From: Allorhizobium borbori
GTDB taxonomy: Bacteria > Pseudomonadota > Alphaproteobacteria > Rhizobiales > Rhizobiaceae
Assembly (NCBI RefSeq): GCF_014196535.1
Contig: NZ_JACIDU010000001.1
Coordinates: 62,001-126,000 of the forward strand
Direction of reading: 5' to 3'
DNA: 64,000 bases
In this document: positions 1 through 64,000 of the stretch, piece after piece
Numbering within the stretch: position 1 is the stretch's first letter
How the letters are laid out: each line of letters starts with the position of its first letter
The notes under the pieces: generated by a model
The model's database searches: none
Told to the model about the DNA's origin: nothing
What the model saw: the letters and a program-made list of their open reading frames with translations, nothing else
Made by a program: the position numbers and the translations under genes

Positions 1-369
1 GGCGGCACGAGTGCGGCAACCCGCCCCGCCAAGCGCCAGACCTCGGCACCGCGCGCGCCGAACTACGCCTCGCGCGTGACGACCCGCACGGTGACCCGCC
101 AGGCTGGCGCCACCCTGCTCAAGGAAGAGATCGAGATCGATACGGCAACGGAAGTGGCGTACGCGCCGTCCAGAAACGTCGTGGTGCCGATTTCCCGTCG
201 CCTGACCCTGACGGAACTGACCGAGCGCACCTGCAAGTGGCCGGTCGGCGACCCGCTGAAGGAAGACTTCCATTTCTGCGGTTGCGATTCCAACGAGGCA
301 TCGCCCTACTGCAATTTCCATCGCAAGATGGCCTACCAGCCGGTCAACGAGCGCCGCAAGGCGCGCTGA
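1..369 (+). CDS. gcrA: Cell-cycle regulator GcrA, C-terminal part (5' end outside window)
   Basis: Frame 1 is open from the first base to a TGA at 367-369, so this is the 3' part of a gene that begins upstream. The visible 122 residues carry a Lys/Arg/Ala-rich linker and then the Cys-rich C-terminal block typical of GcrA (CKWPVGDP, DFHFCG, PYCNFHRKMAYQP). GcrA is an alphaproteobacterial regulator that works with sigma-70 RNA polymerase at CcrM-methylated promoters during the cell cycle. The missing N-terminal part would hold the DNA-binding helix-turn-helix. It converges with phoB on a shared hairpin. Confidence 0.9.
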   Translation, partial: GGTSAATRPAKRQTSAPRAPNYASRVTTRTVTRQAGATLLKEEIEIDTATEVAYAPSRNVVVPISRRLTLTELTERTCKWPVGDPLKEDFHFCGCDSNEASPYCNFHRKMAYQPVNERRKAR

Positions 370-391
370 TCGCACATCATCCAACATATGC

Positions 392-417
392 AAAACGGGC
401 CTTTCGGCCCGTTTTTC
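392..417. terminator. Bidirectional rho-independent terminator between gcrA and phoB
   Basis: An A-rich stretch, a GC stem (ACGGGC / GCCCGT) with a CTTTCG loop region, and a run of five T form a textbook intrinsic terminator. The mirror-image A-run gives a T-run on the other strand, so it can end both gcrA (+) and phoB (-). Confidence 0.88.
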
Positions 418-438
418 GTTTCCCGAGGAGATTGCCGA

Positions 439-1122
439 TCAGGCCTCCATGGAATAGCCCGCGCCACGCACGGTGCGGATGACATCCTGAAGATTGGCAA
501 AGTTCAGCGCCTTGCGCAGGCGACCGACATGAACATCGACGGTACGTTCATCGACATAGATATCGTGGCCCCAGACGCCGTCCAGAAGCTGCGAACGCGA
601 GAAAACGCGACCGGGCGAGGCCATGAGGAATTCCAGCAGGCGGAACTCCGTCGGCCCGAGCCGCACTTCGCGGGTCTTGCGATGGACGCGATGGGTTTCG
701 CGGTCAAGTTCGATATCGCCGCAACGCAGGACGGTGGAGATCGTTTCCGGCTTCACCCGGCGCAGCATGGCCTTGACGCGGGCCATGAGTTCCGGTGTCG
801 AAAAAGGCTTCACGACGTAATCGTCGGCGCCGACGCTCAGGCCCCGGACACGTTCGCTTTCCTCACCGCGCGCCGTCAGCATGATGATCGGCAGGCGCTC
901 GGTTTCGGCGCGGGCCCGCAGGCGCCGGCATAGTTCGATGCCGGAGACGCCGGGCAACATCCAGTCGAGGATCAGAAGATCCGGCACACGTTCCTGGAGA
1001 CGGATTTCCGCCTCGTCGCCACGCATGACGGTTTCCACCTCATACCCTTCCGACTCCAGATTGTAGCGAAGAAGCACGCTCAGCGCTTCTTCGTCTTCGA
1101 CAACCGTAATTCTCGGCTGCAT
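439..1122 (-). CDS. phoB: Phosphate regulon response regulator PhoB
   Basis: 227-residue OmpR/PhoB-type response regulator. The receiver domain (about 3-120) has the acidic pair at E9/D10, phospho-acceptor D53 in LILDWMLPG, T83 and K105. The winged-helix DNA-binding domain (about 130-226) shows the usual TEFRLLEFL and TVDVHVGRLRK segments. The ATG at 1122 is chosen over an upstream in-frame start because GGAG lies nine bases before it and MQPRITVVEDE is the usual rhizobial PhoB N-terminus. When phosphorylated by PhoR it binds Pho boxes, including the one before pstS. It is the last gene of the pst-phoU-phoB run. Confidence 0.97.
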   Translation of the reverse strand: MQPRITVVEDEEALSVLLRYNLESEGYEVETVMRGDEAEIRLQERVPDLLILDWMLPGVSGIELCRRLRARAETERLPIIMLTARGEESERVRGLSVGADDYVVKPFSTPELMARVKAMLRRVKPETISTVLRCGDIELDRETHRVHRKTREVRLGPTEFRLLEFLMASPGRVFSRSQLLDGVWGHDIYVDERTVDVHVGRLRKALNFANLQDVIRTVRGAGYSMEA

Positions 1123-1147
1123 ACCTTGGTCTCCAATCCGTCCGGGC

Positions 1148-1861
1148 TTACTTGCCGGTCGCGCCGACCGAGGTCGACAGGTCTTCTTTCGGGCGTTCGC
1201 CTTCAGGCTGCGCACCGGTCGCGATGTAGAAGATCGTTTCGGCGATGTTGGTGGCGTGATCGCCGATCCGCTCGATGTTCTTGGCGCAGAACAGAAGATG
1301 CGTGCAGGTGGTGATCGTGCGCGGATCTTCCATCATGTAGGTCAGCAGTTCGCGGAACAGCGAGGTGTAGACGCTGTCGATCTCGTCGTCACGTTCACGG
1401 ATCGCGTTGGCCTTCTCGACGGAACGCGTCGCATAGACGTCGAGCACGTCGGTGAGCTGGTTCATTGCCAGTTCGCAGAGATGTTCGAGGCCGCGGGCGA
1501 GCGAACGCGGCACGCCGGTGTCCCGCACGGCCACCACGCGCTTGGCGGTGTTCTTGCCGAGGTCGCCGACGCGCTCGAGATCGCCGGCGATGCGGATCGC
1601 ACCCATGATCTCGCGCAGGTCGGACGCCATGGGCTGGCGCTTGGCGATGGTAACGATGGCCTTCTCACCAATTTCGCGTTCGGCGGCGTCGAGGATCACG
1701 TCATCGGAAATGACCTTCTGAGCCAGCGCCGTATCGGCGCTGATGAGGGCACGGACGGAGTCGCCGGCCATCTGCTCGGCAAGGCCACCCATCTCGGAGA
1801 TGCGGCGGGTGAGAAACTTCAACTCTTCGTCAAAAGCAGAGACGATATGGGACGTTGCCAT
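1148..1861 (-). CDS. phoU: Phosphate signalling protein PhoU
   Basis: 237-residue all-helical protein with the two PhoU repeats. Each repeat carries an acidic metal-binding signature: near residues 50-65 (AEREIGEKAIVTIAKRQP) and in the second half (RERDDEIDSVYTSLFRELL, followed by the CAKNIERIGDHATNIAE motif). PhoU links the state of the Pst transporter to PhoR and keeps the Pho response off when phosphate is plentiful. ATG at 1861 preceded by AAGGAA fits the conserved start MATSHIVSAFDEEL. It lies between pstB (49-bp gap) and phoB (25-bp gap), presumably in one transcript. Confidence 0.97.
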   Translation of the reverse strand: MATSHIVSAFDEELKFLTRRISEMGGLAEQMAGDSVRALISADTALAQKVISDDVILDAAEREIGEKAIVTIAKRQPMASDLREIMGAIRIAGDLERVGDLGKNTAKRVVAVRDTGVPRSLARGLEHLCELAMNQLTDVLDVYATRSVEKANAIRERDDEIDSVYTSLFRELLTYMMEDPRTITTCTHLLFCAKNIERIGDHATNIAETIFYIATGAQPEGERPKEDLSTSVGATGK

Positions 1862-1910
1862 GGGAGTTCCTTGAAAGTTCGAAAGCGGGAAGCGGGTGAC
1901 GGCCAGGCCG

Positions 1911-2726
1911 TCAGCCGAAGCGACCCATGATATAGTCCTGCGTGCGCTGATCGTCCGGGTTGGTGAACATCTTGTCGGTGTCGTTCTCTTCAACCAGAAG
2001 ACCCATGTGGAACATGGCCGTGCGCTGCGACACGCGGGCGGCCTGCTGCATGGAGTGCGTGACGATGACGATGGTGAAGTTGGCGCGCAATTCGTGGATC
2101 AGCTCCTCGACGCGGGCGGTGGCGATCGGATCGAGCGCCGAGCAGGGCTCGTCCATCAGGATGACTTCGGGGCTGACGGCGACGGCGCGGGCAATGCACA
2201 GACGCTGCTGCTGACCACCAGAGAGGCCGGTGCCCGGCTCGTTGAGGCGGTCCTTCACCTCGTTCCAAAGGCCAGCACGCTGGAGCGAGCTTTCGACGAT
2301 CTCGTCGAACTCGGCCTTGTTGCGGGCGAGGCCATGGATGCGCGGGCCATAGGCAACGTTTTCATAGATCGACTTCGGAAAGGGGTTCGGCTTCTGGAAC
2401 ACCATGCCGACCCGGGCGCGCAGTTCCACCACGTCGATCGAGGGATCGTAGATGTCGTCCTGGTCGAGCGAGATCCTGCCGGTCACCCGGCAATTGTCGA
2501 TCGTGTCGTTCATGCGGTTCAGCGTGCGCAGGAAGGTCGACTTGCCGCAGCCCGAGGGGCCGATCAGTGCGGTGACGGTGTTCTCGCGAATATCGAGGTT
2601 GACGTTGTAGAGCGCCTGCTTCTCGCCGTAGAAAACACAGACGTCCTTGCCGCTCATCTTCAGGGCTGCATTGGTCATTTTACGTTCCAGAACCTTTTCG
2701 ACTGCCGTTTCGCTCAGCATATTCAT
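1911..2726 (-). CDS. pstB: Phosphate ABC transporter ATP-binding protein PstB
   Basis: 271-residue ABC ATPase that drives high-affinity phosphate import through PstA/PstC. Visible motifs are Walker [11 protein letters not shown]-loop [11 protein letters not shown], signature LSGGQQQR, Walker [14 protein letters not shown] and switch His in IVTHSMQQA. The [18 protein letters not shown] stretch is specific for PstB. Only 14 bp separate it from pstA upstream. Length is slightly above the usual 255-260 because of an N-terminal lead of about 15 residues; a second in-frame ATG (MTNAALKM) could be the real start. Confidence 0.96.
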
Positions 2727-2740
2727 TTTGGTTTCCCTTT

Positions 2741-4060
2741 CTACCAGCGGCGCTCGAACCGGCGGCGCAAAATGACGGCGCCGATGTTCATGGCAAGCAG
2801 GAACAGGAGCAGGATGATGATCGCACCCGATGTGCGTTCGACGAAGGCACGTTCGGCTTCATTCGCCCACATATAGATCTGGACGGGCAGTGCGGTGGCG
2901 GGCTGCAGGGGCGTACCCGGATAATCCGCCACGAAGGCGACCATGCCGATGAGAAGCAGCGGCGCGGTTTCACCCAGCGCATGCGCCAGACCGATGATCG
3001 TGCCGGTGAGGATGCCCGGCATGGCAAGCGGCAGTACATGGTGGAAGATGGTCTGCATCTTCGATGCGCCGAGGCCAAGGGCTGCGGCACGGATCGACGG
3101 CGGCACCGCCTTCAGCGCCGCACGGGTGGCGATGATGATCGTCGGCAGCGTCATCAGCGTCAGCACCAGACCGCCGACGACCGAGGCCGAGCGCGGCAGG
3201 CCGGCAAAGTTGATGAAGACGGCAAGCCCCAGCAGACCGTAGACGATGGAGGGCACGGCCGCGAGGTTGTTGATGTTCACCTCGATAAGGTCCGTCAGAC
3301 GGTTCTTCGGGGCGAACTCTTCCAGATAGATCGAGGCGGCAACGCCGATGGGCAGCGCGAGAACCAGAACGATCAGCATCATGTAGAAGGAGCCGATGAG
3401 AGCGACGCCGACGCCGGCGGCTTCCGGACGGCTGGAGGCGCCGTTGACGAAGATGCCCGTGTTGAACGCCTTCACCAGATCGCCCTTTTCGGCAAGCTGA
3501 TGGATCCAGCCAAGCTGACGATCGTTGATCTTGCGGTCCTTTTCCGGGACCGAGAGGTCGATCTGACCCTTGAAAGCGGAGTCGACATTGCCTTCTGCGA
3601 GAACCCGTACCGTCACGGTCTTGCCGATCACCGAGGGATCGCGCAGCACGATGTCGCGAAGCTGGACGCGCACGCTGTTGGAAATCATCGTGTTGAGTTC
3701 CTTGAGCGCAACACGGTCGGAAAGATCGACGCCGAGCTCCTTCGCCAGCGCATCGCGGGCAAGGACCGGATAGTTTGCCATCATCAGCACATTCGGGTCG
3801 GTCGCCCGCTTGTTCTGCGGATCGATGACCTTTTCGGAGAACTCGACCGGGATGCTGATCTCCGTCTGCTGGAAGGCCGTGTAGCCCTTGGAGACGACCG
3901 ACCAGATCAAAAGCGCCAGGAACAGCAGGCCGAAGCCGATGGCGAGGATACCGTAGAGGCGGAAGCGGCGTTCTGCGGCGTAGCGGCGCTTGATGCCGAT
4001 GTCGCGACGGACCGGCGAGGCGGTCACCGGAAGCGGGCCGTTTGCGGTGAAGTCGGTCAT
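2741..4060 (-). CDS. pstA: Phosphate ABC transporter permease PstA
   Basis: 439-residue inner-membrane permease. After a cytoplasmic N-terminus and one membrane segment (about residues 33-55) comes a periplasmic insert of roughly 150 residues, a long form common in Rhizobiales. A six-helix BPD_transp_1 region follows, with the EAA loop ([19 protein letters not shown]). It pairs with PstC to form the phosphate channel. The ATG at 4060 overlaps the pstC stop by four bases (ATGA), which indicates translational coupling and fixes the start. Confidence 0.95.
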
Positions 4061-5541
4061 TCGTACTGCTCCCGGTATTTGCGGACGATGTAGAGCGCGT
4101 AGATGTTCAGGCACAGCGTCAGCGCGAAGAGCGTGATGCCGAGTGCGAAGGCGACGAGCGTCTGCGGCGAGGTGAATTCAAGGTCACCCGTCAACTGGTT
4201 GACGATCTTCACCGTCACCGTCGTCATCGGCTCGAAGGGGTTGATCTGGATACGGGCGGCGACGCCAGCGGCCAGAACCACGATCATGGTTTCACCCACG
4301 GCGCGCGATGCGGTCATCAAAAGCGCGCCGACAATGCCCGGCAAAGCCGCCGGCAGGATCACCTTCTTCACCGTTTCGGAGCGTGTGGCGCCGAGACCGA
4401 GCGAGCCATCCCGCAGGGCGCGCGGCACGGCGGTGATGATGTCGTCGGACAGCGAGGAGACGTAGGGGATCAGCATGATGCCCATGACGAAACCGGCCGT
4501 CAGAACCGACTGGGCCTGGATGAAGTTCTGGAAATTGCCCGTGGCGATGCCGTTGATCTGGGCGGAGATATCGCGCAGGAACGGGCCAACCGTGATCATG
4601 GCGAAGAAGCCGTAGACGATGGTCGGAATGCCGGCCAGCACTTCCAGCATGGGCTTGGCGAAGGCGCGCAGCCGGGGCGAGGCGTATTCGGCCATGTAGA
4701 TGGCGGAGAACAGGCCGACCGGCACGGCCACCAGCATGGCGACCAGACCGATATAGAGCGTGCCGAGCAGCAGCGGGATAAGGCCGAACTGGCCTTCGGA
4801 ATTGCCGGCACCGGCGGCGGCGAAACGCGGGTCCCAGACCGTGCCGAAGAAGAATTCATGGGCGGGCACCATGCTGAAGAAGTGCGAGGCTTCGCCGAGC
4901 ATGGAAGCGATGATGCCGATGGTCGTCAGGATGGCGACGGACGACGCCGCAATCAGGCTGCCGAGGATGACCCGCTCCACGCGGTTGCGGGCGCGCAGCT
5001 TCGGCGCGATGGCCTTGAGCGAGAAGAACAGGCCGCCAAGCGACAGTGCAATGACAGCAACGGTCATAAGCCACTGGCTGATGGCGGTCAGGCGGTTCAG
5101 TTCGAGCGCCGCCGTCATCATGTAGGGCTTGGGATCGCCGGCAAGAGGAACCCCCTTGGCGGAGAGAAGTGCGCGAACATCGCCGGTGCCGTTGACGAGT
5201 GTCGCCGCATCGGAGGACGACAGCAGCGTCAGGCCGCGGGCTATCGAACGGATGATGCCGAATTCAAGGTTCTGCGCGGACTGGGCGGCGGTCAGGACTT
5301 CCTGCGGGAAGGAGCGCGCCACCGTCGTCTCGACAATCGTCGGGCTGACGGAAACCCAGACAGCCAACAGAAGAAGCGCCGGCAGAACCGACCACACGAA
5401 CGTGTAGCCACCGTGATAGGACGAGCGCGAATGCATGGAGGAAAGTTTGGCGCCAGCGAGAGCATTCGCCCTCATGCGGCCGAGCCAATAGGCCACGACA
5501 CCGATAACCAGCAAGCAAAGGAGGAGAACTGATCCACTCAT
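4057..5541 (-). CDS. pstC: Phosphate ABC transporter permease PstC
   Basis: 494-residue permease partner of PstA. It is longer than the enterobacterial form because of an extra N-terminal membrane segment (residues 3-20), a second one near 48-66 and a loop of about 90 residues before the transport core. The core carries the EAA motif (GSLGLGATRSETVKKVILPAALPG) and a conserved AEYASPRLR segment. It follows pstS after an 82-bp gap holding a stable hairpin and is coupled to pstA by a 4-base overlap. Confidence 0.95.
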   Translation of the reverse strand: MSGSVLLLCLLVIGVVAYWLGRMRANALAGAKLSSMHSRSSYHGGYTFVWSVLPALLLLAVWVSVSPTIVETTVARSFPQEVLTAAQSAQNLEFGIIRSIARGLTLLSSSDAATLVNGTGDVRALLSAKGVPLAGDPKPYMMTAALELNRLTAISQWLMTVAVIALSLGGLFFSLKAIAPKLRARNRVERVILGSLIAASSVAILTTIGIIASMLGEASHFFSMVPAHEFFFGTVWDPRFAAAGAGNSEGQFGLIPLLLGTLYIGLVAMLVAVPVGLFSAIYMAEYASPRLRAFAKPMLEVLAGIPTIVYGFFAMITVGPFLRDISAQINGIATGNFQNFIQAQSVLTAGFVMGIMLIPYVSSLSDDIITAVPRALRDGSLGLGATRSETVKKVILPAALPGIVGALLMTASRAVGETMIVVLAAGVAARIQINPFEPMTTVTVKIVNQLTGDLEFTSPQTLVAFALGITLFALTLCLNIYALYIVRKYREQYE

Positions 5542-5587
5542 CGGGTATTCCCTTCGCCGCCCTTGTGGACGGCCGCCGAAAGAGGGA

Positions 5588-5611
5588 GGCGCGGCAGAGA
5601 ACTGCCGCGCC
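5588..5611 (-). promoter_or_regulatory. Intercistronic hairpin between pstS and pstC
   Basis: A perfect 10-bp inverted repeat (GGCGCGGCAG / CTGCCGCGCC) with a four-base AGAA loop starts 12 bases after the pstS stop codon. No T-run follows on the minus strand, so it looks like an mRNA-stabilising or partially terminating stem-loop rather than a full terminator. Such hairpins are commonly used to make more binding protein than permease from one transcript. Confidence 0.7.
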
Positions 5612-5623
5612 CGATTTCACGTA

Positions 5624-6658
5624 TCAGAGGCTCTTGCCAGCGGCAAAGTCAGCGCGAACCTTCTCGCGCTCGGCATCCGGAGCGGCAACAAGGCCATACT
5701 CAACGAGCGGAGAGTCCGGGCCGACCATCTGGTCAGAGGTGAAGAACTCGACATATTCCTTCAGGCCCGGGATCACGCCAAGGTGAGCCTTCTTGACATA
5801 GAAGAACAGCGGACGGGAAACCGGATATTCGCCCTTGGCAATGCTTTCGGCCGTCGGAACGATACCGGAAACCGTGGCGACCTTCAGCTTGTCGGCGTTG
5901 TTTTCGTAGAAGGACAGGCCAAACACGCCGACGCCGGTCTTGTTGGCGGAGATGCGGGCGAGCGTTTCGGTGTAGTCACCGTCGATGTCGACAGCAACAC
6001 CGTCCTTGCGAACGGCGACGCAAGCCTTCGCGGCAGCCTTCTCATCGGTGATGAGCTTCTTCAGCTCTTCCGTGGCACCGGTGTCCTTGCAGCCATGGGC
6101 CAGGAGCTTTTCTTCGAACACTTCGCGCGTGCCGTGCTTTTCGCCCGGGATATAGGCGGCGATGGCAACGTCAGGAAGCTTCGGGTTGACTTCCGACCAC
6201 TTCTTGTAGGGGTTGGCAACGAGCTTGCCGTCGATGACGAGCTGGGCAGCCAGGGCCTTGTAGATGTCCGAGGGAACGAAGTTCACGTCCGGGTTGCCCT
6301 TGTCGGTGGCGAAGACGATACCATCGTAACCGATGCGGATTTCCTGAACATCGGCGACGCCGGCGTCCTTGCAGGCCTTCAGTTCGCTTTCCTTGATGGG
6401 ACGCGAGGAGTTGGCGATATCGATGGTTTCCGGGCCGACGCCCTTGCAGAATTCCTTCAGGCCGGCAGAAGAACCACCGGACTCAACGACCGGGGACTTG
6501 AACTGCGGGAAGGTCTCTCCGAAGGTTTCGGCAACGATCTTGGCATAGGGAAGCACGGTGGAGGAACCGGCGACCTGAACCTGATCGCGCGCAGCAGCGG
6601 CGCCGGCGAAGGCGACGGAGGCGACCAGAGCGGCGGCGGACATTTTCAGAAGGGTCAT
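5624..6658 (-). CDS. pstS: Periplasmic phosphate-binding protein PstS
   Basis: 344-residue secreted binding protein. A signal peptide (MTLLKMSAAALVASVAFAG, cleavage near AAAA-RDQ) is followed by QVQVAGSSTVLPYAK, the PstS phosphate-loop start, and by the conserved ESGGSSAG and DIANSSRPIK segments that bind phosphate. The ATG at 6658 is preferred over ATG 6664 because GGGAG lies six bases upstream of 6658 but directly touches 6664. Expression is probably driven by the Pho box near 6880. Confidence 0.96.
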   Translation of the reverse strand: MTLLKMSAAALVASVAFAGAAAARDQVQVAGSSTVLPYAKIVAETFGETFPQFKSPVVESGGSSAGLKEFCKGVGPETIDIANSSRPIKESELKACKDAGVADVQEIRIGYDGIVFATDKGNPDVNFVPSDIYKALAAQLVIDGKLVANPYKKWSEVNPKLPDVAIAAYIPGEKHGTREVFEEKLLAHGCKDTGATEELKKLITDEKAAAKACVAVRKDGVAVDIDGDYTETLARISANKTGVGVFGLSFYENNADKLKVATVSGIVPTAESIAKGEYPVSRPLFFYVKKAHLGVIPGLKEYVEFFTSDQMVGPDSPLVEYGLVAAPDAEREKVRADFAAGKSL

Positions 6659-6854
6659 GAACATCTCCCGACAGGGCTGGCGCATGAACCCCGTCCGGAT
6701 CAGCCGATACGGGGCATACGCAATTTTGAACTTCAAAGCATTGCGCCACCCCTCTTCCCGAGGTCGGCCCGATGACTTGCCGCAAGACAGCAAGAAGCGT
6801 TTCCTTCGCTCCTCATGGCCTCGCTGAGGGGTTCTTAGCCCCCATTGGCCCTAT

Positions 6855-6888
6855 CTTTTATGTCATTTCGGTGAAACATTTGTGACAA
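6855..6888 (-). promoter_or_regulatory. Pho box and -10 region upstream of pstS
   Basis: Read on the minus strand, 6888-6871 gives TTGTCAC-AAAT-GTTTCAC: two 7-base direct repeats with a 4-base spacer, as in the PhoB consensus CTGTCAT-N4-CTGTCAT. Ten bases downstream lies TAAAAG (6860-6855), a fair -10 hexamer. PhoB boxes normally replace the -35 element at this spacing. The predicted transcript would have a leader of roughly 190 bases before the pstS ATG. Confidence 0.72.
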
Positions 6889-6949
6889 GTCAAATATCTG
6901 AAATTACTATATAAAAATATATCACGTCCGACTTATGCAAACCAATATG

Positions 6950-8251
6950 TCAAAAACGGACGGTAAACTCCGATCCCTCTCCCTCGCGGGAGCGGACAAT
7001 GAGGCGCGCGCGGTGGCGCGTGAGGATGTGCTTGACGATGGCAAGGCCAAGACCGGTGCCTTTTCGTGACCGGCTGGCCTCGACATTGACCCGGTAGAAC
7101 CGTTCGGTAAGGCGTGGAACATGTTCGGCGGGAATGCCCGGCCCGTGGTCACGAATGGAGACTTCGACCGGCCGACCCGCATCGCAGGAAATCTTCACAT
7201 CGACCGTCTCGCCGTCCTGCCCGTATTTGCAGGCATTTTCCATCAGGTTCTCGAAGACCTGCACCAGTTCGTCGGGATCACCCGTCACCTCCACCTTGCC
7301 CGGCGGGGCCTCGATGACGATTTCGACGCCAAGCTCGCTCGCCAGCGGCCCGAGCTGATCGCGCACCTTGCCAATCAACGGCACGAGATCCACGATGCTG
7401 TCCGGTGCGATGTGGGATTTGACCTCAAGCCGCGACAGCGACAGAAGGTCGTCTACCAGCCGGCTCATGCGGGTCGCCTGATCGAGCATGATCGCGAGGA
7501 ACCGTTCTCGGGCCTTGGCGTCATCCCTGGCCGGCCCCTGGAGGGTTTCGATGAAGCCGCGCATGGAGGCAAGCGGCGTGCGCAACTCGTGGCTGGCATT
7601 CGCCACGAAATCGGAGCGCATGCGATCGATGCGCCGCAATTCGGAAATGTCACGGAAGGACAGAACATAACGCGCCGTGCCCTCGCCCGCAGGAAGCGGC
7701 GCGATGCGCACCACATAGACCGTATCGGACGGCAGGCGCTCGGCATGTTCGATCTGGTTCGGCTCGCCCGTCGCCATGGTTTCGCGCACCATGTCGAGAA
7801 TGCCCGGCGAGCGTAGGCGGGCAGTGAGATGCGCGCCGCGCGGCACGATCCCGAGCAGCCGCTCCGCAGCCCGGTTCTGGAACAGGACCGAGCCGTCATT
7901 TCCCAGAAGAAACAATGGCTGGTCCAGGGCGGCGGGAACCGCCGTCATCGCCGCATCGATGGCGATGACGGGGTCCACCGGTTCTTCGGGCACGGGCGCG
8001 GGCTCTGGCGGGGCGATGGCATGGGGCGGAAAGTTGGCAACGAGAACAACCAGCACGCACAGGGCCGCACCAGCCGCCGCCGCCCAGACATGGGCGCCCG
8101 CCGCCACGGCAATGCCCGAGGCCAGAAGGATCGTCAGAAGGACAAGGCGCTGGGTCGTGACAGCCCGGCCAAGACGAGCGAAAAATGTCTCCTGTCCGCC
8201 CAAGTTCCTGCTCCTTTCCGACTGCCGCGCGATGTGCGAGCCTGATCGCAT
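6950..8251 (-). CDS. phoR: Phosphate regulon sensor histidine kinase PhoR
   Basis: 433 residues from the ATG at 8251. Two membrane segments (about 36-52 and 55-73) form a hairpin with little periplasmic sequence, as expected for PhoR, which senses through PstB/PhoU. A PAS domain follows (about 100-205), then the HisKA box [11 protein letters not shown] with H221. The ATPase domain carries N box [12 protein letters not shown]1 DHGPGIP and G2 [11 protein letters not shown]. It phosphorylates PhoB. The start is uncertain: the frame stays open upstream to 8416, but that would run into ppk2, and the ribosome site before 8251 (GGGTGAT) is weak. Confidence 0.9.
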
Positions 8252-8354
8252 ATCACCCGTTCTTGACAGATATGCAATTGCGCATCGTCCATCTTCAACC
8301 GGCGCGGAAAACATATATTCTCCAAATCCGCAATGCATCAATGAGGAAGCAGCC

Positions 8355-9242
8355 ATGCAGCAGGACCCGAAGGGCAGTCGCGTCGCCGAACTGGTGATCG
8401 ACGGACAGAAGCGCATTTTCGATGTGGATGATCCGGTTCTTCCCGACTGGGTGGAAAGCGCCGCGTTCGACTCCGGCGATTACCCGCACAAGAAAAAGCT
8501 GAACGAAGCCGAATACATCGAGATCCTGACCAAGCTGCAGGTGGAACTGGTGAAGGTGCAGTTCTGGCAACAGGCCACCGGCGAACGCTGCATGGCGGTG
8601 CTGGAGGGACGCGACGCCGCCGGCAAGGGCGGCACAATCGCCGCCACCATGGCCTATATGAACCCGCGTTCGGCCCGCATCGTGGCGCTGACCAAGCCGA
8701 CCACGACCGAACAGGGGCAATGGTATTTCCAGCGCTACATCTCGCATTTCCCGACGGCAGGCGAGTTCGTCCTGTTCGACCGTTCCTGGTACAACCGCGC
8801 CGGCGTGGAGCCGGTCATGGGCTTCTGCACCCCGGAACAATACGAGCAGTTCATGGAGCAGGTGCCGCGCTTCGAGAAGATGATTGTCAAGGAAGGCATT
8901 CACTTCTTCAAGTTCTGGCTCGATATTGGCCGCGAAATGCAGATCAAGCGCTTCCATGACCGGCGTCATGACCCGCTGAAGGTCTGGAAGCTCTCGTCCA
9001 TGGATATTGCCGCCCTGTCGCGCTGGGACGATTACACCGAGAAACGCAACCGCATGCTGAAGGACACCAACACCAATCATTCGCCATGGATCGTGGTGAA
9101 GGCCAACGACAAACGCCGTGCCCGCATCAACGTCATCCGCCACATTCTCTCCAACCTCGACTACGAGGGCAAGGACAAGGGCGTGATCGATGAGGTGGAC
9201 GAGAAGATCATCGGCCGGGGCTACGGCTTCCTCAAGTCATGA
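8355..9242 (+). CDS. ppk2: Polyphosphate kinase 2 family protein
   Basis: 295-residue PPK2 enzyme, which transfers phosphate between inorganic polyphosphate and nucleoside diphosphates or monophosphates. It shows Walker [10 protein letters not shown] (about residue 90), the Walker B-like [17 protein letters not shown] and the lid-region arginines typical of the family. The ATG at 8355 has GAGGA seven bases upstream. It is divergent from phoR with a 103-bp shared upstream region, which suggests a phosphate-storage role beside the Pho regulon. PPK2 subclass (ADP, GDP or AMP use) cannot be told from motifs alone. Confidence 0.93.
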
Positions 9243-9260
9243 AACAAGGCCCGGCGGGGA

Positions 9261-10448
9261 TCACTCGCCGGGCAGAACGCGAACCGAGAAGAGTTCGACG
9301 CTGCGACCGGCAGCGCCAAGACCGGGATTTACGAGAAGCGAGCCGGGAGTTCCCGGCGTCAGCCCGCGCGGCAGCGTAACCTTGAACAGCGCGTCGAATT
9401 TTTCCTGGTTGGCGGTGAAGCGGTGGCGGTCGCAGGTACCGAGGCTGCCGAACTGGCACTGCACGGATACACTGGCGGACTCGCTCGTGGCCGATTGCAT
9501 GGTCAGGGCAATGGTGGACGTCTTGCCGGCCATGCGGCTCAGCACATCCACCGGCACATCGAACCGCACCTCGCCGATGGCGCCGGCACGCGACGCGGAA
9601 ATGCGAATGGCCGGACCGCTCGCGGTTGTCACCGACTCAACCTTAGCCGCCGGTCCCACCTTGAGTCGCGATGCAGCGGCAGGCGTAAAGATTTCCACCC
9701 AGTCGCCAGAGAAGCCCCCCTGTGGATCGAAGGCCGGCGTGCGCGGCGTGCCGCCGCCGGCAAAGTCTTCGTCCACCACCTGTGGCGGCGGGTTCGGTAC
9801 ACTGGTGTCGCGCTCGGCATCAGTCAGCAAGGCGCCGGAGGTGTAAAGCCACGCAGCGCCTGAAATCAGCGAGCCGAACAGGATGAAATAGATGAAGGCG
9901 CGGGCAAAGACACCGCGCTTGCGCCGGGGGCGGGCAACACGCTCTTCGGACTGAAGGCCAGCGCCCGACGACGCCACCCGCGCATGCGGTACGGCACCGC
10001 CGAGCATCTCGCCGTCGGGAACGGTCGCCATGCGATCGGCGCGCAGATCGTCATCATCGACGAACTCGTCCTGATCCTCTTCATAAACGTCATCATCGTC
10101 CTGCTGCGCCGAGAAACCCGGTTCGCGACGTTCACCCGGCAGCGGTTCGGCTGTGGCCGGACGGGCAGCGGAAAAGCCCGGCTCGATGCGCTGACCTGAA
10201 TTTGCCGATGGGGTGGCTGACGCAAGTGCGGCTGCGGCCGCCTTCTGTTCGCCGGCCTCGACAGCGGCAATCAACTGCTCCAGCCAGCGCCTTTGCGCGG
10301 AAATCCTGGCAGCATCGGTGACACCCTGCTTGCGCAAGCCACCTTCCAGAGCATGACGCGCCTGCTGATAAATACGGGCCCGCACTTCCGGATTGGTCCG
10401 GTCGGAGCGCTCCAGCGCATTCCTGATGGCAGCTTCAAATCCGTTCAC
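9261..10448 (-). CDS. Membrane-anchored protein of unknown function with acidic linker
   Basis: About 395 residues, not recognised. Visible parts in order: a helical N-terminal region (about 1-70) rich in charged residues; a low-complexity linker with a repeated EPGFSA motif; a very acidic stretch (QQDDDDVYEEDQDEFVDDDD, about 112-131); a basic RPRRKR patch; one membrane helix (AFIYFILFGSLISGAAWLY, about 180-198); and a C-terminal periplasmic domain of about 170 residues with beta-rich, carbohydrate-binding-like character and two Cys (CQFGSLGTC). I chose the GTG at 10448 because AAGGA lies six bases upstream; a TTG at 10466 has no ribosome site. It is convergent with ppk2. Confidence 0.75.
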   Translation of the reverse strand: MNGFEAAIRNALERSDRTNPEVRARIYQQARHALEGGLRKQGVTDAARISAQRRWLEQLIAAVEAGEQKAAAAALASATPSANSGQRIEPGFSAARPATAEPLPGERREPGFSAQQDDDDVYEEDQDEFVDDDDLRADRMATVPDGEMLGGAVPHARVASSGAGLQSEERVARPRRKRGVFARAFIYFILFGSLISGAAWLYTSGALLTDAERDTSVPNPPPQVVDEDFAGGGTPRTPAFDPQGGFSGDWVEIFTPAAASRLKVGPAAKVESVTTASGPAIRISASRAGAIGEVRFDVPVDVLSRMAGKTSTIALTMQSATSESASVSVQCQFGSLGTCDRHRFTANQEKFDALFKVTLPRGLTPGTPGSLLVNPGLGAAGRSVELFSVRVLPGE

Positions 10449-10640
10449 GCGCCGTCCTTCTCGCAAGCCGGAGGACCGGGTTCACCGATCCGTTAACACT
10501 TCGTGAAAGATTCGGTAGCGACAAGCATCGCAAACCGCAAGTCTCAGAAATGACAAGTCCCCTTTTGAGTGGGCGACTGGACCGGACAAATGCTCTGCGC
10601 AACGATAAAGCTGCTGACAGAGCGCAGGCGGATCGCTATT

Positions 10641-10664
10641 ATTGACGTTATCGTAAACGTCAAT
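10641..10664. promoter_or_regulatory. Palindromic operator upstream of nitronate monooxygenase gene
   Basis: A perfect 9-base inverted repeat, ATTGACGTT and AACGTCAAT, separated by ATCGTA, lies 16 bases before the start codon and close to the ribosome site. The shape (TTGACGT...ACGTCAA) resembles MerR-family operators of the LiuR type described for acyl-CoA catabolism genes in Proteobacteria; that assignment is from memory and unverified. Confidence 0.6.
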
Positions 10665-10680
10665 TCTCAGGGAGGAGAAC

Positions 10681-11640
10681 ATGGCGCTACCGTCCATTCT
10701 GACGGAGAACCTCAGGCTGCCGGTGATCGGCTCGCCGCTTTTCATCATATCGCATCCGGCATTGACGCTGGCGCAATGCAAGGCCGGCATCATAGGCGCC
10801 TTTCCGGCACTCAATGCCCGGCCGGAAAGCCTGCTTGACGAATGGCTGGCCCAGATTACCGAAGAGCTTGCCGCGCATGACGCTGCCAATCCGGAACGCA
10901 AGGCTGCACCTTTCGCCGTCAACCAGATCGTCCATACCTCCAACAAGAGGCTGGAACACGATCTGATGCTCTGCGTGAAATACAAGGTGCCGATCGTAAT
11001 TTCCTCGCTCGGGGCGGTTCCGGAGGTGAATGCGGCGGTGCACTCCTATGGTGGCATCGTGCTACACGATATCATCAACAATCGTCATGCCCAGTCGGCC
11101 ATCCGCAAGGGAGCCGACGGCCTGATCGCGGTCGCCGCCGGCGCTGGCGGCCATGCCGGCACCATCTCGCCTTTTGCGCTGATCCAGGAAATTCGCGAAT
11201 GGTTCGACGGGCCATTGCTTCTCGCCGGCGCGATCGCCACTGGTGGGGGCATTCTGGCGGCGCAGGCCATGGGAGCGGACATGGCCTATATCGGCTCGCT
11301 GTTCATCGCCAGCGCCGAGGCTCGCGCCAGCGAGGACTACAAGCGCGCGCTGACGGAAAGCAGTTCGAAGGACATCGTCTATTCGAACTATTTCACCGGC
11401 GTTCATGGCAACTACCTGCGCCAGTCGATCATCGCAGCCGGTCTCGACCCCAACCACCTGCCCGATGCCGACAGCTCGAAGATGGATTTCGGCAGGGCCA
11501 GCGATGGCGCCAAGGCCTGGCGAGACATCTGGGGCGCCGGCCAGGGCGTGGGCGCCATCAAGGCCGTGGAACCTGTCTCCGCCATCGTCGACCGGCTGGA
11601 GACGGAATACCACGCCGCCCGCAAGAGACTGACCCTTTGA
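10681..11640 (+). CDS. Nitronate monooxygenase (NPD/2-nitropropane dioxygenase family)
   Basis: 319-residue FMN-dependent TIM-barrel enzyme expected to oxidise alkyl nitronates such as propionate-3-nitronate. Family marks are the N-terminal PVIGSPLFIISHPALTLA, the glycine-rich AAGAGGHAGT loop (about 157-166, with the conserved His) and the FMN phosphate-binding LLLAGAIATGGGI and GADMAYIGSLF segments. The ATG at 10681 follows GGGAGGAGAAC, a strong ribosome site. The gene is alone, behind a palindromic operator, and followed by tRNA-Thr. Some family members act as enoyl reductases, so substrate is unproven. Confidence 0.88.
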   Translation: MALPSILTENLRLPVIGSPLFIISHPALTLAQCKAGIIGAFPALNARPESLLDEWLAQITEELAAHDAANPERKAAPFAVNQIVHTSNKRLEHDLMLCVKYKVPIVISSLGAVPEVNAAVHSYGGIVLHDIINNRHAQSAIRKGADGLIAVAAGAGGHAGTISPFALIQEIREWFDGPLLLAGAIATGGGILAAQAMGADMAYIGSLFIASAEARASEDYKRALTESSSKDIVYSNYFTGVHGNYLRQSIIAAGLDPNHLPDADSSKMDFGRASDGAKAWRDIWGAGQGVGAIKAVEPVSAIVDRLETEYHAARKRLTL

Positions 11641-11767
11641 AGGGATTGAGGGAAAATGCAGCAAAACTTTCCGCATTTTTCCCCAACTCAGCGCTTGAAA
11701 TCAAAACACTTTGCCTGTATCCACCGCCACACAAAACGCGATCCGGTCTTGCCGGACCGCCTTGCGG

Positions 11768-11843
11768 GCCGCTTTAGCTCAGTCGGTAGAGCACATCATT
11801 CGTAATGATGGGGTCACGTGTTCGAGTCACGTAAGCGGCACCA
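11768..11843 (+). tRNA. tRNA-Thr (anticodon CGT)
   Basis: Full cloverleaf: acceptor GCCGCTT/AAGCGGC, D stem GCTC/GAGC, anticodon stem CATCA/TGATG around loop TTCGTAA (anticodon CGT, reads ACG), T stem ACGTG/CACGT with loop TTCGAGT, and an encoded CCA end at 11841-11843. Confidence 0.97.
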
Positions 11844-11887
11844 TTTCTCCCTTTTCACACAAAGTACCCGCGCATACGATTTTGCCG

Positions 11888-13291
11888 TCACAGCGCCGTC
11901 GACAGGTCAGACCGGGTCAACGACCGCGGATCGGCGATGACGACGCGATTGCGGCCGAGCGACTTGGCTTCATAGACTGCGCGATCTGCTCGTGTGAGGA
12001 TGGCTTTGTAATCAAGCTCACCCTGAAAAGCCGCCAGGCCAATGCTGACGGTTACCGAAACGTCCACCCCGTCGGCCACCGGTATGACCAGATTTTCGAC
12101 CCCGATCCGGATCTTTTCGGCGCGCTGCAGGCCTTGCCGCTCGTCGCATTCGATCAGGAGAACGAGGATTTCCTCACCACCATAGCGGAAGACGAAGTCG
12201 GTCTGACGCACATTGTCGTTGATGGCGGCGGCAATCAGCGAAAGGGCCTGGTCACCCGCCTTGTGGCCATAGGTGTCGTTGATGGTCTTGAAATGGTCGA
12301 CATCAATCAGGAGGACGCAAAAGCCCGATGCATTCGGTGCCTTTTGAAGATGGACTTCCCGCATCAGCACCGATGGCATGAAGCGCCGCGTCAGGAGCCG
12401 CGTCAGCGGATCCCTGCCACTCTCGATTTCGATGTGCTCGTCGAAAATGGTGTTCACCAGAAACTTGATCGAGGCGATTTCCTCCTCGATCTGGCGGGTC
12501 GTCTCACGCACATCCTCGGGATTTTCGAAGGTCAGGGCTTGCAGCCTTGGCACCAACTGGGTGTCGACCCGGTCCACGGCTGCGCGTATCCGGGCGAGCT
12601 TCGGTTCGCGTTCGAACAGGATATGGGCCTTGTGGTTCAGCCAGAGGCCAAAATCGGCCTTCCAGAGTTTGGGCAGGCTGCCAGCGGGCACGCGCTGATA
12701 GAAAGCGGCAAGAATGGCGTGCCCCCATTCCATCAGGGCAGCACGTTGACGCTCGCGCTCCATGGCGAGGTTCTGGCCGAGCAGATGCAGCCTGTAGGCT
12801 TCGGTGACGCGAACATCGACGGTGATTTCCTGCTGGTAGCTCGTTTCACGCACTTCGAGCGCAATGTCGAAGAGGGTGATGATGAAGGTCATCATATCAA
12901 CCAGTTGCTCGCGCGGCACATTCCTCTCCGCCAGATGGCGCAGGAACCAGAGCTTGAGCTTGCGCGTCGAGCGGGCCAGGGCATGCGGAGGAAAGCCGAT
13001 CCGCGCCAGCAATTCGCCGATCTGATGCTGCTCGGTAAAAAACAGGTCACCGGCCGTCGCATTCGGATCGACCAGCCGCTTGACCCATTCCACGAAGCGC
13101 CCGGCGAATTCATGACGAATATCCTCCGCATGCATCAGTTCCGCGAGTTCGGGATCGGCAAGAAGGTAGCTCCCGTAGCGCTGCCGCAAGTCGTGTTCGT
13201 GCTGGATGACGATGTCGGAAATGATCTGCCGTGTCGCAAGCGCGGTCTGGCTCACGAGCGTTCGCCAATCTTCCACGAAACGATCAGGCAT
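11888..13291 (-). CDS. Diguanylate cyclase with globin-like sensor domain (DosC-like)
   Basis: 467 residues. The N-terminal half (about 1-150) aligns by eye with the globin sensor of E. coli DosC. The middle part shares the DFGLWLNHK segment (about 213-221), and a GGDEF domain occupies about 290-455 (DPLTRLLTRRFM, LIDVDHFKTINDTYGH, active loop GGEEI at 371-375, inhibitory-site RQTD at 362-365). It should make cyclic di-GMP. The DosC proximal heme histidine, in EVHARIG, corresponds here to ELLARIG (Leu95), so heme binding is doubtful; His89 is one turn away. I chose ATG 13291 (GAGGA seven bases upstream) over GTG 13312. Confidence 0.88.
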   Translation of the reverse strand: MPDRFVEDWRTLVSQTALATRQIISDIVIQHEHDLRQRYGSYLLADPELAELMHAEDIRHEFAGRFVEWVKRLVDPNATAGDLFFTEQHQIGELLARIGFPPHALARSTRKLKLWFLRHLAERNVPREQLVDMMTFIITLFDIALEVRETSYQQEITVDVRVTEAYRLHLLGQNLAMERERQRAALMEWGHAILAAFYQRVPAGSLPKLWKADFGLWLNHKAHILFEREPKLARIRAAVDRVDTQLVPRLQALTFENPEDVRETTRQIEEEIASIKFLVNTIFDEHIEIESGRDPLTRLLTRRFMPSVLMREVHLQKAPNASGFCVLLIDVDHFKTINDTYGHKAGDQALSLIAAAINDNVRQTDFVFRYGGEEILVLLIECDERQGLQRAEKIRIGVENLVIPVADGVDVSVTVSIGLAAFQGELDYKAILTRADRAVYEAKSLGRNRVVIADPRSLTRSDLSTAL

Positions 13292-13485
13292 CTGTATTTC
13301 CTCTGAGGTCACGCTTTGCTCTCGCTACGGCGCTTCGCGACCGCTTGTGATTTGAAGTTGTCGTTTCAGCATATGATCGATGGTTTCTATATAAACGGGC
13401 AAAACCCTCCCGCAATACGCGTTTTCACCTAGTTATCGCAAAGCCGGCAAATGACATTGGCTTCACGCACCCGGGTATTTGAAAC

Positions 13486-13517
13486 GAAAAACCCCCACAG
13501 CTTTCGCTGCGGGGGTT
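13486..13517 (-). terminator. Terminator after the OmpA-like gene
   Basis: On the minus strand a stem (AACCCCC-G-CAGC / GCTG-T-GGGGGTT, one mismatch) with a four-base GAAA loop is followed by TTTTTCG, 24 bases after the stop codon. A good intrinsic terminator. Confidence 0.85.
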
Positions 13518-13540
13518 GTATGACCTCAGTTAAACGGGCC

Positions 13541-15991
13541 TTACTGCTGGGCGGTGGCCGGACGAACGAGCGAGGTGACGCGGCGGATGGTGACGCGGCG
13601 GTTCTGCTGCTCGGCGGCTTCCGTGCGGACCTTCAGGTAGCGTTCGCCGTAACCCTGCGTGGCGAGGTTTTCCGGCGGAATGCCGTAGACATCGGTCAGA
13701 AGGTTGGCGACGGATTCCGCGCGCTGGTCGGAGAGAACGAGGTTGGATTCGTCGGAACCCACCGCATCCGTGTGACCTTCGATCAGGAAGGTTTCACCGG
13801 GGTCGCGCTTGAGAACCTTCAGCATCGCATCGGCGACACTGCGCAGCGTGGAGGCCTGCGACATCGGCACTTCCGCACTGCCGGTCGCAAAGGTGATCGT
13901 ATCGAGGTCGATACGGCGCACCTTGTCGCGCAGACGGGCGGAGTACTTCACCTCATCCATCGTATAAACCCGCTCGACCTGCTCCACCGGCGGCTCTGAC
14001 AGGAACTCGTAATAGTTCCGGTTCGGGTTGGTCGAGGTGTCGATGATGTAATCCTGCACCGGAATGCGCAGACGCATCGGCGGCAGATCGTCACCGGGAT
14101 CGCGGAACACCGGCGGGCGCTGTTCCTGATCCGCTTCAGGTGCGAAGACGAGCAGGATTTCACGGCCATCCGGCGTCATGCGGCTACGCTGGATCACATC
14201 ACCATAGCGGTTATAGATCGTGATGAGGCGATCGCCATCCGGGCGGACAATGGTTTCGCGAACGCGGCCACGTGACAGATCCTCGTAATAGCTCTGCTCG
14301 GCGGCGCGGCTCAGGCGGCGGCGTTCATCCGAACGCACCACGATACCGTCATCCGTTTCATAGACCGTCCGGTCATCGAACCGGCGCGGCGGCTCGTAGT
14401 TCTGGGCCGCAGCACCGCCACCGGCAATCAGCGGCGCAATCAGGGCACCGAGGAAATCCGGCGCCCGATCACGACGACGACCTTCTTCCTGACGGCCGGC
14501 CTCGATTTCGTCACGACGGACCACCGGCGCCCGGCGCTGGGCGTCCGCGTCGTTGCGCGGCGGCGGCACATCATTGGCGGTCTGACGCTGGCGTTCACGG
14601 TCACGACGACGCTCGTCGCGGGCCGACTGGCCGCCGCGATTGTCGGCGTCCTTGTCGCTGTCAAGAACCGCAGCACCCTTGTCGACGGGCAGCACCACGG
14701 TGTCATCCGTCTTGGACGGATCGGCGGCTTCCTCCTTGCGCTCGCGTTCGGTACGGCGATCCTCGATCGGCGGAGCGGGACGCCGCGGCCGATCAGGGGT
14801 CGCATCCTGCTGAGCCGCCGGATCGGTGCCGGGCTGAGGCCGTGCCGGACGCGGCTGGGCATTATCACCGGGCTGCGGCGCGGGATCGCGCTGCGGCTTC
14901 TGGCCCGGCTGCTGCGCATCGATTGCCGGATCGGCACCCGGAACAGGCTTCTTCGGCGGACGCGGCTGGGCATCGTCACCAGCCTGCGGGGCGGCTTCAC
15001 GCGGCGGCTTCTGGCCCGGCTGCTGCGCATCGGTTGCCGGTTCGGCACCCGAAACAGGCTTTTTCGGCGGACGCGGCTGGGCATCGTCACCAGCCTGCGG
15101 GGCGGCTTCACGCGGCGGCTTCTGGCCCGGCTGCTGGGCATCGGTTGCCGGTTCGGCACCCGGAACAGGCTTCTTCGACGGACGCGGCTGGGCATCGTCA
15201 CCCGCCTGCGGGGCGGCTTCACGCCGTGGCTTCTGGCCCGGCTGCTGTGCATCGATTGCCGGATCGGCACCCGGAACAGGCTTCTTCGGCGGACGCGGCT
15301 GCGCGTCGTCACCAGCCTGCGGGGCAACATCGCGCCGCGGCTTCTGGCCGGGCTGCTGGGTATCGTTTGCAGGATCGGCGGCGGGAGCTGGCTTCTTCGG
15401 CGGGCGTGGCTGAGCGTCATCGCCGGCCTGCGGGGCCACATCGCGCCGCGGCTTCTGGCCGGGCTGCTGGGCGTCGTTTGCGGGATCGGCGGCTGGAGCC
15501 GGCTTCTTCGGCGGCCGCGGCTGGGCATCGTCACCAGCCTGCGGGGCAACATCGCGCCGCGGCTTCTGGCCGGGCTGCTGGGTATCGTTTGCAGGATCGG
15601 CGGCAGGAGCCAGCTTCTTCGGCGGGCGTGGCTGAGCGTCATCGCCGGCCTGCGGGGCGGCTTCACGTCGGGGCTTCGGGACAGGTTGTGCATCATTGGC
15701 AGGATCGGCAGCGGGCTGCGCCCGCTTGGGCGGACGCGGCTGCTCGTCGCCACCAGCCTGCGGCGCAGCCTCACGCTGCGGCTTTTTCTGCGGCTGGGTA
15801 TCTTCCCCCGCCTGCTTGGCGGCCTCTCGATTCTTCCGCTTCAGAAGCTGCTCTTCTTCAGGCGACAGTGGCTGCGCCTGGGCGATTTGAAACGGAGCGG
15901 TCAAATTCTCGGCGCGGGCCGGGTGACCGGCAAACCAGCCGGCCATGACCGGGACCAGTGCCGAGGCCAGCAATCTGTATTTGGTGGTCAT
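13541..15991 (-). CDS. OmpA-family outer-membrane/peptidoglycan-binding protein with tandem 37-residue repeats
   Basis: 816 residues. A signal peptide (cleavage near HPARA-ENL, residue 27) is followed by a Pro/Gln/Asp/Lys-rich region with nine tandem repeats of about 37 residues (about 73-396). Next come a charged segment rich in Arg and Glu, a hydrophobic DFLGALIAPLIAGGG segment, a central domain with YxDGD-type strands, and a C-terminal OmpA domain (about 690-805) with FATGSAEVP and the peptidoglycan-binding signature EGHTDAVGSDESN...LSDQRAESV. The C-terminal part should bind cell wall; the repeats look like an extended periplasmic spacer. ATG 15991 has AGAGGA upstream. Confidence 0.88.
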   Translation of the reverse strand: MTTKYRLLASALVPVMAGWFAGHPARAENLTAPFQIAQAQPLSPEEEQLLKRKNREAAKQAGEDTQPQKKPQREAAPQAGGDEQPRPPKRAQPAADPANDAQPVPKPRREAAPQAGDDAQPRPPKKLAPAADPANDTQQPGQKPRRDVAPQAGDDAQPRPPKKPAPAADPANDAQQPGQKPRRDVAPQAGDDAQPRPPKKPAPAADPANDTQQPGQKPRRDVAPQAGDDAQPRPPKKPVPGADPAIDAQQPGQKPRREAAPQAGDDAQPRPSKKPVPGAEPATDAQQPGQKPPREAAPQAGDDAQPRPPKKPVSGAEPATDAQQPGQKPPREAAPQAGDDAQPRPPKKPVPGADPAIDAQQPGQKPQRDPAPQPGDNAQPRPARPQPGTDPAAQQDATPDRPRRPAPPIEDRRTERERKEEAADPSKTDDTVVLPVDKGAAVLDSDKDADNRGGQSARDERRRDRERQRQTANDVPPPRNDADAQRRAPVVRRDEIEAGRQEEGRRRDRAPDFLGALIAPLIAGGGAAAQNYEPPRRFDDRTVYETDDGIVVRSDERRRLSRAAEQSYYEDLSRGRVRETIVRPDGDRLITIYNRYGDVIQRSRMTPDGREILLVFAPEADQEQRPPVFRDPGDDLPPMRLRIPVQDYIIDTSTNPNRNYYEFLSEPPVEQVERVYTMDEVKYSARLRDKVRRIDLDTITFATGSAEVPMSQASTLRSVADAMLKVLKRDPGETFLIEGHTDAVGSDESNLVLSDQRAESVANLLTDVYGIPPENLATQGYGERYLKVRTEAAEQQNRRVTIRRVTSLVRPATAQQ
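14804..15775 (-). repeat. 111-bp tandem repeat array inside the OmpA-like gene
   Basis: Nine units coding for the pattern R(E/D)xAPQAGDDAQPRPPKK followed by PxPGADPAxDAQQPGQKP. Units 2-8 are exactly 37 codons, unit 1 is 36 and unit 9 is partial. Neighbouring units are nearly identical in DNA. They fall in two subtypes, RDVAP (units 3-5) and REAAP (units 6-8), suggesting recent local duplication. Confidence 0.95.
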
Positions 15992-16044
15992 TGTGTTTCC
16001 TCTTGTACTTTGCCGCAGACCATGCGGCTTATGCAGGCTTTTTA

Positions 16045-16212
16045 ATGACGCCCCGTGATCAACCGGGTGCTTCGGCACGAGAATCCGACCTTTCCGCTGA
16101 ACTGCGCATGAACGGACGACAGGATTTCAAAGGCCTCGCCAAGGATCTGTATGGTCAGGAAAATCTCTTCACTTTCCTGAAGAAATCAAATTATCTTGAT
16201 CACAGCCATTAA
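16045..16212 (+). CDS. Possible small protein, 55 residues (weak)
   Basis: An open frame starting MTPRDQPGASARESD and ending FLKKSNYLDHSH sits between the OmpA-like gene and the amidohydrolase. Codon choice looks like the neighbouring genes (mostly C or G third bases in the middle part), and the stop is 27 bases before the next start. The ribosome site (CAGG, seven bases upstream) is poor and I recognise no family, so it may be chance. Confidence 0.25.
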   Translation: MTPRDQPGASARESDLSAELRMNGRQDFKGLAKDLYGQENLFTFLKKSNYLDHSH

Positions 16213-16239
16213 ACGCATATTGGCCGATGGAGTTCCCGC

Positions 16240-17910
16240 GTGAAGCCTGCCCCGCCGCTTGTCATCCTCAATGCCTCCATTCTCACCATGGACCCGCTGC
16301 ATCCCCGCGCAGAAGCACTTTATTGCCGCGAAGGGCGTATCGTCGCGGTGGGCAGCAATGCCGATGTCCGCGCACTGGCCGAACCGGATGCGGTGGTTCT
16401 CAGTGCCGAAGGGGCAACCGTCACGCCCGGTTTTTCGGAAAACCACATGCACCTGTTCTCCGGCGCCGCGGAACTGGACCATCTTCAGCTTGCGGGCGTT
16501 TCCGGCTTCCAAGAGTTGGCAGCGCGCGCGCATGCCTACGCGGCAGGCAGACCCGAGCAGCTTTTCCTGTTTGCCCAGGGCGCGGATTACACGCTGCTCG
16601 GTCCTGACGAGCGCATGACCCGGCATCACCTCGACCGCATCCTCCCCGACCGGGCCTTCGCCATTTTCTCGCACGATCACCACACGGCATGGGCCAACAC
16701 CAAAGCACTGGAACTGTCCGGCCTCATCAATGGTGCGGAAGTAGGTGCCGGCGCCGAAATCATGATGGGTGAAGATGGTCTGGCGACCGGCGAATTGCGC
16801 GAGATGGAGGCCTTCGACCCCTTGCTGGTTACCGCCGGTGCGGACCGTTACCGTCTGGGGCTTTCGACCGGCGGCGAGCCCGATCCCTACCCCGCCGGAG
16901 CGGATTTCGAGACGGATATCGCTGTCATGCGACGCGGGCTCGAATGGTGCGTTCGCCACGGCTTCACATCGTTGCTGCTGATGGATGGAAACTACCACCA
17001 GCTTCAGTTGCTGGCCGAGATCCGTCGCCGCGACGGCTTCCTGCCGGCGCGGGTCCGCGTGCCCTTCCACTTCAAGAACTTCATGGCGCTTGCCGACATG
17101 CAGAAGGGTTCCGACATGGCCGCCGCCTATGGCGACGACGAATTGTCGTCCGGCACGGTCAAGATGTTCTATGACGGCGTGCTCGATGCCTGGACGGCGC
17201 TTATGGTCGAACCCTATGCCAACAAGCCGGAGTCGATCGGCGATTGTCTGTTCACGCAGGAGCAGTTCACGGCGGCTGCCATCGAGGCCGACCGGCGCGG
17301 CCTGCAGATTGCCGTCCACGCCATTGGCGATGGCGCGGTACGCGCCGTGCTGAACGGATATGAAGCCGCCCGCAAGGCCAACGGTTTGCGCGACAGCCGC
17401 CACCGCATCGAGCATATCGAGGTCGTCCATCCTGACGACATCCCGCGCTTTGCCGAACTGGGCGTCATCGCCTCCATGCAGCCGCCGCACCCTCCGGGCG
17501 CCATGGGTCTGCCGCTGGAGCCGACCGTCTCGATGATCGGGCGCGAGCGCTGGCCCTATGCCTATGCCTGGCGCACACTGAAGGATGCGGGCGCCCACAT
17601 TCCCTTCGCCTCCGACTGGCCGGTTTCGCCGATCTGCCCGATCCGCGGCATGAAGGCAGCCATCACCCGCCGCAAATGGGCCGAGACCGATCCGGACCAG
17701 CGCTTCACGCTGCTGGAAGCCATCGCCGCCTATACGGTGGAGGGTGCCTATGCGGAGTTCAAGGAAGATCGAAAGGGCATGATCCGGCCCGGCTACTTCG
17801 CCGATCTCACTGTATTCTCACGGGATCTGGAGGCGATGGCCCCCGAAACACTGGACGAGGCGAAGGTGAAATGGACGATCACGGGCGGTCGGGTGGTCCA
17901 TGCTGCTTAG
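16240..17910 (+). CDS. Amidohydrolase, YtcJ-like family (Amidohydro_3)
   Basis: 556-residue metal-dependent hydrolase. Seen in order: N-terminal beta-sandwich strands; the metal-binding HxH as ENHMH (about residue 68-72); DHHTAWANTKAL; a barrel Lys in VKMFYDGVLDAWTA; His in AVHAIGDGAV; the HRIEHIEVVHPDDI segment; and the catalytic Asp in ASDWPVSP. The family cleaves amide bonds of varied N-acyl substrates. GTG start at 16240 with GGAG eight bases upstream. It lies 95 bp before a polyamine-type transporter and in the same direction, so an N-acylated amine is a plausible substrate. Confidence 0.85.
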   Translation: MKPAPPLVILNASILTMDPLHPRAEALYCREGRIVAVGSNADVRALAEPDAVVLSAEGATVTPGFSENHMHLFSGAAELDHLQLAGVSGFQELAARAHAYAAGRPEQLFLFAQGADYTLLGPDERMTRHHLDRILPDRAFAIFSHDHHTAWANTKALELSGLINGAEVGAGAEIMMGEDGLATGELREMEAFDPLLVTAGADRYRLGLSTGGEPDPYPAGADFETDIAVMRRGLEWCVRHGFTSLLLMDGNYHQLQLLAEIRRRDGFLPARVRVPFHFKNFMALADMQKGSDMAAAYGDDELSSGTVKMFYDGVLDAWTALMVEPYANKPESIGDCLFTQEQFTAAAIEADRRGLQIAVHAIGDGAVRAVLNGYEAARKANGLRDSRHRIEHIEVVHPDDIPRFAELGVIASMQPPHPPGAMGLPLEPTVSMIGRERWPYAYAWRTLKDAGAHIPFASDWPVSPICPIRGMKAAITRRKWAETDPDQRFTLLEAIAAYTVEGAYAEFKEDRKGMIRPGYFADLTVFSRDLEAMAPETLDEAKVKWTITGGRVVHAA

Positions 17911-17967
17911 CCAAGGGAGATGGGGAGCTTTGGAAAATCCGAGTTGCCAAGCTTTCGAAATTATATC

Positions 17968-17977
17968 CAATATATTG
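17968..17977. promoter_or_regulatory. AT-rich palindrome before the potA-like gene (candidate operator)
   Basis: CAATATATTG is a perfect 10-base palindrome in the 95-bp gap between the amidohydrolase and potA-like genes. It could be a regulator site or part of an AT-rich promoter; nothing else supports it. Confidence 0.25.
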
Positions 17978-18005
17978 CCAACGGTCCTAGAGGTCAGGTC
18001 ATTGC

Positions 18006-19100
18006 ATGGGGTCTAAGTACGCAGTCGAAATTTGGCGTGTCACGAAGACCTATGGCAGCGGCGATGCCGCAGTCGTCGCCGTCAACGATGTGACGCTCAA
18101 CATTGGTAACAACGAGTTCTTCACGCTGCTTGGCCCTTCGGGCTGCGGCAAGACCTCTCTTCTCAGGCTGATAGCCGGATTCGAATTTCCCGCAACCGGT
18201 GACCTGATCCTCGACGGCGAAAATATCACCGGCACGCCACCCTATAAGCGGTCGATCAATACCGTCTTCCAGTCCTACGCCCTCTTTCCGCACATGACCG
18301 TGGCCGAGAACATCGGTTTCGGCCTGAAGATGCTGAACAAGCCGAAGTCGGAAATCGAGCCGCGCGTTCAGGAAATGCTCCGGCTGGTGCAGATGGAGGC
18401 GCTGGCCAACCGGCCGGTCGCCAAACTTTCCGGCGGCCAGCAGCAGCGCGTGGCGCTCGCCCGCGCCCTTGCTCCTTCCCCCAAGGTGCTTTTGCTGGAT
18501 GAACCGCTTTCGGCGCTCGATTACAAGCTGCGCAAGGAAATGCAGGTGGAACTGAAGCGGCTCCAGGCCGAAACGGGCGTCACCTTCATCTTCGTGACCC
18601 ACGATCAGGAAGAGGCGCTGACCATGTCGGACCGCATCGCGGTCATGTCAGGCGGCAAGCTTCTGCAAGTGGGGGAACCGCGCGATATCTACAACAATCC
18701 CGCCGACCGTTTCGTCGCCAGCTTCATTGGCGAGGCCAACTTCCTGCCGGCTACGGTCGCTGCAGCCGATACCACCGGCGCTGCGCTGACGCTCGCCAGC
18801 GGCGCAACGCTGAAAGGCCCGATAGCCGACGACCTGGCCCCCGGCCAGACCGTGACGCTGATGATCCGCCCCGAACACATCCGCATTGCCGGCGGTCCGC
18901 CCTCACCGGGTGCGCTGGCCGGCACGGTGGCGGATCTCGCCTATATCGGCACCGATACCTATTACAAGGTCAGGCTTGCCGATGGCGCATCGCTTTCCGT
19001 CCGGCGGCAGAACAGGCCCGAGGATGAGCAGGATTACAGCCCCGGCGATGCGGTCGCCCTGTCGCTTCCTGCTTCGGCTCTCCGGTATCTGCAGGAGTAA
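18006..19100 (+). CDS. potA: Polyamine-type ABC transporter ATP-binding protein (PotA-like)
   Basis: 364-residue ABC ATPase with Walker A GPSGCGKTS, Q-loop TVFQSYALFPHMT, signature [15 protein letters not shown], Walker B VLLLDEPLSALD and switch His VTHDQEEAL. A C-terminal TOBE domain (about 270-360, MIRPEHIRIA and YIGTDTYYKV) is typical of the spermidine/putrescine PotA class. First gene of the potABCD-like set; the next gene starts five bases after its stop. Confidence 0.92.
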   Translation: MGSKYAVEIWRVTKTYGSGDAAVVAVNDVTLNIGNNEFFTLLGPSGCGKTSLLRLIAGFEFPATGDLILDGENITGTPPYKRSINTVFQSYALFPHMTVAENIGFGLKMLNKPKSEIEPRVQEMLRLVQMEALANRPVAKLSGGQQQRVALARALAPSPKVLLLDEPLSALDYKLRKEMQVELKRLQAETGVTFIFVTHDQEEALTMSDRIAVMSGGKLLQVGEPRDIYNNPADRFVASFIGEANFLPATVAAADTTGAALTLASGATLKGPIADDLAPGQTVTLMIRPEHIRIAGGPPSPGALAGTVADLAYIGTDTYYKVRLADGASLSVRRQNRPEDEQDYSPGDAVALSLPASALRYLQE

Positions 19101-19105
19101 CGGCG

Positions 19106-20029
19106 ATGAGCGCGGCCCCTGATCTGATTACCAGGCAAATTCAACGCGACATCCGCAACCGCTGGCTTCTGTCGCTTCCCGCGCTTCTCATCATCCTGCT
19201 TGCGGCAACCGGCCCGCTGCTGATTGTCGTTGTCTATTCCCTACTCACGCCGGGTGATTATGGCGATGTGAAGTGGGTGTTTTCGACGGAAGCCTGGGTA
19301 AGCGTCTTCTTCCAGCGCGATATGTTCGATGACACGCTAACGCCCGCCAGCGCGCATCTTTCGATTTTCATGCGCTCGGTGAATCTTTCGGTGATGACGA
19401 CCGTCTTCACCGTGCTGCTCGGCTTTCCGACCGCCTGGTTCATCGCCACCCGCCCGGCCCGCAGCCGCGACCTCTGGCTTTTCCTGATTACCATTCCCTT
19501 CTGGACCAACATCCTCATCCGCACCTATGCGATGCTGGAGGTGATCCGCAACGAGGGCCTGATCAACACGTTCCTGATGCGAAGCGGCCTGATCGACAAG
19601 CCGCTCCAGATGCTGTTTACGGATGGCGCGGTGCTGGCGGGCATGGTCTACACCTGTCTGCCCATGATGGTTCTGCCTATTTATGCCAGCCTGGAAAAAC
19701 TGGATTTCCGGCTGGTGGAAGCGGCGTATGATCTCTACGCCACGCCGTTCCGGGTTCTCACGAAGGTTATCCTGCCCATCGTCAAGCCGGGCGTTGTCGC
19801 CGGATCGATCCTCGTTTTCATTCCCTCGCTCGGCGCCTATGTTGTTCCCATCCTTCTCGGCGGCGGCAAGACCATGATGGTCGGCAACCTTATCGGCCTG
19901 CAATTCGGGCAGGGCCGCAACTGGCCGCTCGGTGCCGCCCTTTCCATCACGCTGATGGTGGTGGTGATGATCGCCCTTCTGGCCTATGTCCGCTATTCCG
20001 GCGGGAAGGGAGCAAAGGCCCATGGCTGA
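19106..20029 (+). CDS. potB: Polyamine-type ABC transporter permease (PotB-like)
   Basis: 307-residue inner-membrane permease with six predicted helices and the BPD_transp_1 EAA loop (EAAYDLYATPFRVLTKVILP). The PFWTNILIRTYAM segment is typical of PotB/PotH. Its last eight bases overlap the start of the PotC-like gene. Confidence 0.92.
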   Translation: MSAAPDLITRQIQRDIRNRWLLSLPALLIILLAATGPLLIVVVYSLLTPGDYGDVKWVFSTEAWVSVFFQRDMFDDTLTPASAHLSIFMRSVNLSVMTTVFTVLLGFPTAWFIATRPARSRDLWLFLITIPFWTNILIRTYAMLEVIRNEGLINTFLMRSGLIDKPLQMLFTDGAVLAGMVYTCLPMMVLPIYASLEKLDFRLVEAAYDLYATPFRVLTKVILPIVKPGVVAGSILVFIPSLGAYVVPILLGGGKTMMVGNLIGLQFGQGRNWPLGAALSITLMVVVMIALLAYVRYSGGKGAKAHG

Positions 20030-20843
20030 CCACCGGGACACCAGTTTCGACGTCCGCCGGCTGGGCGGCTTCACCTTCATTGCAGCGCTCACCTTCTTCG
20101 CGCTCTATGTGCCGATTGCCGTGCTGGTGGTCTTTGCCTTCAATGCCGGGGAAAGCATTTCCGACTGGCAGGGACTATCGATGAAATGGTTCGCGATTGC
20201 CGTTACCGATGCGCGCGTCATCGATGCGGCGGTACGCTCGATGGTGATCGCGGTTTCGGCGGGCATCATCGCAACCGCCGCGGCAACACTGGCGGCCATC
20301 GCCACCACCCGCACCGCACCCTATCGCGGCCTTTCGGCGAAATATGCCTTCATCAACCTGCCGCTGATGGTGCCGGAAATCGTCACCGGCGTGGCGCTCC
20401 TCATCTTCTTCTCGCGGCTGAAGATCTGGACCGGCTATTCCGGCCTTGGCTATCTGATCGCCGCGCACGCCGCCTTCTGTATTCCCTTCGCCTATCTGCC
20501 GATCCGCGCCCGGCTGGAAAACATGGACGACACACTCGAACGCGCGGCAGCCGATCTCTATGCCACGCCATTGCGAGCCTTCCGCCATGTCACGTTGCCG
20601 TTGCTTTGGCCGGGCATCATCGCGGGCTTCATGCTGGCCTTCGTCATCTCGCTCGATGACGTGGTGATTACCGAATTCGTGAAATCGGGCGGGCAGGACA
20701 CGTTGCCGACCTACATGCTGGGGCAGATCCGTCGCGGCACGACACCCGCGCTGAATGCCATATCGACCATCTTCCTGCTGTTTTCCGTTCTCGCCGTGAC
20801 GATCATGTTCCTCGCGGACGGCAAGCGCTCGAAAGACCAATAA
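20022..20843 (+). CDS. potC: Polyamine-type ABC transporter permease (PotC-like)
   Basis: 273-residue second permease. Segments NLPLMVPEIVTGVALLIFF, the EAA loop (RAAADLYATPLRAFRHVTLP) and FVISLDDVVITEFV match PotC/PotI. The ATG at 20022 lies inside potB, with GGGAG about nine bases upstream, so the two are translationally coupled. Confidence 0.92.
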   Translation: MADHRDTSFDVRRLGGFTFIAALTFFALYVPIAVLVVFAFNAGESISDWQGLSMKWFAIAVTDARVIDAAVRSMVIAVSAGIIATAAATLAAIATTRTAPYRGLSAKYAFINLPLMVPEIVTGVALLIFFSRLKIWTGYSGLGYLIAAHAAFCIPFAYLPIRARLENMDDTLERAAADLYATPLRAFRHVTLPLLWPGIIAGFMLAFVISLDDVVITEFVKSGGQDTLPTYMLGQIRRGTTPALNAISTIFLLFSVLAVTIMFLADGKRSKDQ

Positions 20844-20868
20844 TGGAAACCAACCAGAGGGAATCGCA

Positions 20869-21900
20869 ATGAAGACGAAACTTGCACTGGCCCTGACCGG
20901 CATGCTGCTCGCCTCGACCGGGCTTGCCCGCGCTGATGGCGAACTCAACATCTATAACTGGGGTAACTATACCAGCCCCGAGATGATCAAGAAGTTCGAA
21001 GAAAAGTACAAGGTCAAGGTGACGATCACCGACTACGATTCGAACGACACCGCCCTTGCCAAGGTGCGTCAGGGCGGCAGCGGCTTCGACATCGCCGTGC
21101 CGAGCCAGAGCCACCTGCCGATCTGGATCGCCGAGGGGCTGGTCCAGGAAACCGATGTCGGCAAGATGGAGAATGCCAAGAACATCATGCCGGAATGGTC
21201 GAACCCCGACTTCGATCCCGGCCGCAAGTATTCGGCACCGTGGCTGTGGGGCACGGTCGGCGTCGTCGTCAACACCGATGTCTACAAGGGCCCGGCTGAT
21301 AGCTGGGGCATTCTGTTCGACCCGCCGGCCGAACTGAAGGGCAAGGTCAACATCGTTCCGGAAATGTCGGACATTCTCTACGCCGCCATCAAATACAACG
21401 GCGGCAAGCTGTGCGAAACCGACAAGGCCATTCTGAAGAAGGCCCGCGACACGCTGGTGAACGCCAAGCCGAACTGGGTGGCGATGGAATACGGCACCAT
21501 CGAGAAGATGACGGCCGGCGATTTCGCCGCCTCCTCCGACTGGAACGGCTCGGCCTTCCGCCAGCGCCTTGCCAAGCCCTCCATCCACTATTTCTACCCG
21601 AAGGAAGGCTTCACCTACTGGTCGGATAACGTTGTCGTCCTCAAGGATGCAAAGAACCTCGAGAACGCCAAGCTGTTCCAGAACTTCATCATGGACCCGG
21701 AAAACGCTGCGATGCTTTCGGCCTTCGCGCGCTATGCCAACGGCATCACCGGCTCGGAACCCTTCATGCCCGCCGACATGAAGGGCGCAAACGAACTGAA
21801 CGTGCCGGCCGACAAGAAGGACAAGGCCGAGTTCATGAGACTGTGCGACCCGGCCACGCAGGAACTCTACACCAAGATCTGGACCGAGCTTCAGAAGTAA
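20869..21900 (+). CDS. potD: Polyamine-type periplasmic binding protein (PotD-like)
   Basis: 343 residues with a signal peptide (MKTKLALALTGMLLASTGLARA, cut before DGE). The mature start ELNIYNWGNYTSPEMIKKFE is the hallmark of PotD/PotF proteins. Conserved TDYDSND, GGSGFDIAVPS and the WSDNVVVLKDA region form the amine-binding cleft. A ribosome site (AGAGGGAAT) precedes the ATG. It delivers substrate to PotBC. Whether it binds free polyamines or acetylated ones is not decidable by eye. Confidence 0.92.
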   Translation: MKTKLALALTGMLLASTGLARADGELNIYNWGNYTSPEMIKKFEEKYKVKVTITDYDSNDTALAKVRQGGSGFDIAVPSQSHLPIWIAEGLVQETDVGKMENAKNIMPEWSNPDFDPGRKYSAPWLWGTVGVVVNTDVYKGPADSWGILFDPPAELKGKVNIVPEMSDILYAAIKYNGGKLCETDKAILKKARDTLVNAKPNWVAMEYGTIEKMTAGDFAASSDWNGSAFRQRLAKPSIHYFYPKEGFTYWSDNVVVLKDAKNLENAKLFQNFIMDPENAAMLSAFARYANGITGSEPFMPADMKGANELNVPADKKDKAEFMRLCDPATQELYTKIWTELQK

Positions 21901-21907
21901 CAGCCAG

Positions 21908-21941
21908 AGCCCGCCGGACCGGACCTCCGGCGGGCTTTCCT
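21908..21941 (+). terminator. Stem-loop after potD, attenuator or terminator
   Basis: A perfect 10-bp stem (AGCCCGCCGG / CCGGCGGGCT) with a 9-base loop, followed by TTCCTTTT. It lies eight bases after the potD stop and 24 bases before the deacetylase gene, so it may lower rather than stop expression of that gene. Confidence 0.75.
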
Positions 21942-21964
21942 TTTCCGTATAGCAGGCCAAACCC

Positions 21965-22996
21965 ATGAAAACCGTCTTCTCGCCGCGCCATCGCGGCCAT
22001 GCCAACCAGCTCGAACTCATGGCTGGCGCCATCGTGCCCGGCTTCGAACTGCCATCGCGCGCCGAATTCATCCATGACCGCATTCTTGAAGTCGGCCTTG
22101 GCGACATCGTCGCGCCGAAGGACTTCGACCTTTCCATCGCCGAGCGCGTGCAGGCCAAGGACTTTCTCGACTTCCTGCCAACCGTCTATCCGCGCTGGAA
22201 GGAACTGGGCCGTGAAGGCACAGCGCTTGCCTATACCTGGCCCACGCGCGGCCTGCGCGGCGATGTCGTGCCGGAATGCCTTGACGGAGCGCTTGGCCAC
22301 TATTCCTTCGATGCCGGCTGTGGCTTCGTGGAAGGCACCTGGGATGCGATCAAATCCTCGCATGACGTGGCGCTGACCGCCGCCGAACTGGTGAAGGAAG
22401 GCGCGGGCTCGGCTTACGCGCTTTGCCGTCCGCCGGGCCACCATGCAGGCTCGAATTTCATGGGCGGTTACTGCTACATCAACAACGCCGCCGTCGCCGC
22501 CGAGTATTTCCGCGTCAACGGCGCGAAACGGGTGTCTATCCTCGACGTGGATTACCACCACGGCAATGGCACGCAGGAAATCTTCTACAGCCGCTCCGAC
22601 GTTCAGGTCATCAACATCCACGGCGATCCGAACCAGGAATATCCCTATTTCCTCGGCTACAAGGAAGAGACCGGCGCCGGTGAAGGCGAAGGCTTCAACA
22701 TCAACTATCCGCTGCGCTGGGGCACGGATTGGGCCGGCTGGTCGCAGGCGCTGAAGGATGGCATCCAGAAACTGGAAGCTTTCGGCCCGGATGTGGTGAT
22801 CGTCTCGCTTGGCGTCGATACGTTCGAGAAGGACCCGATCTCACAGTTCAAGCTGAAGACCGAGGACTATCCAAAGATCGGCGCGCTCATCAAGGCCATC
22901 GGCAAGCCGACGCTCTTTGTTCAGGAGGGCGGCTATGCCGTTGCCGATATCGGCGTCAACGCTGTCGGTGTTCTGACGGGGTTCGAGGGGGCCTGA
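21965..22996 (+). CDS. Histone deacetylase family protein, probable acetylpolyamine amidohydrolase
   Basis: 343-residue zinc hydrolase of the class II histone-deacetylase fold. Visible are CRPPGHHAG (catalytic His-His), the zinc-binding DVDYHHGNGTQ (Asp and His ligands), SLGVDTFEKDP (third ligand Asp) and QEGGY (catalytic-site Tyr). This set, and a length near 340, fit bacterial acetylpolyamine amidohydrolases that remove acetyl groups from acetylputrescine, acetylspermidine or acetylcadaverine. It lies directly after a PotABCD-like transporter in the same direction, which supports that role. Confidence 0.88.
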   Translation: MKTVFSPRHRGHANQLELMAGAIVPGFELPSRAEFIHDRILEVGLGDIVAPKDFDLSIAERVQAKDFLDFLPTVYPRWKELGREGTALAYTWPTRGLRGDVVPECLDGALGHYSFDAGCGFVEGTWDAIKSSHDVALTAAELVKEGAGSAYALCRPPGHHAGSNFMGGYCYINNAAVAAEYFRVNGAKRVSILDVDYHHGNGTQEIFYSRSDVQVINIHGDPNQEYPYFLGYKEETGAGEGEGFNINYPLRWGTDWAGWSQALKDGIQKLEAFGPDVVIVSLGVDTFEKDPISQFKLKTEDYPKIGALIKAIGKPTLFVQEGGYAVADIGVNAVGVLTGFEGA

Positions 22997-23007
22997 CCCC
23001 CTCCTTC

Positions 23008-23610
23008 TTATCCAAACACATGCTTGAGGAAGGCGGCGGCACGCTCCGCCCCTTCCTGCGAGATGGCGTGACCGAGGCCGGGCTCGATGCTGGCCGTCGC
23101 ATCGATGCCAAGCGCCTTCAGCTTTTCGGCAGCGGCAACGCTTTCACCGACAGCCATGATGCGGTCGGCATCGCCATGAACCAGCAGCGCCTTCGTGGCC
23201 GTGGACGGTGCAAAGGGCTCCGGCGCGGCGAGGCGGCCTGAGAAAGCGACGATACCCGCTACCGGCCAACGGCCGGACACCAGCGCATCGAGCGCCATGA
23301 TCGAACCCTGCGAGAACCCGACCAAAGCCACCTTGTCCAGCCGGTCCGTGAGGCCGTGGGCGGCGATGATCGCAGCAAGTGTCGCGTCAAATCCCTCACG
23401 CGCGGCAAGAACTCGGCCCGGACGGTTTTCCTCCGTTACGCCGCGCACGCTAAACCATTGATAGCCCTGCCCCATATCGGAGGCGAATGGAGCGTCTGGA
23501 GCAGCAAAATCCGTATCCGGCAAGGCTGCCGCCCATGCATTTCCGAGCGGAGCAAGGTTGGCGCCGCTGGAGCCGACGCCATGCAGGAAGATGACAAGGT
23601 TGCGGCTCAT
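23008..23610 (-). CDS. Phospholipase/carboxylesterase family alpha/beta hydrolase
   Basis: 200-residue serine hydrolase of the acyl-protein-thioesterase-like family. Motifs are oxyanion FLHGVGSSG, nucleophile GFSQGS (Ser about 115), Asp in LVHGDADRIM and catalytic His in GLGHAIS. The ATG at 23610 overlaps the stop of the upstream gene by four bases, and GGAGG inside that gene's end gives an ideal ribosome site. Natural substrate unknown. Confidence 0.9.
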   Translation of the reverse strand: MSRNLVIFLHGVGSSGANLAPLGNAWAAALPDTDFAAPDAPFASDMGQGYQWFSVRGVTEENRPGRVLAAREGFDATLAAIIAAHGLTDRLDKVALVGFSQGSIMALDALVSGRWPVAGIVAFSGRLAAPEPFAPSTATKALLVHGDADRIMAVGESVAAAEKLKALGIDATASIEPGLGHAISQEGAERAAAFLKHVFG

Positions 23611-24590
23611 GCCGTTACCTCCTTGACGGAGACCGGATAAATGCCCGGCAGATCGGGCCCAAGCGGCACGATACCGTTCGGGTTCAACGACTTGATCGAG
23701 TAATAGCCGTGCTTGATATGGTCGATATTGACCGTTTCTGCCACGCCCGGCAGACCGTAGACACGGTAGAGATAAGCGCTCAGAGCCTTGTAATCGGCGA
23801 GGCGACGCAGGTTGCACTTGAAGGCGCCGTGATAAGCGGCATCGAAGCGGATGAGCGTCACGAACAGGCGGATATCGGCTTCGGTGAAACGTTCGCCCAG
23901 AAGAAACGGCCCACCCCCGGCAAGGCGTTCTTCCAGCGCATCAAGCGTGCGGAACACCTGACCGAAGGCTTCGTCATAGGCCACCTGCGTGGTCGCGAAG
24001 CCGGTGCGGTAAACGCCGTTGTTGAGGTTCGGATAAATCCAGTCGTTCAGCGTATCGATCTCGGCGCGCAGGTCTTCCGGGTAAAGGTCGATGGCATCGT
24101 TCGCCAGATCGCCGAAACCCGTGTTGAAGATGCGCAGGATATCGGCCGACTCGTTGTTGACGATGGTGCCTGTCTTCTTGTCCCAGAGCACGGGCACGGT
24201 GGCACGGCCCGTATAGGTCGGGTCCGCCTTCACATAAAGCTCGTACATGAACTCGGCGTGGTTCACCGTATCCGGGATCGTTCCGGGATAATCACCGAAG
24301 CGCCAGCCCTTGTCCGAAAGGTTGGGATCGACGATCGAGACGGAGATGACGTCTTCCAGACCCTTCAGCTTGCGCGCCATCAGCGTGCGGCAGGCCCAGG
24401 GACAGATGAGCGCGACATAGAGGTGATAGCGTCCGGCCTCCGCCTTGAAGCCGCCTTCCCCGGTCGGACCCGGCGCGCCATCCGGCGTCACAAAATTGCG
24501 AAAGGAAGAGGTTTGCCGCACGAAGCCACCCTTGGCGTCCTTCGCCTGCACGGGCTGCCAGTCTTCCGTCCATTTGCCGTTTACGAGCAT
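23607..24590 (-). CDS. Glutathionyl-hydroquinone reductase
   Basis: 327-residue glutathione-transferase-fold enzyme of the Xi class. The active-site motif CPWACR (Cys63) defines the family, which removes glutathione from glutathionyl-hydroquinones. The conserved GWRFGDYPGTIPD, VPVLWDKKTGTIVNNESADI and GVYRTGFATTQ blocks are all present. I chose ATG 24590 because GAGGA is six bases upstream; ATG 24596 touches that site. It is coupled to the downstream esterase gene. Confidence 0.93.
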   Translation of the reverse strand: MLVNGKWTEDWQPVQAKDAKGGFVRQTSSFRNFVTPDGAPGPTGEGGFKAEAGRYHLYVALICPWACRTLMARKLKGLEDVISVSIVDPNLSDKGWRFGDYPGTIPDTVNHAEFMYELYVKADPTYTGRATVPVLWDKKTGTIVNNESADILRIFNTGFGDLANDAIDLYPEDLRAEIDTLNDWIYPNLNNGVYRTGFATTQVAYDEAFGQVFRTLDALEERLAGGGPFLLGERFTEADIRLFVTLIRFDAAYHGAFKCNLRRLADYKALSAYLYRVYGLPGVAETVNIDHIKHGYYSIKSLNPNGIVPLGPDLPGIYPVSVKEVTA

Positions 24591-24684
24591 GGTCATTCCT
24601 CAAAGCGGGGAGCGGCCAGCCTTGGCCGCAGTTTTCACGACCATACACAGCGCGAACCCGGCGGAAAATGCCGGATTCGGTTGA

Positions 24685-24709
24685 CAAAGCGGCACCCTTC
24701 GGGTGCCGC
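24685..24709 (-). terminator. Terminator after pyrE
   Basis: A perfect 9-bp stem GCGGCACCC / GGGTGCCGC with a three-base loop, 12 bases beyond the pyrE stop, followed on the minus strand by TTTGTC. The short T-run makes it moderate in strength. Confidence 0.7.
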
Positions 24710-24720
24710 AGAGTGAACAA

Positions 24721-25419
24721 TCAGACAGTCGGCAGTTCGCCGACGCCGCCCATCCTGGCCGACCAGGCAAGCGGCGCGTCGAGGAAAGCCTCGACCTCGG
24801 AGAGTGTCTTCTCGTCGAACAGCTTTTCAGCCTTGGCCACCGCCAGCACGTCGCGCCAGGTGGCGAGGTAGTGGAGCTTGACCTTGCCGTTGCCGAATCG
24901 CTGTTCTGCTTCCGGGAAGATACCGTAATAGAAAAGCGCGATGCCGTGGTCGATCACACCGCCGGCGGCGCGAATGGCGTCGATGAAGGTGAACATGGAG
25001 CCGCCGGCCGTCGTCAGGTCCTCGATGACGAGAACGCGCGCACCGTCGGGCATGTGGCCCTCGATCTGGGCGTTGCGGCCATGGCCCTTCGGCTTCTTGC
25101 GGCAATAGATCATCGGCAGCGACAGGCGCTCGGACAGGAAGGCGGCAAAGGGAATGCCCGCCGTTTCGCCACCCGCCACGCAATCGAAGGCCTCGAAGCC
25201 GGCCTCCCGCATGATGGCGGCGGCGGCGAAATCCATCACCGCCGATCGGATGCGCGGGAAGGAAATCAGCTTGCGCATGTCGATATAGACAGGGCTCTTC
25301 ATGCCCGAGGACAGCGTGTAGGGCTCGGCGGCGGAAAAGTGTACTGCCTTGATTTCCCACAGCATCTTCGCCACGAGTTCGGCGACCACCTGCTTGTCGT
25401 TGAAAGAATTGACGCTCAT
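24721..25419 (-). CDS. pyrE: Orotate phosphoribosyltransferase
   Basis: 232-residue enzyme that joins orotate and PRPP to make orotidine 5'-monophosphate in pyrimidine synthesis. The PRPP-binding motif [13 protein letters not shown] (about 129-141) and the [14 protein letters not shown] segment are clear. A flexible-loop [11 protein letters not shown] precedes them. It follows pyrC with a 27-bp gap, presumably one operon. Confidence 0.96.
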
Positions 25420-25446
25420 CGTATTTTTCCTTTCGTAAGGCAGGGG

Positions 25447-26484
25447 TCAGGCCACATCCCAGTGCAGCGGGAACATCGGATCGAACACCGTGACCGGGCC
25501 AGCGCCCGTTTCGATCTTCTTCGGGAAGGCGACCGGCTCATCGCGCTTGATAAGCGTGATCGTCTCGGCATTCGGCGAAAGACCGTACCAGGCCGGACCG
25601 TTCAGCGAGGCGAAGGCTTCCAGCCTGTCGAGCGCGCCGTCCTCTTCGAAGACATGGGCAAGGCAGCTCATGGTGTTGATCGAGGTGTAGATGCCGGCGC
25701 AACCGCAGCCGCATTCCTTCAGTGGATCGATATGCGGGGCGGAGTCCGTGCCAAGGAAGAAACGTGCGTCGCCCGAGGTCGCCGCCTTGCGCAGCGCAAC
25801 GCGGTGGTGCTCGCGCTTGGCGACCGGCAGGCAATAATAGTGGGGCTTGATGCCACCGACGAGGATGGCATTGCGGTTGATGATGAGGTGATGAGTGGTG
25901 ATCGAACCGGCAAGGTTCTTCTCAGCGGCGCGGATATAGTCCACGCCGTCCTGCGTCGTGACATGCTCCATCGTCACCTTCAGTTCCGGCAGGCGCTTGC
26001 GCAGGGGATCGAGCACCGTCTCGATGAACACGGCCTCACGGTCGAAAATATCGACTTCCGGCGTCGTTACCTCGCCATGGACGCAGAGCGGCAGACCGAT
26101 CTTCGCCATGCGCTCCAGCACGGGCATGGCCTTGTCCATGTCGCGCACGCCGCCGTGGGAATTGGTCGTCGCACCGGCGGGGTAGAGCTTGACGGCGGTG
26201 ATGAGGCCGCTCTTCTTGCCCTCTTCCACATCGTCGGCGCTGGTATGTTCGGTGAGATAGAGCGTCATCAGCGGCTCGAAGCGATCACCGGCCGGAATGG
26301 CCTTCACGATGCGGTCGCGATAGGCGCGGGCATCCGCCGTCGTCACCACCGGCGGCACCAGATTCGGCATGATGATGGCGCGGCCGAAATGGCGGCTCGT
26401 ATCGCCGATCACGCCCTCCAGCATGGCGCCATCGCGCAGGTGAAGGTGCCAGTCGTCGGGACGACGGATGGTGATCTCGGTCAT
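25447..26484 (-). CDS. pyrC: Dihydroorotase (class II)
   Basis: 345-residue zinc enzyme that interconverts carbamoyl aspartate and dihydroorotate. Motifs are WHLHLRDG (two metal His), the carboxylated-Lys segment [21 protein letters not shown], and GTDSAPH (catalytic Asp), all matching the short PyrC class. The ATG at 26484 has GGAGG about seven bases upstream and gives the expected start [17 protein letters not shown]. It lies upstream of pyrE. Confidence 0.96.
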
Positions 26485-26506
26485 GGGGGGCCTCCGGACA
26501 GGAATG

Positions 26507-26538
26507 TTTCCCGCGCTTAGCATTTTTCGCGCGGGAAA
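26507..26538. repeat. Inverted repeat upstream of pyrC
   Basis: A perfect 10-base inverted repeat, TTTCCCGCGC and GCGCGGGAAA, with a 12-base loop, lies 23 bases before the pyrC start. No T-run follows on the minus strand, so it may be a leader hairpin or operator of pyrCE, or the end of the upstream gene's transcript. Confidence 0.55.
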
Positions 26539-26559
26539 ACAGCAGCAAAAGGCTGAAAA

Positions 26560-27612
26560 TCAGCCCTTGGCGCGGCCGATACTGCCCGCTTCCGGCCCCC
26601 AGACATCGGTCAGCGCAAAGCCGCCCTCGAAGGGATCGAACGGATCGAGCGCCACCTGATGCAGCCCGAAGGTAAAGCCGCGCCCGGTGATGGTCGGGAT
26701 GATCGCCTGATGCCCCGCAACCTCGGTGACGGCGGCAAGGCCAACCTCGAATTCCGAGCCGATGGTGGAGCGCGACTTGTACGTGTCGCCAACCTTCACC
26801 TTGCCGCGGGCGTAGAGCGTGGCGAGATTGGCCGAATTGCCGGTACCGCAGGGCGAACGATCAACCCGGCCCGGCCACATCGTTGTAGCCGTACGGATTG
26901 CGCCATCCGGATCGACGCCGCGGAACATGACATAGGCGACACCGCTGATCGCCGGGATTTCCGGATGAACGACAGTGAAGGCCGCGTTGATCGACGCCTT
27001 CAACGCCATGCCGGCCTCCACCAGTGCGCGGGCACTCGCCTCGTTGATCTCCAGACCAAGCTGATCGGCATCGACCAGCGCGTAGAAAATGCCCCCATAG
27101 GACAGATCGAACCGCACCTTGCCCCAAGGGGCGACCTCGATTTCCGCATCCAGCGTGTGGACGAAGGAGGGCACCATGGTCAGCTTCACCTTTTCGCAGC
27201 GCCCGTCGCGGCAGGTCGCCGTGGCCTTGACCAGGCCGGCGGCAGTTTCGAGCATCACGATGGTTTCCGGCTCCTTCATCTCCACCATGCCGCTTTCGAG
27301 CAGCGCGGTCGTGACGCAGATGGAGTTGGAGCCGGAGGAGGCGTGCGCCTGATCAGGCTGAAGAATGATGAAGGCGAAGTCCGCCGCCGGGTTCTTCGCC
27401 GGCAGTACGAGATTGACGGAACCGATGGGTGCTCCGCGCGGCTCAAGACAGACCATGCGCCTCAGCGCCTCGCCTTTCGGGTCGGTGTTCAGCCAGTGAA
27501 GCTGTTCCGCCACGGTTTCACCGGGGATCTTCGGCACGCCGCCTATGGCGGCCTTGCCGATTTCACCTTCGCAATGAACATCCAGAAGCTGAAGTGTACG
27601 CTTCCACCGCAT
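26560..27612 (-). CDS. Proline racemase family protein (hydroxyproline epimerase/dehydratase type)
   Basis: 350-residue member of the proline racemase superfamily. The second active-site motif is intact (DRSPCGTGNSA, Cys255), but the first, normally CGH, reads SSGSNS, with Ser93 in place of Cys. Published work on this superfamily describes Ser/Cys members that act on 4-hydroxyproline and trans-3-hydroxyproline (epimerase and dehydratase); from memory, not verified. ATG 27612 is preceded by AGGACGAAAA. It lies eight bases after a lipoprotein hydrolase gene, and no hydroxyproline genes are near. Confidence 0.85.
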   Translation of the reverse strand: MRWKRTLQLLDVHCEGEIGKAAIGGVPKIPGETVAEQLHWLNTDPKGEALRRMVCLEPRGAPIGSVNLVLPAKNPAADFAFIILQPDQAHASSGSNSICVTTALLESGMVEMKEPETIVMLETAAGLVKATATCRDGRCEKVKLTMVPSFVHTLDAEIEVAPWGKVRFDLSYGGIFYALVDADQLGLEINEASARALVEAGMALKASINAAFTVVHPEIPAISGVAYVMFRGVDPDGAIRTATTMWPGRVDRSPCGTGNSANLATLYARGKVKVGDTYKSRSTIGSEFEVGLAAVTEVAGHQAIIPTITGRGFTFGLHQVALDPFDPFEGGFALTDVWGPEAGSIGRAKG

Positions 27613-27620
27613 TTTTCGTC

Positions 27621-28919
27621 CTATCGTTCGTTGCCGGTAACAATCTGAAGCGGTGCGCCAAAGGAGCCGACGGTCGTGCCGACCGATCCGGTCATGCGCT
27701 GCCACTGGCCACCATAGTTGCGCCGCGTATTGGCGTCGAACACCGCAATCGGCGTGGAAACGGCAACCGAAGCCGCCTGCCCGACGGTGTTGGCGGCGCC
27801 GATGGCAACCGAGCCGAGCGCCTCGCCGATACCGACATCGGAATCGGTGACCGTTTGGCCAGCAGCAAGACGCGTGCCGATGAGCTTTACCACTTCAGGG
27901 CTTTCGGCGAACTTGCCGTGATTGAGTCTATCGCCCGACTTCATCTTGGTGAGATCGATGACGGTAATGCCGAGCTTTTCCAGCGCCGAGCGATAGGGCT
28001 CGTTAGCCGGATCGATCTGGCCCAGACGATCGACATTGCCGGCAATGCGGCGAGACACAAGCAATGCCCGGTCATCCTGCGAGGTGAAAATGGTGAACTT
28101 CGGGCCTTTCTGACCAATCTCGGAAATCTGCCGCCCGAACACATCGACATCGAGGTCGGGGGCTGCGAGAATGACGTTGCGGATCTTGGAAGCAACGTGC
28201 TTGTCGCGGATCGCCATCTGGCGCAGCGCTTCCATTGCGAGCCACGTTCCCATCGAATGGGCCATGACTGTGACTTCGCCAACCGAGGGTTCGCTGGCGA
28301 CGTTGCGCAGCAACTCCTCCAGCGAATCGCGCGAATAGTTGGTGCTTTCCTTGTCGTAATTGTAGTCGAAGATGCTCGCACGCGATGGCCAGGTGAAAAT
28401 GACCGGCGCCACATCCGCATTGGAGTCATGCACGATCTGGGCAAAGCGGTAGACCGCATCCTCATATCGGTTATTGAAGCCGTGCACGAACACCATGACG
28501 CGGCGGCTCTTGGTCAGGTGCGCGCGCCCCCATTCTCGCGCCTGCTGGGCGCCGAGCATCGGCTTGACTGAAACCGTCGTGAAGGATTTCAGGGGATCGG
28601 CCGGCAGCTTTTTCGGCCACTGCACCTGCCCGACGACCCGGTTCGCGTCGGGCGGGATGGACACGGTGATGGCCGAAAGCGCAAGCCCCGTTCCCCGTTC
28701 CCCGGAAAACAGCACGGCCGGATCAGCCGCCGGCGCACGGGTTGTTGCCACAAGCAGGTCAACCTTGGAAGTGCCCGGTGCGTTGACGGCCTCCGGCTGC
28801 ATGACGCCGATGGGCCGTCCGCCACAGGCGGCAAGGAACAGCGTTGCGGCCACCATGACCATGATGCGTGCGCCGCGTCCGAAGCCTCGAAGGTCCTGAC
28901 CGCCAAAGATGGACGACAT
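27621..28919 (-). CDS. Alpha/beta hydrolase lipoprotein (DUF900-type)
   Basis: 432 residues. An N-terminal membrane segment ends in a lipobox (LFLAACGG, Cys about 32), so it should be a lipoprotein. The hydrolase domain shows FVHGFNNRYEDA and the nucleophile motif VMAHSMGTWL, then ILAAPDLDVDVF and a His near RLNHGKF. The DUF900 family is of unknown function. The C-terminal 90 residues are low-complexity and Gly/Ala/Thr-rich. It is transcribed with the proline-racemase-like gene (8-bp gap). Confidence 0.82.
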   Translation of the reverse strand: MSSIFGGQDLRGFGRGARIMVMVAATLFLAACGGRPIGVMQPEAVNAPGTSKVDLLVATTRAPAADPAVLFSGERGTGLALSAITVSIPPDANRVVGQVQWPKKLPADPLKSFTTVSVKPMLGAQQAREWGRAHLTKSRRVMVFVHGFNNRYEDAVYRFAQIVHDSNADVAPVIFTWPSRASIFDYNYDKESTNYSRDSLEELLRNVASEPSVGEVTVMAHSMGTWLAMEALRQMAIRDKHVASKIRNVILAAPDLDVDVFGRQISEIGQKGPKFTIFTSQDDRALLVSRRIAGNVDRLGQIDPANEPYRSALEKLGITVIDLTKMKSGDRLNHGKFAESPEVVKLIGTRLAAGQTVTDSDVGIGEALGSVAIGAANTVGQAASVAVSTPIAVFDANTRRNYGGQWQRMTGSVGTTVGSFGAPLQIVTGNER

Positions 28920-29001
28920 GCCGCTTTCCCGTCAAATCGTTAAGGAGGCTTAACCTTTAGTGCCACGCCCGACGGATTGCCAGTGGCTGAACGACAACAT
29001 C

Positions 29002-29031
29002 AACGCAAAAGGGCGCCCGAAGGCGCCCTTT
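29002..29031 (-). terminator. Terminator after the acetyl-CoA hydrolase gene
   Basis: A perfect 10-bp stem AAAGGGCGCC / GGCGCCCTTT with a four-base loop, followed on the minus strand by a T-run (TTTTGCG), starting 25 bases past the stop. Confidence 0.9.
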
Positions 29032-29056
29032 CCGATTTCGTATCCGTAATGCCGGA

Positions 29057-30544
29057 TCAGAGCATGGTGCCCTTGGAAGCCAGGTTGACGTGCCAGGAGA
29101 AGGCTTCTTCCAGCAGGTGCGGGGTGTGACCGCCACGCTTGACGGCGCGCTCGTAGTAATCCGTGATCATGTCGCGATACAGCGGATGCACGCAGTTCTT
29201 GATGATGAGCGGAGCGCGTTCACGCGGCGCCAGGCCACGCAGGTCGGCGAGGCCGATTTCGGTGGCGACGACGGCCACGTCGTGTTCCGTGTGGTCGATA
29301 TGGGCGACCATCGGCACGATCGAGGAGATCTTGCCTTCCTTGGCGATCGACTTCGTCACGAAGATCGACATCTGGCCGGAGCGAGCGAAGTCGCCCGAAC
29401 CGCCGATGCCGTTCATCATGTGCGTGCCGCCGACATGCGTCGAGTTCACGTTGCCGTAGATGTCGAATTCGAGCGCGGTGTTGATGCAGATCAGGCCGAG
29501 GCGGCGGGAGATTTCCGGGTTGTTGGAAATTTCCTGCGGACGCAGAACGATCTTTTCCTTGAAGGAAGCGAGGTTGGCCATCACGTGATCGTTCGTGGCT
29601 GCGGAGAGCGAGAACGAGGTCGTGGAAGCACGCAACAGCTTGCCGCTCTCAAACAGTTCGAAGGTCGAATCCTGCAGAACTTCCGAATACATTTCCAGAT
29701 CGTAGAACGGCGAGTCCTGGAAGCCGGACATGACCGCATTGGCAATGGTGCCGATGCCGCACTGCATGGGACGCAGCGAGTGGGTCAGACGGCCCTGCTT
29801 CACTTCGTTCTTGAGGAAGTCGAGCAGGTGACCGGCGATCTGAGCGGTTTCTTCATCCGGCGGCAGGTTGTTGGCGGCGCTGTCCGGGATGTTGGTCTCG
29901 ACAATCGCGGCGATCTTCGACGGATCGACGGCGAAATACGGAACGCCGATGCGGTCCATCGTGGAGTTGATCCGGATCGGCGTACGGTTCGGGCGCTTTT
30001 CCGGAATGTAGACGTCATGCATGCCTTCAAGCTGGTCCGTGTGGGCCAGGTTCAGCTCGACAATGACCTGGTCGGCGTCGAGTGCGAAGGTCGCGGAGTT
30101 ACCGACCGAGCTGGTCGGAACGATGTAGCCGTCTTCCGTGATGGCGCAGGCTTCGATAACGGCGGTGTCGACCTTCTTGATCTGGTCGGCGCGCATGGCT
30201 TCAGCGGTCAACGACAGATGCTGGTCGATGAACATGATCTCGCCGTTGTTGATCGCCTTGCGCATGACCGGGTCAGCCTGGAAGGGCGAACGGCGGGTCA
30301 GCAGGTGGGCGGCGGCCATCTTGCCGTCCATGTCGTTGCCGAGCGATGCGCCGGTGAACAGCTCGATCTTGAGGCCATCATTCTTGGCGCGCTCGACGAG
30401 AGCCGGCGGCACAACCTTCGCCTCACCGGCGCGGGTGAAGCCGCTCATCCCGAGACGGCTACCGTTCTTTACCAGCGAAGCTGCCTCTTCGGCACTTACC
30501 ACTTTATCCAGAAGCGCTTTGCGGCGCACGCGGTCACGAAGCAT
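29057..30544 (-). CDS. Acetyl-CoA hydrolase/succinyl-CoA:acetate CoA-transferase family
   Basis: 495-residue class I CoA-transferase-fold protein. The N-terminal half has GMSGFTRAGEAKVVPPAL and the C-terminal half GLICINTALEFDIYGNVNST, whose Glu is the expected acyl-carrying residue, then GIGGSGDFARSG. Family members either hydrolyse acetyl-CoA or move CoA between succinyl-CoA and acetate; the motifs do not separate the two. ATG 30544, with GAGGG about nine bases upstream, gives the normal start MLRDRVRRKALLDKVV. It stands alone. Confidence 0.92.
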   Translation of the reverse strand: MLRDRVRRKALLDKVVSAEEAASLVKNGSRLGMSGFTRAGEAKVVPPALVERAKNDGLKIELFTGASLGNDMDGKMAAAHLLTRRSPFQADPVMRKAINNGEIMFIDQHLSLTAEAMRADQIKKVDTAVIEACAITEDGYIVPTSSVGNSATFALDADQVIVELNLAHTDQLEGMHDVYIPEKRPNRTPIRINSTMDRIGVPYFAVDPSKIAAIVETNIPDSAANNLPPDEETAQIAGHLLDFLKNEVKQGRLTHSLRPMQCGIGTIANAVMSGFQDSPFYDLEMYSEVLQDSTFELFESGKLLRASTTSFSLSAATNDHVMANLASFKEKIVLRPQEISNNPEISRRLGLICINTALEFDIYGNVNSTHVGGTHMMNGIGGSGDFARSGQMSIFVTKSIAKEGKISSIVPMVAHIDHTEHDVAVVATEIGLADLRGLAPRERAPLIIKNCVHPLYRDMITDYYERAVKRGGHTPHLLEEAFSWHVNLASKGTML

Positions 30545-30898
30545 AGGCAATCCCTCTTTGCGTAATGGTCGTAAAACCCTTGTTTCCTCAACCCAAGGTG
30601 CGCGGGCGCCAGAAGCATCCACGAACACACTTATGCCTGCAATAATCACCGGTGTACGAAAAGCAATTACCCATGAGACTAAGACACATCGGAATCTTTG
30701 GCCCATTGCGCGCTGCAACCTTGGCGCAAAACAGGAAAATTCCGTTCCCCGTCAAGTGCATCGCCATTTAAGCCACTGTTTCGTAATAGATTTTCAGCAA
30801 GCTCGAACGGTTCGGGGCTAGGCTGGCGATCGGCAGACGTCGTTAACGATCCGCTGCATCTCGAATGCGCTGCAACAACGTTTTCCCGGCAAAGATGT
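30545..30898. other. Gene-free stretch, 354 bp
   Basis: Between two minus-strand genes. It should hold the promoter of the CoA-transferase gene near its left side and the 3' end of the LysR transcript on its right. I see no clear -35/-10 pair, no strong hairpin and no convincing small gene. The GCTGCATC and GCGCTGCAAC segments near 30855-30875 form only a loose repeat. Confidence 0.5.
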
Positions 30899-31870
30899 TC
30901 ACGATGCCGTGCGGTCGGGCAGCCAGTCCGACGGACGGGAAGAGAGATTGCCAACCGGGGCGATATGGCTTTCCGCCCAGGTGCGGATGACGGCCCCCAA
31001 CTCACGAAACTCGGCGGCGCGTGAGGAATTCTTGCGCCAGCAAAGTCCGATCTGGCGCACGGCGCCTTCGCTTTCGGCCAACGGCCGGGTCGTGACATTG
31101 CTTTCGTTGAGAAGGCCACTGGAGATCGCCAGATCCGGCACGAGCGTCGCACCCAGCCCTTCGGCGACCATGGCGACGAGCGTGTAGAGGCTGGTGCCCT
31201 GAAACGTGGTGACGGCCTGGCCCGAAAGCCCCTTGAGGAAGGGCAGCGCGTGGCTGTGCAGGCAATGGTCCTTTTCGAGCAGCATGATCGGCACGCCGCG
31301 CACATCGTCATTGCTCACACTTTCCAGTGCGGCCAGGTGATCGTCCGGGTTGCAGGCCAGCCGATAGCCGTCGGAAAACAGCATGAAGGTTTCGCAACCC
31401 TCCGCCTCGTACGGGAAGGCCATCAGCACCAGATCGAGCCTACCGGCATGCAGCCGTTCCAGCAATTCCGCCGTCTTGTCCTCGCGCAGGATAAGGCGCA
31501 TGTCCGGAAAGAGGCCGATGATATGAGGCACGAGCTTTGGCAGCAGGAAAGGACCGATGGTGGGGATGACGCCCAGTTCCAGCCGCCCCGATAGCGGATT
31601 GGCGGCGCGCGCACCGATCTCGACCAGTTCCTCCGCATCGCGCAGGATGAAGCGGGCGCGCTCGACAATGCGCCGGCCGACCGGCGTAATCATCACGGAG
31701 CGCTTGGTGCGTTCGGCCACCGCCACGCCCAGCAGCGATTCCAACTCCTGAATGCCGGCAGAGAGTGTGGATTGCGTAACCTGGCAGGCTTCCGCCGCCT
31801 CGCCAAAATGAAGGTGATCGGCAAGAGCGACCAGATAGCGAAGCTGGCGCAGATTGGGCAGCGGGTTCAA
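30899..31870 (-). CDS. LysR-family regulator, OxyR/LsrB-like
   Basis: About 323 residues. The N-terminal helix-turn-helix (NLRQLRYLVALADHLHFGEAAEACQ then VTQSTLSAGIQELE) and the effector domain start (GRLELGVIPTIGPFLLPKLVP) closely resemble OxyR. The peroxide-sensing Cys of OxyR (C199) is kept in EKDHCLHSHALPF, but the partner Cys (C208) is Leu here. The TTG at 31870 is my choice, with AGGAA about eight bases upstream; a GTG at 31921 lacks a ribosome site. It is divergent from a LysE exporter gene over 205 bp and may control it. Confidence 0.85.
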   Translation of the reverse strand: MNPLPNLRQLRYLVALADHLHFGEAAEACQVTQSTLSAGIQELESLLGVAVAERTKRSVMITPVGRRIVERARFILRDAEELVEIGARAANPLSGRLELGVIPTIGPFLLPKLVPHIIGLFPDMRLILREDKTAELLERLHAGRLDLVLMAFPYEAEGCETFMLFSDGYRLACNPDDHLAALESVSNDDVRGVPIMLLEKDHCLHSHALPFLKGLSGQAVTTFQGTSLYTLVAMVAEGLGATLVPDLAISSGLLNESNVTTRPLAESEGAVRQIGLCWRKNSSRAAEFRELGAVIRTWAESHIAPVGNLSSRPSDWLPDRTAS

Positions 31871-32075
31871 CCGTTCATTCCTCAGACACTCCCGACCTTC
31901 CTGTTTTTTGCCGGAATGCACAGTCTATCGCACAGGAATGAGCAGGGCGCAAATGGTGCGGCCCCAGCCCATGCCCGGCTCATCGCTTCCATCAGCAATC
32001 CTTTCGCGTCAGCCCTTGCGCCAGACAGACCGGGGGAGAATAGTAGCCTTCCCGTCACATCCGGACGACACGCCC

Positions 32076-32720
32076 ATGGACCTCCTGCCGACGCTTGCCC
32101 ATCTCGCCGCCATTCACCTTCTCATGGCCATGGTGCCGGGACCCAACACGGTTGCCGTCAGCTATTGCGCCGCCGGCATGTCCCGCCGCGCAGGCCTGCA
32201 CGCGGCGGGTGGCATTGCGCTGGCCTCACTCATCTGGGTGTCGCTCAGCCTTGCCGGCATCGGCATCGTCCTGCTCGAAGCCGGCACGCTCTACCGGACC
32301 ATCCGTCTGGCGGGCGCACTCTATCTGCTATGGGTCGGCTACAAGTTGCTGCGCTCCACCTTCATTAAGCCAGCGGCAACCGCATCCGCAAACCCGCCCG
32401 TCTATCGGCACCCCTTGTTCTCCGGCTTCGTCACCACGCTCAGCAATCCGAAGTCGGCGATCTTCTGGACCAGCGTGTTTGCGCTGGTGGTGCCGGCCCA
32501 TGCGCCCGCTTGGTTCTATGGCGCGGTGCTCGTCATTGTGGGGCTTCAAGCCTTCGTCTGGTATGGCATCGTTGCGCTTGCCCTTTCCTCGGGCGTCAGC
32601 CGCCGCTATTACACCAGGCTGACACAGGCGTTGAACGGTGTCGCCGGTTTCGCCATGAGCGTTTTCGGCTTCAAGATCCTCAACGACATCCGCATCGAAA
32701 GCTTCGTTTCGCAGGATTGA
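32076..32720 (+). CDS. LysE/RhtB family amino-acid exporter
   Basis: 215-residue inner-membrane protein with five to six hydrophobic helices. The family signature is present: MVPGPNTVAVSYCAAGMSRRAGLHAAGG in the first third, YLLWVGYKLLRS, and the FVTTLSNPKSAIFWTSVF loop. It is expected to export an amino acid or analogue. ATG 32076 gives the standard length although its ribosome site is weak. A PfkB kinase gene follows after six bases. Confidence 0.9.
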   Translation: MDLLPTLAHLAAIHLLMAMVPGPNTVAVSYCAAGMSRRAGLHAAGGIALASLIWVSLSLAGIGIVLLEAGTLYRTIRLAGALYLLWVGYKLLRSTFIKPAATASANPPVYRHPLFSGFVTTLSNPKSAIFWTSVFALVVPAHAPAWFYGAVLVIVGLQAFVWYGIVALALSSGVSRRYYTRLTQALNGVAGFAMSVFGFKILNDIRIESFVSQD

Positions 32721-32726
32721 GGCCCA

Positions 32727-33557
32727 ATGGCGCATATACTGGTTGCCGGAAACATCAATCACGACCGGGTCTGGCACCTCGACCGCCCCCTCACCCCCGG
32801 CGGCCGGCTATCCTGCGTAAACCGCGAAGTGCGGCTGGGCGGCGGCGCTTTCCACACCGGCGCACAATTGCTGCGGCTTGGCCATGCCGTGACCATCGCC
32901 GGCCACCTGATGGACGACGAGACGGGCCACAAAGCCCTTTCGACGCTTGAAACCATGGGCTTCGATACCGCGCGGGTCTCGATGATCCCCGGCGAGACCG
33001 CCGCCGCCGATATTCTGCTCGACCCCACCGGCGAGCGCACGATCATCGCGCCACCGAACCGCAAGCGGCTGGCGGCCGACCTTTTCGGCGCGGTCGATAC
33101 CGATGCCATCTACGTCAACGCCAGCGAATGCGGCCCCGGCCTGCTCGCAGCCATGGAGAAAGCCCCGCTTTCCATCGCGCAGTTTCCGGCGAAGGAGGCC
33201 GCTCGGCCTGCCGACATTCTCATCGGCTCGGCAGCGGACATGGCGGGGCACGACTATGCGGATCTTTGGTCCGTGGCGCATCGTATCGCCGGGACTCGGC
33301 TTTCCCATTTCGTCATCACCGACGGACCGGACCCGGTGCGGTTGATGGACAGCGCGGCGATCCGGCTGGTGCCACCGCCCGAACGGCTGCAACTGGCCGA
33401 TACGATCGGTGCGGGCGACACGTTCGCCGGCAGCTATCTGCACGCCATCCTTGCCGGCCATGCGCCGCCGGAGGCCGCCCTTCTCGCCTGCCGGCTGACG
33501 GAGGACCACCTTATAGCGCGCCGTGACCGGGGCCAGAGTCCATCAGGTTCATTCTGA
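32727..33557 (+). CDS. PfkB-family carbohydrate kinase
   Basis: 276 residues of the ribokinase fold. It shows the N-terminal strand HILVAGNINHDRVW, a glycine pair in RLGGGAFHTG that contacts the sugar, and the ATP/anion-hole motif DTIGAGDTFAGSY with catalytic Asp. Substrate unknown. It is slightly shorter than ribokinase and ends in an atypical polar tail (RRDRGQSPSGSF). It is probably co-transcribed with the LysE gene. Confidence 0.85.
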   Translation: MAHILVAGNINHDRVWHLDRPLTPGGRLSCVNREVRLGGGAFHTGAQLLRLGHAVTIAGHLMDDETGHKALSTLETMGFDTARVSMIPGETAAADILLDPTGERTIIAPPNRKRLAADLFGAVDTDAIYVNASECGPGLLAAMEKAPLSIAQFPAKEAARPADILIGSAADMAGHDYADLWSVAHRIAGTRLSHFVITDGPDPVRLMDSAAIRLVPPPERLQLADTIGAGDTFAGSYLHAILAGHAPPEAALLACRLTEDHLIARRDRGQSPSGSF

Positions 33558-33586
33558 ACCGGTCAGACTCAAGCCTTTTTGTTTTC

Positions 33587-33631
33587 GTTTGTCTTTTCAG
33601 GAAAACCGGATTTCACTTTTCCCTGACAAAC
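33587..33631. repeat. 45-bp dispersed palindromic repeat, copy 1
   Basis: Bounded by GTTTGTC and GACAAAC, with AAAACCGGATTTCACTTTTC in the middle. A second, closely similar copy is at 51797-51839. It sits in the gap between the convergent PfkB kinase and dctD genes and can fold into an imperfect hairpin, so it may also act as a terminator for both. Confidence 0.8.
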
Positions 33632-33632
33632 T

Positions 33633-34982
33633 CTAGTCGCCGACGTAATCCGTCCGGGCGATGCCGTGGCGCTGGAGCTTGTCGTAGAAGGTCTTGCGGG
33701 CGATGCCGAGCGCCTCGACCGTGCCGGCTACATCGCCCTTCTGCTCCTTCAGCGTCTCGCGGATGATCTCGGCCTCGTAACGGTCGATCCGTTCCGGCAG
33801 CGTGCCGCCAGCGGCAAGCGCCGGCGATGGGGCTCCCACCGGCGCATCGCCCTCTAGGCCAAGCACCACCCGTTCGGCATAGTGGCCGAGTTCGCGAACA
33901 TTACCGGGCCAGGAATGTTCGGCAAGGTGGCGGGCCACCGTGGGGGTGATCGCGGGCACCTCGCGGTTGAAGCGTGACGCCGCGCGGGCGGCAAAATGGG
34001 CGTAGAGAAGCGGTACATCCTCGCGACGTTCACGCAGCGGCGGTATCGATAACGTCACCACATTCAGGCGGAAAAACAGATCCTCACGGAAATCGCCGCG
34101 TTCGGCCGGATTGCCGAGATCGATCTTGGCTGCGGCGACGACACGCAGATCGACCGGACGCACCTCGTTGACGCCCAGCGGAGAAACCTCGCGCTTTTCG
34201 AGAACCCGCAGCATCTTGACCTGAGCCGAGAGCGGCATGCTCTCGATTTCATCGAGAAACAGTGTGCCGCCGCTGGCATACTCAATGCGACCGACACGCT
34301 TCTTCTGGGCCCCGGTGAAGGCGCCGGCCTCGTGGCCGAACAGTTCCGCCTCGATGACGCTTTCAGGCAATGCCCCACAGTTCAGCGCCACGAAATGGCC
34401 GGAGGCGCGGCGGCTCCAGCGGTGGAGCAGCGTCGCCACCACTTCCTTGCCGCTGCCGGTTTCACCGGCCACCAGCACATCCACATCGGTATTGGCGATG
34501 TGGCGGATGGTGTTGCGCAACCGCTCCATGGCCGGTGTCTGACCGATCAACGGCGCATCGCCCTCCGCCTTTTCAGCGGCAAGCCGCAGGCTGCGGTTTT
34601 CGATGATGAGGCGACGCTTTTCCATGGCCCGCAGCGCGCTCTGCACCAGTCGGTCCGCCGGGAAAGGCTTGGCAATGAAATCATAGGCCCCCTCCTGAAT
34701 GGCCCGGACCGCCATCGGAATATCGCCATGGCCGGTGACGAGAATGACCGGCAGATCGGGGTCCATCGCCCGTAGCCGCTCGAAAAGCTGCAAGCCGTCA
34801 ATGCCCGGCATGCGGATGTCGGAAATGACGACGCCACCGAAATCCGGCGAGATCATTTGAAGGGCTTCCGCCGCGCTCGCAAACGGCGTCACCAGGAAGC
34901 CCGCGAGATCGAGCGTCTGGGTCATGGCCTTGCGAAGCTGGGCGTCGTCATCGACAAGAAGAACGGGTCCGAGCGCTTCCAT
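33633..34982 (-). CDS. dctD: C4-dicarboxylate transport response regulator DctD
   Basis: 449-residue NtrC-class activator. The receiver domain has phospho-acceptor D55 in [10 protein letters not shown]; the AAA+ domain has Walker A GETGSGKE, the sigma-54-contact loop GAFTGA, and Walker [12 protein letters not shown]; a Fis-type helix-turn-helix ends the protein ([20 protein letters not shown]). Phosphorylated by DctB, it binds upstream sites and activates sigma-54 polymerase at dctA. It is three bases downstream of dctB. Confidence 0.96.
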
Positions 34983-34985
34983 GGA

Positions 34986-36824
34986 TCAGGCTCTCCTCAG
35001 GTGAACGGCGAAGGAGGCGCCTTCCGGCCCGCTTTCCACCGTGATACGCCCGCCATAATCGGCAGCGATTTCGCGGGAAATGACCAGGCCGAGGCCAAGC
35101 CCCGCCTCCTTCGATGTGTTGAACGGGGTAAACAGCGCCTCGCGAATATCGGGCGCAATTCCCGGGCCGTTGTCGGCAACGGTCAGCACGACCTCATCCG
35201 CCCCCTCTTCGCGAACGCGAACCGAGACACGAGCGTCGTCCCGGCCGGCGACGGCCTCCAGCGCATTTTGCAGAAGGTTGATGATGATCTGCTCCAGCCG
35301 CACGCGGCTGCCGGATACCTTGAGCCCTGCCGGCGGCAGCACGATGTCCAGCGCGCCCATGTGACCGGCGAAGCGACTGCGCAACAGAAGAACCGCCCCT
35401 TCTATCACGTCCTTGACACCGGTCGGGCCAGCGGCAGAGCGGCCCTTGCGGGCAAGCGTCTTGAGATCAGCCGTAATGGTGCCGATACGCTCAGTGAGCG
35501 CTGCGATCTGCTCGAGGTTTTCGCCGGCCTCCGCAAGCCGCCCGCGTTCAATCAGTGTCTGGCCGTTATCGGCAAAGGCGCGGATCGTGGCAACCGGCTG
35601 GTTGATTTCATGCGCCACCCCGGCCGCCACCTGGCCGAGAATGGCAAGCCGGTTGGCCTGCACCAGATCCTGCTGCACGCTTTGCAGCTTGCGACCCGTA
35701 CGCTCGTGGTCGGATATTTCCGCCTGCAAGCGGTCGCGCGCCGCCGTCAGGTCACGGGTACGGGTTTCCACGCGCTGCTCCAGTTCCTCGCGCGCCACCC
35801 GCTCCGCCTCGATATTGCGCAGCGCCCGCTGGCGCCGCCGCAGCACAAAACCGGCAAGGCCGATGCCGGGCAGAAGCGTGGCAAAGGCAAACGACAGGTT
35901 CTGCCAGACCGCCCCTTCGATGGCCGCGCCCACCGGCAGCAGGAAATGCAACTGCCATTCGGTGGTCGGCACCGGCAGGCCGAGATGCAGCCACTCGGCG
36001 CCGCGCTGGTTGCGAACCAGTTCCGTGTCGTCGTTCAGCCGTTCCGCCGGCCTGAAGGGCAGTTGCGCCAACCGCGCATCGCCGAATTGCAGGCTTTCGG
36101 CAATCGTCGCCTTTTCAGCATCGGGGATCGGATCGATGGTCAGGAAGCGCCAGTCGGAAACGCTTGTCATCAGCACGATGCCGCGCCGGTCCGTGACATA
36201 GACCGGGCGCCCGCCAATACTCCAGTCCGCTTCCAGCCGGTTGAACTCCACCTTGGCGACGACGACGCCAAGCGCTTTTCCCGTCTCGCTTTCCACCCGC
36301 CGCGAGATGTAGAGGCCCGGCCGGCGGCTGACCGTGCCGAGCGCATATTGCTCCGCCCCGCCCGCCGCCATGGCATGGCCGAAATAGTCACGGAAGGCAT
36401 AGCTCGATCCGACGAAACTATCCGGTTCGCGAAAATTGCTGGCGGCAATCGCTACACCGTCCGGGCCGATGACATAGATGACCGAAGCCTGCGTGCTGAC
36501 AATCAGACCCTCCAGCTTGCGATTGACCCGCTCCAGCACCGGTGCGGCGCGGGTTTCCAGTGCATCGCGGAGATCGCTGTCGCCGGCCAGGATCAACGGT
36601 AGCGCGCGCGGGCGCTCCATTGCGGCGTTGAGCAGCGCCACCTTGAGCGCGGCATCGGTTTGCGCCTGCGCCTGCAACTCCCTTATCGCCCGCCCGCGAC
36701 CGATTTCCGCGGCAAACCACAACGTCGCAGCCACCAGCACAATGGCCACGGCAGCGAACACGATCCATTGACGGCGCGCGCTGCGCCTGATGTCACCGGC
36801 AGGAAAAGAGGGCGTCTCGGACAT
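34986..36824 (-). CDS. dctB: C4-dicarboxylate sensor histidine kinase DctB
   Basis: 612-residue membrane kinase. Segments: TM1 about 20-38, a periplasmic double-PAS/Cache sensor about 45-295 that binds dicarboxylates, TM2 about 308-328, a coiled coil about 330-390, and the HisKA box GVAHEINQP with H405. The ATPase region carries [16 protein letters not shown] and [10 protein letters not shown] chose ATG 36824 because upstream starts would place the protein across the dctA operator sites; no good ribosome site is visible. It forms a two-component pair with DctD. Confidence 0.93.
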
Positions 36825-36831
36825 CTGAATA

Positions 36832-36851
36832 TTGTGCGCCTTTCCACACGA
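36832..36851. promoter_or_regulatory. Probable DctD-binding site, distal
   Basis: TTGTGCGC-CTTT-CCACACGA, an imperfect 8-4-8 inverted repeat. Its pattern matches the proximal site, and its centre is 33 bases (three helical turns) from that site's centre. It lies between dctB and dctA, upstream of the sigma-54 promoter. Confidence 0.7.
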
Positions 36852-36864
36852 CGCGCAAGACATC

Positions 36865-36884
36865 TTGTGTGGATTTCCGCACAA
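36865..36884. promoter_or_regulatory. Probable DctD-binding site, proximal
   Basis: TTGTGTGG-ATTT-CCGCACAA is a near-perfect 8-4-8 inverted repeat (one mismatch) centred about 82 bases before the -24 element of dctA. Two tandem upstream activator sites with this look are known for rhizobial dctA. Confidence 0.8.
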
Positions 36885-36953
36885 ATGGGATGTTCTCACG
36901 CGACGTAAAAATAATAATCCATATTTTTCAAAGCATTATAGAAAATATCAAAA

Positions 36954-36970
36954 CTGGCACGCGCCTTGCG
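36954..36970 (+). promoter_or_regulatory. Sigma-54 (-24/-12) promoter of dctA
   Basis: CTGGCACGCGCCTTGCG matches the sigma-54 consensus: GG at 36956-36957 and GC at 36968-36969 are exactly ten bases apart. Transcription should start near 36980 and give a leader of about 84 bases. Confidence 0.93.
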
Positions 36971-37063
36971 AAGAGAAAACCGAACAGCCGAGGGACGGCT
37001 GCGACGCAACACAGGCGCGCCTCGGAGGCCGGGGAACCGGGCAGGCCCGCCAAGGAGGACATC

Positions 37064-38395
37064 ATGATCGATGAGAAGATCGTGGCGACGCGCCACATCC
37101 ATACCCCTTTTTACAAGCTGCTCTATTTCCAGGTTCTGGTGGCGATTGCCGCCGGTATCACGCTCGGTCATTTCTGGCCGGACTTCGGCGCTGAACTGAA
37201 GCCGCTTGGCGATGCCTTCATCAAGCTCGTCAAGATGATCATCGCGCCCGTCATCTTCCTCACCGTCGCGACCGGCATTGCCGGCATGAGCGACATGAAG
37301 AAGGTGGGTCGCGTCGCCGGCAAGGCGATGCTTTACTTCCTGACCTTCTCGACGCTGGCACTGATCGTCGGCCTGATCGTCGCCAATACGTTGCAGCCTG
37401 GCACCGGCATGCACATCGACCCGGCGACACTGGACAGCAAGGCCGTAGCCGATTACGCCGCCAAGGCACATGAATCGACCATCACCGGCTTCCTGATGGG
37501 CATCATTCCGACCACCATCGTCGGCGCCTTCGCCTCCGGCGACATCCTGCAGGTGCTGTTCTTCTCGGTTCTGTTCGGCATTTCGCTCGGCATTGTCGGC
37601 GAGCGCGGCAAGCCCGTCGTCGACTTCATGCATGCCCTGATGTACCCGATCTTCAAGCTGGTCGCGATCCTGATGAAGGCCGCCCCGATCGGCGCGTTCG
37701 GCGCCATGGCCTTCACCATCGGCAAATACGGCATCGGCTCGGTCACCAACCTCGCCTTCCTGATCGGCACCTTCTACATCACCTCGGTTCTGTTCGTGGT
37801 GGTCATCCTCGGCGCCGTGGCAAAATATAACGGTTTCTCGATCTTCGCGCTCATTCGCTACATCAAGGAAGAAATCCTGCTCGTGCTCGGCACCTCCTCT
37901 TCGGAAGCCGCCCTGCCGGGCCTGATGAGCAAGATGGAAAAGGCGGGCTGCAAGCGTTCCGTTGTCGGCCTCGTCATCCCGACCGGTTACTCCTTCAACC
38001 TCGACGGCACCAACATCTACATGACGCTGGCCGCCCTCTTCATCGCCCAGGCCACCGACATTCACCTGACATTCGGCCAGCAGATCCTGCTGCTGCTCGT
38101 TGCCATGCTGTCGTCCAAGGGCGCCGCTGGCATCACCGGCGCGGGCTTTATCACGTTGGCCGCCACGCTTTCGGTCGTGCCCTCCGTGCCGGTTGCCGGC
38201 ATGGCGCTTATCCTCGGCATCGACCGCTTCATGTCGGAATGCCGGGCCATCACCAACTTCATCGGCAATGCTGTGGCCACCGTCGTCGTCGCCCGTTGGG
38301 AAGGCGAACTGGATGAGGAGGTGTTCCACGCTGTCATGGCCGGCAAGACGATCGATGCCGAGCCCACCACCGCGCAGGTTCTGCCGGCGGAATAA
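37064..38395 (+). CDS. dctA: C4-dicarboxylate transporter DctA
   Basis: 443-residue symporter of the glutamate/dicarboxylate family, importing succinate, malate and fumarate. The serine-rich re-entrant loop [18 protein letters not shown], the [10 protein letters not shown] substrate/cation motif and [14 protein letters not shown] are intact. ATG 37064 is preceded by AAGGAGG. Control by DctB-DctD through sigma-54 is shown by the upstream sites. Dicarboxylate uptake is central for rhizobia living in plants and soil. Confidence 0.97.
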
Positions 38396-38452
38396 ACATT
38401 ACCGATCACGGACGGGTCAGCCCCCTACAACAAGAGGCCTGTCCGAATATGC

Positions 38453-38480
38453 GAAACCCGCCGGGAGACCGGCGGGTTTC
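38453..38480. terminator. Terminator between convergent dctA and argB
   Basis: A perfect 12-bp stem GAAACCCGCCGG / CCGGCGGGTTTC with a GAGA loop. The stem ends in TTTC on either strand, but no longer T-run follows, so it probably serves both genes with moderate strength. Confidence 0.78.
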
Positions 38481-38510
38481 GTCATTTCAGGGCATCGGCG
38501 AAAGCTGCGA

Positions 38511-39398
38511 TCAGGGAACGATCAGCGTGCCCGCACCGCCTTCGGTGAAGATTTCGAGGAGGACGGCATGGGCCGTCTTGCCGTTGAGAATGACAACACC
38601 CTGAACGCCGGCCTGGATCGCCTCGATGCAGGTCTCGACCTTCGGGATCATGCCACCGGAAATCGTGCCATCGGCGATCAGTGCGCGGGCCTGGGCGACA
38701 GAGAGTTCCTTGATGAGTTCGCCGTTCTTGTCGAGCACGCCGGGCACATCCGTCAGGAACAGAAGGCGGGTAGCGCAGAGTGCACCGGCAATGGCGCCCG
38801 CGAAGGTATCCGCATTGATGTTATAGGTATGACCGTCGCGGCCCGGCGCAACCGGCGCGATGACCGGGATCATCTCGGACTTGGCCAGTAGGTCGAGCAG
38901 GGTGCGATCGACTTCGACCACTTCGCCGACAAAACCGAGATCGAGCACGCGCTCGATATTGCTGTCGGGATCACGGAAGGTCTTGTTCGCCTTCTCGGCG
39001 AAGACCATGTTGCCGTCCTTGCCGCACAGGCCGATGGCCCATTCGCCGGTCTGGTTGATGAGCGCGACGATTTCCTTGTTGATCGAACCGGCCAGCACCA
39101 TCTCGACGATCTCGACCGTCTTCTGGTCGGTCACACGCAGGCCACCCTCGAACTTGGATTCGATGCCCATCTTCGTCAACATCGCACCGATCTGCGGGCC
39201 GCCGCCATGCACGACGATCGGGTTGACACCCGACTGCTTCAACAGTGCCACGTCGCCCGCGAAGGCCTTGCCGAGTTCGGGGTTGCCCATGGCGTGACCG
39301 CCATATTTCACCACGATGGTCTTGTTCTCGTATCGCTGCATGAAGGGCAGCGCCTGCGCCAGAAGCCGGGCCTGGGTTTCACTTTCCGAAGCGCTCAT
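38511..39398 (-). CDS. argB: Acetylglutamate kinase
   Basis: 295-residue amino-acid kinase, second step of arginine synthesis: phosphorylation of N-acetylglutamate. Visible are [11 protein letters not shown] (ATP site), [10 protein letters not shown] (substrate site), GLCGKDGN and the C-terminal [14 protein letters not shown] segment. The long N-terminal helix ([23 protein letters not shown]) is the mark of arginine-inhibited hexameric forms. ATG 39398 has GGAGG about six bases upstream. Confidence 0.97.
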
Positions 39399-39600
39399 GC
39401 AATCCTCCATGCGGTTCATGTCGCGGCCTTTTAGACCAAGTTGGGTCGAGAGGGAATAATCCGGCAAAATATTACGGTCTTGTGACATTCTCTTTGTCAC
39501 ATGGCGTGCGCAGCAATTGACAGACCGGGGAAAGCAGGAAAAATGATTAACAAACGCGAACCGGAAGAGTTCGCGAAATCCGGGCAGCAGGAACAGACAA

Positions 39601-40200
39601 ATGACGACACCCGTGGGAGGGACCGGCAGCGGCGCGCATGACGAAGTCCTGGCCGGCGAATATGTTCTCGGTGCGCTGGCGCCCGATATGGAGCGCGTGG
39701 TCGCGGCGCGCCTGAAAACCGACAGGCAGTTTGCCGCCATCGTCCGGCGCTGGCAGGACAATCTCACCGATGTGAACGACAGCGAGGCCGACCCCTGGCT
39801 CATCGCCGCCAGTTCGCGTATTTCCGGCGCGCCGAGCGTGGTCGATCTTGCGCTTCCCAAACGCACCCTCAGGCATTCGTTCACGCTGTGGCGGAGCGTT
39901 GGCATCACGCTGCTCGGCCTTCTCGCCGTCTACACGATTTTCACAATGCAGAACCCAGCGAGAACGACGACCACGGCGTCATTGCCGGTCGTGAATGCGA
40001 CCTATGACCCGGTCGCAGCCCGCGTCGGCATGGATACCGCAACCTCCGTCAACACGCTTTCTAAAATCTGGATCATCGACGCATCGAACCAGGCGCATCT
40101 CGTCGGCGAACTCCCGTCCAACGGCTTCATCACGCTTGATGACACCATGAAGCGCATGATGGACCAAGGCGCGACCCTTGCCGTCGCGCCCGCGCGCTAA
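39601..40200 (+). CDS. Anti-sigma factor-like protein (RskA type), orphan
   Basis: 199 residues. The N-terminal part ([39 protein letters not shown], about 13-52, read in pieces) resembles the sigma-binding domain of RskA-type anti-sigma factors. No zinc HxxxCxxC motif is present. One membrane helix (about 97-115, [18 protein letters not shown]) and a short extracytoplasmic domain follow. GGAACAGACAA precedes the ATG. No ECF sigma gene lies next to it, which is unusual because the two are normally adjacent. Confidence 0.65.
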
Positions 40201-40210
40201 GGGTCCCCCC

Positions 40211-40870
40211 TCAGCCGCGCACGCCCACGGTTCTTGCGATTTCGGCCCGCAGTTCATCCAGACCGGATGCCTTCTCCGACGAGGTCGCGAGGATTTCCGG
40301 ATAGGCCGCCGGATGCTTGGCGATCTTCGCCGCAGTTTCCGCCAACAGCTTCGGCACTCCCGCCGCCTTGATCTTGTCGGTCTTGGTGAGAACGATCTGG
40401 TAGGAAACGGCTGCCTTGTCGAGCAGCGTCAGAACTTCATCATCATTCTTCTTGATACCGTGGCGGCTGTCGATCAGCACGTAGACGCGCTTCAGCGTGG
40501 CGCGACCGCGCAGATAATCGAAGACGAGCTTGGTCCAGGCATCCACCTGTTCCTTCGGCGCCTGCGCATAGCCATAGCCGGGCATGTCGACCAGAGCGGC
40601 CGGCGGCAGGTCGTCGCCTTCGCCCGAATAGCCATCAGGCACGAAGTAGTTGAGTTCCTGCGTGCGGCCCGGCGTGTTCGAGGTACGGGCCAGCCCCTTC
40701 TGGCCGACCAGCGCGTTGATCAATGAGGATTTGCCCACATTGGAACGCCCGGCAAAGGCCACTTCCGGCGGCCCTTCCGGCGGCAGGAACTTCATGGCGG
40801 GAACGCCGCGGATGAAGATCCACGGATTGCCGAAGATCGGCCTGACGGTCTTGCTGTCGGTGTCTGCCAT
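40211..40870 (-). CDS. engB: Ribosome biogenesis GTP-binding protein EngB (YsxC/YihA)
   Basis: 219-residue small GTPase needed for 50S subunit assembly. G1 [12 protein letters not shown]2 [10 protein letters not shown]3 VDMPGYGYA and G4 TKTDK are all present, and [11 protein letters not shown] serves as G5. ATG 40870 starts [11 protein letters not shown]; an ATG four codons upstream touches the AAAAGG sequence and is less likely. It lies downstream of yidC after a terminator hairpin, so it may have its own promoter. Confidence 0.95.
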
Positions 40871-40916
40871 GGCTGCACGCATCCTTTTCAGTCCGGACGG
40901 ATTTCCCGCCCATGAA

Positions 40917-40945
40917 GCAAAACCCCGGGGGCCTGCCCCGGGGTT
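40917..40945 (-). terminator. Terminator between yidC and engB
   Basis: A perfect 10-bp stem AACCCCGGGG / CCCCGGGGTT with a five-base loop, followed on the minus strand by TTTTGC, seven bases after the yidC stop. Confidence 0.88.
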
Positions 40946-40951
40946 CGAAGG

Positions 40952-42757
40952 TCACTTTTTCGAAGCGGCCGATCCCTTTCGTCGGAACAGGCCCTTGATA
41001 TTGTCGAACAGCTCGATCTTGGCGCCATGCTTCTTCATGATCAGCGCCTGCTGGGTCACCGAGAGCGTGTTGTTCCAGGCCCAGTAGATCACCAGACCGG
41101 CCGGGAAGCTGGCCAGCATGAAGGTGAAGACCAGCGGCATCCAGTTGAAGATCATCGCCTGCGTCGGGTCGGGCGGCGTCGGGTTCATGCGCATCTGCAC
41201 GAACATGGTGATGCCCATGATGATCGGCCAGACGCCAAGATGCAGGAAGGTCGGTGCAGCGAAGGGCAGCAGACCGAACAGGTTGATGAAGCTCGTCGGA
41301 TCGGGCGCGGAAAGGTCCTGAATCCAGCCGAAGAACGGTGCGTGGCGCATTTCGATGGTGACATAGATCACCTTGTAAAGCGCGAAGAACACCGGGATCT
41401 GCAGAGCCAGCGGCCAGCAACCGGCCAGCGGATTGATCTTTTCGGTCTTGTAGACCTCCATCATCGCCTGCTGGAGACCCATGCGGTCGTCGCCGAACTT
41501 GGCCTTCAGTTCTTCGAGCTTCGGCTGCACGCGCTTCATGTTCGCCATGGACGCGTACTGCTTGCTGGCAAGCGGGAAGAAGAGGAGCTTCACAACGACC
41601 GTGGTGAGCAGGATGGCGAGGCCGAAATTGCCGATGTAGCGATAGAAGAAATCCATCATTTTGAACATCGGCTTGGTGATGAAGTAGAACCAGCCCCAGT
41701 CGATCATCAGATCGAAGCGCGGGATTTCATACTGGCTCCGGTAGGAATCGACGATCGGCACTTCCTTGGCGCCGGCAAAGACGCGGGACTGAAGCTCGAC
41801 GGGCTGGCCGGGTGCCACCGAAACCTCGTCACCGCGATAATCGGCCTGGTAGCGGGACTGACCGTCGGTGAAATGCGAGAACCGGGAATCATAAGCCGTC
41901 TTCTGCGGCGGCACGAGCGCGGATGCCCAGTACTTGTCGGTGATGCCGACCCAGCCACCGGTTGCCTTCGGATTGACGAAAGGCGTTTCCTCGATGTCCT
42001 TGTACTTTTCTTCCACGAAGGAGCCATCAGCGCCAATCACGCCGAGGAAACCTTCATGCAGAACGTAGATGGAGGGTGTCGTCGGCTTGTTGTAGCGGGT
42101 GATGCGACCGTAGGAGGACAGCGTCACGGCTTCCGTGCCGGCATTCTCGATGCGGTCGGTCACGGTGAAGAGATAGTGATCATCCACCTCGAGCTTGCGG
42201 GTGAAGGTAACGCCCTTTTCGTTTACGAAACGCAGCGTCACCGGGGTCGCCGGCGTCAGCTTCGAGCCTTCGGCCACTTCCCACACGGTCGACGGGCCGG
42301 GAACCGTGCCGGAATTGTCGCTCTTCACGAAACCCAGTTCGGCAAAATAACCGTCATGGGTGTCGGACGGCGAAAACAGCGTGATGATCGGGCTCGTCTT
42401 GTCGACGGTCTCGCGATAATCCTTGAGGCGGATGTCGTCGAGACGCGCACCCGTCAGGTTGACGGAGCCGGTGATGGAGGGCGTATCGATCTCGACGCGC
42501 GCCGTGCGGGCGACCGCTTCGTCGCGGCTCATCGGCAACAGGGGCGTCGGCGACGAGGGAATGGAGGTGGCACCCGGCGTCGCGGGCGTCGAAGCGGCGG
42601 GCGCGGTGGTCGTCGTCTGAGCCTGCGTCTTGGCGGCCAGTTCCGCTTCCTGGGCGCGGCGGGCCTCCAGACGCGGGTTCATGTAAAGAAACTGCCAGGC
42701 CAGCACGATGACCACGGACAGGGCAATCGCCACCAGATAATTACGGTTCTTTTCCAT
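40952..42757 (-). CDS. yidC: Membrane protein insertase YidC
   Basis: 601-residue inner-membrane insertase working with or without SecYEG. An N-terminal helix (about 8-25), a Thr/Ala/Pro linker, a large periplasmic beta domain (about 80-350) and five C-terminal helices are visible. The conserved core includes SKQYASMANMKRVQPKLEELK, the QIPVFFALYKVIYVTIEMRH segment and INLFGLLPF. ATG 42757 has AGGAA about six bases upstream and shares one base with the rnpA stop (TGATG). Confidence 0.97.
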   Translation of the reverse strand: MEKNRNYLVAIALSVVIVLAWQFLYMNPRLEARRAQEAELAAKTQAQTTTTAPAASTPATPGATSIPSSPTPLLPMSRDEAVARTARVEIDTPSITGSVNLTGARLDDIRLKDYRETVDKTSPIITLFSPSDTHDGYFAELGFVKSDNSGTVPGPSTVWEVAEGSKLTPATPVTLRFVNEKGVTFTRKLEVDDHYLFTVTDRIENAGTEAVTLSSYGRITRYNKPTTPSIYVLHEGFLGVIGADGSFVEEKYKDIEETPFVNPKATGGWVGITDKYWASALVPPQKTAYDSRFSHFTDGQSRYQADYRGDEVSVAPGQPVELQSRVFAGAKEVPIVDSYRSQYEIPRFDLMIDWGWFYFITKPMFKMMDFFYRYIGNFGLAILLTTVVVKLLFFPLASKQYASMANMKRVQPKLEELKAKFGDDRMGLQQAMMEVYKTEKINPLAGCWPLALQIPVFFALYKVIYVTIEMRHAPFFGWIQDLSAPDPTSFINLFGLLPFAAPTFLHLGVWPIIMGITMFVQMRMNPTPPDPTQAMIFNWMPLVFTFMLASFPAGLVIYWAWNNTLSVTQQALIMKKHGAKIELFDNIKGLFRRKGSAASKK

Positions 42758-43146
42758 CACTCTTTCCTGGGGCCGTGGCCCTTGCGTTTCTGGCCGGACC
42801 GGCCATTCACGCGCGCGACAAGTTCGGTTGCCAATTGGTCGAACGGCGCCGCCAGCGCCTCCCGACGGGCGACGATCACATAATCATGTCCGGGCTGCAT
42901 TGCAATTGCGGCATGAAGCCGAACGGCTTCTTTCAGACGCCGTTTCATCCGGTTCCGCTCGACTGCATTGCCCTGCTTCTTCGTTACGGTGAAGCCGGCG
43001 CGCGGGAGCATATCCGGAAGCCGCCGATCGAGCACCTCGAGGAGAAACAAGGGTCCCCGGCGTTTCTCGCCCTCTCTGACGGCGAGGAATTCCGGCCGGC
43101 TCTTCAGCCGCCCGGGCTTCTTTTCAGAAAGTCTGGAGTCCGTCAT
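42757..43146 (-). CDS. rnpA: Ribonuclease P protein component
   Basis: 129-residue basic protein that assists RNase P RNA in tRNA 5' processing. The RNR signature region [17 protein letters not shown] is clear (about 62-78). N- and C-terminal Lys/Arg/Gly tails extend it slightly beyond the usual 115-120 residues. It is coupled to yidC and follows rpmH, the conserved bacterial order. Confidence 0.96.
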
Positions 43147-43238
43147 ACGGCGTCCTCACGGAAAGCGCCGCACGGGCCGGAACCCGAACCGACGCGGTCA
43201 TCCCCGAACATTCGAAAAGGCTCGGGGTGCGCGATGCA

Positions 43239-43379
43239 TTACGCCGAAAGACGCTTGCGGCCGCGACCGCGGCGAGCGTTCAGAACGGCGCGGCCGCCTT
43301 TGGTGGCCATGCGTGCACGGAAACCGTGACGGCGCTTGCGAACAAGCTTGGAGGGCTGATAGGTACGCTTGGTAGCCAT
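43239..43379 (-). CDS. rpmH: 50S ribosomal protein L34
   Basis: 46 residues, very basic, with the invariant [20 protein letters not shown] start and the GRKRLSA end. The start codon at 43379 adds Met-Ala-Thr before the usual KRT. No strong ribosome site is visible upstream (AT-rich leader), as often seen for rpmH. Confidence 0.97.
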
Positions 43380-43672
43380 GTTATTTAAATACCGCGGAGT
43401 GCGGCCCTTCTTGATTTGCGCGTTTTGATTGCCGAACGGCGCTGTGGCCTTCTCCCATAAGAAAATGGCAAGCATCCGGACGTCGGCGGCTTATAAGGGC
43501 AAGCGGGCGGAAAAGTCAATTCGGCGCCGCCAGAAAGCTTGTAGCGCAAGCCGTTTAGACTTCAGTCGAACACTTCCTTAAGCTTCACCTCATAAGCTCC
43601 GACCTTATTTCGGCTTCGCGACCACTTTGGAGGATGGTGATCGCGGCAAGCTGACCGTGGTGGAGGATGCCA

Positions 43673-45673
43673 GTGAATATCGGCCGTAAAATCAATCTGC
43701 TCGTGGCTTTCGCGAGCCTCATGGCCGCGCTTGTCAGCGGGCTGTCGCTCTATGCTCTTTCCGAGTATCGCAACAAATCGCAGGCCTACGAGGCAGCGGC
43801 TTCACGCGCCTATCAGGGTGAGCGGCTGAACCGCCTGGTGACGGCTGTGGTCATGGAAGCGCGCGGTATCTATGCCTCCAAGACCACCGAGGACGCCAAG
43901 AAGTTCGGCGACGGCCTCCTCAAGAACCTCGAAGACATGCAGGCCCTGCTTGCGAACTGGGCCACGGTCGTGCCCGAACCCCAACGCGCCGCCTTCGACA
44001 AGATGACCGCCCAGGCAAAGGCGTTCGACACATTCCGCTCCGAAACCGTTCGCCTGGCCGCGACGGAAGGCCCGCAGGCCGCCAATACACAGGGTAACAA
44101 CGAGGCGAACCGCGCCAACCGCAAGGCTTTCCAGGCCGCAATCGACGCGATTGTCGAGGCCGACAAGGCCGAACTCGCTGCGGTGACCGCAAGCCTTGCC
44201 AGTTTCTCCGCGATGATCGTACAGGCGGTTCTGGGCCTGACCGCGCTCGGTATCCTCACGGGCACTGCCGCGGGCTTCTATGTCGCCAACAGCCAGATCA
44301 GCCGCCCGATCCGCGACATCACTGCGGCCATGCGCGCCGTCGCCGACGGCCACCACAATGCCGCCATTCCCCATGCCGGTCGCCGCGATGAAATCGGCGC
44401 CATGGCCGCGGCCGTCGCCGTGTTCCGCGACAATGGCCTCGAGATCGAGCGCCACGGCCACGAGGAAAAGGCAATGCGCGCCCGCAGCGACGATCTTCAG
44501 GCCGGTCTTTCCACCGTCGTTGCCGCCGCTGCCAACGGCGATTTCTCCCGCCGCATCGACAAGGTCTATGGCGACGAAAACCTCGACCGCTTCGCCGCCA
44601 ACGTCAACGGCCTGCTGGCCGGCGTCGAGGACGGCCTTAAGCAGACCAGCGAAGCCGTCGCTTTCCTTGCCAAGGGTGACCTGACCGAAGGCATGCGTGG
44701 CGACCTTCGCGGCGCGTTTGCGGAGTTGCAGACCAACTTCAACAGCGCCGTTGCCGAACTGCGTTCCGCGCTTGCGGACGTGCGGGCCGGCACCGGTGGA
44801 ATCGAGGCGAATGCGAGCGAGTTGCGCCACGCCGCAGACGATCTTTCCAAGCGCACGGAACAGCAGGCCGCCGCTCTGGAGGAAACTTCCGCTGCACTCG
44901 ACGAAATCACCGTCGTCGTAACGACCTCCACCGATCGGGCCCGCGAGGCCAGCGAAATGGTGGCCGCCGCCAATCGCAGCGCCGCCGAATCCGGCCACAT
45001 CGTGCGTGATGCGGTTTCCGCCATGGAGCGCATCGAAGCCGCCTCTGACGGCATTACCCAGATTATCAATGTCATTGACGAGATTGCCTTCCAGACCAAC
45101 CTTCTGGCGCTGAACGCCGGCGTCGAGGCAGCCCGCGCGGGAGAGGCCGGCAAGGGCTTTGCCGTCGTCGCACAGGAAGTGCGCGAACTGGCGCAGCGCT
45201 CCGCCACCGCCGCGAAGGATATCAAGGCGCTGATTTCGCGTTCCGGCGAAGCGGTGAAGAGCGGCGTGACACTCGTCCAGCGCACCGGAGAGGCGTTGTC
45301 GGAGATCGAGAACCATGTCCAGAAGATCAATGACCGCATCCAGTCCATTGCCACGGCAGCCGGCGAGCAGGCCTCAGGCCTGAAGGAGATCAATGCCGCC
45401 ATCAATCAGATGGACCAGGTGACCCAGCAGAATGCCGCGATGGTGGAGGAAACTTCCGCCGCGACACACCGTCTTTCTGCCGATGCCGCACAACTGCTGA
45501 CGCTTGTCGACCGCTTCCGCATCGGCGAGCGCAGCTTTGCAAGGCCCGCCGCCGTGAACCACACGCGGTCGACTCCCGTTGCCTCCCCCGCGCGCCAGAT
45601 GATGGCCAAGGCGGCGCAGGCCTTCGGCGGTGGACGCCCTGCAAAGGCCGGCGGCGACTGGCAGGAATTCTGA
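43673..45673 (+). CDS. Methyl-accepting chemotaxis protein with HAMP domain
   Basis: 666 residues. TM1 about 7-28, a helical periplasmic sensor about 30-180 of unknown ligand, TM2 about 182-207, HAMP about 208-260, a second HAMP-like segment, and the signalling domain with the hairpin tip around [20 protein letters not shown] and [13 protein letters not shown]. The C-terminal DWQEF matches the tether pentapeptide that binds CheR/CheB. GTG 43673 is chosen because GGAGG is six bases upstream; ATG 43667 touches that site. No che genes are near. Confidence 0.92.
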
Positions 45674-45817
45674 ATAACCGCTTTTCATGCGGATGCGGCA
45701 TCCTCGCCCGGTTTCGGGACTGGAAATCGCCACGAAGCGCTTTAGTATAGGCATGATCATTCGCCGCCGCAGGGAATCCCCTTCGGCGGCGCAATGCCAG
45801 AAAGGCACATTCGCGCG

Positions 45818-47296
45818 ATGAAAGACAGAACGGCAGCGGAAGAAGGGCAGGGCGCGGCTGAACGCCTGCCCGGCTTTTTTCGCGGTCTTTCGGGCCGGCT
45901 TCTGGCGCTGACCATCGCCTTCATCATGCTGGCCGAAGTGCTGATCTTCGTGCCGTCCGTCGCCTCCATGCGGCTGCGCTGGCTTCAGGACCAGCTTGCC
46001 ATTGCCGCCGCCGCCGGTGTCGTCATCGACGGGTTGCAGGCCGAACTCCCCCCTTCCGTGCAGGCCGACACGCTGATGGCCACCGGCGCCCGCGCCATCG
46101 TGCTGCGCAAGGATGGGACGTCGCGCCTTCTCGCCAAGGCCGAGGACATGCCGAGTGAGGTCGACGGCCATTACGACGTCGGCCACACGCGGGTGATCGC
46201 CACCGTCAGCGATGCGCTCGATACCCTGCTATTCGGCGGCGGGCGGCTGATGCGCGTCTACGGCCACGTTGGCGACAGCGACATGACGATCGAACTGATC
46301 ATGCCCGACGAACCGTTGCGCCGCGCCATGCTGACCTATGCCCGCAACGTGTTCGCGATCTCGCTGATCATTTCGCTGATTACCGCCGGCCTCATCTATG
46401 TCGCGATCAACCGCATGATGATTCTCCCGGTACGCCGGCTGACCAACAACATGCGCGATTTCTCCGCCGATCCGAGCGATCCTGCCCGCATCATGGTGCC
46501 AGAGGCAGGTGGCGACGAACTGACCATTGCCGGCCAGCATCTCGCCAGCATGCAGACCGAACTGCAGCACACGCTGAAACAGCAGAAGAACCTTGCCGAT
46601 CTCGGCCTTGCCGTTTCCAAGATCAATCACGACATGCGCAACATTCTTGCCTCGGCCCAGCTCATGTCGGACCGCCTGGTGGATGTGGACGATCCCATGG
46701 TGCGCAACTTCGCGCCGAAGCTTCTGCGCACCATAGACCGCGCCGTGGGCTATACGAACGAAGTCCTTTCCTACGGGCAGACCACGGAGGCCGAACCGAA
46801 GCGGCGACGCCTGTGCCTGGCGGAAATTGCCCGCGAAGTGCGCGACATTCTCGGCATAGACCCGGCCAGCGGCATCGAGTTCGCAATTGCCATCGAACCC
46901 GATCTGGAAGTGGATGCAGATGGCGAACAGCTCTTTCGCATCATCAACAATCTCTGCCGCAATGCCCATCAGGCGCTCGCCTCTCTGACAGCCGATCCCG
47001 GTTTGCCGCGCCGGATCACCGTCTCGGCCGAACGGCGCGGCACGGTCGTCGCCATTTCCATCGATGACACCGGCCCCGGCATGCCCGACAAGGCCCGTGA
47101 GAACCTGTTCAGGGCGTTTCGCGGCGGCGTCCGCTCCGGCGGCACCGGCCTTGGCCTCGCCATTGCCCGCGAGCTTGTGCTGGCCCATGGCGGCACGATC
47201 GCACTGGTGGAGAAATCCGCGCCCGGCACGGAATTTCGCATCGAGATTCCCGACCGTCCGGTATCGCTTGATGACTACCGCCAAAAGCGCATCTAA
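45818..47296 (+). CDS. Membrane sensor histidine kinase, orphan
   Basis: 492 residues. TM1 about 29-50, an extracytoplasmic loop about 52-172, TM2 about 178-198, HAMP about 200-255, then the phospho-acceptor box SKINHDMRNILASAQ (H271), N box NNLCRNAHQAL, G1 DDTGPGMP and G2 [12 protein letters not shown]. No response regulator lies beside it, so its partner is encoded elsewhere. ATG 45818 has AAAGG ten bases upstream; an ATG at 45794 is an alternative without a ribosome site. Its signal is unknown. Confidence 0.88.
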   Translation: MKDRTAAEEGQGAAERLPGFFRGLSGRLLALTIAFIMLAEVLIFVPSVASMRLRWLQDQLAIAAAAGVVIDGLQAELPPSVQADTLMATGARAIVLRKDGTSRLLAKAEDMPSEVDGHYDVGHTRVIATVSDALDTLLFGGGRLMRVYGHVGDSDMTIELIMPDEPLRRAMLTYARNVFAISLIISLITAGLIYVAINRMMILPVRRLTNNMRDFSADPSDPARIMVPEAGGDELTIAGQHLASMQTELQHTLKQQKNLADLGLAVSKINHDMRNILASAQLMSDRLVDVDDPMVRNFAPKLLRTIDRAVGYTNEVLSYGQTTEAEPKRRRLCLAEIAREVRDILGIDPASGIEFAIAIEPDLEVDADGEQLFRIINNLCRNAHQALASLTADPGLPRRITVSAERRGTVVAISIDDTGPGMPDKARENLFRAFRGGVRSGGTGLGLAIARELVLAHGGTIALVEKSAPGTEFRIEIPDRPVSLDDYRQKRI

Positions 47297-47437
47297 TATT
47301 TCGTTTAAAATCAAACACTTGTATTTTTTGTTTCGAAAAAATGTCAGCCTGCGTCGAAATTCGCTTGCAATCGAACCGGCGACGTTTTAGAGGATCGCCA
47401 CGCCAACGGAACACCGCTGGCAACGCCGAAACGGCAC

Positions 47438-47514
47438 GCACCCGTAGCTCAGCTGGATAGAGCACCAGACTACGAATCTGGGGGTCAGGAGTTCGAATCT
47501 CTTCGGGTGCGCCA
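47438..47514 (+). tRNA. tRNA-Arg (anticodon ACG)
   Basis: Acceptor GCACCCG/CGGGTGC, D stem GCTC/GAGC, anticodon stem CCAGA/TCTGG around CTACGAA (anticodon ACG, wobble inosine expected), T stem AGGAG/CTCTT with one G-T pair, loop TTCGAAT, and an encoded CCA at 47512-47514. Confidence 0.97.
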
Positions 47515-47604
47515 TTCGCTTTCTCTTCAAAAACGAGAACAGTTCGATCCGCGTTTTGCACAGGCAGACGCGGTTTTTGCGTTTCGGGCTCTCCTGCACA
47601 TATG

Positions 47605-47632
47605 AAAAAGGCCGCCCTTGCGGAGCGGCCTT
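47605..47632 (-). terminator. Terminator after the class III aminotransferase gene
   Basis: An 8-bp stem AAGGCCGC / GCGGCCTT with a nine-base loop, followed on the minus strand by TTTTT, 43 bases after the stop. A second small GGCGCC hairpin lies between it and the gene. Confidence 0.82.
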
Positions 47633-47674
47633 GCGACCGGCGCCTTGTGGGCGCCGGCAACTGTTATCGATGGA

Positions 47675-49054
47675 TCAGCCGAAAACCTTGGTCAGGGCCT
47701 TGTCGATGGCGTTGGTGATCGCGTCGATGTCGGCGGCGGTGGCGATCAACGCCGGGCTGAGGCACAGCGTGTTATTGAGACCGGGCAGCGAACGATTGGT
47801 CGCGCCGATGATGACGCCCTGCGCGAGGCAATCGCCGACCACGGCCTGAACCTTCTTCTCGTCTGCCGGCTCCTTGGTGGCGCGGTCGGCCACGAGTTCG
47901 GCGCCGCAGAACAGGCCTGCACCGCGAATGTCGCCGATCACTGCGTGCTTTTCCTTGAGCGCGGCGAGATTGGCCATCAGGCGCTCGCCCATCTTCACGG
48001 TGTTTTCGAGCAGGCCCTCATCCTCGATGATGCGCATGTTTTCCAGCGCCGCCGCCGGGCCGGCCGTGCAGCCGCCGAAGGTGGAGATGTCGCGGAAATA
48101 GCTCATCGTGTCGTCCGGAGCGTCCTTGAACAGGTCGAAGACGCGCTCGGTGGTGACAGTGCAGGAGATGGCGGCATAGCCGGAGGCAAGGCCCTTGGCC
48201 ATGGTCACGAAATCGGGCTCGATGCCATAGTTCTGGTAGCCGAACCACTTGCCGGTACGGCCAACGCCGCAGACGACTTCATCGATATGGAGCAGGATTT
48301 CGTACTTCTTGCAGATTTCCTGCACGCGCTCCCAATAGCCCTTCGGCGGCACGATGACACCACCGCCAGCCGTGACCGGTTCCAGCACGATGGCGCCGAT
48401 GGTGTCAGCCCCCTCGCGCAGGATGACTTCCTCGATGGCGTCAGCGGCGCGTTCGCCGTAGTTCTCGACATCCCACTGCTTGCGGTATTCGAGGCAGTGC
48501 GGCACGCGCACGAAACCATCCGGATAGGGTCCGTACTGGGCAGCGCGCTGATCCTGGCCGGAGGTGGCGAGCGTGCCGATCGTCGTGCCGTGGTAATCGC
48601 GGTCACGGTAGAGGATCTTCCACTTCTTGCCGCCATGGTGACGATGCGCGATCTGGCGCACCATCTTGTAGACCTTCTCGTTGGCCTCGGAACCGGAGTT
48701 GGAATAATAGACGCGGCTCATGCCGGGCATCTTGGTCAGAAGCTTTTCAGCGAAAAGGGCGGCAGGCACGTTGCCGCCGGCGCCGGCCCAGTAGTTCAGC
48801 TTGATGAGCTGGTCGCGGATGGCGTTTGCAATGGTCTCGCGGCCATAACCGACATTGACCGTCCACACGCCGCCGGAAACGGCATCCAGGAACTCCTGGC
48901 CCTTGGCGTCCCAGAGCTTCATTCCGCGTCCTTCAACGAAAACACGGGGATCGATCGTTTCATACTGCTTGTGCTGGCTCAGATGGTGCCAGACATGCTT
49001 GCGGTCGGCTTCCACGACGCCGCTGATATCGTTGGGGTTGACGACAGTGTTCAT
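47675..49054 (-). CDS. Class III aminotransferase (taurine/omega-amino acid:pyruvate type)
   Basis: 459-residue PLP enzyme. Motifs are YYSNSGSEANEKVYKMVRQ (phosphate site), DYHGTTIGTLATSG, the Asp-containing LLHIDEVVCGVGRTGKWFG, and the PLP Lys in TMAKGLASGY. The N-terminal HHLSQHKQYETIDPRVFVEG is like taurine:pyruvate and related omega-aminotransferases, but the amino donor cannot be decided by eye. ATG 49054 has AGAGG six bases upstream. It is single, with its own terminator. Confidence 0.88.
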   Translation of the reverse strand: MNTVVNPNDISGVVEADRKHVWHHLSQHKQYETIDPRVFVEGRGMKLWDAKGQEFLDAVSGGVWTVNVGYGRETIANAIRDQLIKLNYWAGAGGNVPAALFAEKLLTKMPGMSRVYYSNSGSEANEKVYKMVRQIAHRHHGGKKWKILYRDRDYHGTTIGTLATSGQDQRAAQYGPYPDGFVRVPHCLEYRKQWDVENYGERAADAIEEVILREGADTIGAIVLEPVTAGGGVIVPPKGYWERVQEICKKYEILLHIDEVVCGVGRTGKWFGYQNYGIEPDFVTMAKGLASGYAAISCTVTTERVFDLFKDAPDDTMSYFRDISTFGGCTAGPAAALENMRIIEDEGLLENTVKMGERLMANLAALKEKHAVIGDIRGAGLFCGAELVADRATKEPADEKKVQAVVGDCLAQGVIIGATNRSLPGLNNTLCLSPALIATAADIDAITNAIDKALTKVFG

Positions 49055-49174
49055 AGCGAGCCTCTTCAAAGGGTCATAGGATGATCCTGAATTAGCACGA
49101 TATATCGCGATCTGACGGCAAGAAAGTCGTCTGGCTCCGTCGAAAGTGCGCCGTGGCCCAATAAGGCGGCTTCA

Positions 49175-50077
49175 TCAGGCCAGAAGAAGGCCCAGAATAC
49201 CGCTGACGATCAGCAGGCAACCAAGCAGTTCGCGCAGGTTCAAGCGCTCCTTGAACAGGAACCAGGAGGCCGCGAAGGTGAAGATCAGCTCCACCTGCCC
49301 GAGCGCCCGGACATAGGCCACCGGCTGGAGCGCCATGGCCGTGAACCAGCAGGCCGAGCCCAGCACACCGGCAAGCCCCACCAGCGAGGACGAGCGCCAG
49401 GAGCGCACAACGCGACCAATCTCGCTACGGTCGGTCGCCAGCATCCAGACGAGCATGTAGACGGTCTGGAAGCCGGTGACGCAGACAAGCGTCACCGCCG
49501 CCTGCATGATCGGGTTCGGCCCGTCGAGTGCAAGAGCTGCGCTGCGATAGGCAACAGCGGAAATGCCGAAGATGCCGCCCGAGGCGATACCGATCAGCGC
49601 CGTGCGTCCTGTGAGCGAGGTCAGCAGGCTTTTCGGCGAGAGCGGCGAGCGCGCCATGGAGATCAGCATCACGCCGAAGACGCCGACGAGGATGGCCAGA
49701 ACGGCGCCGGTCGTCAGCTTCTCGCCCAGAAGCACGAAGCCGAACAGAGCGGCCTGCACGGGCTCCGTCTTGGAATAGGCGGTGCCGACGGCAAAGTTTC
49801 GCAGCGAAAAAAGGTGGACCAGCAATATGGTGGCATAGATCTGGGCCAAGCCGCCAATGACCGCCCACAGCGCGAAGCGTCCGCTCAGCGCGGGAAAGGC
49901 ATAGCCGATCACACCATGCAGAAACGAGACGTAGAGAATTGCAATCGGGAAGCCGAAGCCGAAGCGCACGAAGCTTGCTCCGCGCGTGCCGAGCGAGGAG
50001 CGCAGGCGTTTTTGAAGGGCCGAACGCAGGTTCTGCAGGAAGGCGGCGGCGATGGTGATGGGGATCCAGAGTTCCAT
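49175..50077 (-). CDS. EamA/DMT-family transporter
   Basis: About 300 residues, ten hydrophobic helices in two EamA repeats (YSKTEPVQAALFGFVLLGEKLT in the first, ALGQVELIFTFAASWFLFKERLN in the second). These transporters often export metabolites or amino acids; the substrate is unknown. The start is uncertain: MELWIPITIAAAF at 50077 is the likely family start, with CAGG near; ATG 50092 is five codons upstream. Confidence 0.85.
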   Translation of the reverse strand: MELWIPITIAAAFLQNLRSALQKRLRSSLGTRGASFVRFGFGFPIAILYVSFLHGVIGYAFPALSGRFALWAVIGGLAQIYATILLVHLFSLRNFAVGTAYSKTEPVQAALFGFVLLGEKLTTGAVLAILVGVFGVMLISMARSPLSPKSLLTSLTGRTALIGIASGGIFGISAVAYRSAALALDGPNPIMQAAVTLVCVTGFQTVYMLVWMLATDRSEIGRVVRSWRSSSLVGLAGVLGSACWFTAMALQPVAYVRALGQVELIFTFAASWFLFKERLNLRELLGCLLIVSGILGLLLA

Positions 50078-50171
50078 GGCCTGCGGTAGCATGACAAGCG
50101 CCGGATCGAAAGCTCATCGGGCCAAACGTTCGTACCTTTTCTTTTGCAGGCAGCCGGTGCATAAAGCGCCC

Positions 50172-50885
50172 ATGACCCAGCTCACCAATGTCCCGAACCC
50201 CGCCGATTTCTCCCATGTCCGGGACTGGGTGTTCGACCTAGACAACACGCTTTATCCGCATCGGGTCAATCTCTTCGCGCAGATCGACCGGAACATGACA
50301 GCGTTTGTTTCGGAGCTTCTGCAGGTGGATGGCGTCGAGGCCAAGAAGCTGCAGAAGCAGTATTATCTGGAGCATGGCACGACGCTGAAGGGGCTGATGA
50401 TCCACCACAAGGTGGATCCCGACGCCTTCCTTCAAAAGGCGCACTCCATCGATTACTCGCCACTGATACCGCACCCGGAGCTGGGCGAAGCCATCAAGGC
50501 GCTTCCCGGCCGCAAATTCATCTTCACCAATGGCAGCGTGCCCCATGCCGAAGCGACAGCGCGGGCGCTCGGCATTCTCGAGCATTTCGATGACATCTTC
50601 GACATCGTGGCGGCGGATTACGTGCCGAAGCCGGCGGGCGAAACCTATGACAAGTTCGTGGCGCTGAACCGCGTCGATACGAACCGCGCCGCCATGTTCG
50701 AGGATCTGCCGCGCAATCTGAAGGCGCCGAAGGAACGCGGCATGAAGACCGTGCTGATCGTTCCGAACAATCTGGGCGAAACGGTTCTCGAAAGCTGGGA
50801 ATATGCCGGCTCCGAAGACGATCATATCGACTATCTGACGGAAGATCTGGAACACTTTCTGACGGCGCTGAACAGGGCCCTCTGA
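50172..50885 (+). CDS. HAD-family pyrimidine 5'-nucleotidase
   Basis: 237-residue phosphatase. HAD motifs: I is DWVFDLDNTLYPH (two Asp), II is FIFTNGS, III contains the Lys in DYVPKPAGETYDKF, and IV is FEDLPRNL. The pattern fits the SDT1/PyrC-type pyrimidine 5'-nucleotidases that remove phosphate from UMP or CMP. ATG 50172 gives the normal length, though the ribosome site is weak. It is divergent from the EamA gene over about 95 bp. Confidence 0.9.
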   Translation: MTQLTNVPNPADFSHVRDWVFDLDNTLYPHRVNLFAQIDRNMTAFVSELLQVDGVEAKKLQKQYYLEHGTTLKGLMIHHKVDPDAFLQKAHSIDYSPLIPHPELGEAIKALPGRKFIFTNGSVPHAEATARALGILEHFDDIFDIVAADYVPKPAGETYDKFVALNRVDTNRAAMFEDLPRNLKAPKERGMKTVLIVPNNLGETVLESWEYAGSEDDHIDYLTEDLEHFLTALNRAL

Positions 50886-50988
50886 CCGTCAAAACTTACC
50901 AAAGTTTCATCTACCTTACCGTCCTTTAAGTGGTGGTTGGGCCTTGGCGGGCGTAATTTCTTCTCATCAACAACCGAGAGGAAGAGAT

Positions 50989-51663
50989 ATGAACGCCAAG
51001 AAGATCGCCATCGCCGCCCTGGGCAGCCTGCTGCTGGTCGGCGGCATCGCTCACGCCGCGCCCTGGGGTGATCGCGACGGGCGCCCCGGCCCGGGAATGA
51101 TGGGCCCGATGGGTCATGGTCCGCATGGTGGCATGCGTGGCGACGTCGCATTCGTGCGTATGCTCAAGCTTGCCGATGCCGACAAGGACGGCAAGGTGAC
51201 GAAGGCCGAAGCCGATGCCGGCTTCCTGAAGATTTTCGACACGATCGACACCGACAAGAACGGTTCTGTGACGCCGGGCGAATTTCGCACCTATGCCGAG
51301 GCCCGTATGGAAGAGTTCCGCAAGAACAATCCTCCGCCGGCTGGCGACAAGGAACAGGCCATGAACGAGAATGGCCCCGGTGACGATCGCCGCGGCCCGA
51401 CGCCGAGGGATGGCGAAGGACCGCGCGGCTGGAAGCATCATGCCGAGCGGGGTGAAGGCCGCGGCTGGTTCGGCAAGGACAAGGGCGACGAGCCCCGTCC
51501 GATGCGCGCCTCCTTCATGCTGCGCCAGGCCGATACCGACGAAAACGGTCAGGTGAGTCGCGATGAAGCCAAGGCGCTCGGTGACAAGATCTTCGCCCGC
51601 CTCGACGTCAACAAGGATGGTGTTATCTCCATCGACGACCTGCCGGACCGTCCGTTCCCCTGA
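50989..51663 (+). CDS. Secreted EF-hand calcium-binding protein
   Basis: 224 residues. The signal peptide (MNAKKIAIAALGSLLLVGG, cut near AHA-APW) is followed by a Gly/Met/His-rich stretch (about 30-50), then two EF-hand loops, DADKDGKVTKAE and DTDKNGSVTPGE. A charged linker leads to two more, DTDENGQVSRDE and DVNKDGVISIDD. All four loops keep the acidic residues for calcium. AGAGGAAGAG precedes the ATG. Its role (calcium buffering or sensing in the periplasm) is unknown. Confidence 0.85.
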   Translation: MNAKKIAIAALGSLLLVGGIAHAAPWGDRDGRPGPGMMGPMGHGPHGGMRGDVAFVRMLKLADADKDGKVTKAEADAGFLKIFDTIDTDKNGSVTPGEFRTYAEARMEEFRKNNPPPAGDKEQAMNENGPGDDRRGPTPRDGEGPRGWKHHAERGEGRGWFGKDKGDEPRPMRASFMLRQADTDENGQVSRDEAKALGDKIFARLDVNKDGVISIDDLPDRPFP

Positions 51664-51742
51664 CGGTCGTGCCATCTGCCGGGAAAAGCCCCATGTTCCC
51701 GGCATGACGTGCCTGAACGCCGCCCCTGTTCAGGCGTGCCTG

Positions 51743-51780
51743 CAGTCGGTCAGCTTCCCGCCAGGGAAGCTGACCGACTG
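51743..51780. repeat. Perfect 17-bp inverted repeat
   Basis: Arms CAGTCGGTCAGCTTCCC and GGGAAGCTGACCGACTG around a GCCA loop, 80 bases after the EF-hand gene. No T-run follows. It could end the transcript or be a mobile repeat end; it lies only 16 bases from a dispersed repeat copy. Confidence 0.9.
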
Positions 51781-51796
51781 AGCATTTCTCGCTTTC

Positions 51797-51839
51797 GTTT
51801 GTCGTTCGAAAAGCCGGTACCCCACTTTTCCTGACAAAC
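51797..51839. repeat. 45-bp dispersed palindromic repeat, copy 2
   Basis: 43 bp bounded by GTTTGTC and GACAAAC, with AAAGCCGGTACCCCACTTTTC inside the palindrome (shown in part: CCGGTACCCCACTTTTC). It is closely similar to 33587-33631 and, like it, lies between convergent genes. Confidence 0.8.
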
Positions 51840-51841
51840 GC

Positions 51842-51892
51842 AAAAGAGCGTCCCGCCTCACGCCTGCCCCATCCCGTGGGGCGGGCGCTCTT
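51842..51892 (-). terminator. Terminator after the LOG-family gene
   Basis: Long stem AAGAGCG-x-CCCGCC against GGCGGG-CGCTCTT enclosing an inner GCCCCA/TGGGGC hairpin, followed on the minus strand by TTTTG, 22 bases past the stop. Confidence 0.8.
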
Positions 51893-51913
51893 GTTGGCGG
51901 GATATGATCGGGC

Positions 51914-52780
51914 TCAACCGTCGATATTGTAGAAATCCGAAACGACCCTCCAGCCCTCGTCGGCGGTTTCCGCAAAACTGATAAGGTCCATGTCCTCGGG
52001 CGCGATGGTGCCGAACTCGGCCAACGCCTCGAAATTGACGATCCGGCGCCAGAAGGCCTCGCCGAACAGGATGAGCGGAATGCGCTCCATGCGGCCGGTC
52101 TGGATCATCGTCAGCGCTTCGAAGAGTTCATCCAGCGTGCCGAAACCGCCGGGGAAGACGGTGATCGCCTTGGCACGCTTGAGGAAGTGCATCTTGCGAA
52201 TGGCGAAATAGTGGAAGTTGAAGGACAGTTCCGGCGTCACGAACTGGTTCGGGGACTGTTCGTGCGGCAGCACGATGTTGAGGCCGATGGTCGGCGCACC
52301 GACTTCCGCCGCCCCCTTGTTGCCAGCTTCCATGACGCCCGGGCCACCGCCTGTCACGACGACGAACTCCTCGAAATCGGATTTGCGGGCATAGTCAGAG
52401 CACATGCGCGCGAACTTGCGCGCCTCTTCATAATAGTGGGACGCGCCCTCAAGGCTGGCGCGCTGGGCCGGGTTGCGTGCCGCCCAGGCTTCCGCGCCGG
52501 GGGCGGGAATGCGCGCACCACCGAAGATCACGATGGTCGAGCGGATGTTCAACTCGGCCAGCGTCATGTCCACCTTCATCAATTCCAGTTGAAGGCGAAC
52601 CGACTGAAGTTCGGGACGCAACAGAAAATCGGTATCTGTATAGGCAAGACGATAGGTGGGCGAAAGCGTTTGCGGGGTCTTCGGAACGCCCTCGGCGCGG
52701 CGCTTGTCGCTTGCGCTGTTCTTCAACGGGTCCCAGCGGCGGGATACCTTGTGCCCGCCCGCCTTTTCACTCTTCGCCAT
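51914..52780 (-). CDS. LOG-family protein (TIGR00730, lysine decarboxylase-like fold)
   Basis: 288 residues with the nucleotide-binding signatures VTGGGPGVMEAGNKGA and FPGGFGTLDELFE of the LOG family. Such proteins are cytokinin-riboside 5'-monophosphate phosphoribohydrolases or AMP/nucleotide nucleosidases; the motifs do not settle which. A 75-residue N-terminal extension precedes the fold, as in the longer bacterial class. GAGGATGGC precedes the ATG. Confidence 0.88.
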   Translation of the reverse strand: MAKSEKAGGHKVSRRWDPLKNSASDKRRAEGVPKTPQTLSPTYRLAYTDTDFLLRPELQSVRLQLELMKVDMTLAELNIRSTIVIFGGARIPAPGAEAWAARNPAQRASLEGASHYYEEARKFARMCSDYARKSDFEEFVVVTGGGPGVMEAGNKGAAEVGAPTIGLNIVLPHEQSPNQFVTPELSFNFHYFAIRKMHFLKRAKAITVFPGGFGTLDELFEALTMIQTGRMERIPLILFGEAFWRRIVNFEALAEFGTIAPEDMDLISFAETADEGWRVVSDFYNIDG

Positions 52781-52915
52781 GCCATCCTCGCTTTCCGTTC
52801 GGCCCGGCCATCCGGGGCGGACAAGCGCATTGACGCCCGCCCGGCTCTCCCTTAGACCAATCGCATCTTTGCGCCAGCCACCCTGACGATAGCCAGAAAA
52901 TATTTAAGGAAAGCC

Positions 52916-53767
52916 ATGACCACGGATCTCGCCTCCCTCGAAAAGATCATCGAAACCGCATTCGACAATCGCGACGCGGTGAACACGGGCACCAAGGGTG
53001 AGATCCGCGATGCCGTCGAAGCCTCGCTCGAACTGCTCGACAGCGGCAAGGCGCGCGTCGCCTCGCGCGGTGAAGACGGCGTCTGGACGGTTCACCAGTG
53101 GCTGAAGAAGGCCGTGCTGCTTTCCTTCCGCCTGAACGACATGGAAGTGGTCAAGGGCGGTCCCGGTGCCTCCACCTGGTGGGACAAGGTGCCGTCGAAG
53201 TTCGAAGGCTGGGGCGAGGACGAGTTCCGCGCGGCCGGTTTCCGCGCTGTGCCGAACGCCGTTGCCCGTCGCTCGGCCTACATCGCCAAGAACGTCGTGC
53301 TGATGCCCTCCTTCGTCAATCTCGGCGCCTATGTCGATGAAGGCACGATGGTCGATACCTGGGCCACCGTCGGCTCCTGCGCCCAGATCGGCAAAAACGT
53401 CCACCTCTCCGGCGGCGTCGGCATTGGCGGCGTGCTGGAGCCGATGCAGGCCGGCCCGACCATCATCGAAGACAATTGCTTCATCGGCGCGCGCTCGGAA
53501 GTGGTCGAAGGCTGCATCATCCGCGAAGGTTCCGTGCTCAGCATGGGCGTCTATATCGGCAAGTCCACCAAGATCGTCGATCGCGCCACAGGCGAGATCT
53601 TCTATGGCGAAGTGCCGGCCTATTCCGTGGTCGTGCCGGGCAGCCTGCCGGGCAAGCCCTTCCCGAACGGCGAGCCGGGCCCGAGCCTCTATTGCGCCGT
53701 GATCGTCAAGCGTGTGGATGCCAAGACCCGCTCCACCACCGGCATCAACGAGTTGCTGCGCGCCTGA
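52916..53767 (+). CDS. dapD: 2,3,4,5-tetrahydropyridine-2,6-dicarboxylate N-succinyltransferase
   Basis: 283-residue enzyme of the succinylase branch of lysine/diaminopimelate synthesis. An N-terminal helical domain is followed by a left-handed beta-helix of hexapeptide repeats (about 100-235), with the conserved [20 protein letters not shown] and [11 protein letters not shown] segments. AAGGA lies five bases before the ATG. dapE follows, after a hairpin. Confidence 0.97.
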
Positions 53768-53777
53768 TACCCCTCTC

Positions 53778-53805
53778 ACCGGCCGGATCGTTCCGGCCGG
53801 TTTTC
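53778..53805 (+). terminator. Terminator between dapD and dapE
   Basis: A perfect 10-bp stem ACCGGCCGGA / TCCGGCCGGT with a TCGT loop, followed by TTTC and more T-rich sequence, 10 bases after the dapD stop. It may reduce dapE expression rather than block it, since dapE begins only 18 bases later. Confidence 0.82.
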
Positions 53806-53822
53806 TTTCCGGACCTGAAACC

Positions 53823-55016
53823 ATGACCACGACCGATCCCGTAGCCAATCTCCAGACCCTCATTCGCTGCCCGTCCGTGACACCCGCCGAAGGCGGCGCG
53901 CTGGCCGCGCTCGAGGCCATGCTCGCACCGCTCGGCTTTGCGGTGGAGCGCATGGTGGCCCGCGAGGACGGCACGCCGGATGTGGAAAATCTCTATGCCC
54001 GGCTGGGCTCGGACGGTCCGCACCTGATGTTTGCCGGTCACACCGATGTCGTGCCGCCGGGCGACGAAACCGCCTGGACGCACCCGCCCTTCTCCGCCGT
54101 CATCGACGGCACCGAGCTTTTCGGGCGGGGCGCTGTCGATATGAAGGGCGGCATTGCCTGCTTCGTGGCGGCGGTTGCCCGCGTCATCGAAAAGCAGGGC
54201 GCACCGAAGGGATCGCTTTCGTTTCTCATCACCGGCGACGAGGAAGGCCCGTCGATCAACGGCACCGAAAAGCTCTTGAAATGGGCCGAGGAGCGCGGTG
54301 AGCGGTGGGATGCCTGCCTCGTCGGCGAACCAACCAACCCCGATGCGCTTGGCGACATGATCAAGATCGGCCGGCGCGGTTCGCTGTCGGGCTACATCAC
54401 GGTCGAGGGCGTGCAGGGTCATGTCGCCTACCCGCATCTCGCGGACAATCCGCTGCGCGGCCTGCTGCAACTGACCCATGCGTTGCTCGATCCGCCGTTC
54501 GACCACGGCACGGACCATTTCCCGCCGTCGAACCTCGAAGTGACCTCAATCGACACAGGCAACAAGGCCGTCAACGTCATTCCGGCCCGTGCCAGCGCCG
54601 CCTTCAACATCCGTTTCAGCGATGTGTGGAACGAGGCCAGCCTCAAGGCCGAGATCATGCGCCGCCTCGACGGCGCCGCAGCCACCGGGCCCCTGCGTTC
54701 GGGCCGCGCGCCGGTGAACTACACGATCACCTGGCCCGAGCGGGTGGGACAGGTGTTCCTGACCCGCAACGACGCGCTGATTTCCTCGCTTTCGGCGGCA
54801 ATCAATGCCGTGACCGGCAAGCAACCGGTGCTTTCGACCACCGGCGGGACCTCGGATGCACGCTTCATCAAGAATTATTGCCCGGTGGTGGAGTTCGGCC
54901 TCGTTGGCCAGACCATGCACAAGATCGACGAGCGCGTCGCTGTCGCCGATCTGGAGAAGCTGACTGAAATCTACCAGAGCTTCATCGAAAGCTGGTTCGA
55001 GCATGCCGGGGATTGA
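53823..55016 (+). CDS. dapE: Succinyl-diaminopimelate desuccinylase
   Basis: 397-residue M20 metallo-hydrolase. Zinc ligands and catalytic residues are visible in [36 protein letters not shown] (catalytic Glu pair), VGEPTN and the late TMHKIDE. It removes succinate from N-succinyl-LL-diaminopimelate. Its last 14 bases overlap the next gene, a membrane protein. Confidence 0.96.
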
Positions 55017-55599
55017 CGAGGTTCGCTTCTATCTGCGGGGACTGGTGCTGCTTGCCCGGCACGACCCTCAGGGTTTCCGGTTCCTCGACCTGACGGATCG
55101 GGGCATGATGCGCTCCTTCTGGGCGATCGTCTGGTGCCTGCCGGCCATGATCATTTCCTGGTTGTGGCGGCGAATGCTGTTCATGGATGGCATGCCGGAC
55201 GGGTTCCGGCTCGGCTGGATCTTCTATTTCCGCCTCGGGCTGGTCGAAGCCGCAAGCTGGATCTTCCCGCTGGTGATCGTCGGACTGATGCTCTTTGCGC
55301 TCGGTGCCAGCCGCTTTCTTCCGGCCGTGGTCACGATCAACAACTGGCTCGCGGTTCCCTTTTCCTACGCCTACACCGCCCTGCTCATCTTGCTGGTGTT
55401 CGTGCCCGGCGCAGTGGGGCTGGTGTCGCTGCTGCAACTCGTTCTGGTGCTGATGCTCGTCACCATGCTGTTTCGCATTCTCTACATCATCTGCGAAAAG
55501 CAAAATCTGATGGCGGGAACGCTGACGATGCTGCTGCTCGTGCCTTCGCTTCTGCTGGCCGACTGGCTGCAACGGTTTCTGGGCATCTACCCGCTATAA
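55003..55599 (+). CDS. Small integral membrane protein of unknown function (YIP1-like character)
   Basis: 198 residues with about five hydrophobic helices (near 37-55, 80-105, 110-135, 135-160, 172-190). Nothing recognised with certainty; the layout is like short YIP1-type membrane proteins. Its ATG lies inside the end of dapE, so translation is probably coupled. The ribosome site is weak. Confidence 0.75.
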
Positions 55600-55608
55600 C
55601 GCCGCCAG

Positions 55609-56358
55609 TCAGCCGTCGTAATCAACCTGCATGAAATAAAGCCCTTCAGGCGGAGCGACCGGGCCGCAATATTTGCGGTCACGGGCCTCAAGGGCGGCCT
55701 GAACATCATCGGGCGTCATCTTGCCCTCGCCTGCCAGCTTCAGCGTGCCGGCAAAGGAGCGGATCTGGTTGTGCAGAAAGCTCTGCGCCGTGGCGCGGAT
55801 CTCGATGCGATCACCATCGCGGGTCACATCCAGCCGGTCGAGTGTGCGGACCGGGCTGTTGGCCTGGCAATGGGCCGAGCGGAAGGTGGAGAAATCATGC
55901 TTGCCGATCAATCGCTGGGCGGCGGCGTGCATGGCTTCGTGATCGAGGTGCTTCGGCACCCACCACGCCCGGTTCGCCTCGATGGCAAGGCGCGCTGGGC
56001 GGTTGATGATGCGATAGAGATAATGCCGGCGCAGCGCCGAAAAGCGGGCATCGAACTCCGGCCCGACCGCCTTCACATCAAGCACCGAGACCTGTTCGTT
56101 CGCAAGGGCCAGGTGAGCGTTCAGCGCATTGCGCAGCTTGTATTCCTTCCACTCGCGGGAAAGATCGGCATGGATGACCTGACCGAGCGCATGGACGCCG
56201 GAATCGGTTCGCCCCGCGCCGCGGATTGTCACCGTCTCGCCTGTCAGGGAAAGAATGCCGCCTTCCAGCGCCGACTGTACGGAATGACCGTTTTCCTGCC
56301 GCTGCCAGCCGACATAGGCCGTTCCGTCATATTCGACGACCATGCGATAACGCGGCAT
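55609..56358 (-). CDS. truA: tRNA pseudouridine(38-40) synthase TruA
   Basis: 249-residue enzyme that modifies the anticodon arm of tRNAs. The catalytic motif [14 protein letters not shown] (Asp about 52) and the C-terminal [13 protein letters not shown] are intact. Its ATG shares one base with the fmt stop, so the two are coupled. Confidence 0.97.
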
Positions 56359-57296
56359 CAGGAAAGCCTCGTGCCAGCGGGAACCGGCGTGCCACGCAGG
56401 AAGTCCTCCGCCGACAGCGGCTTGCCGCCAGCCTTTTGCAGCCTCACTAAACGGACGGCCCCTGCCCCGCAGGCAATCGTCAGCGGTGCTTCGGCCAGAA
56501 CCTCGCCCACCGCGCCTTCACCGGCGCCAAGCGTCGAGGCCAGCACCTTGACCCGCTCGACCTTGCCATTGATCTCCAGTTCGAACCATGCGCCGGGGAA
56601 CGGGGCCAGACCGCGAATATGGTTGTGAACCTCAACGGCTGGCCTGGAGAAATCGATGCGCGTTTCTTCCTTGGAGATTTTGGCAGCGTAGAGAATGCCC
56701 TCTTCCGGCTGGGGCGTGAGCGGTAAATCGCCGGCCTCAAGCTTTGCCATGGCCTCGACCATGGAACCGGCGGCCACTTCGCACAGGGCATCGTGCAACT
56801 CGCCCGCCGTCATGTCGGGTCCGAAAACGACCTCACGCGTCAGCGCAACGGGGCCGGTGTCGAGCCCCTTGTCCATCTTCATCACCATCATGCCGGTCTT
56901 TGCATCGCCGGCCATAATGGCGCGCTGAATGGGGGCGGCACCGCGCCAGCGCGGCAGAAGCGAAGCGTGGCCATTATAGCAGCCAAGCCGCGTCCCGGTC
57001 AGGATCGATTCGGGCAGAAGCAGGCCATAGGCGACGACGACGGCGACATCGGCGTTCAACGCGCGAAAGCGTTCACGATCATCCTCGGCCTTGAAATTGA
57101 GCGGGGTGAAAACCGGAAGGCCCAGCGCTTCGGCAGCGCGATGCACCGGCGACGGCACGGCCTCAAGCCCGCGTCGTCCGCCCGGACGCGGCGGCTGGGT
57201 GTAGACGGCAACAATCTCGTGACCGGCCCTGGCCAGCGCTTCGAGAACCGGAACGGAAAAATCCGGCGTGCCCATGAAGACGATACGGAGCGTCAT
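56358..57296 (-). CDS. fmt: Methionyl-tRNA formyltransferase
   Basis: 312-residue enzyme that formylates initiator Met-tRNA. The N-terminal [13 protein letters not shown] and the formyl-folate site [20 protein letters not shown] are present; the second residue of the usual NIHASLLP motif is Gly here, with the catalytic Asn, His and the later Asp (KGLDTGP) kept. A C-terminal OB-like domain (about 208-310) binds tRNA. It lies downstream of def across a RIME-like repeat. Confidence 0.96.
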
Positions 57297-57322
57297 GACG
57301 GCGGTTCCCCTATTTCAGCGCA

Positions 57323-57428
57323 TAAAGCTTGTCGCGCAAAAGTGTGCGGCGGTTTTGCGATGACGACATGCCACAAAACAACAACTTAAAGCGCGGATCG
57401 CCAATCCTGAAGATCGCGACGTGCTTTA
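57323..57428. repeat. RIME1-like intergenic repeat, copy 1
   Basis: 106 bp running from TAAAGC to GCTTTA, with two palindromes: GCGCAAAA...TTTTGCG in the first half and TAAAGCGCG...GTGCTTTA in the second. A close copy (about three quarters identical by eye) is at 63358-63462. Size, palindromes and position between genes fit the rhizobial RIME1 element; the name is from memory. Confidence 0.85.
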
Positions 57429-57446
57429 AAGGATGCGCCGCGACAA

Positions 57447-57959
57447 TCAGACCTTCGCCTTGGAGGCCTTGGTGAACTTGCGGATCACCATGTCGCGCTT
57501 CAGACGCGAGATATGATCGATGAACAGCACGCCGTTCAGGTGGTCGATCTCGTGCTGCAGGCAGGTGGCCAGCAACCCGTCGGCCTTCAACGTCTGCTCC
57601 TTGCCGGCACGATCGAGGAAGCGCACGGTGACCTCGGCGGGACGCTCCACCTCGGCATAGTAATCGGGGATCGAAAGGCAGCCTTCCTCATAGACCGAAA
57701 GCTGGTCAGAAGCGGCGACGATTTCCGGATTGATGACGACGAGCGGCTGCTTTTCCTCACCCTCGCGCGAAACGTCAATGACCAGCATCCGGCGCGGCAC
57801 CGCCACCTGAATGGCGGCAAGGCCGATGCCGGGAGCATCATACATCGTGGCGAGCATGTCGTCCGCCAGCGTCAGAATGTCGGAATCGATCCGCTCCACG
57901 GGCTTCGACACCTCGCGCAGCAGCGGATCCGGAAGAATGATAAGGGGTTTGATCGTCAT
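57447..57959 (-). CDS. def: Peptide deformylase
   Basis: 170-residue metalloenzyme that removes the N-formyl group from new proteins. Three family motifs are intact: [17 protein letters not shown] (metal Cys) and [12 protein letters not shown] (two metal His and catalytic Glu). ATG 57959 has AAGGG five bases upstream. It precedes fmt and truA on the same strand. Confidence 0.97.
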
Positions 57960-58043
57960 AGGGTCCCTTAGCGCATCTTGCCGCACGAGGGAATAATCAG
58001 GATCGCCCGGCGCATGAAAATTTTGGCGGCAGGCCGATCCCCC

Positions 58044-59564
58044 TCAGGCTGCCGAGCGACGGCTGGCTTCGCTGTATACGACGGCGTTGGGATCACGCAC
58101 CCGTTCACGGGTCTTGAAGTCGCGCAACATGTCCACCAACCGGTCGACCTGTCCACGCAGACCATTCGTTTCGCCAGATGTTTTCTCGACCATCGCGGCA
58201 TTCTGCTGGGTGATCGTATCCATGTTGCGGATCGCGACATTGACTTCACTGACGCCAATGGCCTGATCGCGGGCCGCGGAAGCAATGCCGGTAACGATCT
58301 GGTTGATCGAGTCGATCCGTTCGATCATGCCGGTCAGGGCCTGGCCGGTCGTACTGACGAGATCGACACCTTCCTGCACCTGCGTCGAGCTTTGCTCGAT
58401 CAGGGTCTTGATCTCCTTGGCAGCGTCGGCCGAGCGTTGGGCTAGCTGGCGCACTTCCTGCGCAACGACCGCAAAACCCTTGCCGGCTTCACCGGCGCGC
58501 GCAGCCTCGACACCCGCATTCAAAGCCAGCAGGTTGGTCTGGAAGGCAATATCGTCGATCACGCCGATGATCTTGTAGACTTCGGAGGACGAATTCTCGA
58601 TCTCGGCCATGGCGGAAACGGCCTTGGTGACAACCACGCCGGAGTTTCGGGCCGCCGTCTGCGTGTCGCGTACGACCTTGGAAGCCTGTTCGGCGCTCTG
58701 CGCCGTTTGACCGACGCTGATGGAAAGCTGCTGGAGCGCGGCTGAACTCTCTTCCACGCCTGCCGCCTGCTGGGCGGTGCGCAATGAAAGATCGTCCACG
58801 GCGGAAGCGATGGCATCCGCACGACCAAGGATTTCGCGGGACGTCTGGCGAACGCCGGCAAAGGACCGACGCAACCCTTCGAGCGTCATATTATAGTTGG
58901 CCGCCATTTCCTGGAAATTTTCCGGCAGGTCGGTGGTCATCGGCGTTTCGAAATCGCCGCTGGCTAGGGCTTCAAGACCCGCGCGCAGCGTATCGAGCGC
59001 GAGCTTCTGATCCGCTTCGAGCTTGAGCCGTACGGCTTCTGCCGTCTTGCGCTCGGTTTCCAGCGCTTCGATATAGGTGGAAATGGAATAATCCATGTCG
59101 ATATTGGCAGCCTTGACGATCGCCACAATCTTCTCGGCGAGACGCCGGGCATGCTGCTTGCCGAAGAAGAAAGGCCAGTGCTTGTCAAGGACAGCGTGCA
59201 CGAGGCCGGCGACGACGAGCGAATAGGCGCCGATATACCACTGCGGCTCGAGACCGATGCGGGCATGTGTCTTGCCGATCATGGTGACGCTGCGAACATA
59301 ATCCATGTCCAGTTCAGCGCCTGCCAACCGCTCCCAATGCTTTTCCTGCAGCCCCTTGGCCGCGTTCATATGCGTCTTGTCACGGAAGAACCTGCTGAGC
59401 GCAGGAACCTTGGAAACCTTGTTGTAGAAGTATTCGAGCGTGCCGCCAATGTGTTCGCGGATCGTCGGTTGTATCTCGCGCAGGGTCTGACGCGTATTGG
59501 CATCGAATTCAATGAAGTCGAGACGCTCGCTTAACGCTTTTTCAGCTTCACCGGCCATCGACAT
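58044..59564 (-). CDS. Soluble globin-coupled chemoreceptor (HemAT-like)
   Basis: 506 residues without membrane segments. The N-terminal protoglobin-type sensor (about 10-175) includes the proximal-His motif [19 protein letters not shown] (H100), which should bind heme and sense oxygen. A coiled-coil and HAMP-like linker (about 180-260) lead to a methyl-accepting signalling domain with EIAFQ-type tip ([31 protein letters not shown]). It lacks the C-terminal pentapeptide of the other two receptors. ATG 59564 is used, with GGGAG about four bases upstream. Confidence 0.9.
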
Positions 59565-59634
59565 TTCACTCCCTGCGAATAAAATAATAAAAAGCAAGCA
59601 CTTACCGATAAACACCGCGGCTGCTGCAAGCCAA

Positions 59635-59660
59635 ACGGCCGAGGAATCAATCTCGGCCGT
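59635..59660. promoter_or_regulatory. Inverted repeat upstream of the globin-coupled receptor
   Basis: ACGGCCGAG and CTCGGCCGT, a perfect 9-base inverted repeat with an 8-base spacer, 71 bases before the start codon. It could be an operator or a leader hairpin; no regulator is suggested by its sequence. Confidence 0.4.
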
Positions 59661-59834
59661 CTCTTAACAACCATGTCAAAACACGGTGAACTGACTATTA
59701 AATCTCAGGGAGTTCGATGTATCGGGCCTTAATTTGCGGCTGTCAGAAGTCATCCCTCAAAACCCTTAGTGGTGTTTGACAGGGCCTTGTCTTTTCTGCA
59801 CTGTCCCGCCGTTCCCGATCGAGGAGAAAACGAC

Positions 59835-60722
59835 GTGATCATTGTACTCGGCTCCATCAATATCGACCTCATCGCCAATGCGCCGCGCCTGCCGCAGCCG
59901 GGCGAGACGATTGGTGGTACCGCTTTTTCGATGGCGGCCGGCGGCAAGGGCGCCAATCAGGCGCTGGCGGCCTGCCGCGCCGGACGGTCGGTGATGATGG
60001 TCGGCGCAACCGGTCGGGATGCATTTGCCGCGCCCGCACTCGAACTGCTGCGCGACGCCGGTGTCGATCTTTCCCGCGTGCGCCAGACAGAAGAACCGAC
60101 CGGCACCGCCATCATCACCGTTTCCGATGACGGCGAAAATACCATTGTCGTCGTGCCGGGTGCAAACGGTGCGCTGACCGAGGCCGATGCCGAAGCGGCA
60201 CTTGGCAAGGCGGGCACCGGAGATATTCTCATGCTTCAGCTCGAAATTCCGGCGGCGGTGGTGGAAAAGGCCCTGCATCTTGCCCGCGGAAAAGGCGTTA
60301 GGTCACTGCTCAACGTAGCACCGCTGACGGCAGACGCCGCCCGGCTTGCCGCCCTGGCTGATATCGTCATCGCCAACGAAACCGAGTTTGCGCTTCTGGC
60401 GGGTGTTGCGACCTTCGATGAAACCGCGCTCATGACCCTCCATGCGAAGACAGGCCAGACCCTGGTGGTGACGCTCGGTGCCGAGGGCGTGGCTGCGGCC
60501 AGCAACGGCGCCATCCAGCGCGCTGAAGGGCTGTCGATCAAGCCGGTCGACACTGTGGGAGCCGGCGACACCTTTTCGGGCTATCTGGCCGCCAGCCTCG
60601 ATGCAGGCATCGCCTTGCCGCAAGCATTGCGCCGGGCCGCCGTCGCGGGATCGCTGGCCTGCCTTGCTGCGGGCGCGCAACCGTCTATCCCACGCGCCGA
60701 GGCCGTCGACACTGCTCTCTGA
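59835..60722 (+). CDS. rbsK: Ribokinase
   Basis: 295-residue PfkB-family sugar kinase. The N-terminal GSINIDLIANAPRLPQPGET and GGKGANQALAACRAG match ribokinase closely, and the anion-hole motif VDTVGAGDTFSGYLAA holds the catalytic Asp. It phosphorylates ribose (or deoxyribose) at C5. GTG start at 59835, with GAGGAG about nine bases upstream. No ribose transporter is beside it. Confidence 0.92.
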   Translation: MIIVLGSINIDLIANAPRLPQPGETIGGTAFSMAAGGKGANQALAACRAGRSVMMVGATGRDAFAAPALELLRDAGVDLSRVRQTEEPTGTAIITVSDDGENTIVVVPGANGALTEADAEAALGKAGTGDILMLQLEIPAAVVEKALHLARGKGVRSLLNVAPLTADAARLAALADIVIANETEFALLAGVATFDETALMTLHAKTGQTLVVTLGAEGVAAASNGAIQRAEGLSIKPVDTVGAGDTFSGYLAASLDAGIALPQALRRAAVAGSLACLAAGAQPSIPRAEAVDTAL

Positions 60723-60907
60723 GCGAGACCGGTACATAGTCTTCGTGGGCTAAATCCGCGACGTGCACTTCATAAGCGGTTAACATTTCACGTCATAGTT
60801 TATGGGTATCGACGCGGAGCATGCAGGCTCCGTGCCGCTCCATGACGGGGCATTTCCAAAAAAGCTGTAGAACCCTTTAACGGCAATTCCCGGTTGTCGA
60901 GGAACCC

Positions 60908-63277
60908 ATGTCCCCAATCCGTCTCAAGTCACTCGCCAGCAAGCTCATTCTTGCCACCGGCTGCGCCATTGCCGGCGTCATGCTGATCTCCAATTCGTTC
61001 CTGATCCTCCAGACACGCGACCGCGTACAGCAACTGACGCTGGAACGCGCCGAAGCCGAAGCCAGTTCGATCGCCAACGAACTGAGCGCGAGCACCGGTC
61101 AGTTGATCAGCGCAGCGCGCTCCATGGCAGATATCATCGGCAAGACGCATGAAGCGCAGATGCTGGACAGAGCGGGCGTGGTCAAGATCCTCAAGGCCAG
61201 CACCGACCAGAACCCGTCCGCCTTCGGAAGCTGGTTCATGGAAGAGCCGCAGGCCTTCGACGGTCGCTCGGACATCAAGGGCGACGACAAGCTGGGCGCC
61301 AACAAGGACGGTGCTTTCACACCCTACTGGGCAAAGGACCGCAACGGGCAGTTGACGCTGACCACCTTTACGGCGGACTATCAGGCCGAATGGTACAAGG
61401 TTTCCCAGCAGACGAAGAAGGGCTCCGTTACGCCGCCCTACACGACCCAGGACACGGACGTTCCGACGTTGATGACGTCGATTTCCTATCCGGTGATCTC
61501 CGGCGGCAAGCTCATCGGCGTCAGCGGCATCGATGTGTCGCTCGCTTCGCTATCGGAACACCTTGCCAAGCTCAAGCCCTTTGGGACAGGCCGCGTCATG
61601 CTGGTTTCCGGTGACGGGAAGTGGCTCGTGGCGCCGACCGCAGAGCGGCTGATGAAGGCATATGACGGCGAACACGCCGACCTTCTGAAACAGTCCATCG
61701 CCTCCATGAAACCGGTCGATTTCCAGGCGACCGAAGCCAGCGGCAGCGATGAAGGCTACCAGCGCGTCATCCTGCCATTCCAGGTGCCGGACATGCCCAC
61801 AACCTGGGCCGTGCTGGTCGACGTTCCGAATTCCGCTATCGGCGCATCCGTGAACCAGCAGACCATGATGATGGTGATCAGCGCGGTTGTCGTTCTCGGC
61901 GCCGTCATTCTGGCCCTTTACCTCGCCGTGGGCGCCTTCATCCGCCGCCCGATCAACAGTCTTGTCGCCGATGTCGGCCGGCTGGGTGCCGGTGACTACG
62001 AACATCCGGTGAGCGGGCAGAACCGGGCCGACGAAATCGGATCGGTGGCGAAAGCCCTTGAAGGCTTCCGTCATACGCTGTCGCAGTCGCGCCGTCTGGA
62101 GCAGGAAGCCAATGCCCACCGCCAGGACGCCGAGAACCAGCGCTCGCTTTCGGAGACGGATCGCAACCGTGCCGCCGAACTGCAACGTCACATCGTGGGG
62201 ATTGTCGGCGAAGGCCTGAGCGCACTGTCGCGCGGCGAGCTTACCTATCGCATCACAGAGGACTTCCCCGGCGAGTATGCCAAGCTGCGCAGTGACTTCA
62301 ACTCGGCCATCGCCAGCCTTGACGAGACGATCATGACCGTCAACAGCGCAATCCACGGCATCGGCAGTGGAACGGGCGAGATTTCGGTCAGCGTTTCCAA
62401 CCTGTCGCAGCGCACCGAACAGCAGGCTGCCAGCCTGGAGGAAACCGCAGCTGCGCTCAACGAGATCACCGAGCAGGTGAACTCCAGCGCCGAAAACGCC
62501 AAGTCTGCCGCCAAGTCCGTCACGATGACCTGTTCGGATGCGGAGAAGTCGGGGGAAATCGTCCAGCGCGCGATCACTTCGATGCACGCCATCGAAAGCT
62601 CTTCGAGCCAGATCGGCCAAATCATCGGCGTGATCGACGAGATTGCCTTCCAGACCAACCTGCTGGCCCTCAACGCCGGTGTCGAAGCTGCCCGCGCCGG
62701 TGACGCCGGCAAGGGTTTTGCGGTCGTCGCCCAGGAAGTGCGTCAGCTCGCGCAGCGTTCGGCAGAAGCCGCCAAGGAAATCCGCGCCCTCATCAACGCC
62801 TCCTCGACGCAGGTGGCCGATGGCGTCGATCTCGTCGGCAAGGCCGGCACCGCACTGCAAAGCATCGCCTCTCAGGTTCTCCAGATCAGCGGTCTCATTC
62901 AGGAAATCTCGCAGTCGGCCAGCGAACAGGCCGTTGGCCTGAAGGAAGTCAATGCGGCCATGAATCAGATGGATCAGGTGACGCAGCACAATGCCGCCAT
63001 GGTGGAAGAAACCACGGCCGCCTCCATGACGCTGAAGGACGAGGCCGAACGCCTGAGGACGCTGGCCAGCCGCTTCCACATCTCGGGTGGCCAGATGTCG
63101 ACGGGTCAGGGCTCGGCCTCGGCGGCGCTCCGCGATACGGCCGCGACGATGCGCGCCGCCACCTCGCCCCGCCCGGCACGGGTCGAAGCGCCCGCACCGC
63201 GCCCTGCCGTCCGTGCGCCGGCCCGGGCCGCAGCGGCTGCAACGGCCGCTGCCACGGATAGCTGGGAAGAGTTCTAA
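60908..63277 (+). CDS. Methyl-accepting chemotaxis protein with Cache sensor domain
   Basis: 789 residues. TM1 about 12-35, a double-Cache-type periplasmic sensor about 40-310 (WYKVSQQTKKGSVTPPYTTQ and ISGGKLIGVSGIDVSL are typical), TM2 about 315-338, HAMP about 340-392, a second HAMP-like segment (about 415-475), and the signalling domain with [21 protein letters not shown] at the tip. An Ala/Pro-rich tail ends in SWEEF, a CheR/CheB-type pentapeptide. GAGGAACCC precedes the ATG. The ligand is unknown; such sensors often bind amino acids. Confidence 0.93.
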   Translation: MSPIRLKSLASKLILATGCAIAGVMLISNSFLILQTRDRVQQLTLERAEAEASSIANELSASTGQLISAARSMADIIGKTHEAQMLDRAGVVKILKASTDQNPSAFGSWFMEEPQAFDGRSDIKGDDKLGANKDGAFTPYWAKDRNGQLTLTTFTADYQAEWYKVSQQTKKGSVTPPYTTQDTDVPTLMTSISYPVISGGKLIGVSGIDVSLASLSEHLAKLKPFGTGRVMLVSGDGKWLVAPTAERLMKAYDGEHADLLKQSIASMKPVDFQATEASGSDEGYQRVILPFQVPDMPTTWAVLVDVPNSAIGASVNQQTMMMVISAVVVLGAVILALYLAVGAFIRRPINSLVADVGRLGAGDYEHPVSGQNRADEIGSVAKALEGFRHTLSQSRRLEQEANAHRQDAENQRSLSETDRNRAAELQRHIVGIVGEGLSALSRGELTYRITEDFPGEYAKLRSDFNSAIASLDETIMTVNSAIHGIGSGTGEISVSVSNLSQRTEQQAASLEETAAALNEITEQVNSSAENAKSAAKSVTMTCSDAEKSGEIVQRAITSMHAIESSSSQIGQIIGVIDEIAFQTNLLALNAGVEAARAGDAGKGFAVVAQEVRQLAQRSAEAAKEIRALINASSTQVADGVDLVGKAGTALQSIASQVLQISGLIQEISQSASEQAVGLKEVNAAMNQMDQVTQHNAAMVEETTAASMTLKDEAERLRTLASRFHISGGQMSTGQGSASAALRDTAATMRAATSPRPARVEAPAPRPAVRAPARAAAAATAAATDSWEEF

Positions 63278-63299
63278 GCCCGGCATTCAGTTGAACAAG

Positions 63300-63329
63300 A
63301 AGGCCGCCGGCATGCCCGGCGGCCTTTTT
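63300..63329 (+). terminator. Terminator after the Cache chemoreceptor gene
   Basis: Perfect 11-bp stem AAGGCCGCCGG / CCGGCGGCCTT with a five-base loop and TTTC following, 22 bases past the stop. Confidence 0.93.
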
Positions 63330-63357
63330 CATATACAAATTTCCGCGGCACCGACCC

Positions 63358-63462
63358 TAAAGCGTGTCGCGCAAAAGTGTGCAGCGGTTTTGCGCCAACG
63401 ACTTGCGAGAAACCAAAGCTTTAAAGCGCGGTCGTGAAGCTGAAAGATCGCGACGCGCTTTA
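63358..63462. repeat. RIME1-like intergenic repeat, copy 2
   Basis: 105 bp from TAAAGC to GCTTTA. First palindrome is GCGCAAAA/TTTTGCGC (perfect 8 bp); second is TAAAGCGCGGTCG against CGACGCGCTTTA. It pairs with 57323-57428. Together with a terminator and an operator it fills the 320-bp gap before metK. Confidence 0.87.
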
Positions 63463-63506
63463 GGCCGGCTTGCGGACAGATCCGCAGTTGCGCCGAAACA
63501 CTGAAC

Positions 63507-63528
63507 GACATAAAGATATGCTTATGTC
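63507..63528. promoter_or_regulatory. Inverted repeat before metK, candidate SahR-type operator
   Basis: GACATAA-AGATATGC-TTATGTC has perfect 7-base arms. The core ATAAAGATAT resembles operators described for ArsR-family regulators of the methionine/SAM cycle in alphaproteobacteria (SahR); recalled from memory. It lies 69 bases before the metK ATG, a fitting position for repression. Confidence 0.6.
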
Positions 63529-63597
63529 CTTGTGCGCTTGTTTTCCGACTGCGAACTGAATAGAAGCCTTTTACCGTTTCTTTGAGGGGAATCCCGA

Positions 63598-64000
63598 ATG
63601 CGTGCCAACTACCTCTTCACCAGCGAGTCCGTCTCCGAGGGTCATCCCGACAAGGTGTGCGACCGCATTTCCGACGAGATCGTTGATCTGGTCTATCGCG
63701 AAGCCACCAAGACCGGCATCGATCCCTGGTCGGTTCGCATTGCCTGCGAAACGCTGGCGACGACGAACCGGGTGGTGATTGCCGGCGAAGTGCGCCTGCC
63801 GCCGAGCCTAATGAAGAAGGACAAGGACGGCAGGGACGTCATCAACCCCTCGAAGTTCAAGACCGCAGCCCGCAAGGCGATCCGCGACATCGGCTACGAG
63901 CAGGACGGGTTCCACTGGAAGACGGCACGCATCGACGTGCTGCTGCACTCCCAGTCTGCCGATATTGCTCAGGGTGTCGACAAGGCCGCCGACCATGACA
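63598..64000 (+). CDS. metK: S-adenosylmethionine synthase, N-terminal part (3' end outside window)
   Basis: The first 134 codons are visible and the frame is open to the window edge. The start [20 protein letters not shown] holds the ATP-binding His (GHPDK), and [12 protein letters not shown] and the [20 protein letters not shown] strand are invariant in MetK. It makes S-adenosylmethionine from methionine and ATP. GAGGGGAATCCCGA precedes the ATG. I see no SAM riboswitch upstream, but a likely protein operator. Confidence 0.96.

Follow-up and report, generated by a model that had tools for sequence, protein, structure and literature searches.

The window, by which we mean the whole 64,000-nucleotide stretch of Allorhizobium borbori DNA analysed here, encodes a 467-aa protein with the architecture of DosC, namely a globin, the DosC middle domain and GGDEF (Table 1). 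Each of the three corresponding Pfam matches, of which that to Protoglobin covers residues 42–155, lies above its curated cut-off. A longer reading frame starting at GTG 13312 is possible; the alignment with each of the seven orthologues described below begins at the MP(D/E)R of the ATG start. A tRNA-Thr gene lies convergent with the cyclase gene, 44 bp past its stop. About 250 bp upstream of the cyclase gene is the end of an 845-aa ORF, likewise on the minus strand (13541–16078, −), which we take to be OmpA-like from our own reading of its sequence. This ORF carries a long array of Pro/Ala/Gln/Asp-rich repeats (AAPQAGDDAQPRPPKK...). The GC content of the cyclase gene is 59.4% as compared with 62.0% for the window, a difference that is not decisive on horizontal transfer of the gene.

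Table 1 Features of the predicted heme-less DosC-type cyclase gene, with positions counted within the window.
Feature	Position	Strand	Details
DosC-type diguanylate cyclase CDS, predicted heme-less	11888..13291	−	467 aa + stop
Shine-Dalgarno-like GAGGAA	13298..13303	−	6 nt before ATG 13291
Globin domain, residues 1-157	12821..13291	−	Pfam Protoglobin, model, fold match to DosC
Leu95 codon, place of DosC proximal heme ligand His98	13007..13009	−	Alignment and fold register
His89 codon, earlier candidate ligand	13025..13027	−	Asp in 7/7 orthologues
Tyr39-Gly40 codons, at DosC Phe42-Tyr43, distal pocket	13172..13177	−	Alignment
Codons 62-66: Phe62, Arg65, Phe66 at DosC Leu65, Ala68, Met69, distal pocket	13094..13108	−	
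DosC_2nd middle domain, residues 177-285, His220-Lys221 kept	12437..12763	−	Pfam PF21118, 60.8 bits
GGDEF domain, residues 293-449	11945..12415	−	Pfam PF00990, 138.4 bits
I-site RQTD (RxxD), residues 362-365	12197..12208	−	Alignment
Active-site motif GGEEI, residues 371-375; GGEEM in 7 orthologues	12167..12181	−	

As a preliminary description of this DNA had proposed, the protein aligns with E. coli DosC, and the segments DFGLWLNHK (residues 213–221), ARIG, RQTD and GGEE on which that proposal was built are all present. For the globin, phmmer aligned 149 residues with DosC (4zvb) at an offset of 3, and in the multiple alignment residues 4–152 run against DosC with zero gaps in either direction. 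Within this ungapped alignment Leu95 falls on the proximal His98 of DosC and Gly40 on the distal Tyr43, which bears out both of the replacements suspected earlier. A full-length model reached a pTM of 0.46 and leaves the arrangement of the domains relative to one another undefined; a fold search with it returned cyclase or GGDEF entries among the matches listed (best 50), and the globin was therefore folded alone. The resulting AlphaFold model (pLDDT 89.6, 7 aligned sequences) matched DosC chain 4zvb_B over 149/149 residues in VIA, with an rmsd of 1.7 Å and a Z of 21.3, so that the sensor globin fold is present in the predicted model. Model residues 3..151 lie on chain residues 6..154, the same register as in the sequence alignment, residue-level equivalence being read from the equal ranges of model and chain. 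A structural alignment had been suggested as a check on whether His89 occupies the proximal position; this register puts Leu95 there instead. His89 pairs with DosC His92, which is present in DosC and is not its heme ligand, and it stands six residues from Leu95, more than the single helical turn originally described.

The one named orthologue among the matches listed in a contig scan (at least 80 loci, narrowed to those matching the query at the N-terminus) was that of Rhizobium lusitanum JHI1118 (64%). We searched the 148 genomes of the genus to which R. lusitanum belongs with a profile made of the window protein and this orthologue, at a threshold of E 1e-10, and found matches in seven of them, one in each and always of the putatively heme-less form, with the remaining 141 genomes giving none; in the genus of the window the gene is present in one of three genomes. 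The same profile recovers the canonical DosC of the window's own genome at 9.6e-32, so a canonical DosC in the seven Rhizobium genomes would probably have been seen. A survey of Rhizobiaceae orthologues for the Leu, as had been recommended, showed it to be particular to the window protein: all seven orthologues have Met at position 95, together with Asp at 89 and Arg at 40. No stops were found inside the window copy or the seven orthologues, which all align as whole ORFs.

Outside these eight proteins the proximal His is kept throughout, in 32/32 other proteins of the family, 34/34 from wider searches and 4/4 from an order-wide sample (70/70 in total), as compared with 0/8 in the clade (one Leu, seven Met). 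The family set comprised 34 hits, from which G139 (no locus) and the window protein were omitted; the 34 further proteins came from class, phylum, plasmid and contig searches, with L160 left out as a repeat of L003, the canonical DosC of the window genome, and L232, which repeats L061, stands outside the count of four. L183–L188, which are under the Pfam cut-off, missed the hmmsearch threshold of E 1e-10, and rows with no locus were left out. The set contains near-duplicates (L069/L073 and L156–L158) as well as L167, which has no N-terminus, and for family, class, phylum and order the genomes sampled are draws from larger groups. A quick maximum-likelihood tree was calculated for 74 proteins with the six pocket columns excluded and rooted at the midpoint; in it the eight proteins form one clade (SH-aLRT 100) with a single change of His state. 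The stem of this clade is long, at 1.41 changes per column, and because of this and of the midpoint root we are unsure of the exact place of the clade and of its nearest canonical relative among DosC proteins. L003 sits on a different branch, its proximal His present, and the window protein is by sequence its paralogue; the same genome would thus possess an O2-sensing cyclase besides the predicted heme-less one. Plasmids were considered as carriers of the latter form and set aside, as 84 PLSDB records matched, all at <60% identity, and the three sequences compared keep His.

Loss of the proximal ligand is accompanied by a remodelled pocket. Six pocket positions differ from E. coli DosC in 8/8 clade members: Phe42 to Tyr, Tyr43 to Gly or Arg, Leu65 to Phe, Ala68 to Arg, Met69 to Phe, and His98 to Leu or Met. 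The window protein reads Y, G, F, R and F at the first five of these; Arg occupies the Tyr43 position in 7/8, and Arg at Ala68 and Phe at Leu65 and Met69 are common to all eight. Phe42, Tyr43, Ala68 and Met69 are described as heme-pocket residues of DosC (PMC5549716), while Leu65 was taken as one from titles in a reference list. When only columns conserved at 90% or more in other DosC-type proteins are counted, those replaced throughout the clade amount to 5/12 in the globin versus 3/55 elsewhere (Fisher p 0.003, for rows related by descent), and the conserved globin columns kept in the clade include W69, Q88, G92, A96, R97 and P101. The pocket letters that we checked are uniform across the seven Rhizobium orthologues. 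Among DosC-type proteins outside the clade Tyr43 is found in 62/65, Tyr at DosC position 42 in 1/65 and Phe at position 69 in 4/66; in the order-wide sample, two of four proteins have Ile at 62 with the proximal His kept, and one of the four (L235, His kept) has Y39, G40 and G65 at the edge of its match. Since variants at DosC 42, 43 and 69 also occur in His-keeping proteins, the distal-pocket changes alone are no proof of heme loss. The only His invariant in the clade globin are H103, which is also His in 34/66 other proteins, and H119, which would lie in the helix-G dimer-interface stretch, described as ~30 Å from the heme (PMC12805357). The clade globin is thus likely, as far as its sequences go, to have no conserved alternative His of use.

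Despite these replacements, the Rhizobium orthologues show purifying selection on their globin. Over 21 pairs of the seven proteins, the median dN/dS was 0.090 for the globin, 0.115 for residues 1–95, 0.039 for residues 96–155, 0.059 for the middle domain and 0.103 for GGDEF, values that are approximate as the median dS is 0.6–1.1; the highest single-pair value, 0.619, belongs to residues 1–95. Identity of the window protein to the orthologues is likewise uneven, with 41–52% in residues 1–95 and 73–77% in residues 96–155. In PccGCS, helices G and H are described as the dimer interface (PMC12805357), and residues 96–155, the most conserved part, would hold the corresponding helices in our model. 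We infer that dimer and output function are what selection maintains. The divergence of the pocket half between the window protein and the orthologues argues against all eight proteins having one and the same strictly kept ligand; with pocket letters uniform within the seven Rhizobium orthologues, a ligand could still be shared there.

The cyclase half had been described as looking active, a view on which the end of its signature motif has a bearing. All of R302, D330, F334, K335, N338, D339, D347, L350, R369, G371, G372, E373 and E374 of the A-site are kept in 8/8, as is the RxxD I-site (R362–D365), and the middle-domain His-Lys pair is retained at the place of DosC His223/Lys224. The motif itself ends differently from GGEEF: its last letter, DosC F378, is Ile375 in the window protein and Met in the seven orthologues, as against Phe in 62/65 others. 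DosC F378A is reported to have zero activity in in vivo tests (PMC5549716); Ile or Met is a milder change. Judged from these residues cyclase activity is likely, though with Ile as the last letter of its GGDEF motif the enzyme could have little activity or none. A further change in the GGDEF domain concerns residues 425–426, which are Glu-Leu in 8/8 and His-Pro in 62–63/64 other DosC-type proteins.

Taking the sequence comparisons and the model together, we assign a probability of roughly 0.8 to the reading that this is a heme-independent DosC-type diguanylate cyclase that either arose from heme-based sensors or is their sister, and in which heme binding was lost. The earlier suggestion of a globin recruited for a non-heme function is supported at the sequence level by the clade-wide loss, the six pocket positions and the purifying selection. 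The protein probably responds to a signal other than oxygen, or operates heme-free. Its globin, lacking heme, would not sense O2, CO or NO and would still serve as a dimerising N-terminal module; a conformational input would run via helices G and H and the middle domain to the GGDEF dimer, which would make c-di-GMP with RxxD product inhibition retained. The cyclase may be driven by a different ligand held in the remodelled cavity or by a partner protein, or it may have no driver at all, the output then being constitutive. Because the dimer half is the most conserved, we lean slightly towards an input through it rather than through one conserved ligand.

Other explanations deserve weighing against this one. 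That the true proximal His was simply missed, through faulty alignment or sequencing, might be suspected from a Protoglobin score barely above the cut-off (26.6 versus 25 bits), but the ungapped ARIG-anchored alignment, the seven other genomes and the fold alignment all contradict it, and we consider the chance of an artefact negligible. His89, which precedes the normal ligand position by one to two turns, might instead hold the heme, and it does share a predicted helix (81–97) with Leu95. The Asp found there in every orthologue, the pairing with a DosC His that is not the ligand (3/66 other DosC-type rows have His at this position beside the true proximal His) and a fold register that leaves Leu95 at the proximal site nevertheless make such ligation very improbable, and this part of the preliminary description is not upheld.

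Other heme proteins with methionine as a ligand are known, and the Met95 of seven of the eight clade members would in principle be able to coordinate iron, so that heme could be bound through Met95 or another residue with the window Leu95 as a local exception. Leu95, however, cannot coordinate iron, and the distal Phe, Tyr and Leu have changed as well, alongside the clade-wide Arg at Ala68 and Phe at Leu65 and Met69; even with the precedent of HGbRL, a sensor globin of unusual ligation described as having its proximal and distal sites swapped (PMC4476040), we find this improbable. A decaying sensor, which lost heme by drift and whose cyclase is constitutive or dying, would agree with the patchy presence of the gene, with GGEEI or GGEEM in place of GGEEF, and with residues 1–95 diverging faster than 96–155. 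Against decay stand the intact ORFs of the window copy and all seven orthologues, median dN/dS values of 0.04–0.12 in every part tested (single-pair maximum as above) and pocket letters identical across seven Rhizobium species, and we regard it as unlikely.

A heme-independent cyclase of this type can be placed beside several known proteins. With DosC/YddV/EcGReg of E. coli it shares the domain order, globin fold, middle-domain His-Lys, GGDEF A-site and RxxD I-site, and differs in having no proximal His, six changed pocket positions and GGEEI, at ~33% identity overall. RsbR of Bacillus (2bnl), a stressosome protein with a STAS output and not a cyclase, also has an N-terminal signalling sensor globin without heme residues and was among the fold matches (TMq 0.59–0.62 and Foldseek E 0.014–0.046, as compared with 0.86 and 2.3e-6 for DosC 4zvb_B), whereas the output of the window protein is GGDEF, with zero Pfam match to STAS. 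The N-terminal globin of RsbR is termed non-haem (PMC4976288). MabR/PucR-type regulators of Actinomycetes are described as combining a non-heme globin with a GGDEF-fold domain in one protein; unlike here, their GGDEF is without catalytic motifs, a DNA-binding domain is attached and the globin is of the 2/2 type (PMC11617747). Photoglobins and bilin-binding globins are likewise described as globins without bound heme (PMC10151467), but theirs are linked to B12 or bilin proteins, and the 467-aa protein gave zero Pfam match for a B12-binding domain. Precedent for heme loss therefore exists in RsbR-type and other non-heme globins; in the open literature searched, a DosC-type cyclase without heme appeared in none of the titles or opening abstract lines.

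Gene neighbourhoods were compared between the window and the orthologous loci. The Rhizobium loci (L191–L197) share neighbours with each other that differ from those of the window, and that presumably include flavin-reductase-like, TetR-like and MFS genes and an ABC transporter, by our own reading of the ORFs. One ABC ATPase of the window (18006–19100) matches two Rhizobium loci at >45% identity; with its neighbours it has, as we read it, the look of a spermidine/putrescine-type transporter, and the match was taken as generic and not as shared synteny. In the genus of the window species itself, the 845-aa upstream ORF is matched at 46–49% over its C-terminal part in G001 and G002, and the 16-kb stretches of these two genomes contain neither the tRNA-Thr nor the neighbouring gene that we take to be nitronate-monooxygenase-like. 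Same-genus synteny was accordingly dropped as a test of gene insertion versus loss, the two cases being indistinguishable where the flanks are missing.

Globin-coupled sensors are presented in reviews as serving O2 sensing in c-di-GMP signalling (PMC8846402), and domain-based annotation would label the window protein an O2-sensing diguanylate cyclase. By its sequence it is a DosC-type protein that lacks the defining heme ligand and keeps the rest, and the clade, with its heme pocket apparently dismantled and its fold and dimer half conserved, suggests where the inference of O2 sensing can fail. In the seven Rhizobium genomes an O2-sensing role assigned from the domain name is probably wrong, because the putatively heme-less form is their sole DosC-type profile match. 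The clade would also serve as a naturally occurring comparison without heme for signal transfer in DosC-type proteins.

Four Protoglobin matches occur in the genome from which the window comes, two with His (the canonical DosC cyclase and a chemoreceptor) and two without it (the window cyclase and a chemoreceptor). The His-less globin chemoreceptor, L002 (1453–3045 of G000:C13), which we take to be an MCP, has Glu at the place of the proximal His. Its matches at 50% identity or more are without His in 18/18 cases, its own copy included (15 Glu, 1 Ala, 1 Cys and 1 Gln), and such His-less L002-type proteins (orthologues L201–L217) occur in 18 of 151 genomes searched; among 13 weaker matches, including L001, 11 keep His and two have Arg, the counts covering 30 loci and L001. 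Together with the cyclase clade, these chemoreceptors suggest that globin sensors in this family lost heme on at least two occasions, and with two kinds of output. With Arg at the Ala68 position in 8/8 and at Tyr43 in 7/8, and Phe at Leu65 and Met69 in 8/8, it is possible, if doubtful, that the heme cavity was rebuilt for another metabolite, perhaps anionic or aromatic, and that globin sensors of both outputs, c-di-GMP and chemotaxis, came to exist in this family in a heme-free form next to the heme-bound one. A HemAT-like globin chemoreceptor that keeps its His (THARIG) is encoded in the same window as the cyclase (59057–59542, −). Two further Protoglobin matches, L218 and L219, are ~34–36% identical to L002 and have Arg at the proximal place (VRQRIG).
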